Shown here: positions 1-64,000 of the stretch, piece after piece | How the letters are laid out: every line of letters starts with the position of its first letter | Position numbering within the stretch: the first letter of the stretch is position 1 | DNA from: Halosimplex salinum | Lineage (GTDB): Archaea > Halobacteriota > Halobacteria > Halobacteriales > Haloarculaceae | Direction of reading: 5' to 3' | NCBI RefSeq assembly: GCF_003730195.1 | Contig: NZ_QWGG01000003.1 | Location: 62,001 to 126,000, forward strand | Length of the DNA: 64,000 nt | Position numbers and translations under genes: made by a program | The notes under the pieces: generated by a model | What the model saw: the letters and a program-made list of their open reading frames with translations, nothing else | Database searches by the model: none | Told to the model about the DNA's origin: nothing

Positions 1-219
1 ACGACCGCGTTTCTCCGTTCTCCGAAGTCGCCCTCGTTCAGCCCCAGCCGACTGGCATAAATCGAATGTCGCGATATGAAATCAGCACCGCGGCGGGAAC
101 CGGAGCCTGCGCTACGGGCGGTCGAAACGTCTGGATTCCCCAGGAAGAATCGGCGAGCGCGCCCTCGAACCGGCAGATTCCGACCGATCGAACGGCGAGG
201 CCGTTCGTGACGGGAGCGG
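1..219. other. Left edge, no supported gene
   Basis: This stretch lies downstream of the cbiA stop. Short open frames exist on both strands, but their arginine- and proline-rich translations look like GC-rich shadow frames. I recognise no protein, RNA or repeat in it. Confidence 0.5.
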
Positions 220-1545
220 CTACAGCGCGTCGAGGAAGGCGTCGACGGCGCCGCTCTCGGGGTGGCAGTGGCAGTAGGTGCCCAGCGTCCGGTACTCGGT
301 GAGGCCGTCCCGACTGTCGGCGATGCCGTCGCCGCGTTCCACGTCGAAGGCGAAGCGGGCGTCGGAAGCGGGGTCGGCTATGGAGTAGTGGAACTCGTGG
401 CCCCGCCGCGTTTCGCCGGTGTCCGCGGTGAGCGTGTCCGCCGTCGCGACGAGTTCGACGTGGTCGAGCGCCTGGTACCGGTCGTGCATCTGCACGTCCG
501 CGGGGAGGACACCGGCCATCTCGTGCGTGTCGCCGTCGACAGTCGTGAGCGACTCCGAGAGCGCCATCAGCCCGCCGCACTCCCCGAGGACGGGGAGGCC
601 GTCGGCGGCGCGGTCGGCGAGAGTGTCGAGCGCCGGGCTCTCCGCGAGCGCGGCGGCGTGGCGCTCTGGATACCCGCCGGGGAGGTAGACGCCGTCGCAG
701 TCGGGCAGGTCCTCGCCGTTCGCGGGTTCGAAGGTGACGAGTTCACCCCGGTCGCGGACCCGTTCGAGCGTCGCCGGGTAGACGAAACAGAACGCCTCGT
801 CGCGCGCGACGGCGATCCGGGGGCGAGCGGAGTCCTCGGTCGTAGTTCGTCCGGGCGCCTGCTCCGCGGAGTCCGGTTCCGGCTCTGGCGGCGTCCGAGC
901 CACCTCACGCAGACGATCCGTCCGGAGGTGTTCGGCTGCGGCGTCCAGCGCCTCGGCGTCGATCGGCGCCTCCTCGCCCATGTGGAGACCGAGGTGACGG
1001 TCGGGGATCGCCAGGTCGTCGCTGGGCGGGATCCGGCCGAAGTAGGTCATCCCCTCCGGGAGCGCGCCGCGGATCCCCTCGGCGTGGCGGCCGCCGTGGG
1101 CGCGCTGGGCGACGACGCCCGCCACGTCGACGTCCCGGCCAGCGGTTCGAGCGTACTCCCGGAAACCTAGCGCCGTCGCGGCGACGCTCTCCATCCCGGC
1201 GCTGGCGTCGACGACGAGCACGACGGGGAGGTCGAGCGTCTCGGCGACCATCGCGGTGCTGGAGCCGTCGCCGTCGTAGAGACCCATGACGCCCTCGACG
1301 ACGCAGATGTCGCCGTCACCGCGGTGGTAGTTGCGACGCAGACCGTCGGGGCCCTGCAACCAGCGGTCGAGCGTTCGGGAGGGGCGCCCCGCGACGCGTT
1401 CGTGGTGGCTCGGGTCGATGAAGTCAGGGCCGGCCTTCGCCGGCTGGACGGCGATCCCCTCCCGGTCGAGCGCCCGGACGGTCGCGAGCGTCGCCACGGT
1501 CTTCCCGACGCCCGAACTCGTCCCGCCGAGGACGAACCCATTCAC
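220..1545 (-). CDS. cbiA: Cobyrinate a,c-diamide synthase CbiA
   Basis: The enzyme amidates the a and c carboxylates of (cobalt-)cobyrinate using ATP and glutamine, a middle step of cobalamin ring synthesis in the cytoplasm. The 441-residue length fits the family. The N-terminal half is a P-loop amidoligase domain with GGTSSGVGKT at residues 7-16. The C-terminal half is a class I glutaminase domain with the nucleophile elbow GECGG (Cys323) and a terminal HCHPE segment (His426/His428). The ATG overlaps the upstream cbiE stop by four bases (ATGA), so the two are probably co-translated. A Pro/Glu/Asp-rich linker of about 25 residues separates the domains, as is common in haloarchaeal proteins. 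Confidence 0.95.
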   Translation of the reverse strand: MNGFVLGGTSSGVGKTVATLATVRALDREGIAVQPAKAGPDFIDPSHHERVAGRPSRTLDRWLQGPDGLRRNYHRGDGDICVVEGVMGLYDGDGSSTAMVAETLDLPVVLVVDASAGMESVAATALGFREYARTAGRDVDVAGVVAQRAHGGRHAEGIRGALPEGMTYFGRIPPSDDLAIPDRHLGLHMGEEAPIDAEALDAAAEHLRTDRLREVARTPPEPEPDSAEQAPGRTTTEDSARPRIAVARDEAFCFVYPATLERVRDRGELVTFEPANGEDLPDCDGVYLPGGYPERHAAALAESPALDTLADRAADGLPVLGECGGLMALSESLTTVDGDTHEMAGVLPADVQMHDRYQALDHVELVATADTLTADTGETRRGHEFHYSIADPASDARFAFDVERGDGIADSRDGLTEYRTLGTYCHCHPESGAVDAFLDAL

Positions 1546-2384
1546 GAGCCCTCTCCTCGCGAGTCCGCCCCTCCCGAGCCGCCTCCTCCCGAGTCTGCCG
1601 TCTCCGCCCGGACGACGAGCACCGAGAGGTCGGAGAACGGCGTCTCGTCCGGGCCGGAGCCGCCCGCGTGAGTCGCCAGTTCTCCGAGAGACGTCCGCGT
1701 GACGGCCTCGTCGTCGTGCGTCAGTCGCTCGTACACCAGCGCGGTCAGCGAGTCGCTCGCGCCGGCATCGAGCAGGTCGGCGGCGACGTCACCGGGCATC
1801 ACGTCGTAGGGTCGCGGGAGGACGAGCAGGTGACGCTCGCCGGCGTCCGCGCGGAGGCGTTCGCGGTCGGCGGCGAGGTCGCCGCGCTTGTGGAGCGTGA
1901 CGAACGTCGAGTCCTCCATAGGAGTCCGAGCGCGACTGGCCGCGATCTGGAGCGAGGAGATGCCCGGGATCACACGGACCGGTCGGTCGACCGCTCGCTC
2001 GACGCGGCCGAGGAACTGGTAGCCCGAGAAGTTCGGGTCGCCCATCAGGACCGCAGTGCCCGCGGCGCCGTCCGCGACCCGGTCCGCGAAGGCCCTTAGC
2101 GTCTCGCGCTCGTCGTCGTAGCCGCAGGCAAACGTCTCGCCGTCGACCCGTTCCGCGACGTAGTCGACGACGGTCTCGAACCCGACGACCGCGTCGGCCT
2201 CTCGGACGGTGCGCTCGCCCCGCGGTGTGAGGTACTCGAGGTTTCCGGGGCCGATGCCGACGGCGTAGAGCGGGCCGTCGGCCGACTGTTCGGGCGCCGC
2301 GGCCGCGACGGCCTCCGGCGGTCGGTCGTCGAAGTCGGATGCGTCTGTCACGTTGTCTCCGCTCACGGCCAGGGGCGGGTTCAC
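1542..2384 (-). CDS. cbiE: Cobalt-precorrin-7 C5-methyltransferase CbiE
   Basis: This is an SAM-dependent tetrapyrrole methyltransferase that acts in corrin ring synthesis. Visible family motifs are the N-terminal GIGPGNLEYLT (residues 43-53), MGDPNFSG (114-121) and PGISSLQ (140-146); the last, with LHKRGD nearby, points to CbiE rather than CbiF or CbiH. About 38 residues precede the conserved fold, so the true start could lie inside the annotated one. It overlaps cbiA. No further cobalamin gene lies upstream: the 5' side runs straight into a repeat-rich gap, so the operon may have been separated from its other members. CbiH is a less likely alternative. Confidence 0.87.
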   Translation of the reverse strand: MNPPLAVSGDNVTDASDFDDRPPEAVAAAAPEQSADGPLYAVGIGPGNLEYLTPRGERTVREADAVVGFETVVDYVAERVDGETFACGYDDERETLRAFADRVADGAAGTAVLMGDPNFSGYQFLGRVERAVDRPVRVIPGISSLQIAASRARTPMEDSTFVTLHKRGDLAADRERLRADAGERHLLVLPRPYDVMPGDVAADLLDAGASDSLTALVYERLTHDDEAVTRTSLGELATHAGGSGPDETPFSDLSVLVVRAETADSGGGGSGGADSRGEGS

Positions 2385-2484
2385 TGTTCCGGACGAGCGC
2401 GCCTTCGAGGGGGCACCACAGTTGGCCCGTCCGCGAGTGCTCGAATCGGCGCCGAGTAAGCCGGGTTACAGCCCGTTGGAGGAA

Positions 2485-3066
2485 TGCTGTGGCGCGCGCT
2501 CGAGCGCGCTTTCATGCGCGCGACGGAAGCCGCGCGAGGTCTTCGCGAGCCTGCGAGCGAAGGCTCGTCAGAGCTTGCTCTGACGGTGGATGAGGAGCGT
2601 CGTTCGAGAGAGCGAAGCTCTCTCGTGATCTCGAAAATCTTCGATTTTCGGTGACAGCGGAGCGAGCAGCGAGGGACCGACGGTCCCTCGGGCCATGCGG
2701 GCGACTCGCGGGTCGCCCGCAGACACCGCAATCGGTTGGGGAGGCGTGTGGCCGTCTGCGGCGCCGTGCGGGGCGGTCGCGGTTCCTGGCGTCCTGACGA
2801 GCGGAGCGAGTCAGGGCTCGGAAGACGAACGGAGTGAGTCTTCCGGTGGACTGAAAGGGCGAGACGCGCTCGCGCCGAACGGGGAGTCGCTGGGCTGGCC
2901 CTATCCGAGTGAGCGCCGAGTGGTGCGACCGCAGGGAGCACCACGACGCGAACGAGGATATCCAGCCCAGCGACCGCGAGCGGGTCGAGGGCTTTCAGCG
3001 CTGGCTGTCTCCTGCGGTAGCGACGACTGCTAGCGAGCCGGCCGAGGGCTTTCAGCGCAGGCTGTC
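2485..3066 (+). repeat. Dispersed composite repeat, copy A
   Basis: This copy shares ordered landmarks with 10584-10822 (inverted) and 42251-42525. They are GCTGTGGCGCGCGCT, CGGTTGGGGAGG, GTCTGCGG, CTGACGAGCGGAGCGAGTCA, GGACTGAAAGGGCGAG and GGGCTTTCAGCGCTGGCTGTC-like tails. It is longer than copy B because two blocks have been added. One of about 190 bp is packed with perfect palindromes, including 2605-2625 and 2671-2689. The other, of about 115 bp, precedes the tail. The tail itself is doubled (about 2986-3009 and 3043-3066). The long reading frames crossing it are not coding-like. Confidence 0.85.
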
Positions 3067-3130
3067 GGAGCAGCCCGAAACGACGCCTGGCGAGCGTGCC
3101 GAAGCCGTCCGGCACACACCCACACCTGCA

Positions 3131-3137
3131 CTAAAAA
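3131..3137 (-). terminator. T-tract after the GNAT gene
   Basis: On the minus strand a run of five T follows directly after the acetyltransferase stop codon, the usual form of an archaeal terminator. Confidence 0.45.
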
Positions 3138-3545
3138 CTACTCCCCGGGCAGAAACATCGCCTTCGAGACGGGAGCGGTCCGCTCGAACCCCCACTGCTC
3201 GTAGAAGCCGTCGACGTCCGCCATCAGGTTCACGTACGCGGTCTCCGGAGCCTCGTCTTCGATGTAGCTCATCAGCGCGTCCATCATCCGGGATCCCAGA
3301 CCCCGGCCCTGATGGTCGGGGTGGACGACCATGTCGCAGATGTGGTAGACCGAGCCGCCGTCGCCGACGATTCGGGCCATCCCGACGGTCTCACCCGCCC
3401 CCGTCTCGACCATCGAGACGCCGTACATCGTGTTCGGCAGGCCGCGGCGGGCCGCTTCGAGCGACCGGGGGCTCATGTCGGCGGCGTCACGGAGGGCGAC
3501 GAACGTCTCCGGGTCGGGAACGGACTCGCGGAGTTCGTACTCCAT
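3138..3545 (-). CDS. GNAT family N-acetyltransferase
   Basis: A 135-residue GNAT-fold acyl-CoA N-acyltransferase of unknown substrate. The acetyl-CoA binding motif A is clear (VVHPDHQGRGLGSRMM), followed by FYEQWGFERT, the typical beta6-alpha4 element. I start it at the ATG that opens MEYELRESVPDPE. The frame stays open upstream, but that extension has no GNAT similarity and a proline/glycine-rich look. It stands alone between repeat copy A and a small plus-strand gene, and a T-tract lies right behind its stop. Confidence 0.88.
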   Translation of the reverse strand: MEYELRESVPDPETFVALRDAADMSPRSLEAARRGLPNTMYGVSMVETGAGETVGMARIVGDGGSVYHICDMVVHPDHQGRGLGSRMMDALMSYIEDEAPETAYVNLMADVDGFYEQWGFERTAPVSKAMFLPGE

Positions 3546-3679
3546 ACGGAGAGGGAAGGCGGGAGAGGGATAAACGCCGGCGGTCTCGTGGTCGGACGCG
3601 CCGATGGGTCGGGCCGGTCCCGATTCTCCGACACGCTGTTCCCGAAAGAGCAAAGCCGGTCCTGACAGAGAACGTGAGC

Positions 3680-3862
3680 ATGATCCCGCTTCAGGGCGGC
3701 GGTCCGGAGCTGCTGACGGTGTTATTCTTCTGGATCGTCGTGTCGGTTCCGTTGTTCCTCGGCGTCGTAGTCTTACTCAACAGGGCCACGTCGGACGACC
3801 GCGGCGAGGAGATCGCGGAGCTACGACGGCGAGTAGACGAACTCGAGTCCGAGCGGGACTGA
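3680..3862 (+). CDS. Small membrane protein with charged C-terminal helix
   Basis: A 60-residue protein. One hydrophobic segment (about residues 11-33) is followed by a polar, heptad-like helix ending ELRRRVDELESERD, likely a short cytoplasmic coiled coil. The pattern is one membrane span plus a coiled-coil tail. The ATG is chosen because the longer open frame upstream overlaps the divergent GNAT gene and reads as arginine-rich shadow. I do not recognise a named family. Confidence 0.65.
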   Translation: MIPLQGGGPELLTVLFFWIVVSVPLFLGVVVLLNRATSDDRGEEIAELRRRVDELESERD

Positions 3863-4042
3863 CCGCCCGTGGAACTCGCGATCTGTCGCGACAGTCGATC
3901 CAAGGACCGGCGACAAACAGAATCGTCCACTCGAACGCAAACTAGATCGAACGTCCAGCAGTTTCGGCCCACAATCGCATATACAGCAGTTTTTGAGTCA
4001 CTCGGATGCTCACAAAGTCGACGCTTTTTCTACCTCCGTCCA

Positions 4043-4291
4043 GTGGATGTAGTAGTGGAGATCGCTTTCTCAATCGTCTCGGCGGTCGCCGAACGCGAGT
4101 CGGTCAGTCCCACCGATCTCCCGCCGCTGTACACTGCCGTCGACCCCGACACGCTCGAGATGTTCGTCGAGTCACCGCTGACCGAGGCGGTCTCGGTCGA
4201 GTTCGACTACTGCGGGTACACCGTCGACGTGTCGGGAGCGCGGACCGTCGAGGTGTGTGAATTCGACCGCGTTCGAACTCACAGCGCGTGA
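4043..4291 (+). CDS. HalOD1 output domain protein
   Basis: About 82 residues matching the haloarchaeal HalOD1 output domain. VVEIAFSIVSAVAERESVSP is followed by the hallmark LPPLYTAVDPDTLEMFV and a beta-hairpin ending VDVSGARTVEV. Such single-domain proteins are thought to be outputs of haloarchaeal signalling, but their biochemical role is unknown. The start is uncertain. I prefer the GTG at 4043 (VDVVVEIAF) because the frame upstream to 3869 looks non-coding and the family is usually 80-100 residues. An AT-rich stretch lies about 50 bp upstream. Confidence 0.75.
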   Translation: MDVVVEIAFSIVSAVAERESVSPTDLPPLYTAVDPDTLEMFVESPLTEAVSVEFDYCGYTVDVSGARTVEVCEFDRVRTHSA

Positions 4292-4392
4292 GTCGGGCCG
4301 CGGACGAACAGGTCCCTGCGTCGACCGACCCCTGACCGCCGAGTGCTCCACCGAGCCACGCGTCGACAGGGGGAATCACGCCAGTAGCGCGT

Positions 4393-6210
4393 TCAGAGTC
4401 GGTCCGCGAGCGTCTGTGCGGTCTTCGCGCCGACGCCGTCGACCCGTTCCAGTTCGTCCCGTGAGGCCGAGCGGACGTTCTCGACGCTCCCGAACCGGCG
4501 GAGGAGTCGCTTGCGGGTCTGGGGACCGACTCCGTCGAGGTCGTCCAGGACCGTGGACACCTCGTCGCGCAGGGTCTGGTGGTACTGCACGGCGAAGCGG
4601 TGGGCCTCGTCGCGGACGCGCTGGAGGAGGTGCAGGTGCGAGGCGTCGTCGTCCCAGTCGTGGACGCGCGCGGGCGTGACGACCAGTTCCTCGTCCTTCG
4701 CCAGCGCGACGACCGGCACGTCCCACCCCGCTTCGGCGAGCGCGTCCCTGGCCGCGCCGAGCTGTCCCTCGCCGCCGTCGATCAGGAGGAGGTCTGGGTC
4801 GGGACGCTCGTCACGGCCCTCGACGGCGCGGTCGGCGCGCCAGCGGACCAGCGACCGCATGTTCGCGTAGTCGTCGTTGGTGTCGTCGAGTTTCTTCCGC
4901 CGGTAGTCCGACTTCTCGGGGCTCCCGTCCACGAACGTCACGTCGCTCCCCACGGCGGATTTCCCCTGGGCGTGGCTCACGTCGAACCCCTCGATGCGAC
5001 TCACTCGCGAGTCCAGGCCGAGCGCCTCGGCGAGCGCGCGGCCCTCGTCGTCCCGGCGGTCCCGGCTGCGGGCGTTCTTCAGTGCGAGGTCCACGAGCGT
5101 CGACTCGCGGCCCGTGCCGGGGACGCGCAGGCCGACGCCCTCGCGCTCCAGCCAGTCGGCCAGGTCGGGGTCGTCGGGGTGGTCCGAACACAGGATCGCG
5201 TCGGGGAGGTCGCGTTCGGCGTAGTACTGGGCGATGAAGGCCGCGAGCACCGCGCCGGAGCGCTCGCCCTCGGGCGCGTCCAGCGTGTGGCGGTCGCGGT
5301 CGACGAGTTTGCCGTCCTCGCTGTGGAGGCGGGCCACGGTGGCCGTCTCGCCCTCGACGGCGACGCCGAGCACGTCGATCACCCGCTCGCGCTCGCGGTC
5401 GGAGTCCTCGTGGCGCCCTTCGCTGGCGACGGCGTCGCCGGCCTCACCGTGGATCGCTTCGACGGCGTCTAGCCGGTCGCGGAGGTTCGCCGCCCGCTCG
5501 AACTGCTGGTCGCCCGCCGCCGCCTCCATCTCCCGACGGATCGGGTCGGCGAGCGCCCCGGTTTCGCCCTCGAAGAAGCGCTCGACGGCCTCGACGTCCC
5601 CGAGATACGCCTCGGTGTCGACGTCCGTCTCGGCGACGCACGGGCCCGAGCAGAGGCCGATGTCGTGGTCGAGACACGGCCGGTCCCGGTTGGCGAACTT
5701 GTGGTCCGAACAGCCCCTGAGACCGTAGGTCTCGCGGGCGGCCTTGAGCACCGTCTCCAGGCGGCCCTTGTCGGTGAAGGGACCGAAGACGGTGGCGCCG
5801 GGGTCGGGGTCGCGCGTGATCTCGATCCGGGGGAACTCGTGGTCGGTCAACTGGACGAGCGGGTAGGACTTGTCGTCTTTCAGGCGGACGTTGTACCGCG
5901 GCCGGTGGCGTTTGATGAGGTTCGCCTCGAGGAGCAGGGCTTGCGTCTCCGTGTCCGTGACGGCCACGTCGACGGACTCGGCCTCGCGGACCATCCGCCT
6001 GATGCGCTCGCTCCGCGGGTCGGCGTAGGAGCGCACCCGACTCCGCAGGTCAACCGCCTTCCCCACGTAGAGGACGCGCTCGTACGAGTCTGCGGCGTGC
6101 CGCTCCCCGTCGGTGTCGTCCCGTCCCCGCGACCGCCGGGCGAGGAACTGGTAGACGCCGGGCTCGGCGGGCAGGTCGGCCACGCGCTCCCGGACCGCGT
6201 CGGGATCCAT
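4393..6210 (-). CDS. uvrC: UvrABC system protein C (excinuclease subunit)
   Basis: The subunit that makes both incisions in nucleotide excision repair together with UvrB. The 605 residues fit the family. An N-terminal GIY-YIG nuclease domain (PGVYQF and [13 protein letters not shown]) contains an acidic, arginine-rich insertion of about 20 residues. A UVR motif follows near residues 215-245 for UvrB contact. The RNase H-like second nuclease comes next, with [14 protein letters not shown] and [10 protein letters not shown]. Two helix-hairpin-helix units close the protein ([25 protein letters not shown]). No uvrA or uvrB is in the window. Confidence 0.97.
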
Positions 6211-6270
6211 CGCTCAGTGGTAGCGACTCGGCGAATTTGAACCCTGCGTCCGCGGGTCGACCGCACCGCG

Positions 6271-7281
6271 TCACCGCCCGAACTCGAACCCGCCCGTTCC
6301 CCGGTCAGGGTCCCCCTCCTCCGCGCCACTCTCGTCGGGCCCCTCGACGACCTCGTCGACCGTCTCCGAGAAGTCGGTCCGGCTGGTCTCGCGGACGGCC
6401 CGCTCCACGTCTTCGAGGACCTCCTCTTCGTTCACTTCCTCGTTCGCCGGACCCACACCGTCGCGTTCGCTCGCCGTCGGCTCCCGCCCGTCGACGATGC
6501 CGCCGCTCCTGACCGCGCCGGAATCGGCGGCCAGCGGGTCCGAATCACCTGTCTCCGCGTCGGAAGGCGACGCTACCGGGTCGCCCGCTTCGCCCGGTGT
6601 TTCGCTGACGCCCGCATCGGCGAGGTCGCCGGATTCCGACTCGACGGTGGCGCCGGTGCCGAACAGTGCGGCCTGCAGGTCCGCGACGGCGCCGTCGAGG
6701 GTCGCGTCCGACGCCGGGACGCGGATCGCCTCGTCGTCGCCGGCGACGTCCACGACCAGCACGCTGTCGCGGGTCAGCAGGTACACGCCGAAGACGAAGA
6801 CGGCGAAGAGGACGAGCAGCGCGCCGATCAGCCGGGCGAACTCGTCGAGGCGTGCGACGAGGCCGAGGAAGCGCTGGAGCAGGCCGAGCACGCCGCCGAT
6901 CCCGAGTCGCCCGGTCGCTTCGCTACTCGAGAAGACGTCCGTCGGGACGAACGACTCGAAGTCGAGGAAGACGCCGACTGCGAGGAGGATGGCACCGTAG
7001 AGGAACGTGCGTCCGCCCTGCCAGAGGAGGTTGCGCTCGCCCTCGTGGCCGGCGCGCACGTCGGCGACGTTCGGCAGGTCGACGTCGCGATAGTTCTCCC
7101 CGCCGCTCTCCGGCGTGAACGCCAGCAGGCGGTGAGAGGTGACGACGACCCGATTCCCGTCCTCCAGGTCGACCCGCTGTTCGACCGATTCACCGTCGAA
7201 CAGCAGGTCTTCGGCAGATCCGGCCCACGCCCGTCCCCCGCGCCCCCGAACGCGGTCGAACCACCGGGCGAGCCAGGACAT
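6271..7281 (-). CDS. Haloarchaeal membrane protein, PH-like N-terminus
   Basis: A 336-residue protein I cannot name. The N-terminus (about 25-80) has a short beta-rich stretch with VVVTSHRLLAFTPES, which resembles bacterial PH-like domains. Two hydrophobic segments follow, near residues 98-115 and 148-170, then a soluble part with DSVLVVDVAGDDEAIRVP. The last 120 residues are Asp/Glu/Ser-rich and probably disordered. It ends 60 bp upstream of the uvrC start on the same strand. Co-transcription with uvrC is possible but not shown. Confidence 0.7.
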   Translation of the reverse strand: MSWLARWFDRVRGRGGRAWAGSAEDLLFDGESVEQRVDLEDGNRVVVTSHRLLAFTPESGGENYRDVDLPNVADVRAGHEGERNLLWQGGRTFLYGAILLAVGVFLDFESFVPTDVFSSSEATGRLGIGGVLGLLQRFLGLVARLDEFARLIGALLVLFAVFVFGVYLLTRDSVLVVDVAGDDEAIRVPASDATLDGAVADLQAALFGTGATVESESGDLADAGVSETPGEAGDPVASPSDAETGDSDPLAADSGAVRSGGIVDGREPTASERDGVGPANEEVNEEEVLEDVERAVRETSRTDFSETVDEVVEGPDESGAEEGDPDRGTGGFEFGR

Positions 7282-7399
7282 ACTCGTAGGAGGCAGTCAC
7301 ACCGTCTTAAATCGTGCGCCGGTGGGCACGGCGGCCCGCGGAGCCGGGACCGAGAGTAAGCCCCACATAACAAACTCCCCGACCGGGCGAACCCGAGAC

Positions 7400-8089
7400 G
7401 TGCGCGCCCTCGACCGGTTCCGGACGGAGCGGTTCGCGGTGCTGTACCGATGGGTGCTCGTCCTGGTGGTCACGGGGGTCGAAGTGGCCGTGCTGGGGGT
7501 CTGGCTCGCGCTGTTCGACGGCGCGGACCCCCTCTCGCGCTCCGTGGGCGTCGGGGTCGTCGTCCTGCTCGTCGGCCTGCAGGTGTCGCAGTTTCTCACC
7601 GACCTTGCCGTCAACGGGACCGCCGTCGGGTTTCCGCTCGGCGGGACGCTAGCGGTCAGCGTCAGCGAGACCGTCCTCTGGGTCGGGTGGTTCGCGGTCG
7701 TCACCGCCCTCGGCGGGCTCCGCGGCGCGTTCGTCGGCGGCGTCGCCTTCGCCGTCGCGCTCGCTGTCCAGCACACCGTCGAGACCAACGCCCTCCGCGG
7801 CGCCCCGCTCACCGAGCGCCTGTTCGACCCCCAGACCGTCGGCTACAGCCTCCTCACGGCGACCGCGGCGGGTGTCTGGTTCGCGCTGAACACGCGCGTC
7901 GAGGGAGCCGAACCCGCCGTCGACCTCGTCTCGAGCGTCGGGCTCGCGCCTGCCACGGTCGGCGGGGTCGTGCTCGCGACGGGGCTGCTGGTCGAACACG
8001 CGATGGGCGTCGTGGTCGCCCGTCGCGAACGCGACGAAGCGAGGACGCCGGCGCGACGCGGGTACCGGTCCGGGACGCGAGCGCGCTGA
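7400..8089 (+). CDS. Polytopic membrane protein of unknown function
   Basis: A 229-residue protein with about six hydrophobic spans and short loops, ending in a basic tail (RRERDEARTPARRGYRSG) that suggests a cytoplasmic C-terminus. I start it at the GTG giving VRALDRFRTERFAVLYRW. The frame is open far upstream but overlaps the divergent gene and has no coding character there. No family motif is recognised. It is divergent from the PH-like membrane protein gene, about 120 bp away. Confidence 0.68.
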   Translation: MRALDRFRTERFAVLYRWVLVLVVTGVEVAVLGVWLALFDGADPLSRSVGVGVVVLLVGLQVSQFLTDLAVNGTAVGFPLGGTLAVSVSETVLWVGWFAVVTALGGLRGAFVGGVAFAVALAVQHTVETNALRGAPLTERLFDPQTVGYSLLTATAAGVWFALNTRVEGAEPAVDLVSSVGLAPATVGGVVLATGLLVEHAMGVVVARRERDEARTPARRGYRSGTRAR

Positions 8090-8162
8090 GCGGTGTCGGG
8101 ACCGGTCCACGCCCCCGGTCTCGACCGCTGGCTACAAGCACGCGGGGGACCCACGGGGTGGT

Positions 8163-8429
8163 ATGAGCGACGACAGCGTCAGGTGCTGGCTGGTCGACCG
8201 CCAGTCCCGCGACGAGAACCTCGTCACGCTGGTGTACGCGACGCCCGACGGCGAGCGCCAGGTCACGAAACAGCTCTCCTTCCAGTTGCTCTCGCGGAAG
8301 CCGACCACCGCCGCCATCGACGTCGAACCCGACCGGCTGGAGCCGACGGCCGACCCCGACGAGCGCGAGCGCTACGCGACGCAGGCCCAGTCGATGGCCG
8401 AGAAACACGACCCCGACGACGAGGTGTAG
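8163..8429 (+). CDS. Small conserved-looking haloarchaeal protein
   Basis: An 88-residue soluble acidic protein. The first half looks folded (CWLVDRQSRDENLVTLVYAT and RQVTKQLSFQLL). The second half is a charged helix rich in Asp and Glu. I do not recognise a characterised family. It precedes the ABC exporter operon by 80 bp on the same strand, but a promoter-like box lies in between, so it is probably a separate unit. Confidence 0.65.
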   Translation: MSDDSVRCWLVDRQSRDENLVTLVYATPDGERQVTKQLSFQLLSRKPTTAAIDVEPDRLEPTADPDERERYATQAQSMAEKHDPDDEV

Positions 8430-8469
8430 CCGGGCGCCGCCGCCGGGGACCCGTGCCGGTCGCTCGGAA

Positions 8470-8489
8470 CTTATGAAAACCTATACATG
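8470..8489 (+). promoter_or_regulatory. Promoter region of the ABC exporter operon
   Basis: An AT-rich block, CTTATGAAAACCTATACATG, stands in otherwise GC-rich DNA 21-40 bases before the ATG of the ATPase gene. This is the right place for a haloarchaeal TATA element with a short or absent leader. Confidence 0.5.
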
Positions 8490-8509
8490 AGGGCGAGAAA
8501 GCCCCGCCC

Positions 8510-9508
8510 ATGCCAGCCATCGAACTCGACGGCGTGACGAAACGGTTCGGCGACGTCACCGCGCTACGGGGGGTAGACATGACCGTCGAGGACGGGGAAG
8601 TCTTCGGATTTCTGGGGCCGAACGGCGCCGGGAAGACGACGACCATCGACATCCTGCTCGACTTCGTCCGCCCGACCGCAGGGTCGGCGACCGTGCTCGG
8701 GATGGACGCGCGCGAGGACTCCGAGGCGATCCGCGAGCGCCTGGGCGTGCTCCCCGACGGGTACGACCTCTACGACCGGTTGACCGGTCGTCAGCACCTG
8801 GAGTTCGTCGCGGAGGCCAAGCGGGCCGACCTCGACGTCGCGGCGATCCTCGACCGCGTCGGCCTCGACCTCGAGGACGCCGAACGCAAGACGGGCGGCT
8901 ATTCGAAAGGGATGCAACAGCGCCTCGCGCTCGGGATGGCCCTCGTCGGCGAACCCGACCTGCTGATCCTCGACGAGCCGTCCACCGGCCTCGACCCCAA
9001 CGGCGCGCGACTGATGCGACAGATCGTCCGCGAGGAGAACGAACGCGGCGCGACCGTCTTCTTCTCCTCGCACATCCTCGGACAGGTCGAGTCGGTGTGC
9101 GACGAGGTCGCCATCCTGCAGAACGGCGAGATCATCGCCGAAGACAGCGTCGAGGGCCTGCGCGCCGCCACCGACACCGGGACGCGACTCGTCGTGAGCG
9201 TCGACCCGGCCGACGCCGAGACCGCCGCCGCGGCCGCTCGCGAGGTCGACACCGTCGAGAACGCGACCGTCGAGGGCGACGACCTCGTCGTCACCTGCGA
9301 CAGCGATTCGAAGATGGACGTGCTCACCGCCATCGAGGACGCCGGCGTCGACGTGCACGACTTCGAGACGCGGGAGGCGTCGCTCGAGGACCTGTTCGCC
9401 GCCTACACGGAGGCGGACGGCGAGCGCCCGTCCGCGCCGGCGGGAACACCGGGCGGCGCCGAATCGGCGGACGACGCCGAGGCCGCCGAGGGAGGTGACG
9501 CCCGATGA
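8510..9508 (+). CDS. ABC transporter ATP-binding protein (NatA-like)
   Basis: The ATPase subunit of an ABC-2 type exporter. Walker A is GPNGAGKTT, the signature is YSKGMQQRLALG, and Walker B is LLILDEPSTGLDP; the switch region lies in FFSSHILGQVESVCDEV. After the nucleotide-binding domain (about 1-220) comes an accessory C-terminal region with an acidic, low-complexity tail. The stop overlaps the permease ATG by four bases, so the two are a translationally coupled pair. The substrate is not evident; family members export ions, lipids, peptides or drugs. Confidence 0.93.
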   Translation: MPAIELDGVTKRFGDVTALRGVDMTVEDGEVFGFLGPNGAGKTTTIDILLDFVRPTAGSATVLGMDAREDSEAIRERLGVLPDGYDLYDRLTGRQHLEFVAEAKRADLDVAAILDRVGLDLEDAERKTGGYSKGMQQRLALGMALVGEPDLLILDEPSTGLDPNGARLMRQIVREENERGATVFFSSHILGQVESVCDEVAILQNGEIIAEDSVEGLRAATDTGTRLVVSVDPADAETAAAAAREVDTVENATVEGDDLVVTCDSDSKMDVLTAIEDAGVDVHDFETREASLEDLFAAYTEADGERPSAPAGTPGGAESADDAEAAEGGDAR

Positions 9509-10518
9509 GCGCCCAGAACGAGGGACTGGACGGCGCCCTGCGCGACGCCTTCGACTGGTACCCCGTCGCGAAGAAGGAGTTCCGCGACGCCATCCGCTCG
9601 AAGGGGCTCTGGGTGCTCTCCTTCCTCTTCACCGCGCTGTTCCTGATCCCGGGCGCACAGGTGCTCTTCCTCGAGGAGAACCTCGGTCGACAGGCCCAGG
9701 ACATCGGGATGCAGTACTTCATCTCGTCGTCGTACCTGAACATCGTGACGCTGCTGGTCCCGATCGTCGTGATCTTCGCGGGGTACGCCGCTATCTCGGA
9801 GGAGCGGACCAGCGGGTCGCTGAAGGTGCTCCTGTCGCTGCCGTTCTCGCGCCGTGACGTGATAATCGGGAAGGTCATCGGCCGGAGCGCCGTCGTCGGC
9901 GTCCCGCTCCTGGTGGCGCTCGGACTGACGGGAGCGTTCTTCGCCGTCTCGCAGTTCACGTTCAAGTTCGACGTGTTCGCGTGGTTCACGCTGTTCACGT
10001 TCGCCTTCACGCTGGTGATGGTCGCGTTCGTCGTCAGCATCTCCGGTGCGATGTCGACGAACCTCCGGTCGCTGGCCGGCGCCGGCATCGTCTACTTCTA
10101 CATCTCCTTCGGCTGGAACTCGCTGGCCAACGCGGTCGGCGACGGCCTCGCCGACTACCTCGGTGTCACCGGCGCGCTCCGCTGGCAGGCCGTCCTGTTC
10201 GTCAAACTGCTCAGCCCGACCCAGGCGTACAAGACGCTCACCAACTCCATGCTCGGCGAGGGCGACGGCGCCGCGATGACCGCCCGCTACAGCATGTTCC
10301 AGCAGGACCAGGAGTCGATGGGGACCATCTGCGGCGACGTGCTCAACGGGAACCCCCAGACCGTCCAGAGCATGTTCGGGAACCGGACGGTCTGTGAGAG
10401 CGCCGGGTCCTCGCTCCCGCTCCAGTTCTCCGACCCCGCCGTGTTCGTGAGCTTCTTCCTCTGGATCGGCCTCGCCGCCGCGATCAGCTACTACACGTTC
10501 GACCGCGTCGACCTGTAG
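9505..10518 (+). CDS. ABC-2 type transporter permease
   Basis: A 337-residue membrane subunit paired with the upstream ATPase. A soluble amphipathic N-terminus (FDWYPVAKKEFRDAIRSKG) leads into about six spans. The typical ABC-2 motif ISEERTSGSLKVLLSLPFSRRD follows the second span. A large extracellular loop (about residues 235-300) contains two cysteines that could form a disulfide. The ATGA overlap with the ATPase gene supports a two-gene operon ending at a T-rich stretch. Confidence 0.93.
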   Translation: MSAQNEGLDGALRDAFDWYPVAKKEFRDAIRSKGLWVLSFLFTALFLIPGAQVLFLEENLGRQAQDIGMQYFISSSYLNIVTLLVPIVVIFAGYAAISEERTSGSLKVLLSLPFSRRDVIIGKVIGRSAVVGVPLLVALGLTGAFFAVSQFTFKFDVFAWFTLFTFAFTLVMVAFVVSISGAMSTNLRSLAGAGIVYFYISFGWNSLANAVGDGLADYLGVTGALRWQAVLFVKLLSPTQAYKTLTNSMLGEGDGAAMTARYSMFQQDQESMGTICGDVLNGNPQTVQSMFGNRTVCESAGSSLPLQFSDPAVFVSFFLWIGLAAAISYYTFDRVDL

Positions 10519-10532
10519 CTGTCGTTCCGGTC

Positions 10533-10550
10533 GGTTTTCGTTTTTGTACT
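10533..10550 (+). terminator. T-rich terminator of the ABC operon
   Basis: The sequence GGTTTTCGTTTTTGT follows the permease stop by about 15 bases, a T-rich archaeal termination signal on the plus strand. Confidence 0.5.
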
Positions 10551-10583
10551 CTCTGATCGGTTGGTTCTGGTGAGAGCGTACCC

Positions 10584-10822
10584 GACAGCCAGCGCTGAAA
10601 GCCCTCGGCCCGCTCGCCCTTTCAGTCCACCGGAAGACTCACTCCGTTCGTCTTCCGAGCCCTGACTCGCTCCGCTCGTCAGGACGCCAGGGACCGCGAC
10701 CACCCAGCACAGCACCGCAGACGGCCTCACACCTCCCCAACCGATTCGCTCCCTTCGGTCGCTCATCCCTCGCGCGGCTTCGTCGCGCGCATGAAAGCGC
10801 GCGACAGCGCGCGCCACCGCGA
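10584..10822 (-). repeat. Dispersed composite repeat, copy B
   Basis: An inverted and shorter version of copy A, filling the gap between the convergent ABC permease and ligA genes. Read on the minus strand it carries GGCGCGCGCTGTCGCGCGC, GGGATGAGCGACCG, CGGTTGGGGAGGTGTGAGG, CTGACGAGCGGAGCGAGTCA, CGGAAGACGAACGGAGTGAG, GGACTGAAAGGGCGAG and the tail GGGCTTTCAGCGCTGGCTGTC-like. It lacks the two extra blocks of copy A and is probably closest to a basic unit. Confidence 0.85.
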
Positions 10823-10826
10823 ACGT

Positions 10827-13230
<2,404 letters not shown>

Positions 13231-13283
13231 AGTCGAGAATCGAGGGGCGAACCCCATCGTTATGCACCGTATTCCGGCTCCCG

Positions 13284-13302
13284 ACAGCGAAAAAATCGTC
13301 CC
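13284..13302 (-). terminator. T6 terminator after norB
   Basis: On the minus strand GATTTTTTCGCTG occurs about 15 bases past the nitric oxide reductase stop, a run of six T in GC-rich surroundings. Confidence 0.5.
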
Positions 13303-13310
13303 GTGTCCGG

Positions 13311-15599
13311 TCAGTCGTCGCCCAACACGCCTTCGGCGACGGCCATGTCGTCGACGCCGGGGTCGTCTTCCGTCGCCCGGAGGACGAACCGCTTGCGGAC
13401 CAGATCCGCGGCGTACAGCGCGGTCCCGGCGATGATCATGGTGTCGCCGGGGAGGCGCGCCCAGAAGAGGTTCTGGACGACGGGCTGGTTGTAGAACGCC
13501 AGGCTTCGGCCGGCCGCGTAGCTCTCGGTGAAGATGGCCTCCAGTTGCAGGAAGCCGACGGGGAGGACGGAGACGAACACCATCAGCGCGAGGCCGACGT
13601 TCCACAGCCAGAACGCCCCGCGGAGCCAGGAGCCGTCCCAGCGGTCGGGCCGGATGGCGATGCGGAGCATGTAGGTGACCATCCCCAGCGCGAGGAAGCC
13701 GAACGCGCCGAACATCGCCGCGTGGGCGTGGCCGACCGTGAGGTAGGTCCCGTGTTCGTAGTAGTTGATCAGCGGGAGGTTGATGAAGAAGCCGAGCACT
13801 CCCGCGCCGACGAAGTTCCAGAACCCGCTGGCGATGATGAACATGAACGGGAGCTTGTAGGGGAAGCTCTCGCCGCCCCCGGCCATCGCGCGGTACTGGC
13901 CGATGGCCTCGTAGAGGATGAACACCAGTGGAACGAGCTCCAGGGTGGAGAAGACGCTCCCGATGGGCACCCAGAGGTCGGGCATCCCGATCCACCAGTA
14001 GTGGTGGGAGACGCCGATGACGCCCGTAGACATCACGAGCAAGGCCTGGAGCATGACCGCCTTCTCGGCGCTCTGACGGGAGAGGAGGTTCATCGACACC
14101 AGCGTCAGCCCGATGATGGCGACGATGAAGAACTCGAAGGCGCCCTCCACCCACATGTGGACGACCCACCAGCGCCAGAACTCGGTGACGGCGATGTTGG
14201 TCTCGGGGGTGAAGAGGAACCCGGCAGTGAACAGCAGGGCGATGGAGCCGCCGGCGTAGAGGATCATGTGAGCGAGCCCGTAGACGGGTTCGCGGTCGAG
14301 CATGGGCTTGAGGCCGCGGATAGAGAGCAGCGCCCAGAACCCGAAGCCGGCGAGCAGGCCGACCTGCCACACCTTCCCGACTTCGAGGTACTCCAGGCCC
14401 TCGTTGCCGACGAGCCACCAGAGTGCGCCGTCGAAGTAGCCGTGCGCGCCCAGCCAGATGCCGCCGAGGCCGCCGACCGTCACCACCACGATCGCGCCCA
14501 GCAGCCCGTTCACGTACGTCGACTGCCGGCTGGGTTCGTGCCCGGTCAGTAGCGGCGGGAGGAACAGCCCGGCGCCCAGCCACGTCGCCGCGATCCAGAG
14601 GATCCCGAGGTCGATGTGCCACGTCTTGGCCATCGCGAACGGGAGCAACTGGAGGATGTGGACGCCGAAGATCTCCTCCATCCCGAAGAAGCCGGCCCGC
14701 TCGATGTAGAAGTGCGCGAGCAGTCCCCCCAGTAATACTTGCGCGAGAAACAGTCCCGCGGCGACCGGGACGAACCGCAACGCGGCGCGCTGGCTCGGGA
14801 AGACGCTCACCTCGCCGGGTTCGGGGACGGAGATGCCCTCCGCGGAGGGTTCGGGGAGGTCGACGGCCTTGTACAGCCAGATGGCCCCGCCGGCGCCCGC
14901 CACGAGGAGCACCATCGCGATGACGCTCCAGGTCATCGCGGCGGCGGTGGCGTCGTTGCCGGCGGCGGGCTGGTAGGGCCAGTCGTTCGTGTAGGAGTGG
15001 TCGCCGTCGGGCCGGTCGGTGTGGGAGAACCACGCCGTCCAGAGCGCGAAGTCGGCGAACTGCCGGGCCTCCTCCTCGTCGTCGATCATGTCGACCGGGA
15101 CGCCCCGCTCGTGGTCGCCCTCGTGGTAGCGCTCGACGTACTCCTCACGAACCTGCTCGTGGGCGTACAGCTCTGCCGCGGAGTACTCGACGCTCCCGCC
15201 GTCGTAGCCCTCGTCGAGGTCGGTCTGGACCACGTCGTCGACGGCGGCCTGTTCGGCGGATTCGAGCGCGGCGTACTCCTCGCCGACGCGCTCGCGGGCG
15301 TAGTAGTCGCGCATGTGCTCGACTTTCAGGTCGAGCGTGTCGGCGGTGTAGTCGACGCCGTAGTACGCGCCGTTGCCGAGGATCGACCCGTGGTTCATCA
15401 GGCCGTCACGCTGGAACGCCTTCTTCCCTTCGCGGATGTCCTCGCCGGTCAGGACCGTCTCGCCGTCCGGGCCGACGACCTGCTCGGGGATCGGCGGCGC
15501 CTCCTGGTAGGCCAGCCACGCGCCGCCGGCCATGACGACGAGGTTGAACACGAACACGGCCACCAGCACCTTCGCGATAGTCGCGCGCTTCACCTTCAT
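13311..15599 (-). CDS. norB: Quinol-dependent nitric oxide reductase (qNOR)
   Basis: Reduces two NO to N2O at a haem/non-haem-iron centre, with electrons taken directly from quinol. The 762 residues include the N-terminal extension of single-subunit qNORs, with one span followed by an acidic external domain of about 180 residues in place of a NorC subunit. The NorB core then shows the conserved histidine-bearing helices FAMAKTWHIDLG, FWRWWVVHMWVEGAFEFF, GVSHHYWWIGMP and LTVGHAHAAMFGAFGF. I start it at the second ATG (MKVKRATIAKV) because a TATA-like box sits 22-29 bases upstream. The neighbours are a winged-helix gene and a nitroreductase; no nitrite reductase is in view. Confidence 0.95.
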   Translation of the reverse strand: MKVKRATIAKVLVAVFVFNLVVMAGGAWLAYQEAPPIPEQVVGPDGETVLTGEDIREGKKAFQRDGLMNHGSILGNGAYYGVDYTADTLDLKVEHMRDYYARERVGEEYAALESAEQAAVDDVVQTDLDEGYDGGSVEYSAAELYAHEQVREEYVERYHEGDHERGVPVDMIDDEEEARQFADFALWTAWFSHTDRPDGDHSYTNDWPYQPAAGNDATAAAMTWSVIAMVLLVAGAGGAIWLYKAVDLPEPSAEGISVPEPGEVSVFPSQRAALRFVPVAAGLFLAQVLLGGLLAHFYIERAGFFGMEEIFGVHILQLLPFAMAKTWHIDLGILWIAATWLGAGLFLPPLLTGHEPSRQSTYVNGLLGAIVVVTVGGLGGIWLGAHGYFDGALWWLVGNEGLEYLEVGKVWQVGLLAGFGFWALLSIRGLKPMLDREPVYGLAHMILYAGGSIALLFTAGFLFTPETNIAVTEFWRWWVVHMWVEGAFEFFIVAIIGLTLVSMNLLSRQSAEKAVMLQALLVMSTGVIGVSHHYWWIGMPDLWVPIGSVFSTLELVPLVFILYEAIGQYRAMAGGGESFPYKLPFMFIIASGFWNFVGAGVLGFFINLPLINYYEHGTYLTVGHAHAAMFGAFGFLALGMVTYMLRIAIRPDRWDGSWLRGAFWLWNVGLALMVFVSVLPVGFLQLEAIFTESYAAGRSLAFYNQPVVQNLFWARLPGDTMIIAGTALYAADLVRKRFVLRATEDDPGVDDMAVAEGVLGDD

Positions 15600-15620
15600 G
15601 TCCGGCGGTTCGATCCCCAG

Positions 15621-15628
15621 GTATAGGA
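15621..15628 (-). promoter_or_regulatory. TATA-like box of norB
   Basis: CCTATACC on the minus strand stands 22-29 bases before the chosen ATG at 15599, fitting a leaderless haloarchaeal transcript and helping to settle that start. Confidence 0.5.
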
Positions 15629-15750
15629 GTGTCCCACCCGTTCTCGACCGTCGGCAGGGCGGCCGAACGTGTTCGTCCATCCCGTCGCGGTACACCGGTT
15701 TTGTAACGATCCGTCACGCCCGGGATCGACGCCGGATCAGCCGTCGGTCG

Positions 15751-16377
15751 CTACTCGAACGAGCCGCGGTGCGTGATCTCCTCGACGGACTTCCGACCGC
15801 TCGGCTGTTCGCGCTCCCGAAGCTCCTCGGGGAGGGTCTCGGGGGCGGCGCGTTCCCCGATGGCGACCATCGCCTCGACGTCGAACTCGTCTTCGGGAAC
15901 GCCGAGAGCGTCGTGAGCGCGACCCCAGTCGAACCCGGCCATCGGGTGAACGGCGAGGCCGCGGCGCGACCCCTCCAGCGCGAGGTTCTGCCACGCCGCG
16001 CCGGTGTCGAACGAGCGCGTCGCGGCCGGTTCGCCGTTGTGTTCGAGGGTGGTCTTCGAGAACAGGGCGACGAGAACAGCGGCGTCCGTGGCCCACGCCT
16101 GGTTCGCCTCGTTCAGGAGGTCGACGAACGTCTCGAACTCGTCGTCCTCGCGGGTCGCGTAGACGAACCGCCAGTGCTGGTTGTTGAACGCCGACGGCGC
16201 CCAGCGGGCGGCCTCGAACAGCGGCAGGTACTCGGACTCGGGCAGCGACTCACCGGTCATCGCGCGCGGCGACCACCGGTTGACGAAGATCGGATCGACG
16301 TCGTGGTCCGGTGAACGATGCTCTGCGACGTCCGCTCGCAGGCCGTCGTCTGTCTGGGTCGGTGTCTGCTGACTCAT
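15751..16377 (-). CDS. Nitroreductase family protein
   Basis: A 208-residue FMN-dependent NAD(P)H oxidoreductase of the nitroreductase superfamily. RWSPRAMTGESL near residue 34 is the FMN phosphate-binding start. AARWAPSAFNNQHWRFVYAT and GAAWQNLALEGSRRGLAVHPMAGFD are typical of the family. The physiological substrate is unknown. It lies just upstream of norB on the same strand with a gap of about 150 bp, and has its own strong TATA box. Confidence 0.92.
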   Translation of the reverse strand: MSQQTPTQTDDGLRADVAEHRSPDHDVDPIFVNRWSPRAMTGESLPESEYLPLFEAARWAPSAFNNQHWRFVYATREDDEFETFVDLLNEANQAWATDAAVLVALFSKTTLEHNGEPAATRSFDTGAAWQNLALEGSRRGLAVHPMAGFDWGRAHDALGVPEDEFDVEAMVAIGERAAPETLPEELREREQPSGRKSVEEITHRGSFE

Positions 16378-16400
16378 CGCTACCGACTACGAACGCCACA

Positions 16401-16430
16401 CATATATACTGAATCTGACACGAGTGTTAC
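16401..16430 (-). promoter_or_regulatory. TATA box and possible operator of the nitroreductase gene
   Basis: On the minus strand AGTATATATG (16401-16410) is centred about 28 bases before the ATG, an excellent archaeal TATA box for a leaderless transcript. Just upstream lies TGACACGAGTGTTA (16416-16429), a near-perfect 6+2+6 dyad with one mismatch. It overlaps the expected BRE/activator zone and could be a regulator site. Confidence 0.6.
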
Positions 16431-16517
16431 CGGGTGACGGCGGTGTCATCGGGGCGGCCGTTCACACGGACCGGGGTCGACGTCAGAAGGAGGGGTCGCG
16501 TCGAGACTGTCGGCGAC

Positions 16518-17639
16518 TCAGAGGTCGGCGACGTCTTCGATGGCGTCGGTGAGTTCCCTGATGCTCTCCAGATCGTGTTCGCCCATGTGGCCGATGCGGA
16601 ACGTCTGCTCGCCGAGTTGGGAGCCGTAGCCGTTGGAGAAGACGAAGTCGTACTCCTCGGAGACGGCCTCGATGGTCGCGGCCACGTCGATGTCCTGCGT
16701 GTTCTCGATGCAGGACACCGTCTGGGAACGGTACCCCTCCTCTGCGAACAGGTCAAAGTGCTCGCGGGCCCAGTCGTGGACGTACTCGGTCATCTCCTGG
16801 TGGCGCTGGTCGCGGGCGCGGTGGCCCTCTTCGAGCATGTACTTCATCTGCTTGCGGTAGGCGAGCATGACCGGGATCGCAGGGGTGGAGTGGGTCTGGC
16901 CCTTGCGGTCGTAGTAGTCGAGCGTGCGCTGGAAGCCGCCGTACCACGACGCCGAGTCCTTCTCGAGTTCACGTTCGTAGGCGTCGTCGCTGACGACGCA
17001 GACGGCGAGGCCGGGCGGCATCGCGAAGGCCTTCTGGGTGGAGGCGAAGATGACGTCGATGTCGTGCTCGTCGATGTCGACGTAGTCGCCGCCCAGCGCG
17101 GAGACAGCGTCGACGACGAAGTACGTGTCCGGGTACTCCGCGACGACGTCGCCGATCTCCTCGATGGGGTTGCGGACGCCGGTCGAGGACTCGTTCATGA
17201 CCGTCGCGACCACGTCGTAGTGCTTGTCGCTCTCCTCAAGTTCGGCGCGGATGTCCTCGGGTTTGATCGCCTCGCCCCAGTCGTACTCGAGGCGGTCGAC
17301 GTCCTTCCCGAGTCGCTCGGCGACGTTGGCGTGGCGCTCGCTGAAGCTCCCACAGGTCGGGACGAGGATGTTCTCGTCGACGAGGTTGAGCGTCGACGCC
17401 TCCCAGAACTCCGTCCCGGACGCGGTGAGGATGATAACCTCGTTGTCGGTGCCGAGGAACTCCTTCGTGTCCTCGACGATGGTCGTGTAGAGGTCGGTCA
17501 TCCGATCCATCCGGTGGCCGAACATCGGCTGGGCCATCTCGTCGATGACGTCCTCTCGGACTTCGGTCGGACCGGGGATGTACAGCGTCTTGTCGTCGTA
17601 GTCGCCTGTGTATTCCTGTTTCTTGGGCACGGAAACCAC
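16518..17639 (-). CDS. Class V aminotransferase (alanine-glyoxylate type)
   Basis: A PLP enzyme of the alanine-glyoxylate / serine-pyruvate aminotransferase family, 373 residues. The N-terminal substrate loop is YIPGPTEVREDV. The cofactor-stabilising Asp177 is in YFVVDAVSALGG. The Schiff-base lysine is Lys203 in IFASTQKAFAMPPG. YYDRKGQTHSTPAIP is a further family motif. The exact substrates cannot be read from sequence; amino transfer between serine or alanine and glyoxylate, or a related lyase reaction, is plausible. It is a single gene with about 115 bp of upstream space. Confidence 0.9.
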   Translation of the reverse strand: MVSVPKKQEYTGDYDDKTLYIPGPTEVREDVIDEMAQPMFGHRMDRMTDLYTTIVEDTKEFLGTDNEVIILTASGTEFWEASTLNLVDENILVPTCGSFSERHANVAERLGKDVDRLEYDWGEAIKPEDIRAELEESDKHYDVVATVMNESSTGVRNPIEEIGDVVAEYPDTYFVVDAVSALGGDYVDIDEHDIDVIFASTQKAFAMPPGLAVCVVSDDAYERELEKDSASWYGGFQRTLDYYDRKGQTHSTPAIPVMLAYRKQMKYMLEEGHRARDQRHQEMTEYVHDWAREHFDLFAEEGYRSQTVSCIENTQDIDVAATIEAVSEEYDFVFSNGYGSQLGEQTFRIGHMGEHDLESIRELTDAIEDVADL

Positions 17640-17755
17640 CGATTGCTACCGGAACGCTCGGCGCGAGACGGTATGGTAGTTTTGATGGCTGGTCGACAGC
17701 GTCGACCCAGTCGACACAGTCGCCGGTCGTCTGGGGAGGAACCGTCGTGGACCGA

Positions 17756-18142
17756 TCACCCCTCTCGCCACGGCGGCGAGAGGTGGACGTGGAACAGTTT
17801 CTCACAGTCCTCGGCGCCGCAGACGGGGCACTCGTCGGACTCGACGGGGCCGGTCGCCGCCGACGCGGCGCTCGACTCGCCACCGGCGGCCGCCGTCGCG
17901 GCCACCACGCGGCTGCCGGTGTGTCCGAGTTCGTACCCCTCGTCGGTCTCTCGGACGAAGTACTCGCAGAGCCGGCGCAGGTGGTAGCTGAAGCGGCCGG
18001 AGTCGCGCACGCCGGCCCGCTCGCGGAGTCGGGAGAACGGGAGCGGTTCGTCGGCGTCGGCCAGCGCCCGGAGGATGGCGAGGCGCGTCTCGTCGCCCAG
18101 CACGGCGAACGCGTCGGCCGGGTCGTCGACCGAACGGGTCAT
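17756..18142 (-). CDS. Short winged-helix / zinc-knuckle regulator
   Basis: A 128-residue DNA-binding protein. An ArsR-like winged helix (DAFAVLGDETRLAILRAL, then GVRDSGRFSYHLRRLCEYF) is followed by an Ala/Ser linker and a C-terminal CPVCGAEDCEK that could bind zinc. It is clearly related to the longer regulators at 38632-39531 and 50344-51249, which share DSGRFNYHL but continue for about 170 more residues with three cysteine-pair motifs. This one is therefore a short paralogue or a truncated descendant. Confidence 0.85.
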   Translation of the reverse strand: MTRSVDDPADAFAVLGDETRLAILRALADADEPLPFSRLRERAGVRDSGRFSYHLRRLCEYFVRETDEGYELGHTGSRVVAATAAAGGESSAASAATGPVESDECPVCGAEDCEKLFHVHLSPPWREG

Positions 18143-18271
18143 GCCGGTTGCTCCGAGGGGGAGTTTCCTGTACTTTGTGGCCGGACCCGGGCGAGAAAAG
18201 CGAGTGACGGCGACAGACGGGCGACTGTGGTCGGGAGACCCGCGCGGAGCGGGGACGACGCGGCGCGAGCG

Positions 18272-18667
18272 TCAGGACAGGTCGATGTTGGCCGAGTCGC
18301 CGGCGCGGTCGAACGTGACCTCGAGGATGCCGTTGTTGTACGACGCCGAGGCGGAGTGCTCGTCGACGCGGGCCGGGAGGCGGACGCGCTCGTTGTACTC
18401 GCGGGCGTCGCCGGCGGCGTCGAGGGTGAGGACTTCGCCGTCACACCGGAGGTCGATGTCGCGCTTGTCCACGCCGGGGATGTCCGCGACGACCCGCAGT
18501 CGGTCGTCCTCCTCGTAGACGTCGAGGTGGACGTCGCTGCTCGCGGGGTCCGACGCGCCGGCCCCGGGCCCCGTCTGGGCGCGCGCGTCGTCCATCACGT
18601 CGTTCATCATCCGCTCTATCTCCCGGAAGAACTCGTCGAACGGGTCGTCGCGGTCGTCGCGTCGCAT
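18272..18667 (-). CDS. Hsp20/alpha-crystallin small heat-shock protein
   Basis: A 131-residue ATP-independent holdase chaperone. A short N-terminal arm (FDEFFREIERMMNDVM) leads into the alpha-crystallin domain. That domain has VHLDVYEEDDRLRVVADIPG near its start and the family hallmark ASYNNGILEVTF near the C-terminus (the A-x-x-n-G-v-L motif). No I-X-I tail beyond NIDLS is obvious. A TATA-like CTTTTGA at 18691-18697 fits a leaderless start. It is divergent from the DUF389 gene. Confidence 0.93.
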   Translation of the reverse strand: MRRDDRDDPFDEFFREIERMMNDVMDDARAQTGPGAGASDPASSDVHLDVYEEDDRLRVVADIPGVDKRDIDLRCDGEVLTLDAAGDAREYNERVRLPARVDEHSASASYNNGILEVTFDRAGDSANIDLS

Positions 18668-18689
18668 GACCGATGCTATGTGAATCGTC

Positions 18690-18699
18690 GTCAAAAGCT
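18690..18699 (-). promoter_or_regulatory. TATA-like box of the Hsp20 gene
   Basis: AGCTTTTGAC on the minus strand lies 23-32 bases before the Hsp20 ATG at 18667, the expected spacing for a leaderless archaeal promoter. Confidence 0.5.
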
Positions 18700-18802
18700 T
18701 TCGGCTCGCGGATCCGTCGGCGAGTCCGACGGGTTCCCCCGCTATCGACGCTGGACCGCCGAGATCCCAGCGTATTTGTTCGTCCTGGTCGTTCGGTGGC
18801 AC

Positions 18803-20086
18803 GTGCGTCTCGTTCAGATCACGATCCCGACGGGCAAGCGCGAGACGGTCACGCGCGCGCTCGACGACGAGGAGATCGACTACATCATCACTGACGAGAC
18901 CAGCGCACGGGAGTACGCCGCCGTGGCGTACGTCCCGCTCCCCACCAACGCCGTCGAACCGGTGCTCGACACGCTCCGGTCGGCCGGCATCGACGAGAGC
19001 ACCTACACGGTCGTGCTGGACGCGGAGACGGTCGTGTCGGAGGACTTCGACGAGCTCGAAGAGCGGTACGCCGAGGAGAAGAGCACCGAACGGATCGCCC
19101 GGGAGGAACTCGTGGCGGCCGCGGAAGACCTCCTCCTGTCGATGCCGAACTACCTCGTGATGACCGTCGTGAGCGCCGTCATCGCGACGGCGGGCCTCCT
19201 GCTCGACTCGCCGGCCGTCATCGTCGGATCGATGGTGATCGCGCCGCTCATCGGGCCGGCGATGGCCGCCAGCGTCGGGACGGTCGTCGTCGACGACGAA
19301 CTGTTCGCCGAGGGGGTCAAACTCCAGGCCATCGGCGTACTCGTCTCGGTCGCCGCCGCCGCTGCATTCGCGTGGATCGTCAAGACGGTCCACCTGATAC
19401 CACCGTTCACCGACGTGACGGCGATCCCGGAGGTCAACAGCCGCCTCTCGCCCGACTTCCTCTCGCTCGTCGTCGCGCTCGGAGCCGGCGTCGCCGGTGC
19501 GCTCTCGCTGACAGCGGGGGTCTCCTCCGCCATCGTCGGCGTGATGATCGCCGTCGCGCTCATCCCGCCAGCCGCGACGGTCGGTATCGGCATCGCCTGG
19601 GGCCAGCCCGTGGTGTCGCTCGGCTCCGGGATCCTCGTGCTCGTGAACCTGTTGTCTATCAACCTCGCCGCGCTGGTCGTGCTCCGATACACCGGCTACC
19701 GCCCGACCAACTGGTTCCAGCTCGACGACGCCCGCGGCGCGACCATCCGCCGCGTCGGGATCCTCGTCGCCGCCATCGTCGTGCTGTCGGCCTTCCTCGG
19801 CGGCGTCACCTACGACTCCTTCCGCGGCGCGACCACCGAAGAGCGCATTCAGGAGTCGGTCAACGCCGGCGTCAACGAATCCGGCGTGGAGGCGGAGGTG
19901 ATCTCGATCGAGGTCAACCGGACCGGCGAGTTCATCCTCCGCCACCCCGTCGCGGTCACCGTGACGCTCGGCGTCGAGAGTCAGGACCACCCGCGGATGG
20001 CCAACGTGATCGACAGACGCGTCGAACGCGCCATCGATCGCGAGGTCCGCACGCAGGTCCGGTATCTCATCGTCGACTCCGCATGA
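18803..20086 (+). CDS. DUF389 family membrane protein (TIGR00341-like)
   Basis: A 427-residue protein of the DUF389 family, known from sequence only. An N-terminal soluble alpha/beta domain (VRLVQITIPTGKRETVTRAL) of about 100 residues is followed by about seven spans. These contain the family signatures SPAVIVGSMVIAPLIGPAMA and SSAIVGVMIAVALIPPAATVG. A soluble C-terminal part of about 90 residues closes it. The GTG at 18803 is chosen because the domain begins there; the frame is open much further upstream across the Hsp20 and aminotransferase intergenic zones but is not coding-like. Function is unknown. Confidence 0.9.
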   Translation: MRLVQITIPTGKRETVTRALDDEEIDYIITDETSAREYAAVAYVPLPTNAVEPVLDTLRSAGIDESTYTVVLDAETVVSEDFDELEERYAEEKSTERIAREELVAAAEDLLLSMPNYLVMTVVSAVIATAGLLLDSPAVIVGSMVIAPLIGPAMAASVGTVVVDDELFAEGVKLQAIGVLVSVAAAAAFAWIVKTVHLIPPFTDVTAIPEVNSRLSPDFLSLVVALGAGVAGALSLTAGVSSAIVGVMIAVALIPPAATVGIGIAWGQPVVSLGSGILVLVNLLSINLAALVVLRYTGYRPTNWFQLDDARGATIRRVGILVAAIVVLSAFLGGVTYDSFRGATTEERIQESVNAGVNESGVEAEVISIEVNRTGEFILRHPVAVTVTLGVESQDHPRMANVIDRRVERAIDREVRTQVRYLIVDSA

Positions 20087-20226
20087 CAGCCGTTCGTCAT
20101 TCGTGACCGACTGATACCACGGGAGTGCCCCGGTCGGGCGGGCGTCGGACGCCCGATTTCGGACCATCAAAGACGCGTTTGAGTTAACGTGACCGCTATT
20201 TGATACCGGGTCGTTGGGAGGGACGC

Positions 20227-20982
20227 ATGAACTCACGAGTAGCACTCGCCGGCGTGGCCGTCGTCGCGGCGCTGATGGCGACGGCAGGCGCCGCCACCGC
20301 GTTCGCGTCCGGCGGCGCGCCGGTACAGGCCCAGCAGCCCGCACAGCAGGAGATGAGTGACACGATCACGGTCGGTGCCTCCGGTCAGGTCCAGACCGAG
20401 GCCGACCGCGCGGTCGTCCGCGTCGGCGTCGTCGCGACGGGCGACGACATCGAGACGGTGCGCGAGCACCTCTCGACCAACGCGAGTCAGATGCGCGACG
20501 CGCTCGACGAGATCGGTATCGACGGGAGTCAGATCCGGACGGGGTACTACGACATCTCGACGAACCGCCGCTACGGCGCGCGAGACAGCGACGAGCCCCA
20601 GTACCGCGCGATCCACTCCTTCTCGATCACCGTCGAGGACCCCGACCGCGTCGGTGAAGTCGTCGACACGGCCGTGACCAACGGCGCGAACGAGGTCGAC
20701 GGCATCCAGTTCACCCTCTCGGCCGACAAGCGCGAAGAGCTCCGCCAGCAAGCACTGAGCGAAGCCATGGATTCGGCCCGCAGTGAGGCCGGCACCATCG
20801 CCGAGGCCGAAGACCTGACCGTCACCGGCCTCCAGCGCGCCTCCACCACGGAGTACAACTCCCGCCCCTACTCCCTGGAGAGCGCCGCCGTCGCCGACGC
20901 CGCCGGTGGGTCGACCTCCATCAACAGCGGCCCGGTCACCGTCAGCGCCGACGTCACCGTCGTCTACGAGGTCGGATCCTGA
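20227..20982 (+). CDS. Secreted SIMPL (DUF541) domain protein
   Basis: A 251-residue exported protein. An N-terminal hydrophobic signal segment (VALAGVAVVAALMATAGAA) is followed by a SIMPL domain starting DTITVGASGQVQTEADRAVV and ending GPVTVSADVTVVYEV. SIMPL proteins are periplasmic or surface proteins of uncertain role, and some bacterial members are linked to oxidative stress. The second ATG is chosen to give a proper signal peptide, and a TATTTGATA box stands 22-32 bases upstream. It is followed by a 23-bp tandem repeat. Confidence 0.88.
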   Translation: MNSRVALAGVAVVAALMATAGAATAFASGGAPVQAQQPAQQEMSDTITVGASGQVQTEADRAVVRVGVVATGDDIETVREHLSTNASQMRDALDEIGIDGSQIRTGYYDISTNRRYGARDSDEPQYRAIHSFSITVEDPDRVGEVVDTAVTNGANEVDGIQFTLSADKREELRQQALSEAMDSARSEAGTIAEAEDLTVTGLQRASTTEYNSRPYSLESAAVADAAGGSTSINSGPVTVSADVTVVYEVGS

Positions 20983-21038
20983 CGGGATCGGCCGCGTTAC
21001 CGACCGAAAATCAGCCTCTGACAGGCCCTTCGTCCCCC

Positions 21039-21153
21039 TGACGCACCTTCGTCCCTCCCCCTGACGCACCTTCGTCCCTCCCCCTGACGCACCTTCGTCC
21101 CTCCCCCTGACGCACCTTCGTCCCTCCCCCTGACGCGCCCATCGTCCCCCCTG
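21039..21153. repeat. 23-bp tandem repeat (minisatellite)
   Basis: The unit TGACGCACCTTCGTCCCTCCC plus two C occurs in exact 23-bp steps, with unit starts at 21039, 21062, 21085, 21108 and 21131. A degenerate unit starts at 21152. It lies between the SIMPL gene and the convergent NOG1-type GTPase gene and is not in a coding frame. There are no spacers between units, so it is not a CRISPR array. Confidence 0.9.
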
Positions 21154-21257
21154 ACGCTCCGCCCTCCCACCACCGCTCGCCGGTGGCGTTCGTCTCGTTC
21201 GGACAGCGCCGCCGCTCGCGGTCGAAGCTGCCGGAGAAAATGCGACGGGCTCTACCG

Positions 21258-22265
21258 TTACTGGCCTTCGTAGGGCAGTTCCGGTTCGTAGTCGACGGCG
21301 TCGACGGCGGCGTCGAGGACGTCCTGGACGTTCTCGTCCTCGGTGACGCTCATGTAGAGGTCGGCTTCCACGTCGCGCGAGCGGTCGGACTTGTTACAGA
21401 CCGTCAGGACCGGCACGTCGAAGCGGGCTTCGATGTCGTCCCGGAGCGCGAGTTGCAGGTCGAGCGGATAGCCACACTCCCCGCTGGCGTCGACGAGGAC
21501 GAGGACGGCGTCGGCGAGGTGCTTGACGGCGCTCGCGGCCTGGGACTCCACGTCGTTGCGCTCCTCGGGCGCGCGGTCGAGCAGTCCCGGCGTGTCCACG
21601 ATCTGGTAGCGGATGTGGCCGTCGTCGAAGTGGCCCACGCGGATCTCGGTGGTCGTGAACGGGTAGGACGCGATCTCGTTGCTGGCGTTCGTGACCGAGT
21701 TGACGAACGTGGACTTGCCGACGTTGGGGTAGCCGGCGACGACGATGGTCGGCTCGTCGGGGCGGATGTCGGGCAGGGTCTTCAGGTCGTCGCGCGCCGC
21801 GCCGACCGCCGCGAGGTCGTCCTCGACCTCCTCGACCACGTCGGCGATGCGGGCGAAGGCCTGTTTGCGGAGCTTCCGGGCGGTGTCGATGTCGCCGGTG
21901 GCGATGCGCCCCTGGTACTCGTCGCGGATCTCCGACGTCTTGCGGCTCGCCCAGTTGATCTCCGAGAGGTGCTGGCGAACGGCGTCGATGCCGCCGATGT
22001 CGGGCGTCTCGTCGCCCGTGGTGTTCGACGCGATGACGGCGTCGGCGAGTTCCTCGTAGAACGGGTCCAGATCGTCGAAGTCCGGCCAGTCGGTGACGAC
22101 GTTCTCCAGGTTGTCGGAGGCGATGTTCGACGCGGTCTGTAGCATCGATAGCGGGGCGTCGTGGCCGCTCTTGGCCCGCCCCGCGCGTGCGGCCCGCGAG
22201 AACGCCTTGTCCACCAGCTCCTCGGACGTCGGCGTCGTCGGCAGGTCCTCGAACGGTTGGCTCAT
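21258..22265 (-). CDS. NOG1 family GTPase
   Basis: A 335-residue TRAFAC-class GTPase of the Nog1/Obg group. Eukaryotic homologues act in large ribosomal subunit maturation; the archaeal role is inferred. A helical N-terminal domain of about 165 residues precedes the G domain. G1 is GYPNVGKST, the switch region is YPFTTTEIRVG, G3 is DTPGLLD, and G4 is CNKSD. A TATA-like TTTTACG lies 25-31 bases before the ATG (about 22290-22296). It is divergent from the glycine-rich membrane protein gene. Confidence 0.93.
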   Translation of the reverse strand: MSQPFEDLPTTPTSEELVDKAFSRAARAGRAKSGHDAPLSMLQTASNIASDNLENVVTDWPDFDDLDPFYEELADAVIASNTTGDETPDIGGIDAVRQHLSEINWASRKTSEIRDEYQGRIATGDIDTARKLRKQAFARIADVVEEVEDDLAAVGAARDDLKTLPDIRPDEPTIVVAGYPNVGKSTFVNSVTNASNEIASYPFTTTEIRVGHFDDGHIRYQIVDTPGLLDRAPEERNDVESQAASAVKHLADAVLVLVDASGECGYPLDLQLALRDDIEARFDVPVLTVCNKSDRSRDVEADLYMSVTEDENVQDVLDAAVDAVDYEPELPYEGQ

Positions 22266-22401
22266 TGCCCCCCGATAGACGGTCCCCGCGTAAAAGGCCG
22301 TTTACTCGCACTCGCCCGTGACAGAACCGCACGCGCCGAACGACCGACACCCGGCAGCTTCCGGGGAGACGCCTATCAGTCCCGCCGACCTATCACACGG
22401 C

Positions 22402-22767
22402 ATGACCGACTGGAGTGCTGTCGTCTGGGGATTCGTCGCCGGAATACTCGCGGGACTCGCCGCCTTCCTCGTCCCAGTCGTCGGCCACGTCGGCGCCGGT
22501 CTGATCGCCGGGTTCGTCGCCGGCTTCCTCTCCGGCGGCAGCCTCGGGAGCGGCGCCTGGCACGGCCTCCTCGCCGGCGCGCTCGGCGGCATCGTCCTCG
22601 TCGTTCTCACAGTACCTATCGCCGGCCTGCTCGGTGGCGCACTCGGTGGCCCCCTCGGCGGGCTCTTCGGCGGCCTGAGCGTCGTCGTGGTCGGCCTCGT
22701 CATCGCCTTCGTGTTCGCCCTCGACAGCGCGGTCGGCGGCGCGGTCGGCGCCGTGCTCGCCGACTGA
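22402..22767 (+). CDS. Glycine-rich membrane protein, DUF5518-like
   Basis: A 121-residue, almost entirely hydrophobic protein with about four spans packed with G-x-x-x-G patterns (GFVAGILAGLAAFLVP, GLLGGALGGPLGGLFGG). The pattern resembles haloarchaeal DUF5518 proteins, whose function is unknown. The internal ATG (MTDWSAVVWG) is chosen because the preceding 28 codons are polar and overlap the promoter zone of the GTPase gene. A similar gene follows at once (22816-23226), suggesting a tandem pair. Confidence 0.75.
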   Translation: MTDWSAVVWGFVAGILAGLAAFLVPVVGHVGAGLIAGFVAGFLSGGSLGSGAWHGLLAGALGGIVLVVLTVPIAGLLGGALGGPLGGLFGGLSVVVVGLVIAFVFALDSAVGGAVGAVLAD

Positions 22768-22784
22768 ACGACCCTCGCACCCGC

Positions 22785-22792
22785 AATTTAAG
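22785..22792 (+). promoter_or_regulatory. TATA-like box deciding the GTG start at 22816
   Basis: AATTTAAG is centred 28 bases before GTG 22816 in GC-rich DNA. This supports a leaderless transcript beginning at that GTG rather than at the ATG at 22792, which overlaps the box. Confidence 0.55.
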
Positions 22793-22815
22793 TGCGACCG
22801 CGGCCCGTCATCTGT

Positions 22816-23226
22816 GTGATTCGTCCGAGAGCGTTGGTCGCGGCGACCGCCGCGAACGTCGTGACTCTCGGCGTCCTGCTGGTCGCGACCGACGTGGTCC
22901 TGCTGGGGCCGTTCGCGGGCGGGCTCGTCGCCGGAGTCGTCGTCGGCGAGCGCCGCGACGGCGCGGTCACCGGCGGTCTCGCGGCAGTCCTCGCCCCGCC
23001 GGTCGGCGCCGCACTGGCGGCCCTGCTGACCGTTCTCGTGCTGGTCGTCGCGTCCCTCCTCGGGAGTTCGGCCGCCGTCCGGGGAGTCGGCGCCGCGGCC
23101 TTCGGCGTGGCGGCGCTCGGCCCGATCCTCGGGCTCACCGCGCTGCTCGTCTACGCCGTCTCGTTGCTCGTGTTCGTCCCGATCGGTATCCTCGGCGGCG
23201 TCGTCGGCGCGGCCGTCGTGGACTGA
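22816..23226 (+). CDS. Second DUF5518-like membrane protein
   Basis: A 136-residue protein with about four spans and glycine-rich helices (GLVAGVVVGERRDGAVTGGLAA, GILGGVVGAAVVD at the end). It resembles its upstream neighbour and the larger protein at 49092-49808, all apparently in the same haloarchaeal membrane family. The GTG start is supported by the box at 22785-22792. Function is unknown. Confidence 0.7.
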   Translation: MIRPRALVAATAANVVTLGVLLVATDVVLLGPFAGGLVAGVVVGERRDGAVTGGLAAVLAPPVGAALAALLTVLVLVVASLLGSSAAVRGVGAAAFGVAALGPILGLTALLVYAVSLLVFVPIGILGGVVGAAVVD

Positions 23227-23295
23227 GCGCGGCGGACGGACGACGGGAGCGAGCGACGGAGTCACCCTTTTGCCGGTCCCGTCCCGACCGTCGGT

Positions 23296-23610
23296 ATGGC
23301 TCGGATCGACGCGGGCGAGATTCTACCGAACGGCCACGTCCAGCAGATGGCCGCCGACGGAGAGGTCACACAGATGCACCGCGGCCACAGGTACGCCGAC
23401 GAGGGCGACACCTTCGAGATCGACGGCCAGACGTTCGAAGTGACGGACGTTACCCGTCGAACGCTGGGCGACCTCACCGACGAGGACGCACGCCGCGAGG
23501 GGTCTACAGATCTGGACGCGTACCAGGAGCGACTGAACCGCGTCCACGACGAGTTCGAGTGGGACGACGACAGCGAGGTCGTCCGTCACAGGTTCGAACC
23601 CCGGGCGTAG
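23296..23610 (+). CDS. ASCH domain protein
   Basis: A 104-residue protein matching the ASCH fold, a PUA-related RNA-binding beta barrel. Visible marks are GEILPNGHVQQMAADGEVTQMHRGHRYADEGD (in two parts), FEIDGQTFEVTDVTRRTLGDLTDEDARREG (in two parts) and the closing WDDDSEVVRHRFEP. ASCH proteins are thought to bind RNA or modified nucleosides; some bacterial members act on acetylated cytidine. The target here is unknown. Single gene. Confidence 0.85.
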   Translation: MARIDAGEILPNGHVQQMAADGEVTQMHRGHRYADEGDTFEIDGQTFEVTDVTRRTLGDLTDEDARREGSTDLDAYQERLNRVHDEFEWDDDSEVVRHRFEPRA

Positions 23611-23718
23611 GGCCCGGTAGGCCCGAGCGGAGAGAGGGCACGCTCAGACTGGTTCGATCGGCCGTCACGGCGTCACTACCCCAGCGTTCATTGCCGTCTC
23701 GGCCGTAGCTGCGACGCT

Positions 23719-24483
23719 ATGTCATCGCGCGAGCGAGGCCGAGTCGTCGTGATAACCGGCGCGAACGAGGGCATCGGCTATCACATGCTCACCCCGCTCG
23801 TCGAGCGCGGGTACCGGGTCGCCGGCCTCGACGTCGACGGAGCGCACGTCAGGTCGCTCCGGCGAGACCGCCCCGACAGCGTCCGCTTTGTCGAGTGCGA
23901 CGTGACCGCGGACGACGACGTCGAGGCCGCGATCGAGGAGATCGTGGCCGAGTGGGACCGGATCGACATCCTCGTCAACAACGCGGGGATCTTCAACTTC
24001 GCGCCGTTCGAAGACCAGACGCTCGCCGACACGAGACGCGAGTTCGAGGTGAACTACTTCGGGTACCTCCGGCTGATCCACGCCGTCCTCCCGCACATGA
24101 GAGCGCGCGGCGAGGGGATCGTCCACAACGTGAGTTCGGGGGCGGGGCTCGTCGGCCATCCCGGGCTCACCGGCTACGCTTCGACGAAAGGCGCGATCGA
24201 GGCGCTCGTCCGGTCCCTGCGGCTGGAACTGCGACACGAGAACGTCGCCTGTACACTGATGCACCCGCCCCTGACGAACACCCGTTCGACGGCCGAACTC
24301 GGCTACCCGGAGTCGTTCCTGAGCGACCCCGCTGCCGTCGGCCGGAAACTGGCCGGGAAGATCGAATCGACCGACGAGGTCATCGCCGCGGACTTGCAGA
24401 CCAGGGTGGGGCTGTACCTCTCACAGCGGTTCCCCTCACTCGTCAGACGGGGCACCGAACGGTTCGTCTCTCCCGACGAGTAG
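23719..24483 (+). CDS. SDR family oxidoreductase
   Basis: A 254-residue short-chain dehydrogenase/reductase of the classical type. The dinucleotide-binding motif is TGANEGIG. LDVDG after strand 2 is followed by CDVTADDDVEAAI. NNAG is present. A serine in NVSSGAG and the YASTK pair complete the catalytic set. An acid after beta2 suggests NAD(H) preference, but this is weak evidence. The substrate cannot be told. No operon partner: the next gene, hisE, is convergent. Confidence 0.92.
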   Translation: MSSRERGRVVVITGANEGIGYHMLTPLVERGYRVAGLDVDGAHVRSLRRDRPDSVRFVECDVTADDDVEAAIEEIVAEWDRIDILVNNAGIFNFAPFEDQTLADTRREFEVNYFGYLRLIHAVLPHMRARGEGIVHNVSSGAGLVGHPGLTGYASTKGAIEALVRSLRLELRHENVACTLMHPPLTNTRSTAELGYPESFLSDPAAVGRKLAGKIESTDEVIAADLQTRVGLYLSQRFPSLVRRGTERFVSPDE

Positions 24484-24546
24484 TCGCTTTCGCCTCGCGC
24501 GCCAGTCGCTACGTCCGAGCGGTCCAGCGACCGATAACGCCGGTCC

Positions 24547-24834
24547 CTACCGTCGCTCGGCTAGTTCGTCGCGCAGGTCGTCCAGGTCCATGTCCTTCAT
24601 CGCGAGGAGGACGAGCAGATGGTAGACGATGTCGGCCGATTCGTGGGCGATCTCCTCGCGGTCGTCGTCCTTCGCGGCGAGCAGCAGCTCCGTCGACTCC
24701 TCGCCCAGTTTCTCCAGGACGGCGTTCTCGCCTTTCTCGTGCGTGAACAGCGACGCTGTGTAGGAGTCCTCGGGCAGTTCCTCCTTGCGGTCCTCGATGA
24801 CGGCGAACAGCTCCTCTAGCACGTCGTCGGTCAT
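24547..24834 (-). CDS. hisE: Phosphoribosyl-ATP pyrophosphatase HisE
   Basis: Hydrolyses phosphoribosyl-ATP to phosphoribosyl-AMP and pyrophosphate, the second step of histidine synthesis. The 95-residue protein has the all-alpha MazG-like fold with metal-binding acids in LGEESTELLLAAKDDDREEIAHESADIVYHLLVLL (several E-x-x-E/D pairs). SYTASLFTHEKGENAVLEKL is also typical of HisE. It is a stand-alone domain, not fused to HisI, and no other his gene is nearby. Confidence 0.95.
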   Translation of the reverse strand: MTDDVLEELFAVIEDRKEELPEDSYTASLFTHEKGENAVLEKLGEESTELLLAAKDDDREEIAHESADIVYHLLVLLAMKDMDLDDLRDELAERR

Positions 24835-24942
24835 TACGCGCTCTGTCGGCGGCCTCGGGTAAGTCCCCTCGGGTTCGCGCTCGATGAACGGCTGGGAGCG
24901 AAGCCAGCGGGGCAGTCCGCCCGTGAGGCGGCGTTTACCCTG

Positions 24943-25254
24943 TCAGGACTGCGTGCGGTCCGTGAGCTTCGCCCGCCGTTCGGCGAACTCGGCGTCGTCG
25001 ATCTCGCCGCGTGCGTAGCGCCGTTCCAGAACGGTCGTCGGGTCGGCCGTACGAGGGGGCGTGGGCGACTCGCCCAGATGCCTTGCCAGCAGGTACACGG
25101 CAGCGGCGAGGAGGACGACCGAGAGGAGAACCCCAAGCACCCCCCAGACGAAGCCAAAGCCCGCGCCGCCGGCCCCACCGACCGGTCCCATCGGTCCCTG
25201 GTGAGGTCCGTGATGTTGACCGTGCTGGAACAGGAGCGTGATAGTTTCGATCAT
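24943..25254 (-). CDS. SHOCT domain membrane protein
   Basis: A 103-residue protein. A His/Gly/Pro-rich N-terminus (FQHGQHHGPHQGPMGP) is followed by one hydrophobic span (about 34-58) and a C-terminal SHOCT motif (TTVLERRYARGEIDDAEFAERRAKL), a short helical module of unknown role common in haloarchaeal small membrane proteins. The internal ATG is chosen because the 32 residues before it lack coding character. The His-rich stretch might bind metal; that is inference. Confidence 0.82.
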   Translation of the reverse strand: MIETITLLFQHGQHHGPHQGPMGPVGGAGGAGFGFVWGVLGVLLSVVLLAAAVYLLARHLGESPTPPRTADPTTVLERRYARGEIDDAEFAERRAKLTDRTQS

Positions 25255-25329
25255 GGGTGTCACCGTACGTGTGAACAGAGGTCGACCACGAACAAAAGGG
25301 CAGACGGCGATTGTCACTCCCCGGGAACG

Positions 25330-25629
25330 GCCCGCGAGCGCCACGCTCATGCTCGCGGGTCGCTTCGCTCGCGGGTCACTCCGTTCCCCGCTCGCCTCGC
25401 GGCGCTCGTTTCACTCGCGCCGCGCACTCCCCGCTCGCTATCCGAGGTCGCTCACTACGTCTGCGAACGAGCGGCGAAGCCGCTCGTTCGCATGGTCTGA
25501 GGGACCGACGGTCCCTCACTATTCGCGACCTCGCGTCTCACGGCTCACTACGTTCGCCGTTCGAGATACCGTGGCGCTCGCTACGCTCGCGCCACGCTCA
25601 TGCTCGCGGGTCACTCCGTTCCCCGCTCG
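25330..25629. repeat. Cluster of short palindromes between SHOCT and pdxT genes
   Basis: There is no gene here. The gap is tiled with inverted and direct repeats. Two perfect palindromes are at 25463-25491 (13-bp arms around GAA) and 25499-25517 (GAGGGACC-GAC-GGTCCCTC, identical to 2671-2689 in copy A). The phrase CTATCCGAGGTCGCTCACTACGT-like occurs twice, near 25440 and at the pdxT end. CCACGCTCATGCTCGCGGGT occurs near 25340 and again near 25594. It looks like accretion of small repeat units, one of which carries the pdxT 3' end. Confidence 0.8.
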
Positions 25630-26241
25630 CTATCCGAGGTCGCTCACTACGTTCGCGACCTCGCTTTCAAAAAACGCCAGGTCGTGAATCCGCGCGTCGT
25701 CGGTCAACTCCGGGTGGAACGAGGTCCCGACGACTGGGCCGTCCCGAACAGCGACGGGCCGCCCGTCCCACTCGGCCAGCACCTCTGCGTCGCCCACGGA
25801 GTCGATGAGCGGTGCGCGGATGAAGACGGCCGGGAAGGGCTCGTCGAGGCCGGTCACGTCGAGCGGTGCCTCGAAACTGTCCTTCTGTCGGCCGAAGGCG
25901 TTGCGCTCGACGGTCACGTCGATCAGTCCGAGCGAGTCGACGCGGTCGTCGTTCGGGTCCGTCGAGGCGACGATGAGACCGGCACACGTCGCCAACACGG
26001 GTTTGCCGGCGGCGACGTGCTCGGTTATCTCGGGGGCGATCCCCTCGTCGCGGAGGAGTCGCGAGATGGTCGTCGACTCGCCGCCGGGCAGGAGGAGGAT
26101 GTCGCAGTCGGGGACGGCCCCGGAGTGACGGATCTCGACGACGTCGGCGGTCTCGTCGTGACTGGCAGCGGCTCGTCGGATGGCGTCTGCGTGTTCGCTC
26201 ACGTCGCCCTGCACGGCGACGACGCCCGCCCTGATGGTCAT
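25630..26241 (-). CDS. pdxT: Pyridoxal 5'-phosphate synthase glutaminase PdxT
   Basis: The glutaminase subunit of the PdxS-PdxT complex; it releases ammonia from glutamine for pyridoxal phosphate synthesis. The 203 residues show GVVAVQGDVSEHADAI at the start, LLLPGGESTTI (oxyanion region), the nucleophile in LATCAGLIV, and the His-Glu pair in GTSFHPELTDD. The last ten or so codons, after HDLAFFESE, lie in a perfect palindrome (25635-25663), so the C-terminus may have been replaced by a repeat unit. pdxS is not in the window. Confidence 0.95.
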   Translation of the reverse strand: MTIRAGVVAVQGDVSEHADAIRRAAASHDETADVVEIRHSGAVPDCDILLLPGGESTTISRLLRDEGIAPEITEHVAAGKPVLATCAGLIVASTDPNDDRVDSLGLIDVTVERNAFGRQKDSFEAPLDVTGLDEPFPAVFIRAPLIDSVGDAEVLAEWDGRPVAVRDGPVVGTSFHPELTDDARIHDLAFFESEVANVVSDLG

Positions 26242-26320
26242 ACTCTCGCTTTCGGACGCGTGGCGAAAAACCTCTCGCTCTCCGCAGGTGTCGCGGCCCA
26301 GTCCCCGTCCACGGGACCGT

Positions 26321-26446
26321 TCAGTCGTCGGCCGATTCCTCGGCCGTCTCGTCCTCGTCGGCGTCTTCGCCCGGCGGCGCCGAGTACAGCATCCCGCGAC
26401 TCGCGCTGATTCGTGTCATTACCCCGTGTCCCGGATTCACACGCAT
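26321..26446 (-). CDS. 41-residue acidic small protein
   Basis: A short open frame that begins MRVNPGHGVMTRISASRG, continues MLYSAPPGEDADEDETAEE and ends ESADD. An internal Met gives a 32-residue alternative. I do not recognise a named family. Support comes from a TATA-like box (CTTAATATCT, 26471-26480) centred about 29 bases before the ATG and from the organised sequence: a basic start followed by an acidic tail. It sits upstream of pdxT on the same strand and divergent from prsW. Confidence 0.5.
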   Translation of the reverse strand: MRVNPGHGVMTRISASRGMLYSAPPGEDADEDETAEESADD

Positions 26447-26470
26447 AACCGTACCCCTCAGTTACCTACG

Positions 26471-26480
26471 AGATATTAAG
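26471..26480 (-). promoter_or_regulatory. TATA-like box of the 41-aa ORF
   Basis: CTTAATATCT on the minus strand lies 25-34 bases before the ATG at 26446 in an AT-rich island. A second AT-rich block, TCATATAAG, follows at 26492-26500. Confidence 0.5.
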
Positions 26481-26582
26481 ACAAACATAGGTCATATAAG
26501 GGGCGGGCTGGCGCGGTGCGGCGGCGCGTCGGGCGGGAGCACGGCCAAACTGTTAGGGACGGGGGACTCATACGGTGAGACC

Positions 26583-27608
26583 ATGCCAGACAGCCGCGAT
26601 CCGGTGGAGGCGCACGCCGACGACGGGCGGGACCTCTACGAGGTGTCGACCTGGGAGGTACGGACGGTGTTCGACAGGCTGGCGGCCGGTCTCTACTCGA
26701 CCGGCGTCTCCGCGGCGAGGGTGTTCGTCGTGCTGCTCGGCGTGTTCATCCTCTTCGTGCAGTTCGCGCTGGGCGGGCTCGGCGCGGTGGCCGACCCGAT
26801 CATCGGCGTGTTCACGCTGCTGTCGGCTGTCCCGGCGCTGGGGCTCGCGGCGTACGTCTGGTACGCCGACGTGACGACGTCGGAACCGCTGGAACTGCTC
26901 GTCGGCACGTTCGTCCTCGGGGTGCTGTTCGCGGGCTTCGCGGGCATCATCAACGAAATCGCCAACATGGGACTCGAGTGGCTGGGGCTGACGACCGGCT
27001 TCGTCGGTTTCCTCTCCCAGATCGCCTTCTTCTTCGTCGTCGTCGGGCCCGGCGAGGAGACGGTCAAACTGCTCGCTGTCCGGCTGTACGCCTATCGCAA
27101 ACCGCAGTTCGACGCCGTCGTCGACGGGGCCGTCTACGGCGCGGTGGCCGGACTGGGCTTCGCGACGATCGAGAACGCCATCTACATCTCCGGCCAGACG
27201 GCGGACATCAGCGACCCGCTCAACCTCGTGGCGGCGGGGAGCGGCATCACGGCCGTCCGTGCCCTCGCCGGTCCGGGCCACGTCATCTACTCGGCGTTCG
27301 CGGGCTACTACCTCGGACTCGCGAAGTTCAACCCCGACCGCGCCGGACCGATCGTGGTCAAGGGCCTGCTGATCGCCGCGCTGGTCCACGCGTTCTACAA
27401 CACCCTTTCGGGTATCGTCCCCTCGGTCGTCGTGGCGCTGACGGGGATCCCGTGGTTCGTCGCCTTCTTCGGCTTCATCATCGTCTACGACGGGATCTTC
27501 GGGCTCCTGCTCATTCGAAAGATCTCCCGCTACCGGCGGGCGTACAACGAGGCCCACGACGAGGAGTCGGGGCCGAAGAAATCCGAACTCACCGAGTTCG
27601 ACGCCTGA
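26583..27608 (+). CDS. prsW: PrsW-type intramembrane glutamic protease
   Basis: A 341-residue polytopic protein with about eight spans. The PrsW signatures are present: the Glu-Glu pair in VGPGEETVKLLAVRLYAYR (158-159), FDAVVDGAVYGAVAGLGFATIEN (Glu197), GPGHVIYSAFAGYYLG, and the histidine in LVHAFYN. These lie in or near the membrane, as in the active site of the family. Bacterial PrsW starts cleavage of an anti-sigma factor; archaea lack sigma factors, so the substrate here is unknown. Single gene. Confidence 0.92.
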   Translation: MPDSRDPVEAHADDGRDLYEVSTWEVRTVFDRLAAGLYSTGVSAARVFVVLLGVFILFVQFALGGLGAVADPIIGVFTLLSAVPALGLAAYVWYADVTTSEPLELLVGTFVLGVLFAGFAGIINEIANMGLEWLGLTTGFVGFLSQIAFFFVVVGPGEETVKLLAVRLYAYRKPQFDAVVDGAVYGAVAGLGFATIENAIYISGQTADISDPLNLVAAGSGITAVRALAGPGHVIYSAFAGYYLGLAKFNPDRAGPIVVKGLLIAALVHAFYNTLSGIVPSVVVALTGIPWFVAFFGFIIVYDGIFGLLLIRKISRYRRAYNEAHDEESGPKKSELTEFDA

Positions 27609-27638
27609 GCGGTTCCTCCCGGTCCGCCTCCGCGCCCG

Positions 27639-28292
27639 TCACCGGTACTCGCCGAGGGCTTCGCGCACCGCGTCCACGTCCGCGTCGGCGCCGTCTCGCT
27701 CCGCCATCCCGAGCATCCGCTCGACGTACTTGGCGAACACGTCCACCTCCACGTGGACCGCCTCGCCCGGTTCCGTGTCCGAGAGCGTCGTCTCGTGGTA
27801 GGTGGTCGGGATGATCGCCACCGAGAACGTCCCCGCCGCCTCGTCGAGTCTCGCGACGGTCAGACTGATCCCGTCGAGCGCGATCGACCCCTTCTCGACC
27901 ACGTACTGCTCGAGTCCCGGCGGTAACGCGAAGGTGTACGCCCAGTCTTCGCCGACCCGCTCGACGTCGAGGACTTCGGTGGTCCCGTCGACGTGCCCCT
28001 GGACGACGTGTCCGTCGAAGCGCTCGTCGGCCGCCAGCGCTCGTTCGAGATTGACCTCCTGCCCCGCCGTGACCGAGTCGAACGTCGTCCGGTCCAGCGT
28101 CTCCGCCGCGAGGAACACCGAGAACCACTCCCCCGGTTCGTACTCCTCGACGGTGAGACAGGCGCCGTCCACGCTGACGCTCTGCCCGCCCGTCAGGTCC
28201 GCGAAGGTGGTCCCGATCCGGAGCCGACGACCGGCGTCCGTGTCCTCTACCTCGACGACCTCGCCCGTCTCCTCGACGATCCCGGTGAACAT
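27639..28292 (-). CDS. ribE: Riboflavin synthase (alpha, two lumazine-binding domains)
   Basis: Dismutates two 6,7-dimethyl-8-ribityllumazine molecules to riboflavin. The 217 residues carry two tandem lumazine-binding repeats. The first starts MFTGIVEETGEV with VDGACLTVEEY; the second has GHVDGTTEV and LDGISLTVARLDEA, then IIPTTYHETTL. This is the bacterial-type trimeric enzyme rather than the unrelated archaeal RibC, a known trait of haloarchaea. A CTCTTTTG box stands about 25-31 bases upstream. Confidence 0.96.
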   Translation of the reverse strand: MFTGIVEETGEVVEVEDTDAGRRLRIGTTFADLTGGQSVSVDGACLTVEEYEPGEWFSVFLAAETLDRTTFDSVTAGQEVNLERALAADERFDGHVVQGHVDGTTEVLDVERVGEDWAYTFALPPGLEQYVVEKGSIALDGISLTVARLDEAAGTFSVAIIPTTYHETTLSDTEPGEAVHVEVDVFAKYVERMLGMAERDGADADVDAVREALGEYR

Positions 28293-28423
28293 ACGCGTCG
28301 CTTGGGAGATGTGTCACAAAAGAGTTACCGTTCCCAGATGCGGTATGGTCGACGGCCGACCGAAGTGCGACGGCCCGCCGGCCGAGACGGGGGGCTTTTG
28401 CCGGTCGGCGCGGTATCCGGGGT

Positions 28424-28672
28424 ATGGCGCGGAGTATCCTCGGGCTGTTCGGGCTGGGGACGACGCTGGTGTTCGCGATCCCGGTCGCGCTGCTAGGGCT
28501 CGATTTCATCCTGGTTCGCGGGCGGACGACGTGGGGGATCGCGCTGCTCGTAGCGGCGGGCCTGATGATCGCCATCGAGGAGTACGTCACGACGCCGGAC
28601 GACCTGGCGGGGACGGCCGTCGAGAAGACCGTCGGCGCCGTCGTGAAGTCGCCCGACGACGACGAGGAGTGA
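28424..28672 (+). CDS. Small two-span membrane protein, DUF7533-like
   Basis: An 82-residue protein with two hydrophobic segments (about 5-27 and 34-52), then a conserved-looking cytoplasmic tail EEYVTTPDDLAGTAVEKTVGAVVKSPDD. The pattern fits small haloarchaeal proteins I associate with DUF7533; the family name is from memory. Function is unknown. It lies between the divergent ribE and the Agl23-like gene. Confidence 0.75.
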   Translation: MARSILGLFGLGTTLVFAIPVALLGLDFILVRGRTTWGIALLVAAGLMIAIEEYVTTPDDLAGTAVEKTVGAVVKSPDDDEE

Positions 28673-28753
28673 GCGGCGCGGCCGGGCACAGGCGTCCGCG
28701 CGCGCTCGGGACAGATCCAAGCGTTGAAATCACGGGGAAGTGACACGGCGGAT

Positions 28754-30793
28754 ATGTGCCCCTCCGATCCCGAGTCCGACTCCCCCGCCGCGTCCGGCGA
28801 CGGGGCCGAGAGGGGTCCCGACGCAGAGTCCGAGCGCGGAGCCGACGCCGAACGGGCTCCCGAGACCGAGGGCGCGTCGGGGCCCGACCCCGACCCTGAT
28901 CCTGACCCCAGCCCTGATTCCGACCCTGATCCTGGCCCCGGCCCTGATTCCGACCCTGACCCGGACCCCGAACCCGACCTCGACAGCGGTACCGAGGGGT
29001 CCGGTCCGAAGTCCGACCCCGACGCGTCTCCCGAGAGCCCGTCCGGCCGTTTCGCGCGCTTCGACCGGTTCGACCAGACGACGCGATGGGTCCTCGGCCT
29101 CGTCGCGGCCGGGTTCCTCGTCCGGCTCGCCCTGCTGGGTGCGCGCGTCGCCCACTACGACGAGGGCCGAGTGGCCTGGTGGGCGATGTACTTCCTCGAG
29201 AGCGGCCAGTTCGAGTATCGCTACATCATCCACGGGCCGCTCGTCCAGCACGTCAACAAGTTCCTCTTCGGGGCGCTGGGCGCCAACGACTTCACGATGC
29301 GCCTGTTCGTCGCCGTCGTCGGCGCGCTCCTGCCGCTGTCGGCGCTCCTCTTCCGCGAGCACCTGGACCGCGACGAGGTCGTCGGTGCGGCCTTCTTCCT
29401 CTCGCTCAACCCGTTGCTGGTCTACTACTCGCGGTTCTTCCGGAGTACGCTCCTCGCCGCCGCGTTCGCGTTCGTCGCCTTCGGCCTGCTCGTCCGGGCC
29501 TACGACGAGCGGTCCGTCCGGTACGTCCACGGCGCTGTCGTCTTCGTCGCGCTCGCGTTCACGGCGAAGGAGAACGCCGCGGTGTACCTGCTCGTGTGGG
29601 TCGGCGCGACGGCGCTGATCGTCGACCAGTTGCTGTTCCGGACCGGCGGCGACCGCTCCGGGTTCGACTGGCTCACCGACCGGGTCTCGAACGTCGACCG
29701 CCGCCCCACGTTCGACTACGTCGCCGACTTCATCTGGCACTTCACCGTCGCACTCTTCCTCTTCCTCGGGGTGACGCTGTACTTCTACGCGCCCCGGGAT
29801 CCCAACACGGCGGCCGTCGGCTTCTGGCAGACCGTCGGCAACCCCACGCTGTTCCCGGAACTGTTCGACCGGACGCTCGACGACGTGGTCGAGGGGTACA
29901 GCTACTGGTTCGGCGGGACGACCGACGCCGGCTGTCGGAAGGACAACATCATCGACGCCTACCTCTGTTTCCTGGGACAGGAGCTCCAGGCGATCGGACA
30001 GGCCGCGTTCGCGCTCGTGGCGATGTCCGTCGTCGGGTTCCTCGCCGAGCGCTACGGGCGGGTGCGATCCCGCGCCGTCGTCCTCTTCTGTGCCTACTGG
30101 GGCTTCGTGTCGATCCTCGGCTACCCGCTCGGGACCGACATCGCCAACGCGTGGATCGCCGTCAACGCGCTCGTCCCGCTCACAATCCCCGCGGGCGTCG
30201 GCATCGCGTACGTCGTCGACCAGGCACGCGACTCGTTGCACACCGGGTCGGTCCGGTTCGGCATCACCGCGTTCGTCCTCCTGCTGGTGGGCGGCTACAT
30301 GGTCGTCGCCATGGCCGGCGGCGTGTACCTCGACCCCGCCAGCGAGGACAACGAACTCGTCCAGTACGCGCAACCGGCCGACGACTTCCGCCCGTCCATG
30401 CGGGTGCTGGAGGAACACGCCGCCGACCACGACGGGACGGACGTGCTCTTCGTCGGGGACAACTACGTCCGTGACAGCCCCCGCAGCGCCGGTATCGAAC
30501 CGCGGTGTACCTCGATCAGCGACGTCCTGCCCGTCCAGTGGTACGTCAAAGCGTACGGCGCGACCGGCGACTGTGTTCAGGAAGCCGACACGGCCGCCCA
30601 GCGCCTCCAGAACGGGGAGGTCGGCCCGCTCGTGGTCATCGCGCCCCACTCGCTCGAGACGAACCTCGCGCCGGCGCTGGAGGGGTACGACGCCGAAGAA
30701 CACCGCCTGCGGACGTACGGGAGCGAAGCCGTCTTCTTCACCGACCGGTCGCCGGGGAGTGACGCACCCGCCGGAAACGCCACTACCGGGTGA
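28754..30793 (+). CDS. Agl23-like polytopic membrane protein (TIGR03663)
   Basis: A 679-residue protein. The first 95 residues are low-complexity and built of Asp-Pro and Ser-Asp units from hexamer-like DNA repeats. The rest carries about 12 spans and external loops typical of the archaeal TIGR03663 family, called flippase-activity-associated Agl23. YDEGRVAWWAMYFLESG resembles the DxD-type acidic loop of GT-C glycosyltransferases. A role in lipid-linked oligosaccharide handling for N-glycosylation is likely from the family. No other agl gene is near. The ATG at 28754 is preferred over 28724. Confidence 0.85.
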   Translation: MCPSDPESDSPAASGDGAERGPDAESERGADAERAPETEGASGPDPDPDPDPSPDSDPDPGPGPDSDPDPDPEPDLDSGTEGSGPKSDPDASPESPSGRFARFDRFDQTTRWVLGLVAAGFLVRLALLGARVAHYDEGRVAWWAMYFLESGQFEYRYIIHGPLVQHVNKFLFGALGANDFTMRLFVAVVGALLPLSALLFREHLDRDEVVGAAFFLSLNPLLVYYSRFFRSTLLAAAFAFVAFGLLVRAYDERSVRYVHGAVVFVALAFTAKENAAVYLLVWVGATALIVDQLLFRTGGDRSGFDWLTDRVSNVDRRPTFDYVADFIWHFTVALFLFLGVTLYFYAPRDPNTAAVGFWQTVGNPTLFPELFDRTLDDVVEGYSYWFGGTTDAGCRKDNIIDAYLCFLGQELQAIGQAAFALVAMSVVGFLAERYGRVRSRAVVLFCAYWGFVSILGYPLGTDIANAWIAVNALVPLTIPAGVGIAYVVDQARDSLHTGSVRFGITAFVLLLVGGYMVVAMAGGVYLDPASEDNELVQYAQPADDFRPSMRVLEEHAADHDGTDVLFVGDNYVRDSPRSAGIEPRCTSISDVLPVQWYVKAYGATGDCVQEADTAAQRLQNGEVGPLVVIAPHSLETNLAPALEGYDAEEHRLRTYGSEAVFFTDRSPGSDAPAGNATTG

Positions 30794-30805
30794 CCGGCAG
30801 ACCCC

Positions 30806-31696
30806 TCAGCGCAGTCCTCGATCGCGCTCCCAGGCTCGGAGCAACGCCGCGAGCGTCTCGGTGACCGGCACCGCCCCCTCCGCCCGGTCGACGACCGCGC
30901 CGTGGATGGCGTCGACCTCGGTTCGGTCGCCCGACTCCACGTCCTGCAGCATCGACGAGCGATTGGCCGCCGTCGCCTCGGCGACCCGTTCGACCGCGTC
31001 GGCCGCCGCCTCGTCGGACAGGTCGACACCGCGTTCGCGAGCGACTCGCGCCGTCTCGACGGCCGCTCGCCGTGCCGTCTCGCTGGCCGGCCCGTCGACG
31101 AGCGCGCCGTTCTCGACACGAGCGAGCGCAGTCGCTCCGTTGATCCCGACGTTGACCGCCAGTTTCTCCCAGAGCCGTCGCGGCATGTCCGCAGCGACGG
31201 TCGTCTCGACCCCCGCCGCCCGGAACGCCGTTCCCACGGAGTCGGCGGCCGAACTCCGGCCGCCCTCGGGCGGGCCGAGCGCCACCTCGCCGCGGCCGGT
31301 GCACTCGACCCGTCCGGGGCCCGTCAGGCGGGCGCCGTAGGTACACGTGCCCGCGAGCACCGGACAGTCGAGCCCGTCACGCAGTCGTTTCTCGTTCCCC
31401 AGTCCGTTCTGCAAGGAGAGTACCGCGTCGAGGCCGGCGGTGCTCAGCGCCTCCGCGGCCGCGTCGGTGTCGAACGCCTTCACCGTCACGAGCGCGAGGT
31501 CGAAGCGTTCGTCCGGGACAGTCGTGGTGGCGGCCGGTTCGACCCGAAACGAGTGGGCCCCCTCGACGCGGAGCCCGCGCTCGCGAACCCGTTCGGCGTG
31601 TGGGTCGCGACCGACGAGCGTCACGTCGTGGGCGCGCGCGAGCAGGCCGCCGACGAGGCTCCCGAGGCTCCCGGCGCCGAAGACGAGGACACGCAC
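30806..31696 (-). CDS. panE: 2-dehydropantoate 2-reductase family protein
   Basis: A ketopantoate reductase-type NADPH enzyme of 296 residues. The Rossmann start is VLVFGAGSLGSLVGGLLARA. LSLQNGLGNEKRL contains the family's Asn and Lys. The helical C-terminal domain includes KLAVNVGINGATALARVENG. In the haloarchaeal coenzyme A route, ketopantoate reduction precedes a pantoate kinase step. Some PanE relatives act on other substrates, so the role is likely but not certain. It is convergent with the Agl23-like gene. Confidence 0.87.
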   Translation of the reverse strand: MRVLVFGAGSLGSLVGGLLARAHDVTLVGRDPHAERVRERGLRVEGAHSFRVEPAATTTVPDERFDLALVTVKAFDTDAAAEALSTAGLDAVLSLQNGLGNEKRLRDGLDCPVLAGTCTYGARLTGPGRVECTGRGEVALGPPEGGRSSAADSVGTAFRAAGVETTVAADMPRRLWEKLAVNVGINGATALARVENGALVDGPASETARRAAVETARVARERGVDLSDEAAADAVERVAEATAANRSSMLQDVESGDRTEVDAIHGAVVDRAEGAVPVTETLAALLRAWERDRGLR

Positions 31697-31705
31697 TGGC
31701 GCCGG

Positions 31706-31999
31706 TCAGTCCTCGATCCAGTAGTAGATCGACTCGCGCGCGGCGCCACATGCCGGGCACGAGTCGGGGAGTTCCTCGATGTCACCCATCTCGCCGCAGT
31801 CCCAGCAGCGCCACATCAGCTCGGCCTCGCCCGCGCCGCCCGTCGCGAGGTGTTCGCCGGACATCGCCCCGATCCCCTCGTCGGTCGTCACGTAGAACCC
31901 GTGTTCGTCGAAGCCGCGGACGGTCCCCAGTCGAATCCCCTCGTCGTCGTAGACCGCCTGCCCGAAGCCGAGGTCGACCCGCTCGTCGGTGTCGCTCAT
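31706..31999 (-). CDS. Rubredoxin-like zinc-ribbon protein, DUF7130-like
   Basis: A 97-residue protein. An N-terminal beta-rich part (DLGFGQAVYDDEGIRLGTVRGF) resembles a small PRC/SH3-like barrel. The C-terminal part is rubredoxin-like: WRCWDCGEMGD and LPDSCPACGAARESIYYW, four cysteines in two C-x-x-C knuckles. It may bind iron or zinc. A TTTATG box at 32024-32029 fits a leaderless start. panE follows it by about 10 bp on the same strand, so co-transcription is likely. Confidence 0.85.
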   Translation of the reverse strand: MSDTDERVDLGFGQAVYDDEGIRLGTVRGFDEHGFYVTTDEGIGAMSGEHLATGGAGEAELMWRCWDCGEMGDIEELPDSCPACGAARESIYYWIED

Positions 32000-32054
32000 A
32001 CCCGACGATCCGCCCGACTGACGCATAAATGTGTGTGGCGACCGCGCGAGAACG

Positions 32055-32699
32055 TCACCGGTCGTCGTCCTCGCTGCCCGCGTCCTCGCTGCCCGCGTCG
32101 TCTGCATCGTCGCTGTCTGCGTCGTCCGCGTCGTCGCTCTCCAGTGACCGGTCGCGCGGCGACAGCGCCGCGTCGAAGACTGACTCGTCGTCGAGTCGAC
32201 GGAAACCGGCCGCGAGGTCTCGGCGCAGCGCGTCGAGCTGTCGCTCCACCCTGTCGAGCCGTTTGCGTTCCTCACCGTCGCTCTCGTCGGAGAGCGTGGC
32301 CCGCTCCTCCGCGAGTTCGTAGTACTCGTCGAGGCGCTGTCGGTATCGAGCCCGGGTCGCCAGCCACTCGACGGACTCGCGGACCGCCGACTCGTCGCGA
32401 CGGACGACCGCGTCGACGTCGTCCGATCTCGCCTCCGGTACCGCCGCGTGCTCGGCGAGAACCCCCACCTGACAGTCGTGGTCGTGCTCCCGGACGGCCG
32501 CGAGCAGCGGACCCAGCGGGCCGTCGGGGAGGTCGGAATCGACCACGACGACGTCGACTTCGGCGTCGAGGCTCTCGAGCAGGGCGTCGGTGCTGTAGGC
32601 GGTTCGAACGGTGCCGTCGTCGCGGAGCGCGGTCGCCAGGGCGTCGGTGGTGGCGGGCTCGGCACCGGCGACGACCACCAGATACCGAGCCGAGGTCAT
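32055..32699 (-). CDS. HalX-type response regulator
   Basis: A 214-residue haloarchaeal signalling protein. The receiver-like domain has the phospho-acceptor region VDVVVVDSDLPDGPLG. The HalX helical domain (YRQRLDEYYELAEERATLSD) follows. The last 30 residues are Asp/Ser-rich repeats (DDADDADSDDADDAGSEDAG). Both domains are haloarchaeal signalling modules; the target is unknown. The partner kinase is not adjacent. A strong TATA box lies at 32720-32727. Confidence 0.88.
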   Translation of the reverse strand: MTSARYLVVVAGAEPATTDALATALRDDGTVRTAYSTDALLESLDAEVDVVVVDSDLPDGPLGPLLAAVREHDHDCQVGVLAEHAAVPEARSDDVDAVVRRDESAVRESVEWLATRARYRQRLDEYYELAEERATLSDESDGEERKRLDRVERQLDALRRDLAAGFRRLDDESVFDAALSPRDRSLESDDADDADSDDADDAGSEDAGSEDDDR

Positions 32700-32719
32700 G
32701 ATCGGCGGATCGGCAGGTT

Positions 32720-32729
32720 AGTATAAAGA
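32720..32729 (-). promoter_or_regulatory. TATA box of the HalX gene
   Basis: CTTTATACTA on the minus strand is centred about 26-28 bases before the ATG at 32699, one of the clearest archaeal promoter boxes in the window. Confidence 0.65.
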
Positions 32730-32758
32730 GCCATCCCTTTCCCGTCCATCGATTTTCC

Positions 32759-33430
32759 TCACTGACCGCGGTGGAACCCGGACCGGCCGCGGTCGGCGTG
32801 GACGACCGCGTCACAGACGATCCGGAAGGTCTCTATCGTCTCCTGGTCGTGAGCGGCGGGGTCGAGGTGGAAGAACGCGGTGCCCTCGACCCGGCGGATG
32901 ACCTCCCCGAGCGTGTAGACGAACTTGAACGCGGTCTGGTCGTCGACGTGTTGAAGCATCCCCGTCAGCGAGTGGATCGCGATACCGACGCGGTCGTCGG
33001 TCTCGTCGGCGCGCTGGACCACGTCGCTGATCCGTCGGCCCAGCGACTCCAGGTCGGTCGGATCGGAGACGCGCTCGACGGCGCCCGACGGGGCGCTCGA
33101 CACACTCGCCGCCGAACGCGTGTCACCGTCGACGTCGACGCACGTGACCGGTTTCGGTTCCCCTGTCGAGGTCCGGTCCCACATCGAGAGCCAGTCGGCC
33201 GCCGACCCGGTGACGGTCACCGCGACGACTCGGTCGAGACGACCGCTTCTCCCGCGGAGCGCCCGGGCACAGGCGTCCATCGAGCGGTCCTGCACGTTCG
33301 GAGCCAGCAGTAACACCGTCGTCGCACCGTCGATCTCCGACGCTCTGTCGGTCCCCGTGCCCACTACCGACACCCCCGGTGTGCATCTCTCGACATCTAT
33401 CGGTACCTCGACTACGGACCCACACGACAA
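32759..33430 (-). CDS. DUF7504-like RecA/KaiC-fold protein
   Basis: A 223-residue protein resembling haloarchaeal DUF7504 proteins, RecA/KaiC-like folds that have lost the nucleotide-binding loop. The strand TVLLLAPN is followed by VQDRSMDACARAL where a Walker A would be. Later comes VGIAIHSLTGMLQHVDDQTAFKFVYTL and TAFFHLDPAAHDQETIETF. No catalytic residues are obvious. It is divergent from the DUF7503 peptide gene with about 190 bp between them, so the two may share control. Confidence 0.78.
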   Translation of the reverse strand: MSCGSVVEVPIDVERCTPGVSVVGTGTDRASEIDGATTVLLLAPNVQDRSMDACARALRGRSGRLDRVVAVTVTGSAADWLSMWDRTSTGEPKPVTCVDVDGDTRSAASVSSAPSGAVERVSDPTDLESLGRRISDVVQRADETDDRVGIAIHSLTGMLQHVDDQTAFKFVYTLGEVIRRVEGTAFFHLDPAAHDQETIETFRIVCDAVVHADRGRSGFHRGQ

Positions 33431-33560
33431 TTAGTGTTATCGTTCTCTGACATCCGTCGCTGTCGGGCGATTCCGTCCACCCAGGTTCGAGATGGCGACG
33501 GTGACGGCCTGAGATACCCATTCTATTCTATCCCCCGTAGATACTGATAATACAACGGTT

Positions 33561-33587
33561 AATTTATCTCTAACTTTTAGATAAATT
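33561..33587 (+). promoter_or_regulatory. AT-rich dyad overlapping the DUF7503 promoter
   Basis: AATTTATCT (33561-33569) and AGATAAATT (33579-33587) are perfect inverted arms around a 9-nt centre, in the most AT-rich stretch of the window. The dyad ends 31 bases before the ATG and covers the expected TATA position. A dimeric regulator bound here would block or direct the promoter. Confidence 0.6.
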
Positions 33588-33618
33588 CAATCACGAACCG
33601 CCTGAATAAACAGTTGCA

Positions 33619-33759
33619 ATGAGCCAAGAATCAGCTCAAGTCCGCGAATTCCTCGAAGAGAACCCCAAATGGATCGGCGCCCTGTTCACCGCGATGCTCC
33701 TGCTCTCGCAGGCAGGGACGGTGGCGGCCGGGAGTGCGAACACGCTCACCGGTCCGTAG
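33619..33759 (+). CDS. 46-residue DUF7503-like hydrophobic peptide
   Basis: A small protein starting MSQESAQVREFLEENPKWIG, then one hydrophobic stretch of about 23 residues (GALFTAMLLLSQAGTVAAGS) and a short tail NTLTGP. It matches the haloarchaeal DUF7503 pattern, which has no known function. The polar, amphipathic N-terminal helix plus single span resembles a membrane peptide. Its stop codon ends two bases from the stop of the convergent CHAT-like gene, so their 3' transcripts probably overlap. Its promoter contains a perfect AT-rich dyad. Confidence 0.8.
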   Translation: MSQESAQVREFLEENPKWIGALFTAMLLLSQAGTVAAGSANTLTGP

Positions 33760-33761
33760 AA

Positions 33762-35879
33762 TTAGATTTCAGAAACGTTACTGCTCCACCGTAACGAACC
33801 GTCGAAGTCGACGGGAAGGTCTTGTTTGTGGATGAATTCGAGGAGTTTCTGCTTCGATAGAACATAATCCTCCATGGTCCCCGAATTGAGGTAGAATCGA
33901 TCTATCCCCTGAATCTGGGGAGAGAGTATTGCACCCATCGGGGACGAGAGTGTCGGATACCCGAATATGTTCACCTCGAACTCGTCGTCATCGCGCTCGT
34001 CTACGATGACCCGATGCGGCGTTCCCGACTGGTTCTCCACGATCGACGCACTCGCGTCGCCGACGACGAGGTAGTGGTGGCCGATCTGTTCGTACTCCTT
34101 GATGATCGACACCGTCGCGGCGAGCGAGAACCCCTGATTGAGGAGTTTCGCGGCCGTCCGGCCGACGGATGTCGCCGCTTCGTTGACGATGTCGGTCACC
34201 GTCGCGATGCCGGCCATCGCGCCGGCGTCGACGAGTCCGCGGCCTTGCTCGTAGGAGTCACAGGCGTTGAGCAGAAACGCGCTAACGTTCACGTCCGAGA
34301 GGTGGCGCGTGTCGAGGTAGCCGTCCGTACAGCGGATCCCCTCTTCGTCGACGTGGCCGATGTAGTGCAGGAAATCGACCTCGGACTGGAGCACCTCGCG
34401 CATCTCCATCGTCCCCAACTGGTCCTGGAAGGAGATGTCGAACTCGATCCAGTCGCGGGTACCGTATATCTCCGAAACGACGTTCTCGTCGGTCATCTCC
34501 TCGTCGTTACAGACGACGGCCACTCGGATCTGAGGATCGGTCGACGGTTCGAAGTCGAGTCGGCGGTAGTAGGCGTCGACGGTCATCTTGCTCGCGCCGA
34601 CGGGTAATCCCTCGCCGACGTACGCCTGCTCGATACTGTCGGCCGGTTCCGGGCGGAAGATGTCGGTGTCCGTCGTCGAGGTGGAAGCGCGCGTCGGCCC
34701 GGCGCGGGTGCTCCGGCGGAGCGCCTGCGGGTTGTTTCGGAAGAACGACTCGACCTCTTCGGAGAGGTCGGCCAGCGCCTCCTCGTCCATGGAGCGCACC
34801 CCGGGACAGCGCACTATCGCGAGTTCGTTCGCGAGGAAGGGGAGCGCACTGACGTTCGTCGCCTCGGGCCGCACGTCGGCCGTCAGTTTCCACTTGGGGA
34901 CGACCTCCGAGACCGAGTCGTAGGGGAGTTCGAGATACGTCCGCAGTTGCTCGGGCAACGACTGTTCGTAGACGGCCGCGAAGTCGAGGTCGAGGCGTGT
35001 TTCGAGCTCTGTCCGTTCGTAGAGGTCAACTCCGTAGTACCCCTCCGTTCGGGTCACGCAGTCGAGGAGGAGAGTCTGTTTCAACACGCGGGCGACTTCC
35101 GGTTCGAACCCGTCGTCGCCGTCCAGCGGGTACGACCACTCGTCGGTTGCGATCCGGGGGGCCGGACCGGATTCGAGCGTGGCGCCGAGATAGTACACCA
35201 GCGGGACGACCGGATAGATGTACTCCTCGAACGGCGGAACTTCGATGGTGACTCCCGTGTCCGGCGGTTCGATGGCCTCCGGTACGGAGAGTTCGTCGCC
35301 CAGCTCGACGAGCGGTGGATGTCCGCGCAGCGACGGGAAGGACCGCTCGCAACTCGTCGTCTTCAGCGCGGACCCGAGCGTCGAGAGGGCGGCCATCAGG
35401 TCGTCGGCGCTCTCGGTCGTCGTCACGGTGGCCGCCGGCTGTTCGTGGACGGAACGCGCGCCGACGTGCAGGTGGTCCGTCTCCGAGAACGAGAGTCGGA
35501 CGCTGTCTTCCATCGAGGAGACGTCGATTCCGCCGTCGATAGCGAACTGTAGCTTCACCTGCGTCGTCGCCAGTTCGACGTTGTATCTCCCCGGCGGGAC
35601 GCTCACGGACTCCTGGTCCGTGACTTCGGCGACGGTGTTCCCCTCCTCGTCGCGGATCCACAGCGGGACGAAGTAGGGCGTCTCGACCGTGTCCGTCCAC
35701 ACGGTCGCGCCGGTGTCGGCCGGGAAGTAGAACCGCTCGGTGTCGCAGTCGGAGACCGTCGGACGCTCGGGTGTCAGGAGGGCGAACTGCGTCTCCTGGA
35801 TCGGGTCGACGACCTGCACGCCGTCGCGCGTCGGGTGGCGGCGGATCTGCGGTCTGGTCGCGTCCGGATCTATATTCAT
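33762..35879 (-). CDS. CHAT-like (caspase-fold) protease, haloarchaeal
   Basis: A 705-residue protein. The C-terminal part (about 430-625) reads as a CHAT/caspase-like cysteine protease. The histidine lies in FLHYIGHVDEEG (His509) and the cysteine in AFLLNACDSYEQGRGLVDAG (Cys540), the usual H...C dyad after strands beta3 and beta4. ATVTDIVNEAATSVGRTAAKLL follows as in CHAT folds. The first 345 residues form a beta-rich region with no family I can name. A Ser/Thr/Arg-rich linker (388-412) joins the parts and could be a processing site. It converges on the DUF7503 gene. Confidence 0.82.
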   Translation of the reverse strand: MNIDPDATRPQIRRHPTRDGVQVVDPIQETQFALLTPERPTVSDCDTERFYFPADTGATVWTDTVETPYFVPLWIRDEEGNTVAEVTDQESVSVPPGRYNVELATTQVKLQFAIDGGIDVSSMEDSVRLSFSETDHLHVGARSVHEQPAATVTTTESADDLMAALSTLGSALKTTSCERSFPSLRGHPPLVELGDELSVPEAIEPPDTGVTIEVPPFEEYIYPVVPLVYYLGATLESGPAPRIATDEWSYPLDGDDGFEPEVARVLKQTLLLDCVTRTEGYYGVDLYERTELETRLDLDFAAVYEQSLPEQLRTYLELPYDSVSEVVPKWKLTADVRPEATNVSALPFLANELAIVRCPGVRSMDEEALADLSEEVESFFRNNPQALRRSTRAGPTRASTSTTDTDIFRPEPADSIEQAYVGEGLPVGASKMTVDAYYRRLDFEPSTDPQIRVAVVCNDEEMTDENVVSEIYGTRDWIEFDISFQDQLGTMEMREVLQSEVDFLHYIGHVDEEGIRCTDGYLDTRHLSDVNVSAFLLNACDSYEQGRGLVDAGAMAGIATVTDIVNEAATSVGRTAAKLLNQGFSLAATVSIIKEYEQIGHHYLVVGDASASIVENQSGTPHRVIVDERDDDEFEVNIFGYPTLSSPMGAILSPQIQGIDRFYLNSGTMEDYVLSKQKLLEFIHKQDLPVDFDGSLRWSSNVSEI

Positions 35880-35973
35880 GCTGTGAGAGGGCCTCCGTCC
35901 GGCCTCGTCCAGGGCTGCGATGGGTCCCGTGCCCGTTCCTGTGCGAGTGAGTACAGGTGGGAACGCAGTGCGG

Positions 35974-35985
35974 AGAAAAAAGCTT
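35974..35985 (-). terminator. T6 terminator after metX
   Basis: AAGCTTTTTTCTCC on the minus strand, about 20 bases past the metX stop, ends the metY-metX operon. Confidence 0.5.
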
Positions 35986-36003
35986 GTTGGCCCGGCGACA
36001 CTG

Positions 36004-37215
36004 TCAGTCGGAGAACAGGCTGGTGTGGACGGGGGCGAACGAGGGGTCGTCGTCCTCGGGCGGTTCGTCCGTGTCGGTGACCGCCGTTCCCTCGACGCCG
36101 TCGGTCAGGAAGTCCGCGAGCGGCGGGCCGACGTTCTCCGGTTCGACGAGGAACGCGTCGTGGCCGTGGTCGGACTCGACGAGGTGGTGGGCCGAGCGGA
36201 CGTCCGCGCCGCGCAGGGAGTCGGCCAGTTCCTCGGCCTGCGCGGGGGTGAAGTGCCAGTCACCGGTGAACGACATGACGAGCGCCTCGCCGTCGAACGC
36301 CGCGAGCGCGTTCTCGTCGGACTCGAAGCCCGCCGAGAGGTCGTAGTTGTCCATCGCGCGCGTCAGGTAGAGATACGAGTTGGCGTCGAAGCGCTCGACG
36401 AACGACTCGGCGTTGTAATCGAGGTACGACTCGACGTCCCGGTACGGGAAGAAGCCCGCCGCGGGGTCGGTCGGGAACGAGCGTGCGGCGTCGCGACCGG
36501 CGGCGCGGCGGCCGAACTTCTGTTCCATGGAGGCCTTCGAGAGGTACATGACGTGACCGATCTGTCGCGCGAGGGCGAGGCCGTCGTCGGGGCCGGGGCC
36601 GTCGCCGTAGTAGTCACCGCCTTGCCAGTCGGTGTCGGTGGTGATAGCGCGGCGCGCGATGGCGTCGAGGGCGAGACACTGCACGTCGAGGCGCGCGGCG
36701 GCGGCGATGGGGACGATCCGCTCGACGTGATCGGGGTGCTGTTTGGCCCACTCGAGGACGTTCATGCCGCCGACGCTCCCGCCGACGACGGCGTGGAGGT
36801 GCGGGATGCCGAGTTCGTCCAGCAGTTGGCGCTGTGCGTTCGTCCAGTCGGTGACGGTGACCGCGGGGAAGTCCGTGCCGTAGGGGTCGCCCGTCTCGGG
36901 GTTCTCGCTGGCGGGGCCGGTCGTGCCGTAACAGGAGCCGGGGACGTTGGCACAGAGGACGTAGTACTCGCGGGTGTCGATGGCCTTCCCGGGACCGACG
37001 ATGTCGTCCCACCAGGCGCGGGCCTGGCCGTCGGTCTCCTGATCGGGGTGGCGGCCGGCGACGTGAGCGCTCCCGGTGAGCGCGTGGCAGACGAGGACGG
37101 CGTTGTCGCCGGTGAACTCCCCGTAGGCCTCGTAGGAGACCTCGAGTTCGGGGATCGAGCGACCGCACTCGAACTCGAACTCGCCGAGCGAGACCGAGCC
37201 GCGTTCGATCTCCAT
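36004..37215 (-). CDS. metX: Homoserine O-acetyltransferase MetX
   Basis: Transfers acetyl from acetyl-CoA to homoserine, opening the methionine branch. An alpha/beta hydrolase fold of 403 residues. The nucleophile elbow is [12 protein letters not shown] (Ser147). The histidine is in [33 protein letters not shown] and [10 protein letters not shown] are standard MetX motifs. Its ATG begins right after the metY stop, with no gap, so the two are co-transcribed and probably co-translated. The C-terminus adds an acidic tail of about 30 residues. Confidence 0.95.
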
Positions 37216-38541
37216 CTACGAGTCACCCGCGCTGTCGGTCCCGCTCTCCGCGGCCGCGTTCGCGCGCTCGATCGCCCCGTCGACGTCCGCGAGGATGTCC
37301 GCGGCGTCCTCGATGCCGACCGAGAGGCGCACGAGGTCGGGCGTGACGCCGCTGGCGTGCTGTTCTTCCTCGGAGAGCTGCGCGTGGGTCGTGCTCGCGG
37401 GGTGGATGACGAGCGTCTTCGCGTCGCCGATGTTGGCGAGGAACTGCGCGAGGTCGGTCTCCTCGCAGAAGCGCTTGCCCGCCTCGAACCCCTCGACGAG
37501 CCCGAAGGCGATCATCCCGCCGAAGCCGCCGTCGAGGTACTCGGCGGCGTGGTCGTGGGTCTCGTGCGAGTCGAGACCCGGGTAGGTGACCCACTCGACG
37601 CCGGGGTGGTCGGCGAGGAACTCGGCGACGGTCTGTGCGTTCTCGCAGTGGCGCTCCATGCGAAGGGAGAGCGTCTCCGTGCCCTGCAGGGTCGCCCAGG
37701 CGTCGAACGGTTTCTGTCCGTCGCCGAGCGAGCGGACGCCGCGCTGGCGGGCGGCCATCGCGAAGGCCCGGTCGCCGAACTGCTCGGCGAAGGTGACGCC
37801 GTCGAAGGCGTCGTTGGGCGCGCCCAGTTCGGGGAACTTCTCGGGGTACTCCGTCCAGGGGAACGACCCGCCGTCGACGAGGACGCCGCCGACGGTGGTG
37901 CCCGAGCCGTGGATCCACTTCGTCGTCGACTCCCAGACGATGTCCGCGCCGTGGTCGAGCGGGTTGCAGAGCGCGGGGGTGCCGAAGGTGTTGTCGACGA
38001 AGACCGGGACGCCCCGCTCGTGGGCGATCTCGGCGATCTCCTCCATCGGGGGCGTGACGAGCGAGGGGTTCCCGATAGTCTCGTAGTGGACGTAGGCGGT
38101 GTGTTCGTCGATGGCCTCGGCGTAGGCGTCGGGGTCGAGCGTGTCGACGAAGCGCGTCTCGATGCCGCGGCGACCGCCCATGTTCGAGAGATAGGAGTGG
38201 GTGCCGCCGTAGATAGAGGAGGCGGTGACGACGTTGTCGCCGACGCTGGCGAGGATCGAGGTGGCCGCGTCGAGGGCCGCCATTCCCGAGCCGGTGGCGA
38301 CTGCCGCGGTTCCGTTCTCGAGCGAGGCGAGACGTCGTTCGAGCGTCGAGACGGTCGGGTTGTCGAACCGCGAGTAGACGTTCCCGCCGTCGTCGAGCGC
38401 GTACCGGTCGGCCGCGGTGTCCGCGTCCTCGAAGACGTACGACGTCGTCTGGTAGATCGGCGGGGCGCGAGCCCCTGTCGCCGGATCGACGTCCTGTCCG
38501 GCGTGGACGCACCGCGTCCCGAAGGCGTACGGATCGGTCAT
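37216..38541 (-). CDS. metY: O-acetylhomoserine sulfhydrylase MetY
   Basis: A PLP enzyme that replaces the acetyl group of O-acetylhomoserine with sulfide to give homocysteine. 441 residues of the Cys/Met-metabolism PLP family. YSRFDNPTVSTLERRLA and TGSGMAALDAAT are present, and the Schiff-base lysine is Lys208 in ESTTKWIHGSGT. The length and the loop PLDHGADIVWES favour MetY over cystathionine gamma-synthase. The second ATG (MTDPYAFG) is chosen because a TATA box lies 27-35 bases upstream. metX follows directly, which fits the shared intermediate. Confidence 0.95.
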   Translation of the reverse strand: MTDPYAFGTRCVHAGQDVDPATGARAPPIYQTTSYVFEDADTAADRYALDDGGNVYSRFDNPTVSTLERRLASLENGTAAVATGSGMAALDAATSILASVGDNVVTASSIYGGTHSYLSNMGGRRGIETRFVDTLDPDAYAEAIDEHTAYVHYETIGNPSLVTPPMEEIAEIAHERGVPVFVDNTFGTPALCNPLDHGADIVWESTTKWIHGSGTTVGGVLVDGGSFPWTEYPEKFPELGAPNDAFDGVTFAEQFGDRAFAMAARQRGVRSLGDGQKPFDAWATLQGTETLSLRMERHCENAQTVAEFLADHPGVEWVTYPGLDSHETHDHAAEYLDGGFGGMIAFGLVEGFEAGKRFCEETDLAQFLANIGDAKTLVIHPASTTHAQLSEEEQHASGVTPDLVRLSVGIEDAADILADVDGAIERANAAAESGTDSAGDS

Positions 38542-38567
38542 GTGTGTCGTGCATATATCTCCAAACA

Positions 38568-38576
38568 TCTATAACC
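38568..38576 (-). promoter_or_regulatory. TATA box of the metY-metX operon
   Basis: GGTTATAGATGT on the minus strand, centred about 30 bases before the ATG at 38541, fits a leaderless transcript and supports the shorter start. Confidence 0.55.
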
Positions 38577-38631
38577 ACGAGTTACGGCAATATTCTCAGT
38601 GAGAGAGTGTGTCACGGAGGTCGGCGAGTCC

Positions 38632-39531
38632 TCAGTGACGTTCGGTCTCGACGACGTCGAGCGAGCGGTCGACGGTCACGGTCAGGCGTTCGCCGTCCGC
38701 GTCGAGGGGGACAGATACCCGCAGCGGGTCTCGCCGGGTGACGGAGATGGCGTCGGGGTCGCAGGCGTCCGCGGTCCACAGCAGGTCTGTCAGCAGGTGC
38801 GGCGCGTTGGCGGCGACGAACGGGAGCACGTCGGGATGATAGACGAGGACTTCGGGGAGGTCGGTGGAGAAGAAGTTCTTGCAGTACGAGCAGTGGTGGA
38901 CGACGGCCGGGCCGGGCATCGCGTGTTCGAGGTCGGTCGACTTCTCGTCTTCCGGGACCACGTCGTGGTACATCTCGCTCGCGCACGTCGGGCAGACGTC
39001 GCTGGCGACGGTCACGAGGTCGCGTCGCGCGTAGACGCTGGCCGCACGCAACACCGCGTCGGGGTCGTTCGACCGGATCGCGCCGGGCGGGAGGTGGTAC
39101 TTGAATGCGAGGGCCTCACAGTCCCCACAGCGGACGACGAGCATGCTGTTTCGGTAGGTCGCTTCGAGGTCCGCGCCACAGGCGCTACACGCCGAGTCGA
39201 CCGGGAACGGTTCGACCGTCGTCCGGTCGGTGAAGCTGTCGGCCTTGATCGCCTGATAGAGGATGACGCCGGGGTAGAGCAGGCCGTAGCCCTCCGACTT
39301 CTCGGTGACGAAGACGCCCAGTAGCTCCTGGAGGTGGTAGTTGAACCGGCCGCTATCGGACACGTCACACCGACGGCGTAGCTCCTCGAAGGGGAGCGGA
39401 CGGGGCTGGTTCCCCTCTTTCGCGTCGCCGAGTTCGAGGAGGATCGACACGCGCAGTTCGTTCCCCAGCAGCGCGAACGCCTCGGCGGGCGGCACCGACT
39501 TTCGCTCGGAGACCTCGAACGGGTTGCTCAT
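38632..39531 (-). CDS. Winged-helix / multi-zinc-ribbon regulator
   Basis: A 299-residue DNA-binding protein. The N-terminal ArsR-like winged helix has AFALLGNELRVSILLELGDA and CDVSDSGRFNYHLQELLG. Three cysteine-pair units follow: CSACGAD with CGDCEA, CPTCASEM, and HHCSYCKNFF. A C-terminal beta-rich part (ISVTRRDPLRVSVPLDADGERL) closes it. It is a full-length paralogue of 50344-51249 and resembles the short 17756-18142. The ligand is unknown. It is divergent from a secreted repeat protein gene, which it may control. Confidence 0.88.
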   Translation of the reverse strand: MSNPFEVSERKSVPPAEAFALLGNELRVSILLELGDAKEGNQPRPLPFEELRRRCDVSDSGRFNYHLQELLGVFVTEKSEGYGLLYPGVILYQAIKADSFTDRTTVEPFPVDSACSACGADLEATYRNSMLVVRCGDCEALAFKYHLPPGAIRSNDPDAVLRAASVYARRDLVTVASDVCPTCASEMYHDVVPEDEKSTDLEHAMPGPAVVHHCSYCKNFFSTDLPEVLVYHPDVLPFVAANAPHLLTDLLWTADACDPDAISVTRRDPLRVSVPLDADGERLTVTVDRSLDVVETERH

Positions 39532-39653
39532 GGCATACCCTCTCTCGCGCGACTCAATTGACAGTTGCGTTCGACCCGCCGATCGGTGTTATCAGTCCCT
39601 GAAACTCCCCGATCGGTTGATACGACTGAACGTCGGAGAACTACTACGCACCT

Positions 39654-40634
39654 ATGCGTCCCCTCCGACTGCTCGCGCTCGGGTTCCTCCTGACCGGAGC
39701 GGTCGCGCTGGTGGCCCCGACCGCCGGGGTCACGCTCGCCGAGGTCGACAGAGCGGTGAGCGTCGGCGCCGCCGCGGACTCGAACGCGTATCTCGGGCTC
39801 ACGGACCGGTCGGGGAACGCCGCCGTCGACGGGCCCGACGACACCGCGACCCTCTTCGACGTGGCGGACAACGGCGTCGGCGTCACCGCGTCGACCCTCG
39901 CAGTCGACGTGGTCGGCGTCGAGCGACAGGACGGCACCGCGGACAGCGACCCGCCGCTCGCCGTCGCCCTCCAGGGAACCGGGCCGTACGAGGCAGTGGT
40001 CTCCTGTGACGGGTCGCCGCCGCTCGACGGCGACTACCGGGTGACGCTCCGATTCCTCGCGACGGGCGACCTGACCGTCGACGGCACTCGAACGACCGGT
40101 TCGTACGTCCCCATCTCGTGTGAGGAGGAGGGCGTCACGGTCGGGGACGGCGAGACGGCGAACTCGATCGATACCGAGGGGGACGTAGACGTCGGCAACG
40201 AGGGCACGGTACACGGGCAGGTCGACAGCGGCGGGTCGGTGACCGCGGGCGACGAGGCCACCTTCAACAGCGGCGTGACCAGCGACGGGTCGGTAGACGC
40301 CGGTGACGAGGCGACGTTCCACGGGCAGGTCGACAGCGGCGGGTCCCTCACCGTCGGCGACGAGGTCACGTTCAGCAGCGCAGTCACGACCGGCGGCTCG
40401 ATAACCGCCGGCGACGAGGTCACGTTCCACGGGCACGTCGACAGCGGCGGGTCGGTGAGTACGGGCGCCGAGGCCACGTTCAACAACGGCATCACCAGCG
40501 ATGGGTCGGTGACCGTCGGCGACGGGAGCACCGTCCACGGCGACATCGTCGCGGAGGGCAGCACGGTCACCATCGGCTGCGACGTCCAGCTGACCGGAAA
40601 TATCGTCGCCGACGAGGTCGTGTACGACTGCTGA
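39654..40634 (+). CDS. Secreted beta-repeat (bactofilin-like) protein
   Basis: A 326-residue exported protein. The signal segment is LRLLALGFLLTGAVALVAP. A domain of about 125 residues follows. From about residue 155 to the end come 17-18-residue repeats of the type GSVTAGDEATFNSGVTSD. Two forms alternate (TFHGQVDSGGS and TFNSGVTSDGS), giving a period of about 35. This pattern suits a beta-solenoid like that of bactofilins, which self-assemble into filaments. Four cysteines outside the repeats could form disulfides. Function is unknown; surface structure is the best guess. Confidence 0.82.
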   Translation: MRPLRLLALGFLLTGAVALVAPTAGVTLAEVDRAVSVGAAADSNAYLGLTDRSGNAAVDGPDDTATLFDVADNGVGVTASTLAVDVVGVERQDGTADSDPPLAVALQGTGPYEAVVSCDGSPPLDGDYRVTLRFLATGDLTVDGTRTTGSYVPISCEEEGVTVGDGETANSIDTEGDVDVGNEGTVHGQVDSGGSVTAGDEATFNSGVTSDGSVDAGDEATFHGQVDSGGSLTVGDEVTFSSAVTTGGSITAGDEVTFHGHVDSGGSVSTGAEATFNNGITSDGSVTVGDGSTVHGDIVAEGSTVTIGCDVQLTGNIVADEVVYDC

Positions 40635-40642
40635 CCGCCGGG

Positions 40643-40653
40643 CGATTTTTCAC
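40643..40653 (+). terminator. T5 terminator after the repeat protein gene
   Basis: GGGCGATTTTTCACC lies about ten bases past the stop codon, a short T-tract terminator on the plus strand. Confidence 0.4.
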
Positions 40654-40676
40654 CGTCGGCGCGGTGGAGTCGACCC

Positions 40677-42239
40677 GTGTCACCGTGGTACGCCTGGACG
40701 CCGTGGGGCGGCGAGTTCTACGTCGCCCGCTTGCTCCTCCAGCGCGGCCTCGCGCTCACGTACCTCGTCGCCTTCCTCGTCGCCGCCCGGCAGTTCCGAC
40801 CGCTCGCCGGCGAGGACGGGCTCCTTCCCCTCCGCCAGTACGTCGAGCGCTACGAGTTCCGGCAGAAGCCCTCCATCTTCTACGTCCTCGACAGCGACCG
40901 CGCGCTCGCGGCGGGCGCATGGCTCGGCGTCGCCCTCGCCGCCCTCGCCCTCCTCGGGATCCCCGGTCGCTTCGGCACGCCCGCCTACGTCCTCGTCTGG
41001 ACCGCGATGTGGGCGCTGTACCTGTCGTTCGTCAACGCCGGGCAGACGTTCTACGGCTTCGGCTGGGAGTCGATGCTGTGCGAGGCGGGCTTCCTCGCTA
41101 TCTTCCTCGGCGCTCCCGACCTGATCGCACCCGCCGTCGTGGTCTACCTCTTCCGCTGGGTGGAGTTCCGCAACATGCTCGGCGCCGGCCTCATCAAGAT
41201 CCGCGGCGACGACTGCTGGCGCGAGTTGACCTGCATGGACTACCACTACGAGACCCAGCCCATGCCGAACCCGCTCTCGTGGGTCGCCCACCGCCTCCCC
41301 GACCGATTCCACCGCCTCGAAGTCCTCTGTAACCACGTCGTCGAACTCGCCGTCCCGTTCCTCTACTTCGGGCCGCCGCGCGTCGCGGCCGCCGCGGGCG
41401 CCCTCACCGTCGCCTTCCACGGCTGGCTCATGCTCACCGGGAACTTCGCCTTCCTGAGCTTCCTCAGCGTCGTCCTCGCTGGAAGCCTCTTCGCCGACGC
41501 CGTCGTCGCGGGCGCCCTCCCTGTCTCGGTCTCCGTTCCCGCACCGGACGCCCTCGCGCCGCTCCCGCTCTGGTATCAGGTCGCCATCGCGGGCCTCGTC
41601 GTGCTCGTCGCCGCGCTGAGCTACTACCCCGTCAAGAACATGATATCGTCGACGCAGGCGATGAAACGCGCGTTCGACCCCCTCAATCTGGTCAACACCT
41701 ACGGCGCGTTCGGTTCGATCACCCGAACGCGTTACGAGGTGGTCGTCCAGGGCACCGACGACGCGGTCGTCACCGGCGACACCGAGTGGGAGACCTACGA
41801 GTTCCCCGGCAAGCCCACCGATCCCGAGCGTTTGCCCCCGCAGTGGGCGCCGTACCACCTCCGACTCGACTGGCAACTCTGGTTCGCCGCGATGGCCCCC
41901 TCGCCCGCGCGCCACCCGTGGTTCGTCCACCTCGTCGCCAAACTGCTCGCCGGCGACGACAGCGCGCGCTCGCTCCTCAGGGCGGACCCGTTCCCCGACG
42001 ACCCGCCCCGCCACGTCCGCGCTCTCCGCTACCGCTACGAGTTCACCACCTTCGACGAACTCCGCGAGACCGGTCGGTGGTGGACTCGCGAACGCGTCGG
42101 CACCTACTACGGCCCCGTCTCGCTGGACGACTCGCGATTCCGCCTCGCGCTCCAGCGGCGCGGGTGGGAGGTTCCAGAGCCGAAACGAGCAGAAGGCGAG
42201 GAGCGGGACGCCGTCGCCCGGACCGCCGAGACTGAATGA
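40677..42239 (+). CDS. Lipase maturation factor family protein
   Basis: A 520-residue membrane protein like vertebrate LMF1/LMF2, which help lipases fold in the ER. The hallmark is FRNMLGAGLIKIRGDDCWRE, then LTCMDYHYETQPMPNPLSW and LCNHVVELAVPFLYFGPPR. About eight spans fill the first 300 residues. The C-terminal soluble part has NTYGAFGSITRTRYEVVVQG. Archaeal and bacterial members are widespread but uncharacterised. Translation starts at a GTG. Repeat copy C follows its stop. Confidence 0.92.
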   Translation: MSPWYAWTPWGGEFYVARLLLQRGLALTYLVAFLVAARQFRPLAGEDGLLPLRQYVERYEFRQKPSIFYVLDSDRALAAGAWLGVALAALALLGIPGRFGTPAYVLVWTAMWALYLSFVNAGQTFYGFGWESMLCEAGFLAIFLGAPDLIAPAVVVYLFRWVEFRNMLGAGLIKIRGDDCWRELTCMDYHYETQPMPNPLSWVAHRLPDRFHRLEVLCNHVVELAVPFLYFGPPRVAAAAGALTVAFHGWLMLTGNFAFLSFLSVVLAGSLFADAVVAGALPVSVSVPAPDALAPLPLWYQVAIAGLVVLVAALSYYPVKNMISSTQAMKRAFDPLNLVNTYGAFGSITRTRYEVVVQGTDDAVVTGDTEWETYEFPGKPTDPERLPPQWAPYHLRLDWQLWFAAMAPSPARHPWFVHLVAKLLAGDDSARSLLRADPFPDDPPRHVRALRYRYEFTTFDELRETGRWWTRERVGTYYGPVSLDDSRFRLALQRRGWEVPEPKRAEGEERDAVARTAETE

Positions 42240-42250
42240 GCTCGGCGGAT

Positions 42251-42525
42251 GCTGTGGCGCGCGCTGTCGCGGCCTCCGTGCCGCGACGAAATCGTGCGAG
42301 GGATGAGTAGCGCAGGGAGCGAAGCGACCGAGCAACGCAGTCGGTTGGGGAGGTGTGAGGCTGTCTGCGGTGTTGTACGGTGGGTGGAATGAAAGGGGCG
42401 ACCGGCTTCGGGAAGCCCGGCGACGAAAGCACTGGACTGAGCGAACGGAGTGAGCGAAGGAAGCGCGCAGCGAGCCGTGCGACCGAAGCCGGTCGGGGCT
42501 TTCAACTCTCGGCAGAGAAGCGCTC
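42251..42525 (+). repeat. Dispersed composite repeat, copy C
   Basis: The third copy, in the same orientation as copy A. It keeps GCTGTGGCGCGCGCTGTCGC, GGGATGAG, CGGTTGGGGAGGTGTGAGG, GTCTGCGGTGTTGT and a diverged tail GGGGCTTTCAACTCTCGGC. The middle module differs: the CTGACGAGCGG block is replaced by GACTGAGCGAACGGAGTGAG. It also holds its own palindrome (GTCGCGGC-6-GCCGCGAC). It fills the space between the lipase-maturation gene and the tRNA-Asn 3' end. The remainder of the gap up to 42740 holds the tRNA fragment and no gene. Confidence 0.75.
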
Positions 42526-42575
42526 TACAGAGTCGAACAGAAGCGACTCAGCACCAGAAACGACGGATCCGAGAA

Positions 42576-42596
42576 CGCCACCGCCAGGACTCGAAC
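42576..42596 (-). repeat. Duplicated 3' end of tRNA-Asn (21 bp)
   Basis: The 21 bases 42576-42596 are identical to 42741-42761, the 3' end of the tRNA-Asn gene (T-arm 3' part, acceptor and discriminator), in the same orientation and 165 bp downstream of it. A duplicated tRNA 3' end is the usual scar of tyrosine-recombinase integration. The 144 bp between the copies has no gene, so it would be a remnant. Confidence 0.7.
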
Positions 42597-42740
42597 AGGT
42601 GCAAGACGGTCCTGCTCGTTCGCTTCGCTCACTGCGCGAGCATGCGACTTGCGGGCGCGAGTCCCGGCTGTCGCGCGTTCGTCGTTCGCGATGGTGAGCA
42701 CACGCTACGCGGTGCTCACCGAGTTACTCACGACAGAAGA

Positions 42741-42813
42741 CGCCACCGCCAGGACTCGAACCTGGGACAACCTCGTTAACAGCGAGGTGCTCTACCAACT
42801 GAGCTACGGCGGC
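42741..42813 (-). tRNA. tRNA-Asn (GTT)
   Basis: A 73-nt gene read on the minus strand, starting GCCGCCGTAGCTCAG. The acceptor pairs GCCGCCG with CGGTGGC (one G-U). The anticodon stem CCTCG/CGAGG encloses CTGTTAA, anticodon GTT. The T-arm is CCAGGTTCGAGTCCTGG. Discriminator G. CCA is not encoded, and the CCA-adding enzyme gene is the divergent neighbour. No intron is seen. Confidence 0.96.
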
Positions 42814-42958
42814 ACGCATGCAGTCATAGCCGGAGTTGTTGTATAGGGATTTCGCTTTGGACCCGTCGCGTCACGGAGTCACGTACGTCGACAGAACGAC
42901 AGTTCCACACCCACAGTACATCAGACAGGTTTTCACGGGGCCCGTCCAACCCCGAGCC

Positions 42959-44377
42959 ATGAGCGACGAGTTCGACGCGGTCGTCGAGCGGGTCCGCGAG
43001 CGGGTCGAACCCGACGCGGCCGAGCGCGAGCGACTCGACGCGGTCGCCGACGACCTCCGCGAGCGCGCACGCGCTGCCATCGCCGACCTCCCGGTCGACG
43101 CCGACGTGATCCAGGTGGGCTCGACAGCGCGCGACACGTGGCTGGCGGGCGACCGCGACGTCGACCTCTTCGTCGCCTTCCCGCCGGATCTCGACCGCGA
43201 ACGCCTCGAATCCTACGGCCTCGACGTCGGTCACGCGGTCCTGCCGGAGGGCCACGAGGAGTACGCCGAGCATCCGTACGTGAAAGGAGTCTACGACGAC
43301 TTCGACGTGGATCTGGTCCCCTGCTACGCGGTCGAGGACGCCACGGAGATCCAGTCGGCCGTCGACCGCACGCCCTTCCACACCGAGTACCTCACCGAGC
43401 GCATCGACGCCGACCTCGCCGGGGAGGTCCGGGTCGCCAAGCAGTTCCTCACCGGTATCGGCGTCTACGGCAGCGACCTGCGCACTCGCGGGTTCTCGGG
43501 CTATCTCACCGAACTGCTCGTCCACGAGTACGGCGACTTCCGGGCGTTCGTCGAGGGCGCCGCCGACTGGCACCCGCCGGTGACATTCGACCCCGAAGAC
43601 CACGCGGAAGAGCGCGAGACGGCTTCGCCGTCTCGGAACGACGAGGTCGGCGGAGCCGACCTCGCTTTCGACGACCCGCTCGTGGTCGTCGACCCGACGG
43701 ACCCCGAACGCAACGTCGCCGCGGTCTGTACCGCCGAGAGCGTCGCGCGCCTCCAGCACTACGCGCGCGACCTGCTGGCCGACCCGCGCGAGAGTCTCTT
43801 CTTCGCGGCGCTGCCGGAGGCCGTCGACGCCGAGACCGTCCGGGAGACCTTCGAGCGACGGGGGACCACGCCGGTGGCGCTCCGGTTCGCCGCGCCCGAC
43901 ATCGTCGAGGACCAGCTCTACCCGCAACTCGACCGGTCGCTTGCGGGGATCGTCGGCGAACTCGACAGGCGAGGGTTCGACGTGCTCCGGGCGGCGGCGT
44001 GGGCCGACGAGACGGTCGCGCTGCTGGCCGAACTCGAAGTCGCGGAGCGACCGACCGTCGAGCGGCACGAGGGGCCACCGGTCCACGTCAGGGGCCACTC
44101 CGAAGGGTTCTACGAGGCGTACGCGGACGACGACCCGGAGAGCGACGGGACGTACGGACCGTTCCTCGACGGCGACCGCTACGTCGTCGAGCGCCCGCGA
44201 GCGTTCGAGACGGCGGTGGGGCTGCTGGAGAGCGACGCGCTCTTCGACGTGGCGCTGGGGGCGCAGATCGAAGCGGCGCTGGAGGGGGACTACGAGGTGC
44301 TCGCCGGCGAGGCGGTGAGCGAGCTGGCCGAGGAGTTCGGTGTCGAGCTCGCGCGGTATCTGGCGCCGCGGCCGTGA
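42959..44377 (+). CDS. cca: CCA tRNA nucleotidyltransferase (archaeal class I)
   Basis: Adds and repairs the 3' CCA of tRNA with CTP and ATP. The 472 residues start with an archaeal class I nucleotidyltransferase domain: GSTARDTWLAGDRDVDLFV (Asp67, Asp69) and DFDVDLVPC as the third carboxylate. RVAKQFLTGIGVYGSDLRTRGFSGYL is the next family block. Residues about 217-236 (REREtasps... region) are encoded by two adjacent perfect palindromes, an apparent in-frame insertion. The internal ATG at MSDEFDAVV is chosen; the frame upstream overlaps the tRNA promoter zone. Confidence 0.95.
   Translation: MSDEFDAVVERVRERVEPDAAERERLDAVADDLRERARAAIADLPVDADVIQVGSTARDTWLAGDRDVDLFVAFPPDLDRERLESYGLDVGHAVLPEGHEEYAEHPYVKGVYDDFDVDLVPCYAVEDATEIQSAVDRTPFHTEYLTERIDADLAGEVRVAKQFLTGIGVYGSDLRTRGFSGYLTELLVHEYGDFRAFVEGAADWHPPVTFDPEDHAEERETASPSRNDEVGGADLAFDDPLVVVDPTDPERNVAAVCTAESVARLQHYARDLLADPRESLFFAALPEAVDAETVRETFERRGTTPVALRFAAPDIVEDQLYPQLDRSLAGIVGELDRRGFDVLRAAAWADETVALLAELEVAERPTVERHEGPPVHVRGHSEGFYEAYADDDPESDGTYGPFLDGDRYVVERPRAFETAVGLLESDALFDVALGAQIEAALEGDYEVLAGEAVSELAEEFGVELARYLAPRP
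43615..43664 (+). repeat. Two in-frame palindromes inside cca
   Basis: The first palindrome is CGAGACGGC-TTC-GCCGTCTCG (43615-43635, 9-bp arms). The second is CGAGGTCGGC-GGA-GCCGACCTCG (43642-43664 approximately, 10-bp arms). Six bases separate them. They encode about 17 residues that sit between DPEDHAEE and FDDPLVVVDP without breaking the frame. They look like the short palindromes of the intergenic repeat clusters. Confidence 0.85.
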
Positions 44378-44411
44378 CGCAAAAGCGGCGGTTCGGGCGA
44401 CCCGCGTCGGG

Positions 44412-44666
44412 TCACTCGGTGTCGACGGCGTAGAGTCGCTGGCGGGCGTCCGCCGGGTAGATCCGCTCTTCGACGAGACCGGTGTCCGTCAGGTCGCTCA
44501 GCGCGCTGCGGACGCTGCGCTGAGAGAGGCGGGTCTCCTCGGCGAGCGTCTTCTGGGTCAATGGGCCTTCGTACTCGAGGACCGTGTACACGAACTTCGC
44601 GCTCGGTGTCAGATCGTCGAGTTGCGATTCCCAGTCACGATACGATTGTTCCGTACAGCAACACAC
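44412..44666 (-). CDS. Small winged-helix protein (MarR/TrmB-like)
   Basis: An 84-residue DNA-binding protein that is a single winged helix: SAKFVYTVLEYEGPLTQKTL, AEETRLSQRSVRSALSDL (recognition helix) and a wing ending EERIYPADARQRLYAV. It starts at a GTG, giving an N-terminus with three cysteines in a row (MCCCTEQ), which is unusual and might be redox-active or an artefact of the start choice. It lies downstream of and convergent with cca. About 205 bp of AT-richer DNA without a gene lies upstream. Confidence 0.78.
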   Translation of the reverse strand: MCCCTEQSYRDWESQLDDLTPSAKFVYTVLEYEGPLTQKTLAEETRLSQRSVRSALSDLTDTGLVEERIYPADARQRLYAVDTE

Positions 44667-44871
44667 GGGATGAAGTCACCAACAGCACCGTTCCCCACAC
44701 ACCTATGTATAGATTTCCGCGATGCGTTGATGTGTAGGCCGATACCCATCACATATCGTATGATTAGCTTCCGGAGATACTGGTACGTATTCGGGACGTA
44801 TCCAGCGACGACCGCGCTGAGCGCCGTGACGGCGAGGGTTCGGCAGCGAGACCGGGTGCCGGTGTGTCGAC

Positions 44872-45888
44872 TCAGTTCTCGGCGAGGTCGAAGCCCTGCG
44901 ACCGGACGTCGTCGATGACCTGCCGAGCGGCGTCCTGGACGTCCTCGTCGGGTTCCTGGGGGTGATAGCCGTCGAACACCTCGTGGACGGTTCGGATGCT
45001 CTGTGTCAGCGTGTCCAGTCCGTAGCCGCCCTCGAGGACGAACCCGAGTCCGGCGTCGATGCGGTCGGCGAACGCGTCGAAGCGGTCGGCGAGACAGCCG
45101 TACCCCTCCGTCGAGACGCGCATCCGCGAGATGGGGTCGTGTTCGTGCGCGTCGAAGCCCGCGGAGACCAGGACGAGGTCGGGATCGAACGCCTCGAACG
45201 CGGGGACGATCAGGTCGTCGACCGCGGCGAGGTAGCCGCTCGTCCGCGTGCCCGGCGGGAAGGGGACGTTCATCGTCGTTCCCTCGCCCGCGCCAGACCC
45301 GGTCTCGGTCGCGTCGCCTGTCCCGGGGTAGATGCCGTCCTCGTGGATGGAGACGAAGAACACGTCGTCGCGGTCCTCGAAGATGTCCTGCGTGCCGTTG
45401 CCGTGGTGGACGTCCCAGTCGACGATCGCGACTCGCTCGGCCCCGAGGTCGTCGAGCGCGTGCTGGGCCGCGACGGCGACGTGGTCGAAGAAACAGAAGC
45501 CCATGGCGTCGTCGTACACCGCGTGGTGGCCCGGGGGGCGACACAGCGCGAACGGCGTGTCCCGGCCGTCCGCGCCGCTCAGCGCTTCGTCGGCGGCCCA
45601 GTTCGCCATGCCCGAACTGGCGAGCGCGGCGTCCCAGGTGGCTTCGACGGCGACGGTGTCGGCGTCCCAGTCGCCGCCGCCGTCGGCACAGAACTCCTTG
45701 ACCGACTGGACGTAGTCGGCGTCGTGGACGGCGCTGACCTGTTCCTCCGTGGCGTCGTCGGGCGAGACGTACCTGACGCCGTGACAGTCCGAGAGCCCCT
45801 GCCGGATGGCGCGCAGGCGGTCGGGGCTCTCGGGGTGGCGCTTGCCGGTGTCGTGGTCGAGACAGACTTCCCGGTAGCCGAAGTTCAT
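44872..45888 (-). CDS. Histone-deacetylase family protein
   Basis: A 338-residue zinc-dependent arginase/deacetylase-fold enzyme. The active-site marks are RPPGHHAVYDDAMGFCFFDH, the metal ligands in VDWDVHHGNGTQDIFE, SIHEDGIYPGTGD, and SAGFDAHEHDPI, with the terminal GGYG in VLEGGYGLDTL. Archaeal members may deacetylate proteins, acetylpolyamines or other amides; the substrate is not known from sequence. It starts six bases after the histone gene stop, so the two are almost certainly one operon. Confidence 0.94.
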   Translation of the reverse strand: MNFGYREVCLDHDTGKRHPESPDRLRAIRQGLSDCHGVRYVSPDDATEEQVSAVHDADYVQSVKEFCADGGGDWDADTVAVEATWDAALASSGMANWAADEALSGADGRDTPFALCRPPGHHAVYDDAMGFCFFDHVAVAAQHALDDLGAERVAIVDWDVHHGNGTQDIFEDRDDVFFVSIHEDGIYPGTGDATETGSGAGEGTTMNVPFPPGTRTSGYLAAVDDLIVPAFEAFDPDLVLVSAGFDAHEHDPISRMRVSTEGYGCLADRFDAFADRIDAGLGFVLEGGYGLDTLTQSIRTVHEVFDGYHPQEPDEDVQDAARQVIDDVRSQGFDLAEN

Positions 45889-45894
45889 GCGGGG

Positions 45895-46332
45895 TTACTC
45901 GAAGTACTGTTTGAGTCGAAAGTAGGCCTCGACGTCCTCCGCTTTCACCGTCCGCCGGTCGGCGTGGCGCGCGAGGTCGGCGGCGGCCGCGGCCACGCGG
46001 TCGGCGTACGTCTCCAGCAGCGACGCCAGCGCGATGCGGGCCTCCATGGAGACGCGGTAGTCGTCGATGTCGAGGCGAGCGATGCGGTCCACGGGCGCGA
46101 TCGGCAGTTCGAGGTCGTCCTTGTCCCCGGAGGCGTCGACGCCGAAGTCGGCGGCCATCAGCGTCTTCCGGCCGTCCGCGGTCGCCACGTCGGCGGCCTC
46201 GACCGCCAGCTCGGCCCCGCGCTCCTGGATGCGACGGGCGAGTTCCTCGGCGGCCTCGGCGCTGACCCGCAGACTCCCGGCGTTGCGCCGGATTATCGTG
46301 TCGACCGGCGCGAACGGTAGCTCGACGCTCAT
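45895..46332 (-). CDS. Archaeal doublet histone
   Basis: A 145-residue protein made of two fused histone folds, typical of haloarchaea. Fold one starts MSVELPFAPVDTIIRRN and includes RVSAEAAEELARRIQERG. Fold two starts LELPIAPVDRIARLD and includes RVSMEARIALASLLETYAD and DRRTVKAEDVEAYF. Each carries the alpha1-loop-alpha2-loop-alpha3 pattern. It is far more acidic than other archaeal histones, which fits high-salt cytoplasm, and whether it wraps DNA strongly is debated. The third-codon ATG is chosen. A CCTTAAGC box lies 24-31 bases upstream. Confidence 0.95.
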   Translation of the reverse strand: MSVELPFAPVDTIIRRNAGSLRVSAEAAEELARRIQERGAELAVEAADVATADGRKTLMAADFGVDASGDKDDLELPIAPVDRIARLDIDDYRVSMEARIALASLLETYADRVAAAAADLARHADRRTVKAEDVEAYFRLKQYFE

Positions 46333-46355
46333 ACACCACAAGCGGTCTGTTCCGG

Positions 46356-46363
46356 CCTTAAGC
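46356..46363 (-). promoter_or_regulatory. TATA-like box of the histone-HDAC operon
   Basis: GCTTAAGG on the minus strand stands 24-31 bases before the histone ATG. The same CTTAAG core appears at the matching distance before the RPA gene (47976-47981). Confidence 0.5.
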
Positions 46364-46472
46364 GTTTCCGAAAACCGCTATCGGACACGCAGAGTGACTG
46401 ACACGCTCGCTCGCCGGTCAGTCCCGTGATCGGTCGCACGTCGAAAAGCGGCCGTTCAAGCGGCAAGCGCCG

Positions 46473-47945
46473 TCAGAACACGTCGTCCGCGTCGAGTCGG
46501 TCGTCGCGAACCGGTCCGCGCGCGGTCACTTCCTGCCCAAGCGTCAGCGCCGCGTCCGTGTCCACCTGCATCGTCTCCTGTCCGTCGTCCAGGATGACCG
46601 GGTCGCCCGTCTGGACGACCGTGCCCGTGAACTCGACCTCCTCCGTCGCCGCGGCCGCCGCACCGCCCGACCCGCTCGCGCCGCCGGCATCTGCCGCCCC
46701 GCCGTCCGAGTCGCTCGCGTCGGCCCCGTCCCCGTCACCGGTGAACGCGCCGAGCCCGGTGTCCGACCCGCCGCTGGAGTCGCTGTCGCCGGACCCGCCG
46801 CTCCCGCCGGGCGCGGGCGCGGCCGTGCCGGCGCCCGTGTTCTCGTCGAGGACGACGACCGTCGACTGCCAGCCAGCCGACGCTTCGAGGTCGTCCTGCC
46901 AGCCGTCCTGGATCTCTGCGTCGGCGACGAACACCTCGTCGCCGGGCGCGATCTCCTTGTCGGCCTTCTCGCCCCACAGCGCGACGCGGATGTCGCCGGT
47001 GTCGTCCTGCACGCGGATGTTTCGGACCTGTCCCTCCGAGCCGTCGTCGCGGTCGAACGTCCGCTTCGGGTCGGCCGAGCGCACGACGCCCGCCAGATCG
47101 ACGACCTGGTCCATCTCGACGGCGTCGATGGCGTCGGCCTCGGGGACGAACTCGACGGACTCGTCGATCTCGTCGATGGCGCCCTGGTCGCCGACGTGGA
47201 GTTCGAGGTCGCCCTCCCGCTCGCGGACGTACCCGTCGACGACCTCGACCGCCGTGCCCGGTTCGAGTTCCGTGGCGCGGTCCGCGCGGTCGTCCCACAT
47301 CGTCACGCGCACGCGCCCCGTCTCGTCGCCCAGCAGGAAGTTCGAGACCTTCCCCTCCGTGCCGTCGTCGCGGTCGAACGTCCGAACCGGCTCGGTCTCG
47401 AGGACGAGGCCGGTCACGTTCACGTCGGACTGGCCCATCGTCAGCGCGTCGACGGTCGACCCCTCGCCGAGTTGCACGTCGATCTCCGCGTCGTCGTCGG
47501 GTTCGGCCTTGTCGACGGAGACTTCGAGGCCGTTGTACCCGTCCTTGGGCCGGCCGGCGATGCGGAGGACCTGTCCCTCCTCCAGCATCCCGTCGGTGAT
47601 CGCCTCGGCCTGCTGGTCCCAGAACGCGAGGCGGACGGTGCCGGTCTCGTCGGCGGCCTCGACGTTGACGACGCGGCCGTCCTCGTCCTCGCCGTCGCGC
47701 TCGAAGGTCCGCAACTCGCCGATAGAGACCACCTTCGCGAGGAACTTCACCTCCTCCATGCCGGGTTCGATGTCCGCGACCGTGTCGACCTCCCCTTCGT
47801 TGAGTTCGTGCGCGATGAGCATCGCCGCCGTCTCCTCGTCCGCGAGCCCGCCCATCTGCTCGACCTTCTGCTCGACGGCCTCGCGGAACTCCTCCTCGGA
47901 GACGTCCGTCTCCAGATCCGCGTAGATCTCCTCGATCTCTCCCAT
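46473..47945 (-). CDS. RPA-type single-stranded DNA-binding protein
   Basis: A 490-residue replication protein A homologue that coats single-stranded DNA in replication and repair. After a helical N-terminus (MGEIEEIYADLETDV) come at least three OB folds, each with the pattern VRTFDRDDGTEGKVSNFLLGD ending RVTMWDD or similar (FWDQQA, MWDDRA, LWGEKA). A Gly/Ser/Ala/Asp-rich linker of about 70 residues then separates a final short OB-like element. No zinc finger is seen. The ATG at MGEIEE is chosen, supported by the CTTAAG box 31-36 bases upstream. Confidence 0.93.
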   Translation of the reverse strand: MGEIEEIYADLETDVSEEEFREAVEQKVEQMGGLADEETAAMLIAHELNEGEVDTVADIEPGMEEVKFLAKVVSIGELRTFERDGEDEDGRVVNVEAADETGTVRLAFWDQQAEAITDGMLEEGQVLRIAGRPKDGYNGLEVSVDKAEPDDDAEIDVQLGEGSTVDALTMGQSDVNVTGLVLETEPVRTFDRDDGTEGKVSNFLLGDETGRVRVTMWDDRADRATELEPGTAVEVVDGYVREREGDLELHVGDQGAIDEIDESVEFVPEADAIDAVEMDQVVDLAGVVRSADPKRTFDRDDGSEGQVRNIRVQDDTGDIRVALWGEKADKEIAPGDEVFVADAEIQDGWQDDLEASAGWQSTVVVLDENTGAGTAAPAPGGSGGSGDSDSSGGSDTGLGAFTGDGDGADASDSDGGAADAGGASGSGGAAAAATEEVEFTGTVVQTGDPVILDDGQETMQVDTDAALTLGQEVTARGPVRDDRLDADDVF

Positions 47946-48163
47946 TAGTCTAGCCGTTGGCACGGTATCTCGCCGCTTAAGCGTTGCCGTTGGGCCGGTA
48001 CCCCGCTCTCGTCCCGCGATTTCGCCGCCCGTCCGCCGACGGACGCGACGGCCCGTCCGCTCGTCGGGTCGGCCGTCGCCCGTGTCTCGTGCATGGCCCG
48101 GAGTGGGCGCTCCCTCCGTGATAAAGTCGCGGGTGTGTGGTCCCGATCGCTCGTCCGGCCGGG

Positions 48164-48787
48164 CTATCGCTCGGTCGACGTGACTCGCGTGTCTTCCCCG
48201 CCGTGCCGGTGAACGACCGTCACCTCACCGGGGAGCGCGTCGTCGACGGTGATCGTCGCCTCGTAGCCGATCTCCGTGATGCACTCGGCGCACGCCTCGT
48301 CAGTGCCCGCGTCGGACTCCGCGGCGACGACGACCGTGAGCGAGTCGCCGTCGACGCGCACGTCGGAGAGTACCGCCGTGTAACAGGCGTCGTTTCCCCA
48401 GATCGTCCCGGTGACCGTGACCGTCCCGGCGTCTCCGTCGAAGACGACCTCGGCCGCGTCGGTCTGTGACCCACAGCCGCTGTCGAGTACGGTCAGCGAT
48501 TCGTCGGCCACGCCGCTCGGCGTCGTCGACGGATCGCTGGCGGGCGTCCCGCTCGGTGTGTCCGTGGGTGCGTCGCTCGGCGTGTCGCTCCCGTCCCCGG
48601 GTTCGGTGACCGTGTCGTCGGGCGCGTCGTGCTGTGTGTCCGCCGGTTCGGCGGAGTCTGTTGGTTCGCTGGTCGGTTCGGGAGTGTCGGTCTCGGTCGG
48701 CTCTCCGCCGGATCCGTCGGAGAGACAGCCCGTCACGGCGAAAGCGCCCGCGGCGGAGAGGCCACGGAGGAGCGTGCGTCGCTTCAT
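48164..48787 (-). CDS. Tat-type lipoprotein of unknown function
   Basis: A 207-residue exported protein. The N-terminus MKRRTLLRGLSAAGAFAVTGC has a twin-arginine and a lipobox ending in Cys21, typical of haloarchaeal Tat lipoproteins. A Thr/Pro/Glu/Asp-rich spacer of about 75 residues follows, then a compact beta-rich domain of about 110 residues with four cysteines (SGCGSQTD, NDACYTAV, DEACAECITE region). I do not recognise the domain. It is probably anchored on the outer face of the membrane. Confidence 0.85.
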   Translation of the reverse strand: MKRRTLLRGLSAAGAFAVTGCLSDGSGGEPTETDTPEPTSEPTDSAEPADTQHDAPDDTVTEPGDGSDTPSDAPTDTPSGTPASDPSTTPSGVADESLTVLDSGCGSQTDAAEVVFDGDAGTVTVTGTIWGNDACYTAVLSDVRVDGDSLTVVVAAESDAGTDEACAECITEIGYEATITVDDALPGEVTVVHRHGGEDTRVTSTER

Positions 48788-48900
48788 ATTGCTGCGGACG
48801 AGCCCTCCGATAAAGGCCCTTCTCTACGTTCAAGCGAACGTTTGACACTCGCCGGTCGGATCGTAACCCCTTTACAATCAACCGCGGTACGTAGAGATGA

Positions 48901-48973
48901 GTCCGGATAGGGTAGTGGACTATCCTCTTGGCTTGCGGAGCCAGGGACCGGAGTTCGAATCTCCGTCCGGACG
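48901..48973 (+). tRNA. tRNA-Arg (GCG)
   Basis: A 73-nt gene starting GTCCGGATAGGGTAGTGG. Acceptor GTCCGGA pairs with TCCGGAC. The anticodon stem TTGGC/GCCAG encloses TTGCGGA, anticodon GCG, reading CGC and CGU codons. The T-arm is CCGGAGTTCGAATCTCCGT-like. Discriminator G; CCA is not encoded. A long hairpin begins five bases past its end. Confidence 0.95.
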
Positions 48974-48978
48974 TTTCT

Positions 48979-49020
48979 GTCGACACCACACCGCGAGCGA
49001 AGCGAGCGGCTGGTGTCGAC
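48979..49020. repeat. Hairpin directly 3' of tRNA-Arg
   Basis: GTCGACACCA and TGGTGTCGAC are perfect 10-bp arms around a 22-base centre that itself contains CCGCGAGCGAAGCGAGCGG, a second near-palindrome with a GAA loop. It belongs by form to the window's palindrome family and could also act as a tRNA terminator or processing signal. Confidence 0.7.
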
Positions 49021-49091
49021 GAAACTCCCCGAGGAGATTCGAGCAGAGAAGTCGCAGCCCGGGGAGCGAACGCAGTGAGCGACCCGGAACG

Positions 49092-49808
49092 TCAGAGGAA
49101 TCTGGTGACCAGCAGTCCGCCGAGGCCGCCCAGCGCGGCGTTGATCGCCAGTCCCAGGAGTTCGCCGGCGACGACGAGGCCGACGAGGATGGCGCCGCCC
49201 GCGAGTTGCCCGATGGCGTCGGCACCGGCGAGCAGTCCGCCGGCGACCGACACGAGCAGCGGGACCGTCAGCGCCCACCCGACCAGTCCGGCCGCGGCGC
49301 CGATACGTACGCCGGAGCCGTCCTCGTGGAGGTACGCCGCGGCGCCGCCGCCCGCGATAGCCGACCCGGGGACGAACGAGACCAGGGCCGTCACGGCGGC
49401 GCCGTAGACGGCACAGGCCCAGAACGTCGCGGTCGTTCCACCCTCGCGTGCGACCCGGCGGCGGGTGCGCCGACGGGCGGCGACGTACGCCGCTGCGCCG
49501 ACGACCAGCACGACACCGGTCACGACGATGCCGGCCGCGAGCCAGTCGACGAACGGTACCCCGGCGGTGATGGCCTCCGAGGGCGTGAGCCCGTTCACCT
49601 CCACCTCCTCGCTGGCGACGAAATCGGCGATCAGCGCCCGATCGACCCGGGTGAAGATCCCGACGCCGACCGCGGCCAGGACGAGTCCGATCGTCCCGGC
49701 CACGATTCCCAGTAGCCAGTCGGCCGCCGCCGGCACGGGGTCGCGTCCTTCGGTCGGTCCGTCGGTCGCGGACTGTCCTGCGTCGTGCACGGTATCTACG
49801 TCCGTCAT
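49092..49808 (-). CDS. DUF5518-like membrane protein
   Basis: A 238-residue protein with about five to six spans. A polar N-terminus of about 28 residues is followed by WLLGIVAGTIGLVLAAVGVGIF, an external acidic loop (ADFVASEEVEVNGLTPSEA), then glycine-rich helices ending AALGGLGGLLVTRFL. It resembles the two small proteins at 22402-23226. Function is unknown. A GGGTATATTCG box at 49831-49839 lies 24-31 bases before the ATG. Confidence 0.75.
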   Translation of the reverse strand: MTDVDTVHDAGQSATDGPTEGRDPVPAAADWLLGIVAGTIGLVLAAVGVGIFTRVDRALIADFVASEEVEVNGLTPSEAITAGVPFVDWLAAGIVVTGVVLVVGAAAYVAARRRTRRRVAREGGTTATFWACAVYGAAVTALVSFVPGSAIAGGGAAAYLHEDGSGVRIGAAAGLVGWALTVPLLVSVAGGLLAGADAIGQLAGGAILVGLVVAGELLGLAINAALGGLGGLLVTRFL

Positions 49809-49830
49809 GTCTCCCGATAGACGCCCCTAC

Positions 49831-49839
49831 CGAATATAC
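49831..49839 (-). promoter_or_regulatory. TATA box of the DUF5518-like gene at 49092
   Basis: GGTATATTC on the minus strand is centred about 27 bases before the ATG at 49808, a good archaeal TATA match. Confidence 0.55.
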
Positions 49840-49968
49840 CCGCGAGCCGCGTTTCACGGTCGGAAGGCCGGCGAATCGCTTAAGTTGTTCCACGAGATTG
49901 GCCGCCAGTTCGGCGGTCGCGGGGCGGGCGCCCCCCAGAGATTTGTCGCGAGCGCCGCATCCCCCGGT

Positions 49969-50316
49969 ATGGAGCGAGTCAGTTTCGACGACGCCGAGAC
50001 GTACGAACCGGACGAAGGGTGGCGCCGCGTGGCGCTCGCGGGTGACGACGACGTGAGCCTGGAGTGGTTCGAGAAGCCGCCCGGTCACAGTTCGCCGATG
50101 CACGACCACGAGAACGGACAGGTGTGTCTCGTCCTCGACGGCGAACTCACTATCCACACCGAGGACGACAGCGAGCGCCTCGAACGGCACGACTCGGTGT
50201 GGCTCGACCCGTGGGAGTCCCACCGCGTGGAGAACGAGGGCGAGGAGACGGCCGTCAGCCTGGACATCTTCGTGCCCGGTCGCTCGTTCGACTTCTGGAC
50301 CGACCGCGAGGAGTGA
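49969..50316 (+). CDS. Cupin domain protein
   Basis: A 115-residue single-domain cupin, a small beta-barrel that often binds a metal. Motif 1 is FEKPPGHSSPMHDHENGQVCLVLDG (in two parts), with the two histidines and a glutamate position. Motif 2 is DSVWLDPWESHRVENEG. The activity cannot be predicted: members include isomerases, dioxygenases and sugar-binding regulators. The ATG is chosen at MERVSFDDAE because the sequence before it is a GC-rich leader. It is convergent with the winged-helix regulator at 50344. Confidence 0.88.
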   Translation: MERVSFDDAETYEPDEGWRRVALAGDDDVSLEWFEKPPGHSSPMHDHENGQVCLVLDGELTIHTEDDSERLERHDSVWLDPWESHRVENEGEETAVSLDIFVPGRSFDFWTDREE

Positions 50317-50343
50317 GGAGCGGGCGGATTTCGCTCGCTGCGG

Positions 50344-51249
50344 CTACGCGTTCGGTTCGCGCCGCGTGTCGACCACGGCCAGTCGCTCGTCCAGTTCGGC
50401 GACCAGCGCCTCGTCGTCCAGCGGCACGCGGACGGAGAAGCGCCACGGGTCGGCCCCCCGGACGGTCGTCGTCCGGTCGGTCACGGCCCACGGCAGTTCC
50501 CACGCGGGGATCTCGGTGAGATCGCGGTCGTGGTCGTGATAGAAGGCGATCGCGGCGGGGTGATAGCAGAGCGCTCGCGAGACGGGAACGTACTGGAAGC
50601 CGGTGCAGTCGGTGCAGTGATAGACGACGTAGGCGTCGAGGTCGCGGGTGTCGTGGAGCGACGGGAGGTCGTCGTCGCCGTCGTGTATCTCGGCGGAGAC
50701 CGCCGCGGCACACCACGGACACTGGCCGGCGGTCATCGACGCGAGGACGGTTCTGTTCCGCCTGTGGACCGCCCGGAGGAGTTCGTCCGGGCTCCGACCG
50801 GTCAGCCCGTGTGACGGAAAGTAGATGTCGGTGTAGTTGGCGTCGCACCCCCAGCACCGGACGCGAAAGAGCGTCTCGTAGAGGTGAGCCTCGATTGGGT
50901 CGCCGCAGCGGTGACAGGCCGTGCCGACGGGGAAGCGGCCGAGGTCGGAGGCGCCGTCGTTCGTCAACAGGCCGGCGACGAGCGTGCGGTAGAGGACCAT
51001 CCCCGGCCAGCGCAGGCGATAGCCCGCCTCCTCTTTCGCGACGTAGTTCCCGACGAGTTTCGTCAGGTGGTAGTTGAACCGGCCGGAGTCGCGGACGTCG
51101 ACGCGCGATTTGAGGTCCGCGTACGAGAGTCGGGGGATGCCCGTCTCGGGCGAGGCCGTCGCCGCGCCGAGTTCGTCGACGATCCGGACGCGGATCTCGT
51201 CGGCGAGCAGGGCGAACGCGGTCTCGCGGTCGAGTTCGTCGTCGGTCAT
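50344..51249 (-). CDS. Winged-helix / multi-zinc-ribbon regulator, paralogue
   Basis: A 301-residue regulator with the same layout as 38632-39531. The N-terminal winged helix has AFALLADEIRVRIVDELGAA and VDVRDSGRFNYHLTKLVG. Cysteine-pair units follow: CHRCGDPIEAHLYETLFRVRCWGCD (in two parts), CPWCAAAVS and YHCTDCTGF. The C-terminal part has WRFSVRVPLDDEALVAELDERL. Both full-length paralogues share a CYHP or VYHP segment after the last cysteine pair. No target is evident. Confidence 0.88.
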   Translation of the reverse strand: MTDDELDRETAFALLADEIRVRIVDELGAATASPETGIPRLSYADLKSRVDVRDSGRFNYHLTKLVGNYVAKEEAGYRLRWPGMVLYRTLVAGLLTNDGASDLGRFPVGTACHRCGDPIEAHLYETLFRVRCWGCDANYTDIYFPSHGLTGRSPDELLRAVHRRNRTVLASMTAGQCPWCAAAVSAEIHDGDDDLPSLHDTRDLDAYVVYHCTDCTGFQYVPVSRALCYHPAAIAFYHDHDRDLTEIPAWELPWAVTDRTTTVRGADPWRFSVRVPLDDEALVAELDERLAVVDTRREPNA

Positions 51250-51322
51250 GCGTCGGGTCCACGGGTCGGTTGCCGACGGTCGGTTGTGGTGGTCACGGTA
51301 TCAGCGTTCCGGCGGTTCGGGG

Positions 51323-52705
51323 TCAGTTCGCCCCGGACAGCGGTTCGTCGGCGAGCGGATTCCGGCGGACGACGGTGGCCTCCCGGTCCGGCCCCACGCC
51401 GACGGCGACGACCGGGACACCGAGGTCGTCGCTCACGAACTCGACGAACGTCCGTGCGTTCTCCGGGAGCGCGTCGTAGCCGTCGGCCGCGACCGCCTCC
51501 CAGTCGCAGTCCGGCCAGGGTTCCAGTTGCTCGTACTCCGGCGTGCACTGGCGCCACGCCGCGGACGTCATCGGCACCTGCCGTACTCGCTCGCCGTCGA
51601 GTTCGTAGCCCGTGCAGACGCGCAATTCGTCCAGACCGCCCAGCGAGTCGACGTGCGTGAACGCCAACCCGGAGAAGCCGTTGACGCGCGTCGCGGTCCG
51701 GAGGACGGGGAGGTCGAGCCAGCCGATGCGCCGCGGGCGCTCGGTCACCGTCCCGAATCCATCGACGCGCTCGCGGAACACCGTGGCGGCCTCGGCGTCC
51801 AGTTCCGTCGGCATCGGACCGCACCCGACCCTGGAAAGGTACGCCTTCACGACGCCGACGACGGCCCCGTCGGCGACCGTCTCGGGGCCGACGCCCGTGC
51901 CGACGACGGCGCCGCCGGCCGTCGGGTTCGACGAGGTGACGTACGGGTAGTTGCCGTGGTCGAGGTCTATCTGGGTGCCTTGCGCGCTCTCGAACAGTAT
52001 CGTCGCGCCCTCGCGCTGGCGCTCGGCGAGGAACGGACCGGCGTCGACCACCACGTCGTCGGCCGCCAGTCGGTCGCCGAACGACCGGAGCCGTTCGAAC
52101 ACCGCGTCGACGTCGAAGGCGTCAGCGGCGTCGTCGGAATCGGCGGCGGGCCCGTCGGGGAGGGCGCCGTCGGGATCGATCCCGTAGACCGCGTCGGCGA
52201 GCTCACGGTGTCTCGGGATCGTGTATTCGAGTCGCTCGCGGAGGGCGTCGGGCCGGAGTACCTCGGCGATGCGGACGCCGCGTCGGCCGGCCTTGTCCTC
52301 GTAGGCCGGACCCATGCCGTTGCCGGTCGTCCCGACGGCGAGGTCGTCGTCGCTCCGGGCGGACTCCGACGCGCCGTCGAGGACGCGGTGGGACGGGAGC
52401 ACGACGTGGGCGCGCCCGGAGACCCGCACGTCCGGGTCCAGTCCGCGCTCGCGCAACCGGTCGACCTCGTCGAACAGCGTCCCGAAGTTCACCGCACAGC
52501 CGTTGCCCAGCACGCCGAGTTTCCCGCGGACGACGCCGCTCGGGAGCAGGCGGAGCCTGTACTCCTCGCCGCGATGCGTGACGGTGTGGCCGGCGTTGTC
52601 GCCGCCCTGATACCGGACCACGACGTCGGCCTCGGAGCCGAGTACGTCGACGACCGCTCCTTTCCCCTCGTCGCCCAGCTGCGAACCGATGACAGTTGCG
52701 TTCAC
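51323..52705 (-). CDS. purA: Adenylosuccinate synthetase PurA
   Basis: Joins IMP and aspartate with GTP hydrolysis, the first step from IMP to AMP. The 460 residues carry the GTP-binding start IGSQLGDEGKGAVVD, the NAGHTV histidine motif, TGNGMGPAYEDKAGRRG, LFESAQGTQIDLDHGNYPYVTSS (in two parts) and GVGPETVADG. An acidic insertion of about 25 residues (near PDGPAADSDDAADAFD) makes it slightly longer than most bacterial homologues. Single gene, no other pur gene nearby. Confidence 0.97.
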   Translation of the reverse strand: MNATVIGSQLGDEGKGAVVDVLGSEADVVVRYQGGDNAGHTVTHRGEEYRLRLLPSGVVRGKLGVLGNGCAVNFGTLFDEVDRLRERGLDPDVRVSGRAHVVLPSHRVLDGASESARSDDDLAVGTTGNGMGPAYEDKAGRRGVRIAEVLRPDALRERLEYTIPRHRELADAVYGIDPDGALPDGPAADSDDAADAFDVDAVFERLRSFGDRLAADDVVVDAGPFLAERQREGATILFESAQGTQIDLDHGNYPYVTSSNPTAGGAVVGTGVGPETVADGAVVGVVKAYLSRVGCGPMPTELDAEAATVFRERVDGFGTVTERPRRIGWLDLPVLRTATRVNGFSGLAFTHVDSLGGLDELRVCTGYELDGERVRQVPMTSAAWRQCTPEYEQLEPWPDCDWEAVAADGYDALPENARTFVEFVSDDLGVPVVAVGVGPDREATVVRRNPLADEPLSGAN

Positions 52706-52838
52706 GGAACCGCCTACACCCGAGGGTTTAGTAGCCGTTCTGTGAAGCGCGTTTCACACGCGCTGGGGCGGCGTCGTCGTCGCTCGGCGCTCGACCCGAC
52801 GCGGTGCGTTTAAGCCGTGACTCCCCGACCTGCCATCG

Positions 52839-53213
52839 ATGACACTCCGACACACCGCGCTCCGCGTCGAGGACGTCGAGACGAGCGTCGCCTTCTACGA
52901 GGACCTGCTGGGCTACGAGGTGCTCCGCGAGTTCGAGACGGACGACGGCACCCGGAACGTCTTCGTGGGCGACCCGGCCGACGAGGACACCGACGACCCC
53001 GCCGCGATCCAGTTCGTCGAGGCCGACGGTCCCGTGGAGACGGGCGACTTCGAGCACGTCGCGCTCACCGTCGACGACGTGGACGCCGCCCTCGCGGGCC
53101 TCGACGACGACCGCATCGACGACGGACCGATCACGATGGAGGAGTTCGACTCCCGCGTCGCGTTCGTCACCGGACCGGAGGGCTGGGGCGTCGAACTCGT
53201 CGAGGACCTGTAG
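52839..53213 (+). CDS. VOC family protein (glyoxalase-like)
   Basis: A 124-residue protein of the vicinal-oxygen-chelate superfamily, with two beta-alpha-beta-beta-beta units. LRHTALRVEDVETSVAFYEDLLGYE opens the first (His4 a likely metal ligand) and FEHVALTVDDVDAALAGL the second. AFVTGPEGWGVELVEDL ends it with the usual glutamate ligand. It is close in length and sequence to lactoylglutathione lyase relatives, but haloarchaea lack glutathione, so the substrate is open. Confidence 0.9.
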   Translation: MTLRHTALRVEDVETSVAFYEDLLGYEVLREFETDDGTRNVFVGDPADEDTDDPAAIQFVEADGPVETGDFEHVALTVDDVDAALAGLDDDRIDDGPITMEEFDSRVAFVTGPEGWGVELVEDL

Positions 53214-53257
53214 GGCCGGCCGGCCACGCTTTTGGCCTCCGCCGTCGAAGCGCTCGC

Positions 53258-53713
53258 ATGGACGACTCCGTTCGAACGCGCGCGAAGCGACTGTTCTGGG
53301 AGCGCCACGCCAACCCCTGGAGCGGGTGGACCCGGACGGTGACGCTCCCCGCGCTCGTCCACGCCGTGTTCGCCCGACGCTGGCGACTGCTCGTCGCGAC
53401 GGTCCTCTTCACGCTGTTGAATCCGCTGCTGTTCCCGAAACCCGAGGACGCCGACGCGTGGATGACGAAGGTCGTGCTGGCCGAGCGCCGCTGGCGCGAG
53501 ACCGACGACGACCTCGGCGCGCTCCACGTCCTCAACGTCGGCAACGCGCTGGCGACGCTGTACGCGCTCTACGCGGCCTACCGACGGGACGTCGGGGGCG
53601 CGACCGTCGCGACGGCGCTGGCGATGACGCTGAAGTTCGCGTTCGTCGCGGCGCTCGTCCGGCGCTACGAGGGCGACCTGTCGCTGGACGCGTACGACAG
53701 GTCCGCGTCGTAG
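53258..53713 (+). CDS. DUF6653-like small membrane protein
   Basis: A 151-residue protein. A conserved-looking N-terminus RLFWERHANPWSGWTR is followed by hydrophobic segments near 42-58, 93-108 and 115-135 and by PKPEDADAWMTKVVLAERRW between them. The FWxRHANPxSxWTR start matches proteins I associate with DUF6653, from memory. Function is unknown. It starts 45 bp after the VOC gene and 33 bp before the DUF309 gene, all on the plus strand, so a small operon is possible. Confidence 0.78.
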   Translation: MDDSVRTRAKRLFWERHANPWSGWTRTVTLPALVHAVFARRWRLLVATVLFTLLNPLLFPKPEDADAWMTKVVLAERRWRETDDDLGALHVLNVGNALATLYALYAAYRRDVGGATVATALAMTLKFAFVAALVRRYEGDLSLDAYDRSAS

Positions 53714-53745
53714 GGGTTTTCGTCCCTGCGACCCGACGAGCGAGC

Positions 53746-54366
53746 ATGGACGCAGAGCTCCGGGCAGGGATCGCCGTCTACAACGCGGGCCACTACCACG
53801 GCGCTCACGACGCGTGGGAGGAAGTGTGGCTCGACCTGCCCGACGGCGACGACGAGCGGTTCCTCCACGGGCTCATCCAGTTCACCGCCGCCGTCTACCA
53901 CGCCCGCGAGCGCAACTGGTCGGGCGCGACCGGCCTCGCCGACAGCGCCGGCGACTACCTCGCCGACCTCCCCGCCGACTACCGCGGCGTGAACGTCGGG
54001 ACCGTCCGCGACTACCTCGCCGGCCTCGCCCGCGACCCCGAGCGCATCGAACGGCGGCGGCCGCCCCGACTCACGTTCGAGGGCGACCCGCTCGCGCTCG
54101 AAGACCTCGACTTCGAGGCGTCGGCGGTCGCCGCCGAACTGCTGGCCGAGGAGCGAGGGTACGACGAGGAGACGATCGAGCGGGCGACCCGGTACGCTCG
54201 CGCGGACCTGGCCGACGGAGACGACGGGAGCGAGTTCGTCACCTTCCTGCTGGACTTCGTCCGCGACCCCGAACACCGCGGCATCGTCGTCCAGCGCCTC
54301 TCCGAACACGTCGACCGCCGGAGACACCGCGAGGCGGACGTCGACGGCCTGTTCGAGGAGCGCTAG
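53746..54366 (+). CDS. DUF309 domain protein
   Basis: A 206-residue helical protein with the DUF309 signature near its start: GIAVYNAGHYHGAHDAWEEVW, then RFLHGLIQFTAAVYHARERNW. These His, Glu and Trp positions suggest a metal or ligand site in a helical bundle, but no member has a settled function. The rest is an acidic helical region. It follows the DUF6653-like gene closely on the same strand. Confidence 0.88.
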   Translation: MDAELRAGIAVYNAGHYHGAHDAWEEVWLDLPDGDDERFLHGLIQFTAAVYHARERNWSGATGLADSAGDYLADLPADYRGVNVGTVRDYLAGLARDPERIERRRPPRLTFEGDPLALEDLDFEASAVAAELLAEERGYDEETIERATRYARADLADGDDGSEFVTFLLDFVRDPEHRGIVVQRLSEHVDRRRHREADVDGLFEER

Positions 54367-54427
54367 CCCGTTAGCCCGCGGTCGCTCGCGACGAACGGTT
54401 TTGAGTGGTGGACTCCTAGGCGAACGC

Positions 54428-55168
54428 ATGCCAGAACACGGTGACGATTCGAACGAGGAGTCACGGGGCGACGCGGCGTCGACCGACGAGACGTTCGAGT
54501 CCGAACGAACGGCGACGCGGTCCGAGGCCGCCGCCGTCCTCCGCGGGCTCGCCGACGGCGTCGACGCGGGCGCCGTCAGCATCGGGACCGGCGAAGACGC
54601 GCTCACCGCGGCGCTCCCGGACGAGTTCGACTTCGAAGTCGAGTACGAGCGCGAGGACGGGGCCGCCGAGATCGAGGTCGAACTGGAGTGGGCGACCGAG
54701 GACGAACCCGCCGAGGAACGGGCCGCGACGTCCGGCGAACCGATCGAGGAGGGCGACTCCGGCGAGGGGGACTCGAGCGAGGGCGAGGGTGAGTTCGATA
54801 GCGACGAGGGCGACACCGACGACGAGGACGGCGACAGCGAGTCGGCCGGTGGAGACGACCGACCGGCCGTCGAGACGGCGACGGTCCAGTCGGCCAGCGG
54901 GGACGGCCCGACTGCGGGCGACGACGCGGACGAACCAGAACCCGACGCTGGACCGACACCGACCGTGGAGGCGGCGGCGCCGCTGGCGAGTCAGGCGCGG
55001 TTCGAGGTGTTCCGCGACCGCGCGGCCGAGTGGCGCTGGCGGCTCGTCCACCGGAACGGGAACGTCATCGCGTCCAGCGGCGAGGGCTACACTCGCAAGC
55101 ACAACGCCGAGAAAGGGATGCGAAGCGTGATGCGGAACGCGGGGGACGCGGACGTCGTCGAGGAGTGA
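54428..55168 (+). CDS. Amphi-Trp plus DUF1508 (HVO_2922-type) fusion
   Basis: A 246-residue protein with two small domains. The N-terminal one (about 28-92) has SEAAAVLRGLADGVDAGAVS and FEVEYEREDGAAEIEVELEW, matching the amphi-Trp domain. A very acidic, disordered-looking linker of about 90 residues follows. The C-terminal domain (about 190-242), RFEVFRDRAAEWRWRLVHRN and then GEGYTRKHNAEKGMRSV, is a DUF1508/YegP-like stress-protein domain. Roles are not established. The ATG at MPEHGDD is chosen. Confidence 0.82.
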   Translation: MPEHGDDSNEESRGDAASTDETFESERTATRSEAAAVLRGLADGVDAGAVSIGTGEDALTAALPDEFDFEVEYEREDGAAEIEVELEWATEDEPAEERAATSGEPIEEGDSGEGDSSEGEGEFDSDEGDTDDEDGDSESAGGDDRPAVETATVQSASGDGPTAGDDADEPEPDAGPTPTVEAAAPLASQARFEVFRDRAAEWRWRLVHRNGNVIASSGEGYTRKHNAEKGMRSVMRNAGDADVVEE

Positions 55169-55210
55169 ACGTGGGGCGGGGCGGCGGGCGTCGGCTGGAC
55201 GAAACGAGTT

Positions 55211-55360
55211 CTAGTCGACGACGATCCGTCGCCCGCTGCAGTTGTGTTTGAACTCCGTGTCACCGCAGTCCGGGCACTCGTCCCTGACCGGCGCGACCGA
55301 ACTGGCGTCGGGGACCGCCCGCACGAAGTTCCCGCAGGAACAGCACATCACCATCTCCAT
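55211..55360 (-). CDS. 49-residue zinc-ribbon protein
   Basis: A small zinc-ribbon protein: MCCSCGNFVRAV, then ECPDCGDTEFKHNCSGRR. Two C-x-x-C knuckles form a likely zinc site. Small CPxCG-type zinc proteins are abundant in haloarchaea and some affect stress or biofilm behaviour. The internal ATG (MEMVMCC) is chosen because the 30 codons before it look non-coding. It is convergent with the amphi-Trp gene and lies downstream of the DUF7344-like gene. Confidence 0.82.
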   Translation of the reverse strand: MEMVMCCSCGNFVRAVPDASSVAPVRDECPDCGDTEFKHNCSGRRIVVD

Positions 55361-55406
55361 CTTACGACCCTCCGACACCGACCGGGGTGCGGGTTGTCCG
55401 GGCCAT

Positions 55407-56048
55407 CTACCGTCCCACCTGGAGTCGCTCGCCCCGGAGCGCGGCCTCACCTCGATACGCGACGGTGCCGTCGTCGACGTCGTAGTCGACGAGTCCCGCC
55501 TCGTCGAGTTTCGGGAGGTGGACGTGGTGCAACCGGACCTCGGTCGTATCGACGGCCTCGGTCGACGGCGCGCCGGACGCCTCCCGGGCGACCAGTTCGC
55601 GCGCGAGGGCGTCGCGCTCGACGCGCCCGGAACTGGATTCGAGGACGGCGAGGACGGCCCGGCGGTCGCCCGTCAGGCACGAGGAGACGCCGTCCCAGTC
55701 GCCGTCCGCGCGGACGAGCGAGTCGAACCGGGCGTCGTCGAAGAGCGGGTGGTCGGTGGGAGCCACCGTCTCGTCGGTCTGCTCCCACGAGACGAGCCCC
55801 GCGTCCTCGAGCGCGGGCAGGTGCGCGTGGTACAGCTCCGATCGGATCGCTCGGACCTCCTCCGACGAGACGGACGCGGCCGTCGTGTTCCGTTCGGCCG
55901 CCGCGAGTTCCGTCGCGAGTTCCCGCTCCGTCACCGACCCGGACACGTTGGCCAGCGAAGCCAGAACGTCCCGCCGCCGCGCGTCGGTGAGCACGTCGAT
56001 CGACTGGGAACTGAGCCGCGCCGTCGGGGTTTCGCCCATGCTGTTCAT
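55407..56048 (-). CDS. Tandem winged-helix protein, DUF7344-like
   Basis: A 213-residue protein with two related winged-helix units. The first is SIDVLTDARRRDVLASLANV through LYHAHLPALEDAGLVSWEQT. The second is LTGDRRAVLAVLESSSGRVE through LHHVHLPKLDEAGLVDYDVD. The phrase LxHxHLPxLxxAGLV is the mark of haloarchaeal DUF7344 regulators, usually present once; here it is doubled. Their targets are unknown. It is on the same strand as, and downstream of, the kinase-receiver-Bat operon, about 95 bp past its end. Confidence 0.85.
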   Translation of the reverse strand: MNSMGETPTARLSSQSIDVLTDARRRDVLASLANVSGSVTERELATELAAAERNTTAASVSSEEVRAIRSELYHAHLPALEDAGLVSWEQTDETVAPTDHPLFDDARFDSLVRADGDWDGVSSCLTGDRRAVLAVLESSSGRVERDALARELVAREASGAPSTEAVDTTEVRLHHVHLPKLDEAGLVDYDVDDGTVAYRGEAALRGERLQVGR

Positions 56049-56143
56049 CGTATCCCTGTCTTCACTACCACGGGGGAAGTAGAGTCCCCCTAAGCATTTT
56101 GGACCGGGCCGGTCCGCCGGTCTCCCGGTAGGCGTCCGCGGGG

Positions 56144-57931
56144 TCAGTCGGACTCCGACTCGGAATCGGCGTCGGGATCGGGGTCAGGCTCCGACTCGGA
56201 GTCAGCGTCGGAGTCGGAGTCAGAATCAGTGCCGGGGTCCGGCTCGAGCGACGTCCAGCCGGCCGAGGCGTCGTCGTCGGCCTCCTCGCGAAACAGGGCC
56301 TCGAACAGTTTCCGCTCGGCCGCACGGAGGTGCTGGGTGAACGTCGCGGCGGAGACGCCGAGACGGTCGGCGACCTCCTCGCCGGTGCTCGTCCGCGGCC
56401 AGTCGAAGAAGCCGGCGAACACCGCCGTCTCGACCGCAGCGTGCTGTTTCTCAGTGAGGCGGTTCTCGACGACGGCCGCGGCGCTGTCGACGCCGGAGTC
56501 GTCCCGCTGGACCGTTCGCTGCGCGCGCGGCTCGGCCGTGGGACAGTGTTCCTCGACGAGCTCGATCAGCTGGCGCCGCTCGCGTCCGCGCGGGAACTCG
56601 GTGACGAAGCGGAACTCGCCGTCCTCGAGAGTGGCCCGCGAGAGCCGTCCCCCGTGCGTCGCGATGGCCGACACCAGCGAGTTGGCGGCGTCGGTGGTGA
56701 GTTCGAACTCGTACTCGTCGTCGCCCATCGAGAGGAGTCTGAAGTCGTCGACCACGTCCACTTGCCGGGCCGCGTCGCCGAACGCCTCCCGGGCGACGCC
56801 GTCGACCCGCCCGTAAGCGACGACGCCCTCGTCGCTACGGACGACGGACTCCACCTCGACCGCGGACTCGCCGTCGGCCGTGAGCGCGGCCAGTTCCGTC
56901 GCGACCCCCGTGACCCCGAACTCGAGTTCGAGGACGGCCTCGCTGGCCAGTGCGTCCCTGCGGTCGACGGCGGTGATCGCGTGCCCGATCACCTCGCCGA
57001 GGCGGGCCAGCACCTCCGCCTCCGGCTCGGTGAACGCGTTCGGCGAATCGGCGTAGACGCCCAGGAGGCCGTAGAAGAGGTCCCCGTGGGCGATGGGAAC
57101 CGCCGCCACGGACTGGAACCCGCGCGCCGCTGCCCGGTCGCGCCAGCGCTCGAAGTCCGGGTCCGTCTGCACGTCCTGGACGACCTGGACCGACCGCGTC
57201 CGAACGGCTCTCGCGCCCGGCCCCTCCGTGTCCGCGCCGTCGTCGAGGGAGATCGTGACCTCGTCGAGATACCCCGCTTCGACGCCGGCCGAGACTCTGG
57301 GCGTGACCGTTTCGGTCGACCGGTTCAGGCCGCCGATCCAGGCGAACCGATACCCGTCGGACTCGACGAAGCGGTCGCAGACCGCCTGTTCGAGGTCCTC
57401 GCGCGTGTCCGTCGTGATGACGGCGTGGGTGACGTCCTGGCTGATCCGGTTGAGGCGGTTGAGCGCCTCCAGCTGTTCGAGCTGTCGGGCCCGCTCGCGC
57501 TCCTGCCGGTTGCGTTCGATCGCGTGGTGGACCGAGCGCACCAGCAGGTCGCTCGTCACCTCGTCTTTCACGAGGTAGTCCTGCGCACCGCGCTCGACCG
57601 CTTCGATACCCGCCTCCTCGTCGCGCAGCCCCGTGAGGACGACGGTCGGGACGAACTCCGTCGCGTCGAGCACCCGTTCGAGCGTCTCCAGTCCGGTGCT
57701 GTCCGGGAGTCCGAGGTCGAGGAGCAACACGTCGACGTCGCCGTCGCCGTCGGAGAGGCGGTCGAGGCCGTCGGAGAGAGTCGTCTCGTGGCGGATCCGC
57801 GACCCGTCCGCGGCGGACGCGCTCCCGACTCGCTGGTGCAGGCTGCCGGCCTCGCCGAACATCTCCTCGATGAGGCGGGCGTCGCCCGGGTTGTCCTCGA
57901 TCAGGAGGACCTCGAGTTCGTCCGTGGACAT
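56144..57931 (-). CDS. Bat-type regulator: receiver, GAF, Bat, HTH
   Basis: A 595-residue transcription regulator like the bacterio-opsin activator group. The receiver domain has IEDNPGD, phospho-acceptor Asp72 in LLLDLGLPDS and Lys122. A GAF domain (about 155-320, with GYRFAWIGGL and VAAVPIAHGDLFYGLLGVY) follows. Then come the Bat domain and the C-terminal HTH_10 (RLTEKQHAAVETAVFAGFFD and VADRLGVSAATFTQHLRAAE). The end is a Ser/Asp/Glu/Pro repeat tail of about 35 residues. Its start overlaps the receiver gene stop, so it is probably the output of the kinase operon. Confidence 0.93.
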   Translation of the reverse strand: MSTDELEVLLIEDNPGDARLIEEMFGEAGSLHQRVGSASAADGSRIRHETTLSDGLDRLSDGDGDVDVLLLDLGLPDSTGLETLERVLDATEFVPTVVLTGLRDEEAGIEAVERGAQDYLVKDEVTSDLLVRSVHHAIERNRQERERARQLEQLEALNRLNRISQDVTHAVITTDTREDLEQAVCDRFVESDGYRFAWIGGLNRSTETVTPRVSAGVEAGYLDEVTISLDDGADTEGPGARAVRTRSVQVVQDVQTDPDFERWRDRAAARGFQSVAAVPIAHGDLFYGLLGVYADSPNAFTEPEAEVLARLGEVIGHAITAVDRRDALASEAVLELEFGVTGVATELAALTADGESAVEVESVVRSDEGVVAYGRVDGVAREAFGDAARQVDVVDDFRLLSMGDDEYEFELTTDAANSLVSAIATHGGRLSRATLEDGEFRFVTEFPRGRERRQLIELVEEHCPTAEPRAQRTVQRDDSGVDSAAAVVENRLTEKQHAAVETAVFAGFFDWPRTSTGEEVADRLGVSAATFTQHLRAAERKLFEALFREEADDDASAGWTSLEPDPGTDSDSDSDADSESEPDPDPDADSESESD

Positions 57932-58383
57932 CAGTCCACCTCCTCCGGCGGGAGGGTGACGACCTCGAGCCAGAACGTCTGGAAGCGCCGGATCGTCTCG
58001 ATGAACTCCGTCGGGTCGACCGGTTTGGTGAGGTAGGCGTTCGCGTTGAGTTCGTACGACCTGACCACGTCCTCCTCGGCCTCCGAACTGGTCAGGACGA
58101 TGACGGGGAGACAGGAGAGCTCCTCGTCGTCTCTGACCTCCGTGAGGACCTCTTCGCCGCTCTTCCGCGGGAGGTTGAGATCGAGGAGTACGACGTCCGG
58201 GCGCGGCGCTTCGGCGTAGTCACTGCGCTGGTGGAGGAAGTCGAGGGCCTCGACGCCGTCGCCCACGACGTGAAGCGTGTTCGAGATGTTGTCCCCCTCG
58301 AACGCTTCCCGGGTGAGCCTGACGTCGCCGGGGTTGTCCTCGACGAGCAGGATGTCGGCCGGAGCGATAGTTCGCTCACTCAT
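57931..58383 (-). CDS. Stand-alone response regulator receiver
   Basis: A 150-residue single-domain receiver of the haloarchaeal Rcp1/CheY-like type. Acidic pocket LLVEDNPGDVRLTREAF, phospho-acceptor in VVLLDLNLPRKSGEEVL, VIVLTSSEAEEDVVRSYEL and the lysine in AYLTKPVDP. It has no output domain and may relay phosphate between the kinase and the Bat protein. It overlaps the kinase stop by eight bases, and its stop overlaps the Bat ATG (TGATG). The ATG at MSERTIAPAD is chosen. Confidence 0.93.
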   Translation of the reverse strand: MSERTIAPADILLVEDNPGDVRLTREAFEGDNISNTLHVVGDGVEALDFLHQRSDYAEAPRPDVVLLDLNLPRKSGEEVLTEVRDDEELSCLPVIVLTSSEAEEDVVRSYELNANAYLTKPVDPTEFIETIRRFQTFWLEVVTLPPEEVD

Positions 58384-61300
58384 CGTCGTCCACCGGTGCT
58401 GGAAGCGTGAACGAAAAGGTTGCGCCTTCGCCCGGTTCCGACTCCACCCAGATGTCGCCGCCGTGCCGCTCGACGATGCGCTCACAGAGCGCCAGCCCGA
58501 TCCCCGACCCGGCGTGTTCCTCCCCGTCGTGCAGGCGCTGGAACACCTGGAAGGCGCGGTCGGCCTCGTCCGGGTCGAGCCCGATCCCCTCGTCGTGGAC
58601 GGAGACGACGTGTTCGTCGTCCCGGCGCTCGGTCGAGAGACGGATACGCGGGCGCTCGTCGCCGCTGTACTCGATCGCGTTGTCGATCAGATTCTGGAAC
58701 ACCTGACGCAACTGCCCCCTGTCGCCTTCGACACGCGGCAGCGGCTCGGTCGACAGCGCCGCGTCGCTCTCGTCGATCTTGACCGAGAGGTCGTCACGGA
58801 CCTCCACCAGCACGTCGTCGAGGGCGACCGGTTCGAAGGGGTCGCCCCGCGTCTCGACGCGCGAATACTCGAGCAGTCCGTCTATCATGTCGCGCATGCG
58901 GTCGGCGCCGTCGACGGCGAACTCGAGGAACTCTCGGCCATCGTCGTCGAGTTCGTCACCGTACCGGCTCTCGATCAGCTGGAGGTAGCTGGAGACCATC
59001 CGCAGGGGCTCCTGCAGGTCGTGGGAGGCGGCGTAGGCGAACTGTTCGAGGCGCTCGTTGGACTCCTCCAGCATCCGCTCGTACTCGCGGCGCTCGGTGA
59101 TGTCCTGCGCGAAACTCAGCCCGGCGAATATCTCGCCCTCGGCGTCGCGAAGCGGCGTCGCCCACACCCGCCAGTGCCGGCCGCCGAACTCGGTGGTGGT
59201 GCTGTCGGTCTCGCCGTCCGCGACGGCCGCCCGGAACAGGGGTTCGAGGTCCGCGACGGTGTCGTCGGGGAAGAGGTCGGGCATCGACTCGCCCTCCATC
59301 CGGTCCGCGGCGGGGAGGACGTCGTCGGTCTTGGCGCCCGCGGCGAGCGTGTAGCGGAGGTCGCGGTCGTAGACGCCGACCGCGCCGTTGGGGAAGTGCT
59401 CGGCGAGCGTCCGGTAGCGCCGCTCGGACTCCTCGAGTTTCCGCTCGCGCTCCCTGCGCTCAGAGATGTCGCGGACGACGCCGACGCGCTGTTCGACCCC
59501 CTCCTCGGTCTCCAGCGTCGCGAACGTCGCCTCGGCCGGGAGTCGGTCGCCGTCGGCCGTCTCCAGTTGCGCTTCGAGCGCCGGGCTGTCCCCGGGCCCG
59601 TCCCGCGCCGCCGACTCCGCCCGGCGCGCCTTCTCGACGACCGCTTCGTCGACGACGAGCGAGGCGTGCTCGCCGACCAGTTCCTCCGGTTCGTAGCCGA
59701 GCATCTCGGCGTACGCCTCGTTGACCATCGTGAACCGGCCGTCGTCGTCTTTCACGTAGATGCCGTCGTCGATCGTCTCGACGATGGTCTCGTAGCGCCG
59801 CAGTTCCCGCTCGCGCTCCTTGCGCTCCGTGACGTCGACCAGATAGCCGAGGAAGTGAGTGATCTCGCCGGACTCGTCGCGGACGACCTTGGTCGTGTCC
59901 TCCACCCAGCGCACGTCGCCGTCGCTCGTCTTCACCCGGTAGGGCTCGTGGCTGAACCGCTGGGTCGTCTCGTCGCTGTGCTCCTCGACTTCCGCGGCAA
60001 TGCGGTCGATCTCCTCGTCGAGGAGGAGGTCCGTGTACGGCACGTCTCCCGACTGGAGCGCCTCGGGGTCGTAGCCGAACACGTCAGCGACGTTCTCGGA
60101 GACGTACTCGACCGGCCAGCCCGGTTCGTTCTCCCACCGGAAGACGACCGCCGGTCCCTCCGTGAACATGTCGCGCTCCTCCGCGAGCCGTCGCTCGGCG
60201 CGTTTGCGCTCCGTGACGTCGATGACGACCCCTTCGAGCCCGACGAGGTCGCCGTCTTCGTAGCGCCCGCGGCCGCGTTCCTGGACCCAGCGGCGCTCGC
60301 CGTCGGCCGTCTCGATGCGGTAGGTCACGAGGAAGGTCCCGTCGGCGTCGAGCCCCCGCTGGACCTCCGTCCAGAGCCGCTCGCGGTCCGCGTCCACGAC
60401 CACGTCGGCCCCGAACGAGAGGTCGCCGCGTTCGAACGCCGCCGGGTCGTGTCCGGTGAGGTCGTGACACCCCTCGCTGACGAACTCCATCGGCCACCCG
60501 CGTTCGTTCCGACAGCGGTACACCATCCCCGGGACGTTCGCCATCAGCGTCGAGAGCTGGCGCTCCTGCTCCGCGAGCCGCTGTTCGCGCTCCTTGCGCT
60601 CGGTGACCTCCCGGAAGTACACCGAGAGCCCGCTCTCGGAGGGGTACGCCGACACCTCGAACCAGGCGTCGATGGGGTCCGGGTAGTACTCCTCGAAGGA
60701 GACGGTCTCCTGGTCGTACATCGCTCGCTCGTACGCCGTCTCGAACGCTCGCCCGACGGCCTCCGGGAACGCGTCCCAGACGGTCTCGCCGACGAGCGAC
60801 CGCCCCTCCGAGCCGATCAGGTCCTCCGCGTGGTCGTTGAGGTACGTGAACCGCCACTCCTCGTCCAGCGCGAAGAACCCGTCCGAGATGCGACCGTACA
60901 CCTCGTCGAGCCGGCTCTTCGTCTCCTCGCTCTCGACGGCCGACGCGACGACGGTAGCGACGGTCCGCAGGAAGGTCGCGTCACCGTCCGCGAACGCGTC
61001 CGGCTCGGTCGCATAGACGCCGATAACCCCCCACGGCGGGGCGAGCGGTCCGACGCTGACAGCGATCCCGTTCTCGACGCCGCCCTCGACGAGGCGGTCG
61101 GCTCCGTCGAACCGGTCGTCGGCGGACAGGTCGTCGACGAGGACAGGGGTCTCCGAATCCAGCGCCAGACCCGCCGGTGAGTCGGACTCGGCCGAGCGCG
61201 TCGCCGACTCGACCCGCTCCCCGGGTTCCCCGGCGTCGGCCGCGACGTCGAATCGGCCGTCGACCGGGTCGAGTTCGAGGACTTCGCAGTAGTCGGCGTC

Positions 61301-61447
61301 GAGCGCCTCGACGACGACGGTCGCCGCGTCGTGCAACACCTCGTCGAGTCCGTCCGTCTCCAGCGCCCGCTGCCCGAGCTCGGCAACGGCCTCCTGCTGT
61401 CGGGTCAGCCGCTGGAGTTCGGCGTCGCGTCGCGGAGAAGAACTCAT
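58376..61447 (-). CDS. Multi-PAS/GAF sensor histidine kinase
   Basis: A 1023-residue soluble kinase. The order is GAF (about 10-170), then five PAS domains, most followed by the linker ITERxxxE or VTERKxRE (for example YFREVTERKEREQRL, LVDVTERKERERELRR, DISERRERERKL). The dimerisation and phospho-acceptor box is FAYAASHDLQEPLRMVSSYLQ. The ATPase domain has NLIDNAIEYS, HDEGIGLDP and GSGIGLALCERIVE. No membrane span is seen, so it senses cytoplasmic signals. It starts the kinase-receiver-Bat operon. The ATG at MSSSPRRD is chosen. Confidence 0.95.
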   Translation of the reverse strand: MSSSPRRDAELQRLTRQQEAVAELGQRALETDGLDEVLHDAATVVVEALDADYCEVLELDPVDGRFDVAADAGEPGERVESATRSAESDSPAGLALDSETPVLVDDLSADDRFDGADRLVEGGVENGIAVSVGPLAPPWGVIGVYATEPDAFADGDATFLRTVATVVASAVESEETKSRLDEVYGRISDGFFALDEEWRFTYLNDHAEDLIGSEGRSLVGETVWDAFPEAVGRAFETAYERAMYDQETVSFEEYYPDPIDAWFEVSAYPSESGLSVYFREVTERKEREQRLAEQERQLSTLMANVPGMVYRCRNERGWPMEFVSEGCHDLTGHDPAAFERGDLSFGADVVVDADRERLWTEVQRGLDADGTFLVTYRIETADGERRWVQERGRGRYEDGDLVGLEGVVIDVTERKRAERRLAEERDMFTEGPAVVFRWENEPGWPVEYVSENVADVFGYDPEALQSGDVPYTDLLLDEEIDRIAAEVEEHSDETTQRFSHEPYRVKTSDGDVRWVEDTTKVVRDESGEITHFLGYLVDVTERKERERELRRYETIVETIDDGIYVKDDDGRFTMVNEAYAEMLGYEPEELVGEHASLVVDEAVVEKARRAESAARDGPGDSPALEAQLETADGDRLPAEATFATLETEEGVEQRVGVVRDISERRERERKLEESERRYRTLAEHFPNGAVGVYDRDLRYTLAAGAKTDDVLPAADRMEGESMPDLFPDDTVADLEPLFRAAVADGETDSTTTEFGGRHWRVWATPLRDAEGEIFAGLSFAQDITERREYERMLEESNERLEQFAYAASHDLQEPLRMVSSYLQLIESRYGDELDDDGREFLEFAVDGADRMRDMIDGLLEYSRVETRGDPFEPVALDDVLVEVRDDLSVKIDESDAALSTEPLPRVEGDRGQLRQVFQNLIDNAIEYSGDERPRIRLSTERRDDEHVVSVHDEGIGLDPDEADRAFQVFQRLHDGEEHAGSGIGLALCERIVERHGGDIWVESEPGEGATFSFTLPAPVDDDE

Positions 61448-61575
61448 GACGGAACTCCAGACGTCCCTCGCTCGTAAGGATTCCGCCGGCACGGTCGTGT
61501 CGGTCGCCTCCGCTCCGGGATCGATGCGCCCGGACCCGTCGACGGACTTGAACCGGTGGCGCCCGTAGCGCCGAC

Positions 61576-61779
61576 ATGGAGTCGAACGTCGGCGGTCGCG
61601 ACCGCATCGCTCGCGCAGTACTCGCAGTCGTCCTCTCCGTCGTCGCGGTGAAGGCACTGGCCGGCGGCAACCGCTCGCGAGGGGCGCTCGCGGGCGTCGC
61701 CGCGCTCGGACTCGGAGTCAACGCCGTGACCTGCTTCTGCGGGCTGAACCGGGCGCTCGGGATCGATACGGCGGAGTGA
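61576..61779 (+). CDS. DUF2892 (YgaP-like) membrane protein
   Basis: A 67-residue protein of the DUF2892 family: NVGGRDRIARAVLAVVLSVV opens the first span and ALAGVAALGLGVNAVTCFCGLNRALGI the second. Two cysteines at the end of span two (CFC) match the family. The bacterial relative YgaP pairs this fold with a rhodanese domain, absent here. Function is unknown. It is divergent from the sensor kinase. Confidence 0.88.
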   Translation: MESNVGGRDRIARAVLAVVLSVVAVKALAGGNRSRGALAGVAALGLGVNAVTCFCGLNRALGIDTAE

Positions 61780-61822
61780 CGGTCCCGGCCGGCGCCGGCC
61801 GGCACTCGCCCCCAGAGAAAAG

Positions 61823-61830
61823 TGTTATCC
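61823..61830 (+). promoter_or_regulatory. TATA-like box of the DUF7563-like gene
   Basis: TGTTATCC is centred about 27 bases before GTG 61853, which supports that GTG as a leaderless start. Confidence 0.5.
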
Positions 61831-61852
61831 GTGTCCTGACTATGGTATAGTC

Positions 61853-61999
61853 GTGCCCACCTGCCAGAACTGCGACTCCGTCGTCACCGAATCGTACGTC
61901 CGGGTCTTCGCACCGAACGGGATGAATCGGCCGCGAGTCTGCCCGAACTGCGAGGACAAGACCCGGGAGAAGGGCGGCGTTCGCAACAAGCGGAACTGA
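61853..61999 (+). CDS. 48-residue zinc-ribbon protein, DUF7563-like
   Basis: A small protein starting at GTG: MPTCQNCDSVVTESYVRVF, APNGMNRPRVCPNCEDKTRE and GGVRNKRN. Two C-x-x-C knuckles 25 residues apart form a likely zinc site. The CQNC...YVRVF..G...PRVCPxCED pattern matches haloarchaeal DUF7563, whose role is unknown. A TATA-like box stands 23-30 bases upstream. It is too short for a default gene caller and easy to miss. Confidence 0.8.
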   Translation: MPTCQNCDSVVTESYVRVFAPNGMNRPRVCPNCEDKTREKGGVRNKRN

Positions 62000-62067
62000 T
62001 CGGGAACCAGGCGCAGACGAACCCAGCGCGGACAACGGGGGACGTATCTCGGTTTTTGCGGACTCTC

Positions 62068-62326
62068 TTAGCGTGACTCGCCAGCGGCGCACTCGTCGCC
62101 GTCCCGCTTGACGGAGTTTCCCTGTGGCTCGTAGCCGAGGCCCTCCCCGGCAGGCTCCAGCGAGTAGTACTTGCGGTCGTTGTCGGAGGCGCCGACAGAC
62201 TCGCTTCGCTCACGGCTGGCGCCGTTCGCTCACGTCGCGGTCTCCCGCTGATCGGCCGCGCAGCGCTCGCCCGTCGAGCCCTCGCTCGCTACGCTCCCGA
62301 GGATGCCGTAGACGATCTCGAAGCCG
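62068..62326 (-). pseudogene. Decayed duplicate of the azf 3' end
   Basis: The reverse strand of 62068-62187 reads SDNDRKYYSLEPAGEGLGYE, then PQGNSVKRDGDE..., a diverged copy of the Azf C-terminus (SDNDRKYYSIERAREVLGYD in the intact gene). Bases 62302-62326 are identical to 62466-62490 of azf (GFEIVYGI codons). Between them, exactly at the GI|SDN junction, about 115 bp of palindromic sequence is inserted and brings stop codons. It lies directly downstream of azf in the same orientation, so it looks like a tandem partial duplication that later decayed. Confidence 0.82.
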
Positions 62327-62348
62327 AATGCAGGGAAATCAGTCGCCG

Positions 62349-63119
62349 TTACTCCGCGTCGACGACCTTCTCGTCGGCGTCCCACTCGGCGGAGTTGTCC
62401 TGCGGGTCGTAACCGAGGACCTCGCGGGCGCGCTCGATGGAGTAGTACTTCCGGTCGTTGTCGGAGATGCCGTAGACGATCTCGAAGCCGTAGTCCGCTT
62501 CGAGCGCGCAGCGGTGGATGCGGGCGCAGTCGGGGTAGGAGAGCCACATGGCCTGGCCGCGCTCGTAGTCGATCGGCGGGTGGCCCTTCGTGAGGTTGCC
62601 GATGCGGATGTTGCAGACGGCGATGTCGTACTCGTCGTGGTAGTAGCGACCGAGGACCTCGCCGGCGGCCTTCGAGACGCCGTAGTGGTTGCCCGGGCGC
62701 GGGAACTCGGTCCCGTCGAGGCGGAACTCGTCGTCTTTGCGGTACATGTCCGGCGTGCGGTCGTCGGTTTCGTAGGCGCCGACGGCGTGGTTCGAGGAGG
62801 CGAAGACGAACTTCTCGACGTCCGCCTCGACGGCAGCCTCGTACATCTTCTCCGTGCCGTCGATGTTGTTCGCGAGGACGGAGTCCCACGGCGCGCTCGG
62901 GCGCGGGTCGCCGGCGAGGTGGATGACGGCCCCCACGCCGTCCATCGCCTCGGCGACTGTCTCCTCGTCGGTCACGTCCCCGATCAGGTACTCGTGGTCG
63001 GGCTCCTCGTCCGGCGGACTGTGCAGGAGGAGTTTCCACTCGTACTCGTCTTCGAGCCCCTGGAGTACGGCCCGCCCGACGCGCCCACCCGCACCAGTGA
63101 GTAAGACCGGCTCGTCCAT
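62349..63119 (-). CDS. azf: NAD-dependent glucose-6-phosphate dehydrogenase Azf
   Basis: An extended short-chain dehydrogenase of 256 residues resembling haloarchaeal Azf, which oxidises glucose 6-phosphate with NAD+ in the oxidative pentose phosphate pathway. The nucleotide motif is LLTGAGGRVGRAVLQGL. IHLAGDPRPSAPWDSVLANN, the serine region FASSNHAVGAYETDDRTPDM and the YGVSK pair (Tyr146, Lys150) follow. AMWLSYPDCARI and IVYGISDNDRKYYSI end it. The name rests on remembered similarity to the Haloferax enzyme. A broken copy of its 3' end lies just downstream. Confidence 0.88.
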   Translation of the reverse strand: MDEPVLLTGAGGRVGRAVLQGLEDEYEWKLLLHSPPDEEPDHEYLIGDVTDEETVAEAMDGVGAVIHLAGDPRPSAPWDSVLANNIDGTEKMYEAAVEADVEKFVFASSNHAVGAYETDDRTPDMYRKDDEFRLDGTEFPRPGNHYGVSKAAGEVLGRYYHDEYDIAVCNIRIGNLTKGHPPIDYERGQAMWLSYPDCARIHRCALEADYGFEIVYGISDNDRKYYSIERAREVLGYDPQDNSAEWDADEKVVDAE

Positions 63120-63258
63120 TCAGGTGAACCCTTGCGACCGGTCAGTAAGTAAGATACGATTCCACCCAGTGCGTGTCACGACAGCGACAGACGCGCCGGG
63201 GAGGCACCTCGTCGCCCGCGGCCGACACTGATTACTCCCGGGCGACCCAGCGGCCGGT

Positions 63259-63612
63259 ATGGACGCCACGGACGCCGAGACGGCCTGCTTCGAGGCGGGC
63301 ATCAAGTTCGGCTCGCTGTACCACCAGTTCGCCGGAACGCCCGTCAGCCCGTCGAGCGCGGACAGCATCGCCCGCGCCATGGAGGAGGCCATCGAGAACC
63401 AGCCCCACTGCGAGTCGGTCACCGTCGACGTACTGACCGGCGAACTCGAGAACGAACTCGCCGACTCGACGGCCGACTACACGGAGCTGACCGGTCGGTT
63501 CCTCGAAGTCGAGATGGTGATCGACTACGAGGGCCACGAGGTCCACACGCGCATGGACGTACAGGACGGCTACCCGCTCATGCGCGTCGAAGACGTCCGG
63601 TCCAGGGACTGA
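63259..63612 (+). CDS. mptD: Archaeal dihydroneopterin aldolase MptD
   Basis: A 117-residue protein of the archaeal MptD family (formerly DUF372), which cleaves 7,8-dihydroneopterin to 6-hydroxymethyl-dihydropterin and glycolaldehyde on the way to folate or methanopterin. Family marks are ETACFEAGIKFGSLYHQFAG near the start, SIARAMEEAIENQPHCESV, and the paired YTELTGRFLEVEMVIDYEG. It is unrelated to bacterial FolB. It is a single gene between the azf and DUF7544-like genes. Confidence 0.92.
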   Translation: MDATDAETACFEAGIKFGSLYHQFAGTPVSPSSADSIARAMEEAIENQPHCESVTVDVLTGELENELADSTADYTELTGRFLEVEMVIDYEGHEVHTRMDVQDGYPLMRVEDVRSRD

Positions 63613-63695
63613 CGGCCGAACTACCGGGGTGCGAACACGTCGGAGCGCCGAACGGACCACGAAAGATATGTGACTGGACCGAGAACCCGGCTCGC

Positions 63696-64000
63696 ATGTC
63701 CCTCGCTGCCCTGAACGACATCGACGACGCCATCGAGGCGACCAAACGGTTCCTCACGCCGTTCGACCGCGTCCGGTGGTTCCGGCTCGCGGTCGTGATG
63801 TTCTTCGTCGGCGGTGCCGGCCTCTCCTTCCCCGGGACGCCGACGAGTTTCGGCGGCGACCCCGGCACCGGGGAGCCGACGACCGGCGGCCCCGACATCA
63901 CGCCGGAGTTGACCGGTGAGCTGATCGCCTTGATCCTCGGGGTCGTCGCCCTCGGTATCGCCGCCTACCTGCTGTACTCCGTCGTCGCCGCGACGATGGA
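63696..64000 (+). CDS. Membrane protein, DUF7544-like, cut by window end
   Basis: The first 101 codons of a gene that runs off the window. It starts MSLAALNDIDDAIEATKRFL, TPFDRVRWFRLAVVMFFVGG; a Gly/Pro/Thr-rich loop follows, then a second span (LIALILGVVALGIAAYLLYS). The ALNDIDDAIEATKRFL-PFDRxRW start resembles haloarchaeal DUF7544 membrane proteins, a name given from memory. Function is unknown. Confidence 0.75.
   Translation, partial: MSLAALNDIDDAIEATKRFLTPFDRVRWFRLAVVMFFVGGAGLSFPGTPTSFGGDPGTGEPTTGGPDITPELTGELIALILGVVALGIAAYLLYSVVAATM

Follow-up and report, generated by a model that had tools for sequence, protein, structure and literature searches.

The window, a 64,000-nucleotide stretch of the Halosimplex salinum genome, contains a pair of convergent genes (Table 1), one encoding a large CHAT-like protein (P0001) and the other a small DUF7503 peptide (P0002), whose stop codons are separated by just 2 bases (33760-33761). 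A DUF7504 protein (P0004) is encoded on the other side of the peptide gene. P0002 and P0004 are members of Pfam families that have no assigned function, matching their profiles with E values of 2.6e-19 (69 bits, cut-off 27) and 5.3e-31 (108.9 bits, cut-off 27) respectively, and the P0004 sequence shows no P-loop (GxxxxGK[ST]). The genes, coordinates and architecture described in an earlier sequence-only reading of this DNA are all re-found here, as is its account of a DUF7504 protein that lacks a P-loop. The HalX-like gene beyond P0004 is possibly part of a wider signalling neighbourhood. An 884-residue open reading frame at 35920-38574 (+) is treated as spurious, being antisense to a homoserine-acetyltransferase-like gene and without a Pfam family match.

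Table 1. Features of the convergent gene pair and its surroundings (positions are those of the window, unless given as residues).
Feature	Position	Strand	Remarks
CHAT-like clan CD protein P0001, 705 aa (clan assignment from the model)	33762-35879	-	LHYIGH (H509) and LLNACDSY (C540)
Parts of P0001	residues ~8-143; ~150-330; 329-615; 622-705		beta-rich; alpha/beta; caspase/gingipain-like, with H509 and C540; C-terminal, beta-rich
DUF7503 peptide P0002, 46 aa	33619-33759	+	PF24335; leader with hydrophobic segment, A-x-A-like site, tail GSANTLTGP, GP end
DUF7504 protein P0004	32759-33430	-	PF24336; same strand as the CHAT gene, divergent from the peptide gene
Promoter region of the peptide gene, AT-rich	33561-33618	+	TATA-like AGATAAATT at 33579-33587
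Response-regulator/HalX-like protein	32055-32699	-	scores under Pfam cut-offs; beyond DUF7504, possibly degenerate

The AlphaFold2 model of P0001, for which the input was 99 homologues that all come from loci collected in the present analysis, has a mean pLDDT of 92. In a comparison with known structures using Foldseek and VIA-align, gingipain R aligns with residues 329-646 (Z 20.2, 245 residues at 3.0 A) and SAVED-CHAT with residues 445-615 (Z 17.8, 168 residues at 2.5 A), while separase (Z 17.0), Csx29 (Z 13.7) and caspase-3 match over similar ranges. H509 of the model directly follows the strand at 501-507 and C540 follows the strand at 532-538, which are the clan CD positions, and both are invariant in all 99 aligned sequences, together with N458, H505, C517, D519 and N538. 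Because of the structural matches, the location of H509 and C540 after successive strands and the invariance of both, the modelled catalytic domain is assigned to clan CD, which supports the CHAT-type His509/Cys540 dyad named in the sequence-only reading. P0001 is presumably an active protease. The N-terminal 329 residues alone (pLDDT 95) give weak beta-sandwich matches, the best of them to the YidC periplasmic domain (Z 7.3), and no signal peptide or membrane segment is apparent in the protein.

A Pfam scan of P0001 finds no match at E <= 1, CHAT (PF12770, curated cut-off 24 bits) and TPR included, and an NCBIfam scan finds none at E <= 0.1. PF12770 has no match in the window's own genome, and the one score given by a distant homologue, L046, is 18.8 bits (E 0.0012), which is under the cut-off; sequence searches of the PDB with P0001 and with profile A2 give no significant match. 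Plasmid homologues mostly carry the annotation of hypothetical protein, with a single entry labelled caspase family and another labelled CHAT domain-containing.

Homologues of P0001 are present in 365 of the 391 Halobacteria genomes sampled (about 93%) and in 78 of 86 genera, usually with two per genome. DUF7503 is found in 335 Halobacteria genomes, all of them CHAT-positive, and is absent from all 26 CHAT-negative genomes (Fisher p 2.5e-25, a value that ignores relatedness). At the level of individual genes, a convergent small open reading frame ending in Gly-Pro-stop (GP) lies beside 120 of 139 CHAT genes, and the stop codons fall within -20 to +10 bases in 96 of these 120 pairs, so that most overlap or nearly touch. 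A later count, with redundancy removed and close CHAT genes separated from distant ones, gives 123 close genes, of which 115 have a GP-ending convergent reading frame, six have a DUF7503-like peptide without GP and two have none; the control is 6 of 407 other genes from the same loci, two of those six being CHAT relatives. The pairing of CHAT gene and peptide is non-random and far beyond chance, and was not found described in the literature on DUF7504, haloarchaeal CHAT proteins and archaeal peptide pheromones.

Close CHAT genes that are without DUF7503 have another GP-ending peptide instead. These are arrays of tails in six Haloplanus genomes and, in two genomes of genus g76, GP-ending peptides of the type MSLIETARRWAQNNPQ...TTTTPGP (MSLIETARRW...TTTTPGP) in DUF7503's place, and the Pfam DUF7503 profile covers neither of them. 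The other 22 CHAT-positive, DUF7503-negative genomes, not every one of which was opened, give weaker CHAT matches only. GP is lost from six DUF7503-like peptides whose CHAT partners are kept (L111, L134, L135, L138, L148 and L183), and the five of these partners that are present in alignment A2 retain His and Cys. Many distant CHAT paralogues have no peptide partner, and the same is true of the second Halosimplex copy (L158:6197-8338 (+), on contig C11 of the same genome), which is 41% identical to P0001 and has no convergent GP peptide. Outside Halobacteria, among the genomes sampled in the phylum, a CHAT match is found in just four, all from one family (L178-L181), with no convincing GP peptide beside any of them and with the catalytic Cys motif lost in L178.

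Among the distant CHAT loci, we note that L036, L190 and L191 have convergent short reading frames with unrelated starts and the common end LDG[SG]SSPYTGP, and that L035 and L047 have the end RVSTYGGP in common. Some distant paralogues adjoin a TbsP-type transcription regulator (PF19138, PF23336), for example L044:3499-4320 (+).

The peptides are built to a common plan: a conserved leader that contains a single hydrophobic segment is followed by an A-x-A-like site, some seven hypervariable residues and the GP end. In an alignment of 105 distinct single-copy peptides, which were picked for their GP end, such that the GP count is circular there and independent support comes from the 115 of 123 close genes, the next most constant features after GP are HP[KR], a Gly, the Phe that opens the hydrophobic segment, and the small residues of the A-x-A-like site (99% at -12 and -10). 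Among 111 close peptide pairs the difference is 52% at positions -9 to -3, as against 9% in HPxxxG, 11% in the hydrophobic segment and 0% in GP. The pN/pS of the tail (0.49) is not unique, since the N-terminal region varies too (28%) with a pN/pS of 0.51. The sequence-only reading had correctly given the peptide 46 residues and one hydrophobic segment, and had overlooked the invariant GP at the C terminus, the hypervariability of the tail and its multiplication in arrays. A CxxC pair is seen in some GP tails (L024 CAKCGVRGP, L094 CPTCTATGP and L105 CARCATTGP), which suggests a disulphide or metal-binding variant.

Across the peptide genes a TATA-like AT peak lies at -38 to -28 of the ATG, a position that fits an archaeal promoter and a short leader. 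Halosimplex has a perfect 9-bp inverted repeat, AATTTATCT-N9-AGATAAATT, at 33561-33587, over the presumed TATA box, and this is not general across genera; the idea that peptide genes in general are preceded by a conserved palindromic operator was rejected (5.95 observed vs 5.63 in shuffles).

In Haloplanus, two genomes retain the membrane form of the peptide (MSESDSGTVATYLKNNPRMMGVLFTMLLLLSQAGTVAAGNSGAISGP), and in their relatives the start MSESDSGTVA is kept and the remainder consists of 2-13 copies of the tail (for example TADGNSGGISGP), the array ending in GP-stop and having no leader, hydrophobic segment or export signal. Variation between the repeat units is mostly synonymous (pS 0.20-0.58, pN 0-0.056), and in the L156 array an identical 12-mer is encoded by 13 different DNA units. 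The array and single-copy states have been switched at least twice within the genus. Because the array genes have lost the membrane segment and multiplied the tail, and the repeats vary mostly synonymously, these sequences show that selection acts to keep the GP-ending tail, and not the membrane segment. Should function depend on a free GP end, the inner copies would require a cut after the proline, for which the adjacent peptidase is an economical candidate.

Of 80 named loci, 52 have DUF7504 beside the CHAT gene; it is on the CHAT strand in 52 of 53 cases, lying either directly upstream of the CHAT gene (33) or just past the peptide gene (14). The chance expectation for DUF7504 per 14-kb locus is about 3% (about 11 genes in the 5.07 Mb genome of the window). 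The association of the caspase-fold protein with both the peptide and DUF7504, as proposed from the sequence, is non-random. HalX response regulators are a second recurrent neighbour, and one adjoins a Haloplanus pair.

The interpretation we favour, with middling confidence, is that of a dedicated pair, in which a propeptide is matched to a caspase-fold partner and with which DUF7504 is associated. The partner would recognise the propeptide by its GP end and most likely cleave it, or else be switched by it. The small gene would encode a propeptide of conserved hydrophobic leader and short tail, the functional part being the free Gly-Pro end and the adjoining variable residues, and the CHAT-like protein would be a cytoplasmic cysteine peptidase and the cognate partner of that tail. 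Most likely it would cleave the peptide (in Haloplanus cutting the arrays after each GP), or else the peptide would switch it, and the output would probably be peptide-based regulation or signalling by way of the sensor-like DUF7504 and the response-regulator neighbours. We infer the proteolytic activity, the role of the peptide as substrate or ligand, and the role in signalling. Substrate or partner of the protease is also what the sequence-only reading had suggested, and is still the role that we favour for the peptide, but its further suggestion of a pure membrane effector is at odds with the Haloplanus arrays, in which the tail is repeated and no hydrophobic segment is left. P0001 resembles other clan CD and CHAT peptidases (gingipain C25, separase C50, Csx29, SAVED-CHAT) in its caspase-like fold and invariant strand-end His and Cys, and differs from them in having no Pfam CHAT match, its own N- and C-terminal domains and a GP-ended propeptide as partner.

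The main difficulty for the dedicated pair is one of topology. The placement of lysine and arginine and the leader predict that the single-copy tail is outside the cell, whereas P0001, with no export features, looks cytoplasmic, so that the two could meet only through re-import, through an inverted topology or by acting before export takes place. Single-copy peptides, which have a terminal GP as made, require no cut at that point, which speaks against a role in cutting there, and clan CD enzymes are not known to cut after proline. The persistence of CHAT partners beside the six GP-less peptides, the orphan second Halosimplex copy and the partnerless distant paralogues also count against such a pair.

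A different reading is a receptor of the RRNPP kind: signal peptidase would free a peptide of about nine residues outside the cell, which would return to the cytoplasm by re-import. There the CHAT protein would serve as its intracellular receptor and, on binding it, would direct protease activity at other targets, the peptide not being processed by the CHAT protein. The conserved leader, A-x-A-like site, hypervariable core and invariant end resemble those of pheromone precursors, and RRNPP systems are defined by adjacent propeptide and receptor genes (PMC10075063); the likeness extends to the small size of the propeptide, to its make-up of leader and short core, and to the cytoplasmic partner. 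The present pairs differ in being archaeal and convergent, in the invariant GP, in the leaderless Haloplanus arrays and in having a caspase-fold partner in place of a TPR protein, Pfam finding no TPR in P0001 and its modelled fold being beta-rich and caspase-like. An extracellular pheromone is weakened because the Haloplanus arrays have no export signal or hydrophobic segment and the peptide would stay unexported there; no peptide-binding domain is recognised either, and we regard this reading as unlikely. In another reading the peptide is an inhibitor or tether: its GP tail would occupy the CHAT active site in the manner of a cleavage product and keep the protease inactive. In most species this would happen at the membrane, and in Haloplanus through a multivalent soluble decoy; the protease would be set free once the peptide is removed. 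Nearly all peptides have a free C-terminal GP, the loss of the membrane segment with multiplication of the motif fits a decoy, and convergent genes could allow opposed expression. Only the last copy of an array has a free GP end, however, hypervariable tails would be unusual for an active-site inhibitor unless they co-evolve, and the orphan second Halosimplex copy would be uninhibited, and we think inhibition improbable.

The sequence-only reading had suggested a death or defence module, in which the CHAT protein would act as executioner and, by cleavage, would free the peptide as an effector that damages membranes. CHAT proteases do act in defence, and both Csx29-Csx30 and SAVED-CHAT are among the structural matches; Csx29-Csx30 (Craspase) is similar in that a CHAT protease has a dedicated protein partner gene, although no CRISPR link is seen here and the partner is a peptide of 40-60 residues and not a large protein. 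A specialised module of this type is disfavoured, and its chances seem slight, because the CHAT protein is near-universal, a PADLOC 2.0.0 scan of the four locus proteins gives no defence-model match at E <= 1, and searches of phage and viral collections found no CHAT homologues; Haloplanus, moreover, dispenses with the membrane segment. Antisense coupling alone, with mutual transcript silencing keeping the genes convergent and the peptide sequence mattering little, would suit the closeness of the stop codons, but the invariant GP, the conserved HPxxxG and the excess of pS over pN in the arrays reflect strong constraint on the protein, and we find this very hard to credit.

The dedicated pair may then be an unrecognised peptide-signalling or protease-control pair, arranged head-on in nearly all salt-loving archaea. 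We tentatively go further, to a proposal that is doubtful as it stands: a near-universal haloarchaeal peptide signalling in which a caspase-fold protease, dedicated to this task, would mature or sense species-variable GP peptides made as a leader precursor or, in Haloplanus, as a multi-copy polyprotein. Haloferax volcanii has secreted signals that control shape and motility, of as yet unknown chemistry (PMC12240190), and a link with the present locus is at most possible because that signal is a small molecule that survives proteinase K; the Haloferax hypermotility gene HVO_2248, which is without domains (PMC7824242), was dropped from consideration as it is in only about a third of Halobacteria. 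The same organism has strong caspase-like activity with no caspase gene homologue known (PMC3615174), and the connection to this orphan activity is a lead and not a finding. DUF7503 is present in the H. volcanii genome, and tails of the GNTGIIYGP type occur in relatives of Haloferax. If the proposal is true, the locus would provide a candidate gene for the Haloferax activity and, as far as we have found, the first case of peptide-based signalling to be described in archaea. A caspase-fold protein of 700 residues, present in about 93% of sampled Halobacteria with a strict peptide partner and no matching family model, points to a basic process that annotation has missed.

Follow-up and report, generated by a model that had tools for sequence, protein, structure and literature searches.

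The window, that is, the whole 64,000-nucleotide stretch of the Halosimplex salinum genome analysed here, carries on its plus strand the gene cca (42959-44377), which encodes the archaeal CCA tRNA nucleotidyltransferase (cca_archaeal, TIGR03671, E = 3.6e-145; PDB relative 1R89, E = 3.8e-68). Within the gene lies an in-frame insert of 51 bp, or 17 residues, at 43612-43667 (plus strand; residues ~218-236, ERETASPSRNDEVGGADLA), with exact borders ambiguous by a few bases and a target-site duplication not sharply readable. It is built from hairpin 1 (CGAGACGGC-TTC-GCCGTCTCG, 43615-43635), with 9-bp arms, a 6-bp spacer (GAACGA, 43636-43641) and hairpin 2 (CGAGGTCGGC-GGA-GCCGACCTCG, 43642-43664), with 10-bp arms; all three lie on the plus strand and both loops are 3 nt long. 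An earlier note on this DNA had pointed to two perfect palindromes, 6 bp apart and in frame, that add about 17 residues to Cca. Their positions and frame are confirmed, and alignment to seven congeners gives 17 residues (51 bp); the two palindromes are real, but they are the two halves of one composite element. In the protein, the segment reads DPEDHAEERETASPSRNDEVGGADLAFDDPLV, 17 residues longer than the DPE.H..xFDDPLV of most congeners.

The insert folds far better than dinucleotide shuffles of itself (z = -4.9; 0 of 200 as good). Single perfect hairpins of such size occur in genes at only about twice the shuffle expectation, and a lone hairpin in a gene is therefore weak evidence; adjacent hairpin pairs were not seen in the shuffled sequences. 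In the solved A. fulgidus enzyme, the loop that corresponds to the insertion site is short. An AlphaFold2 model of Cca has a mean pLDDT of 87.5, and the only stretch below 50 (residues 220-235) is the insert, which is thus predicted to sit in the protein's only disordered loop. The 17 extra residues are apparently tolerated.

A double-hairpin element dispersed between genes

Copies of the same design, recruited through the hairpin-1 core, occur between haloarchaeal genes. They consist of two CG...CG hairpins, mostly with 3-nt loops, separated by exactly 6 bp and often framed by GTSGTT and AACSAC. Positions 43615-43664 of the window have these features (two near-perfect CG...CG hairpins, 3-nt loops, 6-bp spacer), so that the likeness in form to intergenic palindromes that had been claimed for the cca palindromes extends to an identical layout. 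The 6-bp gap is the modal one: it occurs in 23 of 48 distinct hairpin pairs from 1.85 Mb, a sample enriched by its recruitment route, and the next commonest gap accounts for 5 pairs. Departures are found in two of the coding copies discussed below, a metal ATPase (5 bp) and a zinc-ribbon-like protein (2 bp). Of 293 genomes in the order, 71 contain the hairpin-1 core GAGACGGCNTCGCCGTCTC and none contains its reversed control; the hairpin-2 stem recurs elsewhere, with many copies in one genome (G233) and several in another (G009).

A covariance model was built from 14 intergenic copies, mainly hairpin-1-recruited and none of them from cca. Its best match in the window is the cca copy (43612-43667, E = 1.9e-15), a score inflated by the use of hairpin 1 to recruit the training copies. 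The next match, on the plus strand at 2602-2653 (E = 3.4e-15), lies outside predicted genes, has the same layout (GTT-hairpin-TGATCT-hairpin) and was itself one of the 14 training sequences. In this genome, about 16 places score below E = 1e-4, mostly intergenic; the strong matches are intergenic save those in cca and the metal ATPase. The intergenic element also occurs on 34 haloarchaeal plasmids, and 20 of the 20 matches listed have no annotated gene beneath them in a gene table that is incomplete.

Several simpler identities were considered and rejected. A known structured RNA family is not indicated, as the curated families of Rfam gave no match at ten loci with intergenic copies. Nor is the insert a simple multi-copy repeat of exact sequence, GAGACGGCTTCGCCGTCTC being unique in this genome. 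Spread by viruses was set aside, the exact hairpin-2 pattern being absent from viral contigs and the intergenic element from phage records.

Outside predicted genes, the window also holds clusters of several perfect palindromes at 2566-2721 and 25462-25518, one of them with 14-bp arms (25462-25492).

Distribution of the cca insert and its route into Halosimplex

The 17-residue segment is absent from all seven other Halosimplex genomes, as the earlier note had predicted for close relatives in an alignment of haloarchaeal Cca proteins. A segment common to all haloarchaeal Cca, which would have made it a native loop, is not what the alignment gives: segment length among 154 proteins is bimodal, with 8 residues in 107 and exactly 25 in 19, and intermediate lengths look like decay. 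For the window copy, a native haloarchaeal loop is rejected, given the empty congeners. The proposed insertion in cca holds in this respect but is not private to this genome, since an insert at the identical site is found in other genera and families. Among 384 haloarchaeal genomes with a match, some 31-36 carry it (the range depends on how decayed inserts are counted), in states from intact to decayed; some copies have both hairpins, others broken stems or in-frame shrinkage. Carriers include Halorientalis persicus, H. pallida, H. regularis, Halapricum hydrolyticum, the MAG QS_5_68_33, Halostella pelagica, Natronococcus pandeyae, Halovivax asiaticus, Natrinema zhouii and others. This same-site occurrence in several genera therefore argues against a fresh private insertion. 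On an approximate Cca tree (FastTree, insert columns excluded), the distribution is patchy: the carrier state switches 20 times, gains and losses not being separated, and at least 15 switches are forced by starred branches.

Three further features of the site were observed. A short CGAGA-like sequence, similar to how the element begins, is present at some empty Cca sites. The cca gene of genome G115 (L048) has a different short insert in the same loop (DEGGETASPNAGDGDDGS), without perfect long hairpins. In three cca inserts (L147, L148 and L230), the loops of otherwise identical hairpins are reverse-complementary between related species (ACT/AGT, TTC/GAA), which has the look of hairpin flipping.

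The window insert is 94.7% identical to that of Halorientalis, as against 72-73% in the flanks, a value that no flank window of equal size reaches (~411 compared). At third codon positions the identity is 0.95 in the insert and 0.55-0.57 in the flanks, which are of Halosimplex type. On either side, the Halorientalis-like stretch stops no more than ~10 bp beyond the insert. It departs from H. persicus and H. regularis solely in the loop of hairpin 2 (GGA vs. ACT). A 95% insert between 72% flanks therefore points to lateral arrival or insertion and not to plain descent. Lateral arrival is well supported by these sequence comparisons, and both direct insertion and very short gene conversion would fit.

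Gene exchange between haloarchaeal genera is common, and short-tract gene conversion alone may have carried a Halorientalis-like piece of cca into the Halosimplex gene, the element having acted only in a first, ancestral insertion. The shared site and the near-identical Halorientalis insert favour such a route; a donor-like tract ending within ~10 bp on either side would be unusually short, and the evidence from other genes is left untouched. It is a serious candidate, though with somewhat less than an even chance. It bears only on how this genome acquired the insert, which could equally be a copy of the dispersed element.

Ancient origin is a different matter. If the ancestral haloarchaeal Cca had possessed the segment and lost it many times, the palindromes would have to have been kept by selection for mRNA or DNA hairpins, with no element involved. 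Many genomes of family f7 (named Natrialbaceae genera) do carry the segment in graded decay or shrinkage, and the ancestor of that clade may already have had it. Covariation among 21 carriers gives such selection some footing in hairpin 2, where compensatory change affects 5 pairs and 12 cells against a shuffled mean of 3.1. Hairpin 1, however, has no pair altered on both sides, and pairing is lost in 11% of cells. With compensation modest and confined to hairpin 2 and 11% of the pairings broken, strong RNA selection is unlikely and was rejected as an explanation. The contrast between insert and flanks, the emptiness of all congeners and the occurrence of the same CGGAACGACGAGGTCGGCNNNGCCGACCTCG in an unrelated Usp-like gene also speak against a native loop. 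This reading is disfavoured for the window copy and improbable overall, at odds well below one in five.

In-frame copies in other genes

The earlier note had proposed a search for such palindromes inside other genes, and similar in-frame inserts do occur in at least six further genes. With cca, seven genes in several haloarchaea carry in-frame copies, with insert lengths of ~45-54 bp. Filled and empty sites could be aligned for three of them. In this genome, a P-type metal ATPase (G000:C27) has a 51-bp insert with aligned empty sites in seven relatives; a second ATPase copy in the same genome is without the insert, as judged by length. A Usp-like protein has a 51-bp insert in three Halosimplex genomes (G003, G004 and G005) and an empty site in five (G000, G001, G002, G006 and G007), and its insert and that of cca have CGGAACGACGAGGTCGGCNNNGCCGACCTCG in common although the genes are unrelated. 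In a zinc-ribbon-like protein, most relatives are empty and two have a hairpin-bearing insertion. In the zinc-ribbon-like gene of G241 (L289, near 5989-6070), an extra 45-bp double hairpin lies in the loop of an older hairpin (GCGGG-CGAAG-CCCGC), a nested arrangement that suggests hairpin loops as preferred targets. For the other three genes, the empty sites rest on PDB alignments: relative to solved structures, the gap is ~17 residues in a GH2 beta-galactosidase and 21 residues in an S9 peptidase, and a gap in a Trm5-like methyltransferase is the weaker case. Some pattern matches, among them L406, L408 and L414, were set aside as ordinary coding sequence.

The same reading frame (CGG AAC GAC GAG and close variants) is used in the five genes with a GAACGA-type spacer; the spacer of the methyltransferase copy is GACCGA. 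In the cca and Usp elements, the frame used is the only net acidic one of six. In the GH2 element one other frame ties for acidity, and the S9 copy is slightly basic. Halophiles may prefer acidic peptides.

Could such palindromes have arisen where they stand, without a mobile element? Perfect inverted repeats might be built during replication by template switching or hairpin correction. The stems differ in sequence among copies yet remain perfect, the loops vary while the arms are constant, with some loops being reverse complements (the ACT/AGT and TTC/GAA cases), and the CGAGA-like sequence at some empty Cca sites would suit this origin. It leaves unexplained the fixed 6-bp spacer, GAACGACGAGGTCGGC, which is common to different genes and genera, and the near-identity of the Halosimplex and Halorientalis inserts. 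Mutational formation of the insert seems very improbable; a mutational process may still maintain or flip hairpins after insertion.

Nature of the element and related systems

Taken as a whole, the cca insert is best read, with a probability of about 0.78, as a copy of a dispersed, non-coding haloarchaeal palindromic element of ~50 bp that occasionally enters genes. A pair of perfect hairpins, with loops of 3 nt and 6 bp between them, makes up the element, which resides mostly between genes. Gene copies would survive if their length is a multiple of three, if the frame is open (usually acidic rather than basic, RxTAxPSRNDEVGxADL) and if they sit in a surface loop where additional residues are tolerated. 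In cca, a single loop may have received the element, which later passed from one haloarchaeal lineage to another through short-tract recombination or renewed insertion at that site, and which decays through substitution and in-frame shrinkage; the insert would be neutral to the enzyme. Alternatively, the identical site across genera could reflect one old insertion and many losses. Movement may occur as DNA, via single-stranded hairpins, perhaps with an IS200/IS605-type TnpA acting in trans. A crude motif scan covering ~0.46 Mb of this genome, other loci and 0.4 Mb from a second genome turned up no TnpA, a weak negative. It also counts against an element that the stems differ from copy to copy to a much greater degree than is usual within a transposon family.

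In-frame palindromic DNA in protein genes is best known from Rickettsia. The palindromic elements of these bacteria (RPEs) are ~150 bp long and fall into ten families (PMC10969869). Like the haloarchaeal element, they are non-coding palindromic repeats found between genes and in frame in unrelated genes, where they are kept as an extra peptide (in part PMC10969869). The resemblance to RPEs drawn in the earlier note stands as regards in-frame copies in unrelated protein genes, seven in this case, but not as regards length (inserts of ~45-54 bp). The haloarchaeal element, at ~50 bp, further differs in its two separate hairpins and fixed 6-bp spacer. It works like RPEs, a likeness of behaviour.

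REP and REPIN sequences are likewise small paired palindromes, mainly intergenic and sometimes in ORFs (PMC3116915, PMC3733652). In contrast to the freely varying haloarchaeal stems, the halves of a REPIN are inverted, conserved copies linked to a RAYT gene (TnpA-REP); in archaea, the IS200 type is reported to be the sole TnpA subclass (PMC6006769). The nearest haloarchaeal precedent, including insertion into palindromes, is given by the PATE and SMR elements of Haloquadratum walsbyi, transposase-free repeats with palindromes, here compared through the available part of their description (PMC3119063). According to that part, PATEs reduced to their termini measure 52 bp, and SMR-A elements insert into the palindromes of other elements, as in the nested G241 case. 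It is by these descriptions that the double-hairpin element is set apart: PATEs are tied to IS605-type ends, SMRs are 80-110 bp long with terminal inverted repeats, and in-frame coding copies, which the haloarchaeal element has, go without mention in the same part of the source.

The literature searched (partial coverage, few subscription journals) yielded no description of the element or of in-frame palindromic elements in archaea, in line with the earlier note, whose author knew of none in haloarchaea. It is an even bet that haloarchaea have a class of miniature palindromic mobile DNA to themselves, which travels in the form of single-stranded double hairpins, can insert into the loops of its fellow elements and has time and again been captured in frame, giving core proteins new surface peptides. 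Such a class would be the archaeal equivalent of RPEs. If so, archaea would be a second domain of life whose core enzymes gain peptides from short palindromic DNA. Culturable genera would then supply clean pairs of empty and filled sites for testing how the element moves and why a single frame is retained; some of the length variation among loops of haloarchaeal proteins would be explained, and lineage markers would be offered.

Separately, a 19-bp piece of a tRNA-Asn gene in the window (42739-42814, minus strand) is repeated exactly ~165 bp away (42578-42596 and 42743-42761), like the attachment-site scars of integrated elements.

Follow-up and report, generated by a model that had tools for sequence, protein, structure and literature searches.

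In haloarchaea, the gene of a doublet histone and that of the zinc-dependent deacetylase (HDAC) lying behind it are adjacent in 190 of 194 genomes and are held together more strictly than the surrounding genes. We consider, with a probability of roughly 60 %, that the two form an ordinary, strongly conserved co-expression operon whose second gene, hdaI, encodes a general protein-lysine deacetylase. The hstA–hdaI operon is already known, and its finding in Halosimplex salinum is a rediscovery in another species. What is added here is the class-wide extent of the pairing, the comparison of the link with its flanks, a promoter ahead of the histone gene only, the invariance of one histone lysine (K56) and the natural losses of hdaI in genomes that each have another HDAC. 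Enzymatic acetyl control of an archaeal histone would bear on the origin of eukaryotic chromatin regulation, and the histone–HDAC operon was the original reason for proposing such control in haloarchaea.

Organisation of the locus in H. salinum

The window, i.e. the whole stretch of 64,000 nucleotides that was analysed, carries on its minus strand the gene of a 145-aa doublet histone of the hstA type (46332..45895). The protein matches NF043032 as well as PF00808 (1.5e-27), the latter in two stretches that correspond to two histone folds. The next gene on the same strand (45888..44872) encodes a 338-aa zinc-dependent deacetylase of the hdaI type (PF00850, 5.6e-85), and the ORF coordinates leave a 6-nt spacer between the two (45894..45889, minus strand). 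This is the arrangement by which an hstA–hdaI pair is recognised, i.e. a doublet histone directly followed by a same-strand PF00850 gene. A sequence-only reading of the window had described a doublet histone gene with a zinc deacetylase-fold gene six bases further on, and its coordinates, strand and domains were confirmed. A profile search of the H. salinum genome returned one PF00850 gene only.

The upstream neighbour of the histone gene encodes an RPA-type single-stranded DNA-binding protein (PRK07211; 46473..47963, minus strand, likely start at 47945). Downstream of the HDAC gene come a small winged-helix gene (44412..44666, minus strand), recognised as an ORF and by domain search, and beyond it the convergent gene of a CCA-adding enzyme (42836..44377, plus strand). 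No counterpart of the winged-helix gene was found by similarity in 80 related loci. The region is flanked by genes for tRNA-Asn (42739-42814, minus strand) and tRNA-Arg (48901-48973, plus strand). A third histone-fold match, a 69-aa frame scoring 30.4 bits in genome G000 (C7:5991-6140, L109), is possibly the acidic 'miniature' histone of halophiles (compare passages of PMC13260811).

Alignment of 90 histone upstream regions at the ATG revealed a conserved AAA at -35..-33 and a conserved TTAA at -29..-26, located between the RPA gene and the histone gene. The window matches this consensus, with a BRE-like AAA at 46365..46367 and a TATA-like TTAA at 46358..46361 (both on the minus strand), and the spacing of the two elements is, judging from the aligned regions, that expected for a leaderless transcript. 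Nothing comparable to BRE/TATA appeared ahead of hdaI in the base-composition (A+T) profile of the upstream regions. The conservation of BRE/TATA ahead of the histone gene alone may reflect a single transcript in H. salinum. Another conserved stretch abuts the histone ATG (46333-46345 in the window; T at -1 in 83, G at -4 in 76 and C at -13 in 83 of the 90 regions) and may serve either as an initiator, the gene being leaderless, or as a site for a regulator.

Conservation of the pair among haloarchaea

The class sample comprised 194 haloarchaeal genomes, in which histone and HDAC matches were resolved by coordinates and considered adjacent when separated by less than 400 nt. PF00808 and PF00850 were each found in 194/194 genomes. 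The count of adjacent pairs (190/194) was assembled from 111 genomes with both matches listed (108 adjacent) and completed with 80 further genomes (79 adjacent), the genome of H. salinum itself, and G073 and G124, whose spacing was verified. Wider gaps were still scored as adjacent, i.e. 158 nt in G172, and 144 and 271 nt in the named loci L005 and L080, respectively. Among the four genomes without adjacency, G131 keeps the gene order with 605 nt in between, and hdaI is absent from the other three (G001, G007 and G021). A second set consisted of the best 80 loci from one contig scan with the histone as query, picked by histone similarity and not by the pair; the HDAC gene came next on the same strand in all 80.

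Retention of neighbouring links was compared under a 600-nt rule, the denominators being the loci with enough flank among these 80 and the window. The histone–HDAC link was retained in 79/79 loci, versus 63/77 for RPA–histone and 36/71 for HDAC–CCA, and is thus stricter than the surrounding gene order. In 88 loci, own genome counted once, the spacing from histone to HDAC was -4 nt in 28, -1 in 14, 0 in 27, 1 to 7 in 11 and larger in 8, i.e. no more than 7 nt in 80 loci, with overlapping genes in 42, although individual values may be off since the start codon used was the one nearest the similarity match. The histone-adjacent HDACs make up one clade (SH-aLRT 97, 29/29 sampled rows), which includes the HDAC of the window and that of G131 with its 605-nt gap. 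At least two further haloarchaeal HDAC clades lie away from the histone (L083, L084, L085 and L089; L093, L097 and L098).

The pairing is not chance. The sequence-only reading had suggested surveying the spread of the pair across haloarchaea and held that a pair unique to this genome would speak against it; the pair is adjacent in nearly the whole class. Its proposal of an operon and a functional link is further sustained by the one shared promoter and by the cotranscription described for H. volcanii in passages of PMC2946573.

The histone as a candidate substrate

One alternative is that HdaI mainly deacetylates the histone, most likely at K56 in the L2 loop that contacts DNA, and is thereby an archaeal counterpart of histone deacetylation in eukaryotes. 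The pairing in 190 genomes counts in favour of this reading, which we consider rather unlikely. Support also comes from the lysines themselves, which are rare in an alignment of 91 haloarchaeal histones (the window, the 80 named loci and 10 from further genomes). K56 (codon at 46165..46167, minus strand), within the RKT motif in the L2 loop of fold 1, is the sole invariant lysine (91/91) and the only lysine of the histone in 29 of the 91; elsewhere, position 130 holds K in 45, Q in 41 and T in 5 sequences, and position 71 K in 38 and R in 42. Any class-wide histone acetylation would therefore need K56. The fold 2 counterpart of K56 is an arginine in the alignment rows displayed, so that arginine seems tolerated in that loop, which also counts in favour of this reading. 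R55, K56 and T57 are present in 91/91 sequences, as is T128; the protein thus has both marks of an archaeal doublet histone, two folds in one chain and the RKT/RxT motifs of the L2 loops. On the other side, passages of PMC13260811 describe the RKT motif as near-universal in archaeal histones and involved in DNA binding, and the conservation of K56 thus needs no acetylation.

The three genomes lacking hdaI offer a natural comparison. The order is RPA–histone–CCA in G007 (L082) and G001 (L094), and other sequence follows the histone gene in G021 (L086); a tblastn search with eight HdaI queries detected no hdaI remnant behind these three histone genes better than E 0.08. K56 is retained in all three, which argues against HdaI acting mainly on this residue. 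Each of the three genomes has a distant HDAC, about 38 % identical to that of the window, and these form a separate clade that also contains an HDAC of G093, where a normal hdaI is present as well. Since none of the 194 genomes lacks PF00850 and the three without hdaI each have another HDAC, we infer that haloarchaea always retain a zinc deacetylase of some kind, which need not be the histone-linked one. Relative to the histone-versus-RPA trend (77 loci), the histones of G001 and G007 are low by 5.9 and 5.4 sd, respectively, and that of G021, for which no full RPA was available for comparison, shows 60.6 % identity. This divergence where hdaI was lost favours the histone as main substrate and hints, in two lineages only, that the histone feels the loss; part of it belongs to the lineage, because the histone of G093 is likewise low (-2.8 sd) despite the presence of hdaI. 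A joint loss of Sir2 and hdaI was also considered and rejected: Sir2 is missing from G001, G007 and G021 and present in 5/5 comparison genomes, but its absence from three genomes of two lineages means little, as it was found in only 109 of the 194 genomes of the class (108 over the cut-off).

Genetic data also count against the histone as main substrate. In H. volcanii, hdaI is reported to be essential (review by Soppa 2010, PMC2946573; repeated in passages of two later papers), whereas passages of PMC10128011 describe the histone of this species as deletable, HpyA of Halobacterium salinarum as non-essential and regulator-like, and the histone as expressed at transcription-factor-like levels. 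It follows that the histone is not simply the essential substrate of HdaI and that a strain without HdaI does not die merely from lost histone function. The cause would be some other substrate or a toxic effect of hyperacetylated histone, and explanations centred on the histone have to account for this mismatch. In addition, the main-text passages of the H. volcanii acetylome paper name no acetylated histone.

Published support exists as well. The histone was proposed as HdaI substrate in 2010, proof then being missing (Soppa, PMC2946573), and passages of PMC10516927 report histone acetylation in Thermococcus gammatolerans. The statement of the sequence-only reading that such a chromatin-related role is not established in archaea thus needs correction. 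Its suggestion of reversible histone acetylation is still a hypothesis, weakened by the restriction to one invariant lysine placed in the RKT motif, by the persistence of K56 without hdaI and by the contrast between a deletable histone and a deacetylase reported as essential. If it occurs, histone acetylation in haloarchaea would, as far as the alignment indicates, be reduced mainly to K56. A one-site switch could be imagined, in which Pat-type GNATs or acetyl-CoA acetylate K56, the cotranscribed HdaI erases the mark, DNA binding tracks the acetyl-CoA state, and the loss of hdaI freed the histone to diverge; we regard this scheme as decidedly doubtful.

Gene order outside the class

Alternatively, the two genes may have no common role and stay together because their order was inherited and a strong promoter makes joint expression cheap, which we judge improbable. 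Seventy genomes from other families of the phylum were searched, and both matches were listed for 60. In seven of these 60, belonging to four families, histone and HDAC genes lie 0.8-4.5 kb apart on one strand with the HDAC downstream, and the CCA enzyme gene is convergent behind the HDAC in 7/7. A looser histone/HDAC/CCA neighbourhood therefore exists outside haloarchaea, as this reading would have it; with interposed genes on both strands, it is no operon. The arrangement conserved in the four families (L100-L106) extends behind the CCA enzyme gene to a gene of the same orientation, which from its N-terminus we take to be 2'-5' RNA ligase-like.

Within the class, however, the flanking links were lost much more frequently than the histone–HDAC link. 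Gene order would lead one to expect that HdaI and the HDACs of the outside neighbourhoods descend from a common ancestor. This was examined and rejected, since the tree places the outside HDACs with a far paralogue (A) and their union with HdaI is rejected by the AU test. The p value of 0.0038 against the L100-L104 HDACs as sisters of HdaI is tentative, as row composition differs and some branches are long. A kept position with a different enzyme lineage is not predicted by inertia. For the outside HDACs we claim a shared position, not orthology, with respect to HdaI.

HdaI as a probable protein deacetylase

The active-site set of HdaI is intact in H. salinum, with H121/H122, D159/H161/D246 and Y289, which we take to be the catalytic dyad, the zinc ligands and the catalytic tyrosine, respectively. 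None of these positions shows a substitution in 88 sequences, in which one to three rows are gapped. An AlphaFold2 model (24 sequences, pLDDT 85, low at residues 120-130, which hold the dyad) has HDAH, Kdac1, HDA15 and HDAC6 as nearest folds (Z about 41-43, rmsd about 2 Å, 317-324 aligned residues; Z 42.7 against 1zz0). Both residues and fold are those of a classical zinc HDAC (PF00850), and among solved structures HDAC6 and bacterial lysine deacylase/HDAH match best in sequence. Position 253, presumably the counterpart of the gatekeeper Glu that lies close to the zinc Asp in HDAC10, a polyamine deacetylase, is Ile in all 85 rows with that column filled, so that the gatekeeper of the HDAC10/APAH type is not found among them. 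Ile253 would speak for a lysine in protein as HdaI substrate, without proving it. That HdaI is instead a metabolic deacylase, acting on acetylpolyamine, acetoin (AcuC-like) or another small molecule, is very improbable. PF00850 does include such enzymes, and acetylpolyamine amidohydrolases and dimethoate/propanil hydrolases turned up in the sequence search, but both this Ile and the top matches in sequence and fold, namely HDAC6/HDAH-like protein deacetylases, argue against it.

In the favoured reading, that of a conserved operon with a general deacetylase, a leaderless transcript would begin at the histone ATG and carry the histone and a class II-like zinc lysine deacetylase, the latter coupled to the former by an overlap or a near-zero gap. 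HdaI would most likely act on many proteins of the cell, stripping acetyl (or acyl) groups off their lysines, and its reported essentiality would be due to at least one target other than the histone. The behaviour of the flanks suggests that the linkage is held by selection for co-expression and not by inherited gene order alone. The histone may be among the substrates, in which case K56 would be the only class-wide site. As a counterpoint, the near-absolute pairing with the histone exceeds what a general deacetylase would need. A sharper test is now at hand, built on one invariant residue, on natural genomes without hdaI and on the mismatch between a dispensable histone and a deacetylase reported as essential.

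Comparison with known systems

The closest known system is the H. volcanii pair hstA (HVO_0520)–hdaI (HVO_0522), whose genes overlap and are cotranscribed according to the review by Soppa (2010, PMC2946573). Like the window, it consists of a histone gene followed by that of a class II-type HDAC; apart from the species, the pair in the window differs in that 6 nt separate its genes, which do not overlap, and otherwise nothing notable distinguishes them. The Haloferax loci of our set (L020, L033, L034, L040 and L042) show the same order as the window with near-zero spacing. HpyA of Halobacterium salinarum is the orthologous doublet histone, and the growth effects of its deletion differ between species. 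On the enzyme side, HDAC6 (class IIb), bacterial HDAH and Kdac1 share with HdaI the fold (Z about 41-43) and the catalytic residues, and differ in that HdaI is 29-36 % identical to them, has a single catalytic domain and works in a halophilic cytoplasm. For the Alba–Pat–Sir2 system of Sulfolobus, it has likewise been proposed that lysine acetylation controls an archaeal chromatin protein. Alba, however, is not a histone and Sir2 is NAD-dependent, and among haloarchaea Sir2 occurs in 109 of 194 genomes whereas PF00850 occurs in all 194.
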